Assembly: GCA_964035545.1 (NCBI GenBank)
Contig: CAXIUT010000310.1
Coordinates: 1-23,122 of the forward strand
DNA length: 23,122 nucleotides
Direction: 5' to 3'
Source of the DNA: Bugula neritina
Lineage: Eukaryota; Bryozoa; Gymnolaemata; Cheilostomatida; Bugulidae
Shown: positions 1 through 23,122 of the stretch, one piece after another
Layout of the letters: every line of letters begins with the position of its first letter
Position numbering within the stretch: the stretch's first letter is position 1
Program-made: the position numbers and the translations under genes
The notes under the pieces: model-generated
The model's database searches: none
What the model was told of the DNA's origin: nothing
What the model saw: only the letters and a program-made list of their open reading frames with translations

Positions 1-80
1 CCCAACCCCAACCCCAACCCCAACCCCAACCCCAACCCCAACCCCAACCCAACCCCAACCCCAACCCCAACCCCAACCCC
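1..80. repeat. Left telomere, C-rich strand
   Basis: A run of CCCCAA repeats from the first base to position 80, with one three-C variant near 48-50. At a left end this is the 5' C-strand of a G4T2 telomere. The G4T2 repeat is typical of oligohymenophorean ciliates. It shows that the window begins at a true or assembled chromosome end. Confidence 0.97.
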
Positions 81-471
81 TTCAATCAGAATTGTCTATT
101 AATGCTACTATTTCTATAAAGGAATTCTTTAAAAAAGATAATTTTAATTTTGTAAACAAATTAACAAACGATAACTCAACAATTTCGACTGAAGAAAAGA
201 AAATGTTTTCAAGCAGTCCTAAATTTCTTTTTGTTAAATATGGGATTTTAATATTTTTATTTTAGAGTTCTTTATTACAAAAAGATTATAAATTTTTTTA
301 GTGTTTTTTTCTTTAATTTTAGATTTTTATAAAACCTGAATTTCAATGTCGAGTTTGGGAATAAAATTTGCAAAAAACCCCAACCCCAACCCCAGATCCA
401 TATATTTTATTTGATTTATCATTTTTATTTTAAATCAATAGTTATAAAATTAAGATTGATTATATAATTTA
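81..471 (+). other. Left subtelomere; possible gene fragment cut by the telomere
   Basis: About 390 bases of AT-rich DNA with no complete gene. On the plus strand one frame is open from the telomere edge (about 83) to a TGA at 503-505 when TAA/TAG are read as Glu. Its first 50 codons look protein-like (for example FKKDNFNFVNKLTNDNS) but have no start codon near the telomere. A GT...AG stretch at about 232-264 could be an intron. It may be the 3' part of a gene broken by telomere addition. With one stop codon in AT-rich DNA, open frames this long also occur by chance, so support is weak. Confidence 0.25.
376..393. repeat. Short interstitial telomeric block (C-rich)
   Basis: Three AACCCC units in a row, 79 bases before the 3' end of the H2A fusion gene. 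The orientation (C-rich) is the same as the left telomere, so the block points outward to the left end. It may be a remnant of an alternative telomere addition site. Confidence 0.85.
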
Positions 472-1539
472 TCATTCCCCAATTAATCCAATGGTTACAT
501 TTTGAAGCATTTTATTCATTTCTTAATCATTTTTAAGTGCTCTTTTTATTGATAAAGGAGTTATTCTTTTTTTACCGTCATTTATTGTATCATTTCCTGA
601 TATTTCTAACAATTAAGCAGCCAAATATTCAAGAGTTGCTCCCAAATATATCGCACTTCCAACTCCCACTCTTTGACCTACCATTACTTCTTTGAGCCTT
701 CTTTTTATTCTCCCAATTGGAAAAACTAGACCAGATCTTGAAGCTCTTGTCTTACCTGAGCCTATCGATGCTTTTGCCTTCCCTACTTTGGATAAAGTAG
801 TCTTATGAATAACAGGTTTTGAAGCTGATTTTTTGTTTTTAGAGGGAATACTTTAAAGTGAATGTGTTCTTGCGAGAGCTGTTTTAAGTTTCTTTTTTTC
901 CTTTTCATGAATTGGACGATGGATAGGAGCTGGAGGAGGGATAGGACTTTTATCAAAAAGACTATCTGGAATTCTAGATACAGCCTATACCATTGAAGAA
1001 TTATTAAACGCATCTTTTCCTATTTTATCTAAAGTATCAAGTATGCTCAAAGAAGGAAACATAGTAAAAACTTGTGCTCGATACCCAGGTACCTTTACCA
1101 CTTCATTGTTCAATAAATCTAATTGCAGAAGAGATCTCATATTTTTTAAAGGAACTAAATTTTAAAGTTTTTAAATTTTATTAGCTCCTATCATTAGTGT
1201 TTGGAGATGTCTTAATCCGCTTAAATATTTGACATGATCTCCTGGGATATTATTAAAAACCATGTCTAAACGAATCAAAGACAAGATTTGTGGAAAGTTT
1301 TATAGAGAAATAATTCCACAATCATTTAAGGTTAGCATCTGAAGATATCTATATCTTTCAAGTTACTGTTTTATTTCATCTGTAAAGTATCCACCAAAGC
1401 GGACAGAAACTATATCTATAACATAGACCATATGGGGAGGAACTCCTTCAGTCTGTTCTCTAATAGATCTGATAAGTTTACTTGCTTCATAATTTGCAGG
1501 AGGAACCACTCCATTACTTCCAGTTGCTGATCCAAACAT
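472..1539 (-). CDS. ANP32-like leucine-rich repeat protein fused to histone H2A
   Basis: One uninterrupted frame of 355 codons from the first ATG (1537-1539) to TGA (472-474). An in-frame TGA lies upstream of the ATG. Residues about 20-180 form leucine-rich repeats ending in the LRR cap typical of ANP32 proteins: an LDLLNNEV strand, YRAQVF, then a [11 protein letters not shown] turn and GKDA. The acidic tail of ANP32 is absent. In its place is a proline-rich and then lysine/serine-rich linker (about 185-260). Residues about 262-355 are a histone H2A fold: [45 protein letters not shown] and NVTIGLIGE at the C-terminus. The L1 loop has the length of canonical H2A, not H2A.Z. The long H2A docking tail is missing. 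Acidic-patch Glu residues are kept, two of them encoded by TAA (613-615, 523-525). ANP32 family members are known histone chaperones (ANP32E acts on H2A.Z), so a chromatin role is inferred. Divergent from the gene at 1707. Confidence 0.93.
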
Positions 1540-1706
1540 TTCTATTATTATATCTTTGACAAAAAAAGCACTAATAAAATATTCTTATGAAATCTATCAA
1601 AGAGAAAGGAGGTAAAATAAAATGATAAAATAAATAAAAGAAACCTTTAATATTTGATGTAGTACTAACAATAAAACAGATTTCTTCATTTTAAATATAA
1701 TGATAA
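1540..1706. promoter_or_regulatory. Divergent intergenic region (putative bidirectional promoter)
   Basis: 167 AT-rich bases between the start codons of two divergent genes (H2A fusion on minus, unknown protein on plus). Both promoters must lie here or inside the genes. No defined motif was recognised. Confidence 0.4.
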
Positions 1707-2957
1707 ATGTAAAAGATAATCAGTTAAGTTCCATAGTTAGCTAGGTTTCTTTCTTCAATACCTAAAAATCAGCATAATGAAGCTCTTCAAGATCTTTTGC
1801 GTCTTGGACTCTCATGCACACGCTCATGTCACTGTAAATTAAATAACTTTATCCCATCAAATATGTTTAAATCATAACTTGATCAAATTTTACTCAATAT
1901 CTCAGAACTAAATCATCTAGTTAAATACCAAAAATATCATTATTAAATAAATGAGAATAATAATCCCCATAATGTTTGCTCTCAAAATTAACCCAAATAT
2001 AACGACTGTAATGATGAAATTACAATTAAAAATTAAAACAGAAATACCCAAAATAATACTATCATTGATTCTACATTGAAATAAACTTCTTAAAAAAGAA
2101 AAATTAAAGGATTTTTTGAAAAATAAATTGATGATAAAAAACATAAAGAAAATCATACTTTTTCATTAAAGAAAAAGTATGTTGCTACTCGTCATCATCT
2201 TGATGATACTGAAGCCAGAATGGCAATATAATTTCCACCAGATGCTTTTGTAAAACCAGATATCAAACTCAAACGGACTTCAAAAGAATTTAAAAAGCAT
2301 ATCTATCAATAATAGATTAACAGAGAAGAAATTGTAAAGCTAAAATAAGATCATAAAGGATCAAGTTAGGATAAATTGAGGTAAAAAAGAACAGTATCGG
2401 AATCCTGGAAGGCAACTAGCAAAATAAAGACTCTTCTTGACAAAGATCGTTTAAGACATGAGCAAAAGAAGAAAAACTTTTAGTTTTAAGAAGGTTATAA
2501 TAAATATGAGTATAGTGAAGAAAGCTAGATTAATTAAAGTAGTTTACGGGAAGATTCTGACCCTTAATAAACTGGTAACAACTAAACTTATCCAAAATTT
2601 GCTTCAAATAATGCTAATAGCTACAACATTTAGTCTAGTTTTAAAAATAGTAATCAAACCAATAGTAAAAAAAATTGTTTTTATTAAACTTCTTCCAAAA
2701 AGAATATTTAACAGCCTAAAAATGAAGCTAGAAGCAAATTAGAAGGACTACTTAGTTCAGATAAGTTTAGCAAAAATAGTTGCAAAGGTTAGAGTAATAA
2801 CTATTCCAATCATTATGGTTCTAAGGAAAGTAACATGCTATATGAATATGAAGAAGATGATGTGGTCAGTAACAGTTCAAGTTTTTCTCAGTTTTCTATA
2901 AATGGAAGTAAGAAAAAAGAAATCGGGAAAATAAATCGCAGAAGTCAAATAAACTGA
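1707..2957 (+). CDS. Unknown highly charged Asn/Ser/Lys-rich protein, 416 aa
   Basis: A single frame from ATG (1707) to TGA (2955-2957). A TGA lies just upstream in frame (1701-1703), which fixes the start. No family was recognised. The N-terminus (MEKIISEVPELARFLSSIPK) looks helical and is followed by a Cys/His cluster (CTRSCHC, about residues 36-42). The middle is rich in Lys and Glu (residues about 110-260, probable helices around SESWKATSKIKTLLDKDRL). The C-terminal third is Ser/Asn-rich with an acidic patch (YEYEEDD). There are no membrane segments and no signal peptide. Many TAA/TAG codons are read as Glu, which gives realistic acidic stretches. Converges with the polo kinase gene, whose stop lies 86 bases further on. 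Probably nuclear or cytoplasmic; function unknown. Confidence 0.82.
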
Positions 2958-3042
2958 ATGATTCTCTTAAATATTAAACTCTATTTCTTATCAAATTTAA
3001 GTTTGAAGATGGATATTAAAATAAAAGCATATAATAATGAAT

Positions 3043-5048
3043 TCAGTATTTGAAATTTTTTTGATTATTTCCAATTCTGCTTGTAGAAGCACTTCCTCGT
3101 AGTATAGATTGTGTTTTTTCCATTTTGAAAGTAGAAGAGCTTCGAACTAAACCAGTCTTTTGAGCTTATATTGGCTTATTTTCTTTATCTTAACGCCCAT
3201 CTCTTCTAAACCCATCTCTCATATTTTGCAATACTGATGCGATATATTTATGTCTTTTTTTGATCTAATCTGTCTGAGATTAAATTCCTTCTTTGCTAAA
3301 ACTAGTTCTCTCTCCAAACTTATTAACGTATGTTATTGAATCTTTTGAAAAAAGAAGTTCAGTATAATCCTGAAAAATAGTTTGATAATCTTTATTATTG
3401 AACCAGAATATAGTTGCTTTAGCTGTTTTAGCATGTTTCACCACCCAAGTATTCAAAGCATTTTCATTATTTTACTTTAGTCTCTGACGTTATTTCATTA
3501 TTATCTGTTCATTACTTAATCCTTTTTCATAACTCTCTTTTTTTATTTTCATCTATTTCTGGTAGTAGCTAATAATTTTGAACTTTTTCGTCAATTTTTG
3601 AGGAATAGATGATACATCAAAAACTTAAAAAGTTTTTTCTTATTCATTTTTTGCTAAAAAATCGATATACTTCATTTTCTGGAATTGACAGTTAGAAATA
3701 AGAGTAGTAGAATCGTTAAATCTCATTCCAGTTCCATTTGAACTCAATAAATAAGCAGTTCCAAATTTAGGATTTTCTTAAAAGAAAGTAATCCAAACAA
3801 GAGGTCCATTTTGAGACCTGACTTCGTTCGAACTTATTTTAACCACTTCTGTTTTAGTAGAAAGCATTCTTCCCCGAGTTAAAGCAGCTGTAGAAGCAGC
3901 TCTTTGTCCATAGTTGTTTTTACTTAATTGCTAAATACTATTAGTTCTGATTAAAATTCTAGCTGATTATCCTTTTTCAAGAATTTTTTGTCCAAATTGT
4001 GAATCATTACTCTACCTGTGTCGAAGATCTACAGAACATCCCAAATTATACTTATCTAGGAATATTTTATTGGGTGCACAAGCAAGAAGAGTTGTAGGTA
4101 AAATTTCAGGTATTGGAGAACTAAAAAATTAGTCGTTTAGAATTTCTTCAATGGTTAGGCGATGTTTAGGATCTTTTTGAAGAAGTTTTGAAATAAATTT
4201 TTTAGAAACTTTTTATAGATGTAAATGGTCAGGGAAAGAGTAATTGCACATCTTAATTTTGGCATATGTGGTTTTGATATCGTTTGTTTCAAAAGGAGGA
4301 CGACCAACCAGACAAGCATAGGCAATAACACCCAAACTCCAAATATCAACTTCATAAGAATGTCCTAAACTGTTATCTTCATTATTACATAAATACTCTA
4401 AATAATTTAAGGTGCAATATAGTTGGGAGTTCCACACATAGTTCTTCTTCTTTCTTGGTGATAGTTTAGCTTTGCAGCTAATCCAAAATCACTTATTCTG
4501 ATTTAAAGGCTATCAGTAAGAAGAAGATTTCCAAGTTTGAGGTCTCTATGAATGATCATTTGTTCTTGAAAATCTTTTACAGCCAAAGCCATTTGTCTTA
4601 AGTAGTATTTTGTTTCAATTTAACTAATTCTTTTTCTTCTTTTAATCAATTAGTTCAGAGTCTGGTTGGGACAAAGTTCAAGTAAAATATACACATTGAC
4701 TGAGTCTTCGAAATGTCTTTAGTACTTAACCACAAACTCTGATTTTACAGACTTATGAATCTCTATTTAAGAGGCAAGCTATCTATCTAAAATAGTACTT
4801 TTTATTTAGCCTTGCTTCGATTTAGGGTAGCTTTTTCAATAATTTTAGCTGCATACTTTCGACCTGTGCTGATATGAGTCAACTCATAACATTTAGCAAA
4901 TCCTCCCTGAGTTTGATTAAATATACTTTGCCAAGGTATCTTCCCTTGGAGTATTTATTGACTACAACTCCTTGCTTATTCTTTTCCTCTACTATATTTT
5001 ACCCTAAATTACTTAAAATATACCTTTTATTGATGTTCTATCTTCCAT
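3043..5048 (-). CDS. Polo-like kinase
   Basis: A serine/threonine kinase of the polo family, which controls mitosis, centriole/basal body function and cytokinesis. Five exons: introns at 5004-5023, 4907-4926, 4779-4798 and 4377-4396, each exactly 20 nt. Their removal leaves 642 codons (641 aa). The kinase domain covers about residues 25-285: [10 protein letters not shown] glycine loop, catalytic Lys55, alpha-C Glu74, HRDLKLGN (Asp149), ISDFGLA (Asp167), activation-loop Thr183 in [14 protein letters not shown], then YEVDIWSLG and the family mark VGRPPFE. The C-terminal half carries two polo-box-like segments ([20 protein letters not shown] with the GMRFNDST strand, and [20 protein letters not shown] followed by a KFGERTSFS strand), which bind phosphopeptides in this family. 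The Glu of APE and the alpha-C Glu are encoded by TAA. Size and order of parts are typical for PLK1-type kinases. Confidence 0.96.
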
Positions 5049-5244
5049 ATGAATTTAAGTCACTAACGATCAAATATCAATGAATTAATTTTAAAATATT
5101 AAATCATCATCTTTACTCTACTTTTATCAACTAGTAACTCCTTCCTCAAACCATAAAGAAATATAAAATTCAAAACTTTACTCATTCCAAATTAATTTGA
5201 GACTATCAGAGTTTAACATTAGATAATATATAAGGTTGCGAGCG
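5049..5244. promoter_or_regulatory. Divergent intergenic region between polo kinase and CHMP genes
   Basis: 196 AT-rich bases between two divergent start codons. It probably holds both promoters. No recognised element. Confidence 0.35.
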
Positions 5245-5873
5245 ATGGGACAAGATGAACATAAACCTCCTCCCAAGAAGATGTCTCTGGAAGACAACAT
5301 AATAGAGATGAAGATCCAGTGTAAGCAGTTAGAAAGGGCTTCAAAAAAGGCAGAAAAGGAATCTCATAGCTATCAGAAGAAAGCCAAAGATGCCCTAAAA
5401 AAAAACAATGAAGAAGGTGCTAAGATGTATTTGATGAGCGCAGCAAACAAAAGAAATGAAGGTATCTTTTGATTAACAAAGCTTTATCAACTCAAAGAAC
5501 AGCTTTAAAGATGTAGTACATGTGCGGACAGATAAAATCAATGAAGAGCAACGAAGCAATGATAAATAATTTTTCAAATTTAGCTCAAATAGCTAATCAG
5601 CAGATGGGCAACGTTAACTTTTAGAATATGTCTAACCAGTTGGAAATGTTCAATAACAAGATGGACTAGATGATGATAAACAACAAGATGATGACCTAGG
5701 TGATGAGCACCCAGTAGGCAGGAACTGATAACGTGGTAGAAGATATGAAGAATGTCCTTCAACAAGAAATAGCTATGGAATAAAAGAATAAACTCATGGA
5801 AGAAGAAAAAGTTCACTATGAAAAAGAACAAGCCAACAATGATAAATTCATGGACTAACTAAGAGGACTATGA
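5245..5873 (+). CDS. Snf7/CHMP-family ESCRT-III protein (CHMP1/Did2-like)
   Basis: ESCRT-III subunits polymerise on membranes for vesicle budding into endosomes, cytokinetic abscission and nuclear envelope sealing. Two exons with a 20-nt intron (5462-5481, GTATC...AAAG); spliced length is 203 codons (202 aa), normal for the family. The N-terminal half matches CHMP1/CHMP2 proteins: [19 protein letters not shown], a [18 protein letters not shown] helix, and ANKRNEA followed by a QRTALKM helix. The C-terminal half is helical and acidic, and the last residues (FMDELRGL) resemble a MIM1 helix that binds Vps4. ATG 5245 is chosen because the frame upstream offers only a TTG. The gene ends 69 bases before an interstitial telomere array. 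Confidence 0.88.
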
Positions 5874-5942
5874 TTATTCTCACCATCGATATTATCATGA
5901 TTCTCATCATCATCAATATTATCATTATTCTCATCATCGATA
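5874..5942. repeat. Short imperfect ATC/TCA-rich repeats next to the telomeric array
   Basis: Three imperfect copies of a roughly 20-24 base unit containing ATTCTCATCATCGAT or ATTATCATTATTC fill the gap between the CHMP stop codon and the GGGGTT array. This is low-complexity DNA of unknown role. Confidence 0.55.
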
Positions 5943-6011
5943 GGGGTTGGGGTTGGGGTTGGGGTTGGGGTTGGGGTTGGGGTTGGGGTTGGGGTTGGGG
6001 TTGGGGTTGGG
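5943..6011. repeat. Interstitial telomeric array 1 (GGGGTT, 69 bp)
   Basis: Eleven and a half perfect GGGGTT units inside the window, with unique sequence on both sides. The G-rich strand runs rightward, the orientation expected for a right chromosome end. The segment 1-6011 therefore has telomere sequence at both ends with correct polarity and holds four complete genes. Either the genome contains this array (fusion, retained telomere or an alternative end) or two molecules were joined in assembly. Confidence 0.97.
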
Positions 6012-6085
6012 AAACTAATTTTGATTTTAGATAAGCATATTTTGAATTTGTAATAGGTTATATTTGTATTAATAGTTGAGTTTAT

Positions 6086-6686
6086 TCAAAGTGATTGAGA
6101 TGAAGTGGCTAGACATTTTTCTTTTATTAGTTCCATTACTCTAGCTCTAGGTTTAGAATATTCGGCTAGTGTTATTTAATAACATAGCTTTTGATTGCTA
6201 TCTCTAAAACTTAAATCTGAATATCCTAACTATTAATTAATCTTTACGAGCTAACAGTAATATACTTTGCTCAAAGTTATCGGCCCTAGATACTTTCAAA
6301 CTATGCATCAAACTCGTATCTCCAGCATTATTTCTAGTATTTGCATTTATTGAACCTTACTTTAATAAATATTTCATCATCTTTATGTTTCCATACTCAC
6401 TACTAATATGAAGGCAACTACTACCACTCTAGTGCTATCGGTATTTACATATTCTATTATCCAATTATTTCGACAAATTATTTCCACCTCTAAATCTGCA
6501 AATATCGAATATATTTTATTCGACCAAACTTTATTCGATACTTTTCCGATCTATTTCTTTAATTTTTTTATTAGATCCAGCAATGTGACTAGCTTTAAGA
6601 TAAAAAAATTTATCAGAAAGACTCAATCTATCTAAAAAATTCTCCATTTTTTTGAATATCTACTTTTTTTAATCTAATTTAATCAT
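6086..6686 (-). CDS. Small ankyrin-repeat protein
   Basis: Ankyrin repeats are protein-binding modules. Two exons with a 22-nt intron (6226-6247, GTAAAG...GTTAG); spliced length is 193 codons (192 aa). Without the intron the frame never meets TGA and runs into the telomeric array; with it the frame closes at 6086-6088. Residues about 85-125 form one clear ankyrin repeat (SGSSCLHISSEYGNIKMMKY, LLKEGSINANTRNNAGDTSL), followed by one to two degenerate repeats. The N-terminal 80 residues are helical and charged. The start is ambiguous: in-frame ATGs lie at 6645-6647, 6684-6686 and about 6706-6708, after an upstream TGA. The gene points its 3' end at the interstitial telomere 75 bases away. Confidence 0.72.
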
Positions 6687-6731
6687 AATTAAATTTGCTA
6701 AGCATAACATTGAAAAAAAAAGTCATTTTTG

Positions 6732-7570
6732 TCAAAAATATCTGATTTTAATTATAAAATATTTTATCAATAAGGCAACCAATAAGATTGTCCTTTGTCT
6801 TTTGATTGCCTTGATAAATAACTTGAAATTAAGATTTTTTATCTCTATTGTCTTTTTATAGCCCAAATAGTACTTCAACTAAAGATTTTGATGGCTTGTA
6901 TTCCAATATCCTAAAGACTATCTCTCAACTTAAAAATGTTTCATACTTCTATTTTCTCTTGGTTTTTAAATGAAGAGAAAGATTGATAAAAACTATTTAA
7001 ACTTTATATTGAATTTGACCCTTGTAAGTTTTTTAAGATGCCACTTCAAATCTTTTGACTCATAACTTGAACTTTTATCATTATGAAAGAGATGATGACG
7101 TTTAAAATGTTTTTTCTTTTGTAATAATCTCTTCTTTTCAATCTTTCAATGTCTTAACAATTAGATAGAATTATTTTAGAAGAAACAAAAGGACGAGTCC
7201 CAATCTAATTTTTGAATTATTTTTATTTTGACTTCTATTTTGCATTTTACTTTGACTCAACACTATTTTTTATATTTATCTTTGATTTGAAGTTAGAAGA
7301 CCTAAATTTGGTTGACTAGCATTGGATAAAATATTTCCTTTCTATTTTTTATTCCTTCCTAAACATTCCTGTCGCTTTTTATCTTTATATCTTTTCATAT
7401 CTTACTTCTATTTTTTCACTTGCTCTAGAATTGACAAGTAATTGAGGTTTTTATTTAAACTTCTAGATATGCTAGTTTTCTTGTTTTATTTATCTTTCAA
7501 TTTTAGCTTAACTAGTTGAAATATAAGAAGCACTGCAAGATAATAAAAAAACACTAATTTTCAATGCCAT
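6732..7570 (-). CDS. Unresolved lysine/glutamate-rich protein, possible signal peptide
   Basis: No family recognised. From ATG 7568-7570 a frame runs to TGA 7046-7048 (174 codons). It begins with a hydrophobic leader (MALKISVFLLSCSASYIS) and continues as a Lys/Glu-rich sequence. A second minus-strand frame, open from about 7135 to TGA 6732-6734, continues in similar style (KKHFKRHHLFHNDKSSSYES and onward) and fits better after about 7100. The two are probably exons of one gene, but I could not place an intron of the usual 20-nt type between them, so the exon structure is open. A sequencing indel or two separate genes are alternatives. Very AT-rich DNA follows upstream. Confidence 0.42.
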
Positions 7571-7731
7571 TTTTAAACAATTATTAATATATTAAATAAA
7601 ATTAGCTTAATAAAATATCTTATTAATTATATTCAAACACAAATATTATTTACAAATAAAATAATATAAAAAGATAATATTTGTGTCATAAATTTGATTA
7701 ATGTTATTTTTTTTCATAAATTATAATTGAA
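7571..7731. other. AT-rich intergenic spacer
   Basis: About 160 bases of nearly pure A/T between two minus-strand genes. It must hold the promoter of the gene ending at 7570 and the 3' region of the next gene. No other feature is seen. Confidence 0.4.
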
Positions 7732-9093
7732 TCAAACTCTTTCCAAATCCTTATCATATAAGTCAACCAAACTTTTTCTACCAGAGTTTATATTTTCCTA
7801 TTTTATCACCTTCCTACTCGTAAGTTCATTCATCTTTCCCATCTTTTGTCCTTATAAAATTCCTCTGATCTTATTCTCAAAAGCTTTTTTACTTGTTTGA
7901 GAACGATTATCACTCAGAGTCGAATATCTTCCTCCCATTTCCTTTTCAGCTGCATCATAACCTATTTATTAAATTTTATTATTATGTCTAATACTCTGCT
8001 CGTGATGTTCTAAAATAGTTCTAATCTTTTCCCTATCATCATGCTTTATATAGGTTTATAAAGTTTTACGTAGACTAGCAACTTTTTTATTTTTGTTTAA
8101 AGCCAATGAATGTCTCACATTTGACCAAAGTTTGTGTTCATAGTTATCTAAAGACTATCTTTTAGAATAAATTTTAGAAAACATTCGGTCTCGCTCTGCT
8201 TATAAATACATTTATTGAGAGTTTTTAACTTTCTAATGTTTAGAATTCATTTTTTATTTCTCTTTCTTTTTTAAATACTCTATTAATTTTATTTTTCTAA
8301 CTTATTCAATCTCAACTGCTCCTTAAATATCTTTCTTATACCCTTGATCTTCAAAAGGGTTCGTCTTGTTTAATCTGTAAGCTCCTAACTTCTTCAATAA
8401 AGCTTTTTGTTTTGTTTATTTTAACAAAAGAGATGGATTTATTTTATAAACCTCTCTTTTTATTGTCTCTTTAAACTCCTTTTATTTCCATTTGTGCTCG
8501 TTCTAAAACCTATTTATTAATTTTTTAGTCTTATCTTGATATTTGCAGTCAAAATCCTGAAGAGTTTTGAGTTAGTTTTATCTGTGTTAATCAGATCTCT
8601 CTTCTTTCGATCTAGCCCAGTCTTCTTTTTTTTCTTTATAAACTTGCTAAAGTAAAAGTTCTTCATACTAAACTATTTTAGGAATAAACCATTCAATCAA
8701 CTTTCGATGTCTGTCAGCTATTTAAACTTTGACACAATCTGCGGCCTTAACTTTTCTTTCGTTGAGTTCTTCTAATAATTTTACAAGCAATCGAATTTGA
8801 CCTTCTTCTCCCATTTTATTATCTTCTCTTTCCACCAAAATATTCCATAAATCTTGAAAGTTGTTGACATTTAGGTAGTCTCTGAAAAGATCTTTATTTT
8901 CTGAGTGTATTATTTCAAAGTCTCTAGCCAAAAAAGCAGATCTCTTGCGAAGAACATTCTTCATCGAAATAAGTAAAGTCTAAATTCTTGACTAAGGGGT
9001 AATATTTGGAGTAAATTCGTTAATATCTGATGTCTAGGACTTAAAGAAATGATCAGGCTTAGTAGAAGGCAAGCTGGTCAGTATTTGTTTCAT
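7732..9093 (-). CDS. Coiled-coil protein of unknown function, 453 aa
   Basis: A single uninterrupted frame from ATG 9091-9093 to TGA 7732-7734. Another in-frame ATG at 8962-8964 could be used, but the residues between (LPSTKPDHFF, INEFTPNI) look coding. The product is soluble, rich in Lys, Glu and Arg, and mostly helical. Examples are RLLVKLLEELNERKVKAADC, EYEELLLEQVYKEKKEDW and KIKLIEYLKKKEKEK. An unusual conserved-looking stretch reads LLKKLGAYRLNKTNPFED. No catalytic motif, membrane segment or signal peptide is seen. It is divergent from the ARMC9-like gene with only 67 bases between start codons. A cytoskeletal or ciliary role is possible from composition and neighbour, but this is inference only. 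Confidence 0.8.
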
Positions 9094-9160
9094 TGTCTGA
9101 TAATAAAATTATCTACTTTGAACTTTAAACAGTGATGCTATAATTTAAATTGTATCAAAA

Positions 9161-10623
9161 ATGTCCATCCTATAGCACTAAGAGCTTACTGAAGCAGTTC
9201 TTGCTTATCTCAATGCTCACGACCTATCCAAAGTGTCTTAAAGCATTACTCAAGAAGTCAAAAGTATAATTTCTTCTATCAAGATAAGTATATGCATAAA
9301 AAGTTAAAGCCTTTCACCAAAGGAGTTGAAATCCCTCGTCTTTTAAGTCTAAAAAAGAGCAATGGGTCTTTGAGCCGTCGGGAAGTTAACCTTGATCGAT
9401 AGCTTAAAAACAACAGCAAAAAGTTTAGACAAATTATTCAATCATCTAAAAATGTATTTTCTGTGACTATTAACTTGATGCAAATGCTTGGAACATTTAA
9501 ATAAGCCAATAAACCTGAAATATCATAAATGATAGAAACCTACAAAATCCAACTGGCCAAGTACTTTAAAGTAGTTGAAAATTAAGGTAAACAATAAGGA
9601 GAAGAACCAACGGAAGTTGTATTTTTCTAACACAAAAACAAACTGGATCGCTTTGTTGCTGAAAAAAATGTTGATGGAATATGTTAAGTGCTTCTTAGCT
9701 TCAGAGTTAATGCCTTGCAGATAGCTCCTGAACTACGTAAAAATTTGGTGTATTAACTGATTCGCAACGACCTATTCAAAATTGAAGAGACTGAAAAGTT
9801 TGACTTCTTGCTCAGTTTACTTGAAAATAACTCTCCAAAACTGAGATATGCCATTATTCCTTTGGTCAGCATTGTCTGTAGCACTCTTCGAGGAGTTGAA
9901 TATCTTACTTTTCGCAAAAATATGGTTGTGATTGATCGAATTATCAAAGTACTTCTTCCTAATAAAGATTCTTAAAGAACAAGATCAAGGTTCAGTTATT
10001 CAACGCTTTTGTCTTGCTCTTCTTCAAAAATGTTCAGTGAAAGATACAGTTATTCCAGCTTTACTATAACATAATATGATAAACTGGTTAATGGACTTGA
10101 TAAAACTATCTCTAAATAAAAAGATTCATCATTTTTCTTTGGATTTCGGCTCTGCTTTACTGGCGAATATAATTCATGCTCCTTCGACTCTATCTTCTCT
10201 TGCTCAAGATCCTAAACTAGCTCAAATGGTACTTATATTCAAACTTAGTTGATGGAATCGATGCTAAAGCTCTTGAAAATGACTAATTTACAAGTATCAG
10301 TCCTCATGCACCTTTTGATTTGTCTTTCCTATCTTTCCAAAGAAGAATACTTTAAAGTTCAAAGATAAAACTGCGCATTTGTTTAAAAAATAAGTGAATT
10401 TGTTGAATACTACTCTCAAATCAATACTTCATAAAATGAAGCGGCATAAATTGATAAAAGAACAGTTTTAGACCTCTGTGCTCACATGTTTCATCCAAAA
10501 GACGTAGACCTCGACAACTCTGAGTCAATGGAGTATAATTAACTCAAAACCTAAGACAGAATCCGATAGTATGAAAATTAACAGGGATAACTCATATTTG
10601 AATGCTTCCAAGACTAAGTATGA
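9161..10623 (+). CDS. ARMC9-like LisH and armadillo-repeat protein
   Basis: ARMC9 is a basal-body/ciliary protein linked to Joubert syndrome in humans. Four exons with introns at 9264-9283 (20 nt), 9949-9967 (19 nt) and 10229-10248 (20 nt); spliced length is 468 codons (467 aa). The N-terminus (MSILEHEELTEAVLAYLNAH then DLSKVSESI) is a LisH-type helix pair. The middle and C-terminal parts are helical armadillo-type repeats with the ARMC9 signature around QRFCLALLQKCSVKDTVIPA, then INWLMDLIKLSLNKKIHHFS and LDFGSALLANIIH. The 19-nt intron is preferred because it restores IIKILKEQDQGSVIQ. Shorter than animal ARMC9 (over 650 aa), so it may be a compact relative. Assignment rests on memory of the family, not on a search. 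Confidence 0.78.
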
Positions 10624-10796
10624 TCCACAATATCGATTCATATATTAAATATAAATTAAGTTACAGACATAAACTTCTACAAGTTAAGATTAATCTATCA
10701 ATATAAATCCAAATAAAAGCTCACATTCAATGATTCTGTTCAAGTAATTCCTCAGTTGTTTGAAGACTTAAATAAATTTATATTTATTCAATAAGA

Positions 10797-11990
10797 TCAT
10801 TATCCCAAAATAAAACTTCTCAACACAGGATCTTCGATTTCATTACTCTCAACTGGTCTCACGAAATGATCAGAAAAAAACTACCCTACAATATCGATTC
10901 CATCTTTAGTTAACCTTCCTAATCCATTCATACGATCAGCTCCCCACTGTCCTCGGTATTCTCCTCCTTACACCCAAAGATAATGACCTAAACCTTCTCT
11001 TTTGTCCTGATTAAACTAGCCAACATAAGTATCAGCCGTTGCCCATCGATATTTACCATGTCCATGTTTCATACCTTGATGAAAATTTCCTTCATATTGC
11101 TCCCCAATATCAAGAGTAAGGTTTCCTAATCCTTACTTGAGATCGTTTTTCCAAAATCCTTGATAAATATCTCCATTTTTATAGTAATAGACACCCTGAT
11201 AGCGAAGATTATCTTTAAAGCTTCCTTTGAATACATCTCCATTAAAGAGAGTCAGTTATCCCTAGACTTTAGCATCTCCTGTCCATAATCCTTCAAAGAC
11301 AGTACCTTCACTGAAATAGTAACTTCCTTTTCCTTCTTTTTTACCTTATATAAAATTGCCTACATATCTATCTTTGTTAACATACTAAAAACTTCCCTAT
11401 CCGTTGGGTAAATCCATCTAAAAATGTCCAGAATAAACACTTCCATCTGGAAATATTAATCTCCCTCGTCCATGTCTTCTATTTTTCATAAACTATCCCA
11501 CATAGGTTTCTTTGCTGACTTTGTTGTCGTGATAGCCACTTCCTGAATATTATCCCATACGCCATTCTCCTTCATAGATTTCTTCTTCACTGAAGTATAG
11601 ACCTTCTCCTTGTTTGAGTCCTTGTTGCCAATTTCCTTAATAGTAAGAATTTCCGTTGCCATAATAATAAATTCCTTTTCCTTCCATCTTTCCCTGTTGG
11701 ATCAGCCCATCAAATATCTCACCGTTAGAATGCATATAGACTCCTTGAATGTGGAACTCATCATCGTTCCAAGTACCAAAGTAAACATCTCCTTCTGGAT
11801 ATGTATAAATTCCCTTTCCTGTCCTCAATTGTTCACCAGATAGTTGTCCCAAATATATTCCACCATCAGGATATGTAACTTCTACTACATCAGAAATGCT
11901 CTGAAGTCTTTGGACAAACTAGTTCTTTCGTAAGTTGTAAGTCCTTAATACCTAGTTTTTTATTTGAGAAGGTTGCGTTCTGAAAGACAT
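10797..11990 (-). CDS. MORN-repeat protein, 397 aa
   Basis: A single-exon gene from ATG 11988-11990 to TGA 10797-10799. After a short N-terminal helix (residues 1-45) it consists of about a dozen MORN repeats of 23 residues with the pattern YxGxWxxGxxxGxGxxxxxxG. Clear ones are YFGTWNDDEFHIQGVYMHSN, YEGNWQQGLKQGEGLYF, YVGNFIEGKKEGKGSYYF and YEGNFHQGMKHGHGKYRW. A short acidic tail follows. MORN arrays form rod-like sheets that link membranes to the cytoskeleton; radial spoke heads, basal body and cortical proteins of ciliates carry them. No kinase or other catalytic domain is attached. Exact subfamily not determined. Confidence 0.93.
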
Positions 11991-12069
11991 AAAACTTATT
12001 CGATAAATTATAATAAAATCAATTAACATACAAATGTCTATAAAATAAACTATTCAAAGAACAAACGAT

Positions 12070-12599
12070 TCATAGTTATGAAGATTATTCAGTTTTAACT
12101 TTTATGATATCTTAATTTTCTGCTTCAATTGATTTTTCTTATTGTTCTCTAAAAGAATCTTGATTTTCTTCTGATAAAGGACTTTTATCTTTTCCAAAAA
12201 TAGTCATAATTATCTAAGAATATTTCGATTAATGTTCCAATAAGAAGGGAAGGAACTCTTTAATTATGTCAAAATAGAAGTCTTGAACTCCAACTGTTCC
12301 ACTTTTTTATCTTTTTACATATTCTGATGTGGCTTCCAGTATTAGCTCTCTAAATTAGGGGGAAACAGATTTATGGGTAGTAAATATTGCATTTATAAGA
12401 ATATCACTTAAGAAGTAAGGGTACTTTTCAAGAGCTACAGTTGAATAATCTCAATATATAGCTATTTACCTGAATGCTATCTGTAATTGTTGATAAGTTG
12501 CTCAAGGACATCAGAAACCAATTTTACCGTTGACTCAGTTTGTTGATTTTGAATAGTAAAAAACAACAACAATGAAACAAAAACCAGCCTAAATATCAT
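12070..12599 (-). CDS. Small secreted or lumenal protein of unknown family, 169 aa
   Basis: Two exons with a 20-nt intron at 12450-12469; spliced length is 170 codons ending at TGA 12070-12072. The protein starts with a classic signal peptide (MIFRLVFVSLLLFFTIQNQQ). The mature part is helical: VKLVSDVLEQLINNYREH, EKYPYFLSDILINAIFTTHK, FYFDIIKEFLPFLLEHE. It ends in a Glu-rich tail. No cysteines or catalytic motif stand out. The unspliced frame also stays open but gives a less coherent sequence; the spliced version is preferred for its composition and helices. Its start is 45 bases past the stop of the upstream minus-strand gene. Confidence 0.68.
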
Positions 12600-12644
12600 T
12601 TTTGAGATCTTATTTAGATTTAAATATCAATTAAGTGATTTATA

Positions 12645-13393
12645 TCATTGTTTAGTCCAAAATTAAAAGGATAGATTTCCTTTTACTTCATTGGGAAGTT
12701 CGCAACTATAAAAAGAAGACTTCCAACTCAAATTATACAACTCTTTCAAAGGAAGATCCCATTGATTACCTACATATTTGCTCTCTAAAGGTCCTTAAAA
12801 TCGAGATAACATAAAGGAGTCGATCAAATTAGTTCTTCCTTCCTCAACCTACTTGTAGTAACCTTAAAAAAATTTTAAACCACATTCCACTAAAACTGGA
12901 CCAGATTTCTTCTTCTCTACTATCTTTTCAACCAATTCTGTGTAGTATTAAAATTAAGGCAAAGTCATTAATTAATAGTATTAAGAATTAACCAGCTTTT
13001 ACAACTAAGCATGGTTATGATTTTTAGATAAAGCTATTAACTTTTGTTTCGTAGAACCTGTCAATGATTAGTATAGGTCTATTACATGGTTATCACCATA
13101 ACTTTAGCGAGAGTTATAGAGACCTTTCTCCTATCTTAGAATGACTCCTAAATAAGATAGAAAAGACCTGATGTAAGAAGGACTGAAGCAGAAGCTCTAA
13201 GAATACTAAAAGCTTGCCAATCAAGTGGAACATGAAGAATGCCATCTTTAAGAAGAAGATAATCTTTACTATTGTTAGAATAAACCAAAAAGCTAGTGGT
13301 CACTGAAGATTTTTCAATGATTTTGACAGTTTATTTAAAAAGAGTGTTTGTTTGAAAGTAGAGAGGTAACTTTGAAGTCAAGTTTGATATCAT
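12645..13393 (-). CDS. RibD_C / dihydrofolate-reductase-fold-like protein
   Basis: Two exons with a 20-nt intron at 13148-13167 (starts GTC, ends TTTAG); spliced length is 243 codons (242 aa). The order of motifs resembles the RibD C-terminal reductase family: LDWQAFSILRASASVLLTSG VILREE, where the family has a helix, a VLVGAGT-type loop and RxE, then a late VLVECGLKFFEGYYKE segment (family VLVEGGPTL), followed by LIDSFMLSRFEGP like the IDELxLxxAP strand. RibD_C proteins reduce a riboflavin precursor with NAD(P)H, but related proteins of unknown substrate are common. The glycine-rich loop is weakened here (TSG for GAG), so activity is uncertain. No signal peptide. The fold assignment is tentative. 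Confidence 0.62.
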
Positions 13394-13462
13394 GATTTGG
13401 ATAGGAATATTATAATTAGAAATAAGGTAATATTATGAATGTAAAATATATATTTAGACTAG

Positions 13463-14323
13463 TCAGACAGAAAATAGTGAAGGCATATCTCCGAGACAAT
13501 TTTTACTTCTTTTAGTATCTTTCAAAGTACCTTTAGATCTGATATGATCCAACTCTTTATTTCCTCCATTAAATAAAATTTAAGTTAACTTTTCCCTCAC
13601 ATTCTCTCCTGTGACATTTTTTCCACTGATCATGGGTACAGAAGACAATTTCTTGTTTTTATGTCCTACTCTATGAGATTGCATGCGCTCTCCTCTTTAC
13701 TCCCTGATGACTGTATTAACTTCTGTTCTAAAAAAACATTCCTGAGGTATTTTTTTCTTCTATTTGACTTACAAAGTATCTCCATTAAAGTCAGTTGTTG
13801 TTATTGTCCCTTTTTTTCTTTATAACTTAGGTTTAGATCGCTACTTTTTCTATGCATTTATAAAATAAGTCTACAATTCGTATAGTTTCTGTTTTTTTAT
13901 TCTATATGCCTCTATCTCTGAATCTTGCTCTTAAAACTATTTCAACTTCACAAAATGAGTATTCCTTGCAAAAGGTACATAGGAACATCTATCTTTTCCT
14001 CTAGTTATATTTTGACTTGATGTTTTCTTACTTCGAAAAAATCCAGAAGTTTTATTTGGAGTTGCTGAGTGTGAAAATGGAGGATATTTGTTGGGAGAAT
14101 TTGGAAAAGAAGGAGCAGGTGGTATGTCTTTAGGTTTAGACGAAGGTTCTAGGTCTAAGAAGTTAACAATATGGGAACAGCATTGAGTAGGATAGATACC
14201 AGCAGTTTTTCTACCTTAGTTGGTAAGAGCTAGATGTTTAAGATTATTGAGATGTAATTTAGTTGCTTTATGAACAATAAAATCAGTAGTTTCTTCTGAA
14301 ATTTGAGTCGAATGAGTAAGCAT
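13463..14323 (-). CDS. Unknown basic protein, 286 aa
   Basis: One frame from ATG 14321-14323 to TGA 13463-13465. The N-terminal 60 residues may fold as helices (ISEETTDFIVHKATKLHLNN, LKHLALTNEGRK, CCSHIVNFLDLE). A Pro/Ser-rich segment follows (PPAPSFPNSPNKYPPF), then a Lys/Glu-rich helix and a beta-like motif (TTTDFNGDTLEVKEKKKIP), then a basic C-terminus. No family recognised and no membrane segment. Upstream of the ATG the frame stays open without another ATG to a TGA. The region just upstream has three copies of a 16-base repeat. Possibly a cytoskeletal or nuclear protein; function unknown. Confidence 0.72.
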
Positions 14324-14337
14324 GCTTTCTATAATGG

Positions 14338-14383
14338 AAGTATTTATCACTGAAAGGTATTTATCACTAAAGGTATTTATTCT
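14338..14383. repeat. Three short tandem repeats upstream of the 14323 start
   Basis: Three near-identical copies of AAGGTATTTATCACT (about 16 bases each), just upstream of the minus-strand gene starting at 14323 and inside the divergent spacer with the gene at 14486. A regulatory role is possible, or simple slippage. Confidence 0.7.
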
Positions 14384-14485
14384 AAAAGAAAATAACAACA
14401 GATAATATTTAATGTTATTGATGTAAAGACTCTATTAATGAAGCTGTTTTGTTTAGAAATGAAAAGAATATCGATAATAATTTAA

Positions 14486-15457
14486 ATGAATAGAAGAGTT
14501 ATAGTTCCCATCATCTCAGTTCTCATTTACCTGATCATTTACGCCTTGATTCTGCTTCTAAAACCTCCTTCCACAGACTTCATCCACTAATTTCAACAAA
14601 ACATCGAAGAACCACTTTATCATTTAACCTCATCCCACCTTAATAACTATCCTATTGAACTATCTACTCCTCTTCCAAGCTGTCTATCGAAAAAACTACC
14701 AATAAAATCAACAGAACATTTACTCTGCTAAATCCAAACTTCTTTAGAAGTGATCTATAGAAGATAGACTAAATAGATCTATCATAGCGCATAGAATATC
14801 AAAAGTGAATAAATCAATCATTACTCTTGTTATAGATCTTTTGATGAAAAATAATGGAATAGTGTATTTTTTGTATTCGCTATTGTATCTAATTCGGTCA
14901 AATAAGCTATTCCTGCTTACCTTTAAACTTTTAATATCAATCAAACTATTAAGAAATCCATAATTGAAGGACATAATCAAACTATTAGTCACTTATTCAG
15001 TCTACAAAAAACTATTATGGCCACTGATCTCTCATACTATCTAAAAAAATTAAGAATAGTTAAAAATAAGGTTGAGTTCATTCAAAAATATCAAATTCTC
15101 ACTCAAAATATAATTAATAATAGCAGTCAAAATGATAAAGGTTTGATGATCGAGAAAACTATAGCTTTAGAACATTCACTGAACATATCATTTGGACTAT
15201 AATAATCAATTTAAGACAGTTTTGAAGAACAAATAAGATTACTTTATCAACTATCGAAAACAATAAAAAAATATTACGACAACCAAGCACAAGAATAACC
15301 GATTCACATGCAATCGAAACTAGATCTAGGATAGTTTTTTTACTTCTTATTAGGAACAGGTGTAGTCATGATGTATATTCTTTGCCAAATAAATCCTCAT
15401 AAAAAGTCACGTTCTCTCTTCAAACACACACTTCCTCACAAATTTAAACTGCAATGA
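14486..15457 (+). CDS. Unknown membrane protein with one TM at each end, 323 aa
   Basis: A single-exon gene from ATG 14486 to TGA 15455-15457. The N-terminus is a signal anchor (VIVPIISVLIYLIIYALILL). A second hydrophobic span lies near the C-terminus (FFYFLLGTGVVMMYILC), followed by a basic tail (HKKSRSLFKH). Between them are about 235 polar residues with several N-glycosylation sequons (NQT twice, NNS, NIS) and long helices, plus one weak hydrophobic stretch (WNSVFFVFAIVSNSV). The layout suggests a lumenal or extracellular helical domain held by two membrane spans. No family recognised. Codon usage and TAA/TAG as Glu are like the neighbours. Confidence 0.75.
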
Positions 15458-15600
15458 TTGCAATATCAAACCCTTATAATATCACTTATAAATTCTAACT
15501 TTATCATCAAATTATAAGCCCTTTTTAATCTAATACCAGTATTGATTTATATAAATAGATTATTTAAATAGTCAAATTAATAATCTAATAAGGCGGCCAA

Positions 15601-16131
15601 ATGAGTTAATCTAGATAGTCAGACTGGGTAAAGGTCAAAACAACTCGAATTCCAGTTGATATATCCGAGACATCAAAAGGAGTCAAAGGCACTATCATCG
15701 ATCTACCTAGAACCTACCCTACAGATTTCAAACCAAGTGACATCAACATGAGGTAAGTCAAAACTAAAATTTAAGATAAAGAACACTACCTTGTTCGTAA
15801 AAATTAACTCAACAACTTTAAATAAATAACCTAAAAACACATATAAATCATATCAAAAAAGTTCCCTGAAAGCAAATTCTCAACTACTGTACCTTTCAAC
15901 TTCAACTAATCATAATATCTCTACTTTGCTATCAAAAAAGAACAAAACAAAGTCAAAATCAACCTCCTCGATGGCCTCCTCAAAGCTAAATAGTGGACTT
16001 AAAATAAAAAAACTCCTCTCTCCACTAAACAAAGAATTAAATACAATGAACTACTCGCAGATGCCAGAAGAAAAATCACAGAAGAAGACATTCTCGAAAT
16101 GTACGACTAAAATGGGTAATCCTACGAATGA
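15601..16131 (+). CDS. Unknown soluble protein, 176 aa
   Basis: One frame from ATG 15601 to TGA 16129-16131. The protein is charged, without signal or membrane segments. It opens with SDWVKVKTTRIPVDI, has a mixed alpha/beta centre (KEHYLVRKNELNNFKEIT, STTVPFNFNESEYLYFAIKK) and ends in a helix (LLADARRKITEEDILEMYDE). No family recognised. Codons are rich in C at third positions compared with other genes here (ATC, CTC, TAC), so it may be well expressed or of different origin. A 24-base tandem array starts 14 bases after the stop. Confidence 0.7.
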
Positions 16132-16144
16132 TACTCGCATCTTA

Positions 16145-16240
16145 TCATAAATAATCTAATTGACCTTGTCATAAATAATCTAATTGACCTTGTCATAAAT
16201 AATCTAATTGACCTTGTCATAAATAATCTAATTGACACTC
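16145..16240. repeat. 24-bp tandem repeat, four copies
   Basis: Four near-perfect copies of a 24-base unit (TCATAAATAATCTAATTGAC plus CTTG), then a decayed partial copy. It lies in the convergent spacer between the unknown gene (+) and the chitinase gene (-). No spacers of different sequence are present, so it is not a CRISPR array. Confidence 0.92.
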
Positions 16241-16366
16241 TCACCTTATCATAAATATATCTCATTTAGTCTCTTACACACAAATAGCACCTTACACGTA
16301 GTCATTGATATCAGAATGGTTTTAAGAAATAGAACTTGATAGGGTAAGATGTTGGATAAATGTTAA

Positions 16367-17404
16367 TCATTTGCAGTTTTTGAACTCTTGGCAACGCTCT
16401 ACTAGTCCTCCAGCTGATGTTTTGATAGCTTTTCCAGTGGCATCTGAAGGATATTGCCAATGAGCAATACCAGCGTACCATTTATGTTAATCATAGGCCT
16501 TGTTAGCATATTTTCCTAAATCTTCCATACTGATCCAACCTGTGTTAGAAGCATCAGAAGTCAATATAGGTTTAGCAACTACTATCTTCTTTAGAGGAAC
16601 TCCTCGTTTGTTCACTTCCATTACAGATGTCCCATTGAATACAGAACCAGTAGCATGAGTAAACAACTCTTAATAACTATCATATTTAGAGTCAACTTGG
16701 TTATAAAATTGCAAACTGTAGAAGTTGATCAAGTCTCCAACCTTGTCGTTAATAGTTTTATAACCTCCATTGGGGTAATATTAGTTTTTGAAGTAAGGAG
16801 CCTGAGGGCAATGACTTACAATATGATAGGGAATAACTTCTCTGAGAGCTTTAGTAAAATCGATGAGCCAAGCCTAACCTGTTCCTTTGCTCATAGCACT
16901 ATTGTCTTCCCAATCAATGTCAGCTCCATCAAGGTTGTTTTCAAGAACATATTGACCAAGAGCTCTACCACAGCGAACAGGATCTGAACCAGCTGAAGTA
17001 GGAAATTAACTATCTCCAAAAGCACTCACCATGATCTTGATATTGTGAGCATTGTATATCTTCTTAATAGCCTTTTGAATAGATTGAGTATCATTTCCAA
17101 AGGAATTTCCTTGGGCAAAATATGTATAAGCATTGGCCCAAACCATTGCTATATCTTTAGGAGCTCCAGAACAACTCCAAAATGCCAATAAAATATAGTT
17201 ATAATCATGAGGAGGAGCATACCCTGGAACTCCTAAAGCCTCAGCAATACTATCTCCATACCATGACTTGATTCGGTCAATATAAGCCAGTCTAATTGGG
17301 TAGTTGTTTTTGGACAAGGTAGGAGTTTTATCTTTTAACCGACGGTTAATGAAGAAAGCCTGCATGCTGAAAACAAGCACCAACAGCAACACTACTCTCA
17401 ACAT
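16367..17404 (-). CDS. Secreted GH18 chitinase-like glycosidase
   Basis: GH18 enzymes cleave chitin and related beta-1,4-GlcNAc polymers. One exon of 345 codons from ATG 17402-17404 to TGA 16367-16369. A signal peptide (MLRVVLLLVLVFSMQAFF) sends it to the secretory pathway. The TIM-barrel marks follow in order: YNYILLAFW, IMVSAFGDSEFPTSAG, the catalytic DxxDxDxE motif as LDGADIDWED (the Glu is the acid/base), GTGEAWLIDFTKALR, VSHCPQAPYF, INFYSLQFYNQ, KKIVVAKPI and GIAHWQYPSD. All catalytic residues are present. Glu in SEFPTSAG and GTGEAW is encoded by TAA and TAG, which supports the Glu reading. A role in feeding, or in remodelling of a chitin-containing stalk, lorica or cyst wall, is inferred. 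Confidence 0.94.
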
Positions 17405-17545
17405 AACTTTATTGGTATGATTATTTATCAAAAATTAAAGCTTATCTCCTTATTACGCCTTATTAAATCATCCTCTTTTAAAAATTACTTCTCTATCATA
17501 TCAAAAATAAGACAAAAATATTTTAAACATTCAAATAACAAAAGA

Positions 17546-17680
17546 CATCATCTCAAAAGCAACTGGCACATCATCTCAAAAGCAACTGATACAAATAATC
17601 TCAAAAAGTCAACTGATACAAATCATCTCAAAAAGTCAACTGATACAAATCATCTCAAAAAGTCAATTGGTACACATCAT
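17546..17680. repeat. 26-27 bp tandem repeats between chitinase and TLDc genes
   Basis: About five to six degenerate copies of CATCTCAAAAAGTCAACTGA plus TACAAAT. They lie between the chitinase start and the TLDc gene, whose stop codon (17655-17657) falls inside the last copies. The plus-strand open frame here is only a by-product of the repeat. Confidence 0.85.
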
Positions 17681-18582
17681 ATTCTTCTAGTTCAAATTTT
17701 TCGTTTTTGAACAGTTTTTTTATTTTTCCAGTTGAAGATTAATAACTACAAGGAAAACAACTACTATTGACTACTGCTCCATCAGATATAACCAAATCTC
17801 CATCTCCAATCATAGGACCTTCCACCCAACTGACTCCAGCAGCTCGATCTCCATTTTTTAACCTACAAAACTCACTTTCCTGAGGACTAAATAAAAAGCT
17901 CAGCTTCCTGGAATCCTTCACATAGCCTCCAAACACTCCATTACACTTGCTCATGTCAAAACCTTCCTCATTATAGAAATATATTTTCTTTTTCTCTTTT
18001 TTTTCCATAATAACCAACAGCAATTGCCTTCTATCCAAAAGACTCTCATAAAAGCACCTAGAACTGAACTTACTGTGACTTCCTCTAAAAATAGGTAGTA
18101 TTTTTTTAACTGTTCTATTTTGATGAGTTTTGAAATAATCACCTATCTTCTTCTTATGTTCAGTACTAATCAATTCTTCACTGTGACTTCCTCTAAAAAT
18201 AGGTAGTATTTTTTTAACTGTTCTATTTTGATGAGTTTTGAAATAATCACCTATCTTCTTCTTATGTTCAGTACTCATCAATTCTTCACTACCCTTCAAG
18301 TCTAGTATAAACTATACTCCATTCTTTTTTTTCTTTTTATAAATATTTTATCTTTGCTTACAAAAGTGTCTACCTGTTGAAAGTCTAATTGACTTCTGTC
18401 TGGATTTGTTTTAAATCTTTAAGCATGTCTTTGAGTTGTTTTCTTTCAGACGGAACTAAATTCAAACCTTTTGCTAGTTCATTTAAAGATAATTTACAAT
18501 ATCTTTTATAATCGACCATTTTGTCCTATGAAACGATCTTGAATTACTTGGATTTATCTTCATCCATGTTCTCAAGCTACAT
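17655..18582 (-). CDS. TLDc-domain protein with internal 36-residue duplication
   Basis: TLDc domains occur in OXR1, NCOA7 and TBC1D24 proteins and act in oxidative stress defence and V-ATPase regulation. Two exons with a 22-nt intron at 18352-18373; spliced length is 302 codons (301 aa) from ATG 18580-18582. An N-terminal helix region (residues 1-70, SERKQLKDMLKDLKQIQTEV) is followed by the TLDc domain: STEHKKKIGDYF, KKILPIFRGSHSKFSSRCFY, NGVFGGYVKDSRKLSFLF, PMIGDGDLVISDG and the C-terminal FELEEYDVYQLTF. The first part of the domain (EEL to RGSHS) is present twice in tandem, in frame. The second ATG (18565-18567) is an alternative start. The ending is read through a TAA at 17739-17741. Confidence 0.84.
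18073..18288. repeat. Nearly perfect 108-bp tandem duplication inside the TLDc gene
   Basis: Units 18073-18180 and 18181-18288 are almost identical; the visible change turns ATG into ATA in one copy. 108 bases equals 36 codons, so the frame is kept. The near identity suggests a very recent event or an assembly artefact. Confidence 0.93.
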
Positions 18583-18646
18583 TATTTATTTTCTAAATTA
18601 TTTGCCAGTCAATGATCCAAAAACAAACAAACTCACCTTCCAAATA

Positions 18647-18844
18647 TCATTTAATCGAACATCCTTTAAAAAATAAAGACTTAAAAATAAATTAAGGAGA
18701 AACATATCGAAGAGAACGACCTACTAAAGCTGACTTCTTCAATCGATTGCTTTCTTTTTTCTTTATTTACTCCAAATCTTCTTCTTAGGTTTCTCTCCAG
18801 TGCTTGAACCAATGACCAGCTACTTTAGCTCTTTCTTTTTGCAT
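18647..18844 (-). CDS. Possible small protein or lost exon, 65 aa
   Basis: A frame from ATG 18842-18844 to TGA 18647-18649. The first 45 residues look coding: MQKERAKVAGHWFKHWRE, then Glu/Lys-rich EEEDLEEIKKKESNRLKK. The C-terminal 20 are less convincing (FIFKSLFFKGCSIK). It ends 64 bases before the TLDc start on the same strand, so it could be an upstream exon of that gene, but no fitting intron of about 20 nt was found. No family recognised. Confidence 0.4.
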
Positions 18845-18865
18845 AAATAATATTTAATCAACATT

Positions 18866-19431
18866 ATGAGGAAAAAAAAGCCATTTGATGTTAATGAAGA
18901 ACAGATACAGCTTTCACCAATTATATTGACAACTTTACTCTTCTAATAAAATCTTATTTAGTTTTAATTTAGCCTTCTAATTGATTTTTATCAAATCTAG
19001 CTAATTCTCCTTCTGCCAGTAGCTGTAATAAAACTTACTTCCCAGCTTTTAAGGTTGGTTTACCTTATTGGATTTTGTTTTATCCTTATTTCCTAGCCTA
19101 TTATTTTATTTTGATAAAAACACCCAAATAACCCATAACTAAACATAAATTGATTTTAGATATTTTATTTATGCTTTTCATCATCTTTGCTTTTTACTCT
19201 TCGATTATCTCCTTTTTGTTCTATACAACTATACTTTCTATCACAGTTAAATTAACTCTAACATCCTCTCCTGAACCGAATATCTCTCTCTTTGAACCTT
19301 TGTCCTACTTCTATTATTGTTATTATTTTTATTATTGTTATTTTAGAATAGTCCTATTTTATTTTTATGATAGAACTTTTTTCTAAATATCAGATGATTA
19401 TTATCGAATAGGTAATATAATATTTTATTGA
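18866..19431 (+). CDS. Possible multi-span membrane protein, exon structure unresolved
   Basis: Two overlapping plus-strand frames look coding. Frame one starts at ATG 18866 (MRKKKPFDVNEEQIQLSPII). Frame two is open from about 18990 to TGA 19429-19431 and holds three hydrophobic spans (VGLPYWILFYPYFLAYYFIL, ILDILFMLFIIFAFYSSIIS, a Tyr-rich last span) and a Cys/Asn sequon (SSCNKTYF). They may be two exons, but no 16-22 nt intron joins them cleanly; 29- or 35-nt candidates exist near 19027-19061. AT-rich DNA makes hydrophobic frames common by chance, so this remains tentative. It converges on the tandem-array gene. Confidence 0.35.
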
Positions 19432-21001
19432 GTTTATTGATTATTTTTTTTAAAAATTTGTGATTTATTGAACTTATTCTATTTTCCTTTATGGTTTAAT
19501 TTCAATTTAAGAAGTAGCTATTTGACCAGCAATTTCCTTCTTGTTCTTTTGAACTTATTCTATTTTCCTTTATGGTTTAATTTCAATTTAAGAAGTAGCT
19601 ATTTGACCAGCAATTTCCTTCTTGTTCTTTTGAACTTATTCTATTTTCCTTTATGGTTTAATTTCAATTTAAGAAGTAGCTATTTGACCAGCAATTTCCT
19701 TCTTGTTCTTTTGAACTTATTCTATTTTCCTTTATGGTTTAATTTCAATTTAAGAAGTAGCTATTTGACCAGCAATTTCCTTCTTGTTCTTTTGAACTTA
19801 TTCTATTTTCCTTTATGGTTTAATTTCAATTTAAGAAGTAGCTATTTGACCAGCAATTTCCTTCTTGTTCTTTTGAACTTATTCTATTTTCCTTTATGGT
19901 TTAATTTCAATTTAAGAAGTAGCTATTTGACCAGCAATTTCCTTCTTGTTCTTTTGAACTTATTCTATTTTCCTTTATGGTTTAATTTCAATTTAAGAAG
20001 TAGCTATTTGACCAGCAATTTCCTTCTTGTTCTTTTGAACTTATTCTATTTTCCTTTATGGTTTAATTTCAATTTAAGAAGTAGCTATTTGACCAGCAAT
20101 TTCCTTCTTGTTCTTTTGAACTTATTCTATTTTCCTTTATGGTTTAATTTCAATTTAAGAAGTAGCTATTTGACCAGCAATTTCCTTCTTGTTCTTTTGA
20201 ACTTATTCTATTTTCCTTTATGGTTTAATTTCAATTTAAGAAGTAGCTATTTGACCAGCAATTTCCTTCTTGTTCTTTTGAACTTATTCTATTTTCCTTT
20301 ATGGTTTAATTTCAATTTAAGAAGTAGCTATTTGACCAGCAATTTCCTTCTTGTTCTTTTGAACTTATTCTATTTTCCTTTATGGTTTAATTTCAATTTA
20401 AGAAGTAGCTATTTGACCAGCAATTTCCTTCTTGTTCTTTTGAACTTATTCTATTTTCCTTTATGGTTTAATTTCAATTTAAGAAGTAGCTATTTGACCA
20501 GCAATTTCCTTCTTGTTCTTTTTGAACTTATTCTATTTTCCTTTATGGTTTAATTTCAATTTAAGAAGTAGCTATTTGACCAGCAATTTCCTTCTTGTTC
20601 TTTTGAACTTATTCTATTTTCCTTTATGGTTTAATTTCAATTTAAGAAGTAGCTATTTGACCAGCAATTTCCTTCTTGTTCTTTTGAACTTATTCTATTT
20701 TCCTTTATGGTTTAATTTCAATTTAAGAAGTAGCTATTTGACCAGCAATTTCCTTCTTGTTCTTTTGAACTTATTCTATTTTCCTTTAAGAAATAGCTCT
20801 CTAATTGCTAACTTAATTCTTATGTTATAGACCAGTTTTATTTTATGGAGTTATTATTTATTGATTATTTTAGACAATACTTTGAACAATATTGTCAGGA
20901 GGAATTGAAGTCTTTTCTATCAGAGTTTATTCTTGTGAAGATGGAGTAAGTGGTATTTATGATTGTGACTGTTTCTTCAATTGATTCAATTGATTAATCA
21001 T
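19390..21001 (-). CDS. 27-residue tandem-repeat protein, frame broken by one base
   Basis: From ATG 20999-21001 a frame runs leftward through 20 kb of array edge: a unique N-terminus of about 70 residues (MINQLNQLKKQSQSEIPLTP, SIPPDNIVQSIVENN, ERAISERKIEEVQ) and then perfect 27-residue repeats KNKKEIAGQIATSEIEIKPE RKIEEVQ. After three full repeats one extra A/T in a homopolymer (plus strand T5 instead of T4 at 20519-20523) shifts the frame, and the literal product ends at TGA 20474-20476 (175 aa). Ignoring that base, the frame continues through thirteen more repeats to TGA 19390-19392 (536 aa). The repeats are charged and probably helical. Function unknown; structural or surface repeat protein is a guess. 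The plus-strand hydrophobic frame is the shadow. Confidence 0.66.
19470..20790. repeat. 81-bp tandem array, 16 copies plus a partial
   Basis: Sixteen essentially identical 81-base units starting GAACTTATTCTATTTTCC, with a partial seventeenth at the right edge. Thirteen units lie left of the single-base insertion near 20523 and three to its right. 81 is a multiple of three and all units stay open on the minus strand under the Glu code. Lack of divergence points to recent expansion or homogenisation. Confidence 0.98.
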
Positions 21002-21116
21002 CTATTAAAACTATTTATATATGATAACTAATGAGATAAAGTAGGTAACCCATTTTAAGAAATTATTTATCAGTTATTTCAGAATGTTTAACTTTTAGTA
21101 TTTAATGATATACATA

Positions 21117-21699
21117 TCATTTTATATTATGCTTATTTTCTGAGGCTAGAACTCCAATCATAAAAGTAGCAAAAGTACCAAAAGTACTAAAAACAAATAA
21201 ATAAAATAGACAAATGTTATTTTTACCTGCACATTTTCCAATCCACATACAATGATGGTCAAAAACCCCTTATACAAACATCACATTGCTGACAATGTCT
21301 TGAGTCGATAGGTCGATATCCATTACATTTAGGACACAGCTTCTCATTGCTCTCTACGTTTCCTTCAGAAAGAAGAGTTTTGTTTTTAGGAATAATGCCA
21401 GGATTAGAAAATCCAACCATCATATAGCTCATCATAAATATAATTATGCCAACTAAAATCACTACTTTCCATGAGTGAAAGAGTCTGTCTTGGGATCTAA
21501 TGAATAAAAAGACAAATAAAAAAGATAAGAAGAGAAATCCGCAAAAGAAAACAGCATCTTTGATAAGATTAGAGTTACAGTGAGGACCAAGAGTGCAGAT
21601 AGGCTGATCATTGCAAATAAATATACCTTTATTAGCTCCATACTAGGAAAAAGTCTCTTCTTTTTGCTATTATTGTTCAAGACTCTGTTCATTATTCAT
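21117..21699 (-). CDS. DHHC palmitoyltransferase, compact, with +1 frameshift
   Basis: DHHC enzymes attach palmitate to cysteines of membrane proteins. From ATG 21697-21699 the frame gives a short N-terminus with a Cys cluster ([14 protein letters not shown]), two membrane spans ([19 protein letters not shown] and [19 protein letters not shown]), the NPGIIPK motif, and the zinc-binding cysteine-rich domain [25 protein letters not shown]. Exactly there the frame meets TTT TGA C. Skipping one base restores [15 protein letters not shown] and a third span ([20 protein letters not shown]). The gene then ends at TGA 21117-21119 (about 193 aa). The usual fourth span and TTxE motif are missing. The extra base lies in an A5/T5 run (21261-21265): sequencing error, broken gene or programmed shift. 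Confidence 0.85.
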
Positions 21700-21796
21700 A
21701 GATGTTATATTTTGTTTTGATTATTAAGACTCTGTTCATTATTCATAGATGTTATCAAAGATCTAGATGTGATTAACATTATTCATAGATATTATA
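21679..21796. repeat. Duplicated DHHC gene start and upstream element
   Basis: A 30-base block that contains the DHHC start codon and first codons (21679-21708) is repeated at 21726-21755, and its last part again at about 21776-21796 (ATTATTCATAGAT core). A local duplication of the promoter/start region. Confidence 0.85.
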
Positions 21797-21844
21797 TTTG
21801 TTATGATTAAAAATTGAAAGACTTCTTTAGATTGTATCATCAAA

Positions 21845-21925
21845 GGGGTTGGGGTTGGGGTTGGGGTTGGGGTTGGGGTTGGGGTTGGGGTTGGGGTTGG
21901 GGTTGGGGTTGGGGTTGGGGTTGGG
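21845..21925. repeat. Interstitial telomeric array 2 (GGGGTT, 81 bp)
   Basis: Thirteen and a half perfect GGGGTT units with unique DNA on both sides. The orientation is again that of a right chromosome end, the same as array 1 and the terminal telomere. It lies 146 bases upstream of the DHHC start and 1.1 kb from the right telomere. Confidence 0.97.
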
Positions 21926-22296
21926 ATTTGTCTTTCAAAATTAAAAACATGACTAAAATCTTATTCATCTCTATATACTAATTTACTAAAACCTTTTGAT
22001 TATTAAAATGAATTGAAATGTTCTTGTCTTTAGCAATCACCTTAACTCTTCAACTATTACAACCACAACTTGAACTCTTCAACTACTACAATCTCTTTCA
22101 ACACTTCAACTACTACAATCTCTTTCAACACTTCAACTACTACAATCACTTTCAACTCTTCAACTACTACAATCACTTTCAACACTTCAACTATTACAAC
22201 CACAACTTGAACTAGAAACAATCAATAGTTGACATAGATAATTAAGGTTTAATAAAATTTGATAAAATAATAGAGAATTAATCAAGAAATATAGCA
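21926..22296. repeat. Subtelomeric spacer with 27-bp tandem repeats
   Basis: About 370 bases without a supported gene. Positions about 22050-22205 hold five to six copies of a 27-base unit (CTTCAACTACTACAATCACT plus TTCAACA). A plus-strand frame from ATG 22018 reads FNYYNHFQHFNYYNHFQ-type repeats and remains open beyond them, but its content simply follows the repeat. I do not call it a gene. Confidence 0.6.
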
Positions 22297-23023
22297 TCAT
22301 TTCTTTATAGAAGTACGAGTATATTTCTTTTTGGGAGAAGAACTATCTCTTTTCTTTTTCTATTGTTTGTTATATTTATCTTCAAGTAGAGATCCTTAGG
22401 TTGATATTGTTATCTTTGAACTTTCTTAGACCAGCTATTCATCGCCTGCTTTCTCTCTATCCTTTGATTGCTTTGAAAAACTATTTATTTTACTATCTTC
22501 TGGATTTTTTTAATCCCTCTCTTCAATATCAATTGGCATAGTTGTTTCTTTTATAGTCTAATTTTTGAAGTTATGATATTTATTCTTTTATGTATTGAAT
22601 GATATTCTTTTTAGTTTGTTTTTATTTCTATTTTTATTGTAAGTTTCATTGACTTGTATATTTTTGACTGTATTATTGATAGTTGTTTCCATCAATTCTT
22701 TATCTTTCTATGAAAAACCTTTGATGAACTCTTGGTGACTATATTGATACTTACGATTAACTCTTTCTTAGAGAGATAGTTTGCGACGATATTGCAGAAA
22801 GGTAAGCTGCAAAATCTTTAGGACTACTAAAAGGTAAATCATAAATTTAATAAACAAAAGAACTTGGTTACCCAAATCGAGGATTATTGTATTCCAACAG
22901 TATTCTGAAGAGTGGTGATTTATAGTATGAGTTACCATTATGGTAAATAATATAATTAATTTAAACTATTAAAACTATCTAAACTACTTCTTCATTAAAT
23001 ATAAACTAAATAAAATATTCTAA
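22297..23023 (-). CDS. Gene truncated at its 5' end by the right telomere
   Basis: A minus-strand frame enters directly from the telomere edge (23021-23023) without a start codon and reads protein-like sequence (IIYHNGNSYYKSPLFRILLE, YEIYDLPFSSPKDFAAYLSA). A 16-nt GTAAGT...ATAG intron at 22739-22754 then joins it to a Lys/Glu/Ser-rich C-terminal part (ESHQEFIKGFSEKDKELMET, a basic tail RDSSSPKKKYTRTS) ending at TGA 22297-22299; 237 codons in total. Alternatively one intronless frame starts at an ATG near 22993 (MKKEFREFEEFKLII) and joins the same C-terminus, but its first 90 residues look less protein-like. The basic tail could be a nuclear signal. No family recognised. Confidence 0.5.
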
Positions 23024-23122
23024 GGGGTGGGGTTGGGGTTGGGGTTGGGGTTGGGGTTGGGGTTGGGGTTGGGGTTGGGGTTGGGGTTGGGGTTTGGGGT
23101 TGGGGTTGGGGTTGGGGTTGGG
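23024..23122. repeat. Right telomere, G-rich strand
   Basis: GGGGTT repeats to the last base. The first unit is GGGGTGGGGTT and one later unit near 23089-23096 has three T. These small variants at the junction and within fit template slips by telomerase. This is the right chromosome end. Confidence 0.97.

Follow-up and report, generated by a model that had tools for sequence, protein, structure and literature searches.

A Ciliate-Type Chromosome Read with the Peritrich Code

The window, that is, the whole stretch of 23,122 nucleotides analyzed here, is a complete contig (C293) of a 215.8 Mb assembly comprising 295 contigs and deposited for the bryozoan Bugula neritina. Its minus strand carries a gene of the H2A.Y type, read from 1539 to 472, whose 355-residue product terminates in TGA (Table 1). 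Since telomeric repeats cap both ends, the window constitutes a whole chromosome of the ciliate macronuclear type. Eight H2A matches on contigs C1, C5, and C9 are free of in-frame TAA and TAG, for which reason we assign the assembly mainly to another eukaryote; five weaker H2A matches on C2 and C7 show TAG twice, TGA twice, and no stop once. The ciliate is probably an epibiont or a contaminant. The window's own copy is the only full H2A.Y among 17 matches in the assembly. The assembly also contains an ordinary H2A ending in SQAV, on C158, and on C15 a gene of H2A.Z type with a single TAA.

Table 1. Features of the window; residue numbers refer to the product of the H2A.Y-type gene.
Feature	Positions	Strand	Remarks
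Telomeric C4A2 repeat	1..80		left chromosome end
H2A.Y-type gene	472..1539	-	355 codons and TGA stop; ATG at 1539; code table 30
Short C-terminus, LIGE and TGA stop	472..486	-	docking tail missing
H2A histone fold	487..756	-	residues 262-351
Basic linker, Pro- then Lys/Ser-rich	757..945	-	residues 199-261; 15 K/R, 3 D/E
Linker stretch KKLxxALARTxSLxS	850..894	-	residues 216-230
Linker motif SRxPDxLFDKS	946..978	-	residues 188-198; conserved
LRR domain, ANP32-type cap	1006..1431	-	residues 37-178
Four LxxLxLxxN strands		-	in the LRR domain; starts at residues 66, 88, 112, 137
Protein kinase domain and POLO box	3043..4835	-	two overlapping frames, about 1.5 kb from the H2A.Y-type gene
Perfect internal GGGGTT array	5943..6011		11.5 copies; right-telomere orientation
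MORN-repeat gene	10797..12053	-
Glycosyl hydrolase 18 gene	16367..17467	-
81-base tandem repeat	19468..20788		16.3 copies, 99% match; several frames open
Weak DHHC match	21259..21735	-	under the Pfam cut-off
Perfect internal GGGGTT array	21845..21925		13.5 copies; right-telomere orientation
Telomeric G4T2 repeat	23024..23122		right chromosome end

An earlier sequence-only reading had described an uninterrupted exon at this locus without naming its strand. The open frame itself stands; it lies on the minus strand, the plus strand between 472 and 1539 being full of stops and devoid of the protein, and it is open only if TAA (seven internal codons) and TAG (one) are read as residues. Table 6, in which both codons specify Gln, was tried first and ruled out, as the codons align to Glu far more often than to Gln: Of the 156 cells that 29 aligned relatives place opposite the eight in-frame TAA/TAG codons, 101 hold Glu, 31 Asp, and 4 Gln; at the CAA/CAG codons of the gene, Gln occupies 99 of 147. 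Consequently, the peritrich code (table 30, TAA/TAG = Glu) fits the gene and table 6 does not. Two acids of the acidic patch, E309 and E339, are themselves encoded by TAA.

The Protein Joins an ANP32-Fold LRR Domain to an H2A Fold

The fusion of LRR domain and H2A is genuine: An LRR domain of ANP32 fold, a basic linker, and an H2A fold follow one another in one frame, which is stop-free between the two halves; 29 of the 93 proteins matched in a profile search likewise carry both parts in a single frame. The architecture proposed by the sequence-only reading was borne out. The ANP32-capped LRR domain is recognized by Pfam LRR_9 (E = 6.1e-10) with a score above the cut-off, and its best matches in both sequence and fold are ANP32A and ANP32B, to which it is nearer than to SDS22 by either measure. 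The Pro- then Lys/Ser-rich linker was found as described. A full H2A fold is indicated by the match of residues 253-351 to a solved H2A chain (E = 2e-26), though Pfam Histone stays below its cut-off (19.2 bits versus 26.4); the predicted structure of this half is of middling confidence, with blocks of 59-76 over residues 271-340. All six acids of the acidic patch (residues 304, 309, 312, 338, 339, and 340) are present, and the long docking tail is indeed missing, the fold being followed by a LIGE terminus and the stop.

Within the linker, the predicted structure is of low confidence over residues 190-211, which cover most of the SRxPDxLFDKS motif; this might be expected of a short docking motif. 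Further downstream, the stretch KKLxxALARTxSLxS recurs in many unnamed relatives and is absent from Tetrahymena; it looks like a basophilic kinase site, and a helix predicted for residues 211-224 overlaps part of it.

Among other options, the sequence-only reading had proposed a self-chaperoning variant, in which an ANP32-type chaperone is joined covalently to the H2A that it serves. ANP32A/B, as the top matches of the LRR half in sequence and fold, speak for this proposal, which we found unsupported and rate as very unlikely. ANP32 proteins are defined by an acidic tail C-terminal to the LRRs. In the window protein this tail is missing and the linker is basic; moreover, in comparison with ANP32A (PDB 2jqd), only 2 of 20 positions of the concave LRR face are identical, as opposed to 14 of 20 in the core and 17 of 57 elsewhere. 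The core is thus like that of ANP32A while the concave face is not, which amounts to an ANP32 fold with a different surface, and a histone fold is attached to it. The chaperone reading was rejected on the basic, tail-less linker and the differing surface. Two further points speak against it: The published function of a protein of the same layout is phosphatase regulation, and the assembly holds a separate ANP32-type gene on C72, in which ANP32-type LRRs are followed by an acidic tail. This gene contains in-frame TAA/TAG codons, and its best match is ANP32A, with E = 1.2e-11 when the tail is included and 3.9e-9 against a 169-residue ANP32A chain. At this locus (C72:29000-35000), the LRR part is split across frames, by small introns or frameshifts.

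A Family Shared with Tetrahymena H2A.Y

The protein search returned 29 relatives, one of which bears the name Histone H2A.Y: H2AY_TETTS of Tetrahymena thermophila (P0024, 388 aa), whose alignment covers 93% of the query at 42% identity (E = 1.8e-70). Tetrahymena malaccensis and T. utriculariae supply two further matches, another two are labelled simply "histone H2A", and the remainder are hypothetical or unnamed; because of their closeness to the window protein, we take the unnamed ones to be peritrich proteins. Of the 93 matches in the profile search, 91 have E-values of at most 3.0e-30, after which the values jump to 4.6e-14 for a plain histone and 3.8e-10 for an LRR protein, a gap that, at the level of sequence similarity, shows the H2A.Y-type proteins as a discrete family. 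By BLAST extent against the window protein, 29 of the 93 cover both LRR and histone parts, 37 the LRR part only, and 19 the histone part only, with 7 under both thresholds and 1 unaligned. Many entries are fragmentary, most simply as a result of prediction with standard stops; the database relatives were probably predicted in this way, which makes their ends unsure. The motif [SA]R[VI]PDxLFDK is present in 65 of the 68 relatives that cover its site.

The homology to Tetrahymena H2A.Y spans both halves as well as the linker motif, and the two proteins share a capped LRR domain, a motif-bearing linker (SRVPDNLFDKS in Tetrahymena), and an H2A fold in the same order. They differ in the use of TAA/TAG for Glu and the shorter linker of the window protein, in the acidic patch, with six acids in the window protein and five in Tetrahymena H2A.Y, and in the docking tail, which Tetrahymena H2A.Y has kept; as it is missing here, the nucleosome behaviour of this copy may differ. 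Taken together, we consider it probable that the window encodes the H2A.Y of a peritrich-code ciliate, orthologous to that of Tetrahymena, with an LRR domain that is tethered to chromatin and likely holds PP1.

H2A.Y was reportedly described by Song et al. in 2012 (Genes Dev 26:615). With the Tetrahymena protein of the same layout in print since that year, the claim of the sequence-only reading that no such protein had been described is wrong, and the fusion, a peritrich-type relative of an already known mitotic variant, brings no new chromatin architecture. New are the occurrence of H2A.Y in a peritrich-code ciliate and the missing docking tail. Our literature search, which covered few subscription papers, yielded no peritrich H2A.Y, and the word "histone" is absent from the main text of a peritrich genome paper; an earlier report may exist.

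The Concave LRR Face and the Linker Motif Are More Conserved than the Histone Fold

The conservation between the window protein and T. thermophila H2A.Y is distributed unevenly. With concave positions assigned by the general LRR pattern and not from coordinates, 19 of 20 are identical, compared with 17 of 20 in the LRR core, 23 of 55 at the other positions within residues 66-160, and 38 of 90 in the histone fold; likewise, the linker motif retains 9 of 11 residues and the remainder of the linker 11 of 53. By one-sided Fisher tests, the concave face exceeds the other LRR positions (p = 1.9e-5) and the histone fold (p = 8e-6), while concave face and LRR core do not differ (p = 0.30). Since the three Tetrahymena sequences are near-copies, they count as one comparison rather than three. 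That the concave face and the SRxPDxLFDK motif appear more conserved than the histone fold is likewise new, and an H2A.Y-specific ligand seems to have been kept between Tetrahymena and the lineage of the window. A second, distant lineage displays which parts are strict (concave face and linker motif) and which are loose (histone fold and docking tail), and, as to how such a variant directs a phosphatase, the comparison leaves a short list of residues.

In a tree of 22 H2A folds, containing 13 H2A.Y rows (10 peritrich-type, 3 Tetrahymena) and one H2A.Z-like row, the 10 peritrich-type rows group together (95/97), and the three Tetrahymena rows adjoin the H2A.Z-like row (80/77, unstarred), which the window row does not. 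A single clade of all 13 H2A.Y rows is absent from the tree and is recovered in 17% of bootstrap trees, as would be the case if the LRR-H2A fusion had arisen twice independently, in Tetrahymena and in peritrichs, with a convergent layout. We deem this very unlikely: The LRR face and the linker motif, both outside the histone, occur in the same order and are nearly identical, a test of the H2A folds as a single clade does not reject it (p-AU 0.27), and several end branches of the tree are long. An H2A.Z identity was set aside. H2A.Z typically has GDEE at the acidic patch in place of the NDEE of H2A, and the H2A.Z-like gene on C15 reads GDEE. The window protein reads NDEE, for which reason the assignment was dropped, though the Tetrahymena rows adjoin the H2A.Z-like row without firm support.

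A Putative PP1 Site on a Proposed Chromatin-Bound LRR Domain

According to two published reports, the LRR domain of Tetrahymena H2A.Y has phosphatase-regulating activity (PMC3380720), and the protein binds PP1 and is required for the dephosphorylation of H3-S10 after mitosis (PMC3516489). On these published grounds, PP1 is the best candidate for the ligand, the concave face and the linker motif would constitute a putative PP1 site, and the window copy may act like its Tetrahymena counterpart. The H2A part would pair with H2B and enter nucleosomes, thereby anchoring the LRR half on chromatin. Held by the concave face together with the SRxPDxLFDKS motif, a partner, most likely PP1, could then remove the mitotic phosphate of H3-S10 locally at the end of division. 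More tentatively, and with a weight well below that given to orthology, H2A.Y can be pictured as an old mitotic tether common to peritrichs and Tetrahymena, with the histone as a loose anchor and the concave face and motif as a near-frozen putative PP1 docking site; if true, the loss of the docking tail in the peritrich-type copy would yield a less stable, quickly exchanged nucleosome.

Alternatively, the LRR domain of this H2A.Y-type protein might recruit something else than PP1, such as a spindle factor or one acting in deposition, with only an indirect link to PP1. In favor of this reading, the concave face is strongly conserved, and the LRR half resembles ANP32 and not the PP1 regulator SDS22 (PPP1R7), which carries no histone and has 12 repeats, as opposed to four recognized strands next to a histone in the window protein. 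Since a later paper reports PP1 binding by the Tetrahymena domain (PMC3516489), we regard a non-PP1 partner as unlikely. In the literature searched, we found no description of PP1 docking by four ANP32-type repeats instead of the twelve of SDS22.

Published work on SDS22 names LRR11, LRR12, and the C-cap as its lost end and F170, E192, F214, and E300 as PP1-binding residues. Placed by arithmetic from the alignment ends and not letter by letter, F170 falls near F95 (VFN), and E192 lies roughly opposite A119 (GAN), a mismatch. By the same arithmetic, SDS22 position 148, a PP1 contact, falls near D73 (NDC). No weight is given to these placements, because xFN is common in LRRs. Scans of the assembly yielded 10 matches for PF14580 and 6 for PF12799, one scan scoring 150 of 1278 candidates, and a ciliate SDS22 gene was not identified among them: A candidate on C126 was rejected, its frames looking like those of another LRR protein, and the LRR matches on C1 look like U2A'.

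Other Features of the Chromosome

The remainder of the window holds several further genes and repeats (Table 1). The two overlapping kinase and POLO-box frames probably represent a single gene for a Polo-like mitotic kinase. Among the matches listed, contigs C10, C11, C14, C15, and C158 also start with C4A2 repeats, and internal GGGGTT arrays like those of the window lie within C10, C11, C14, and C15 as well; such arrays could be traces of former chromosome ends or sites of breakage.
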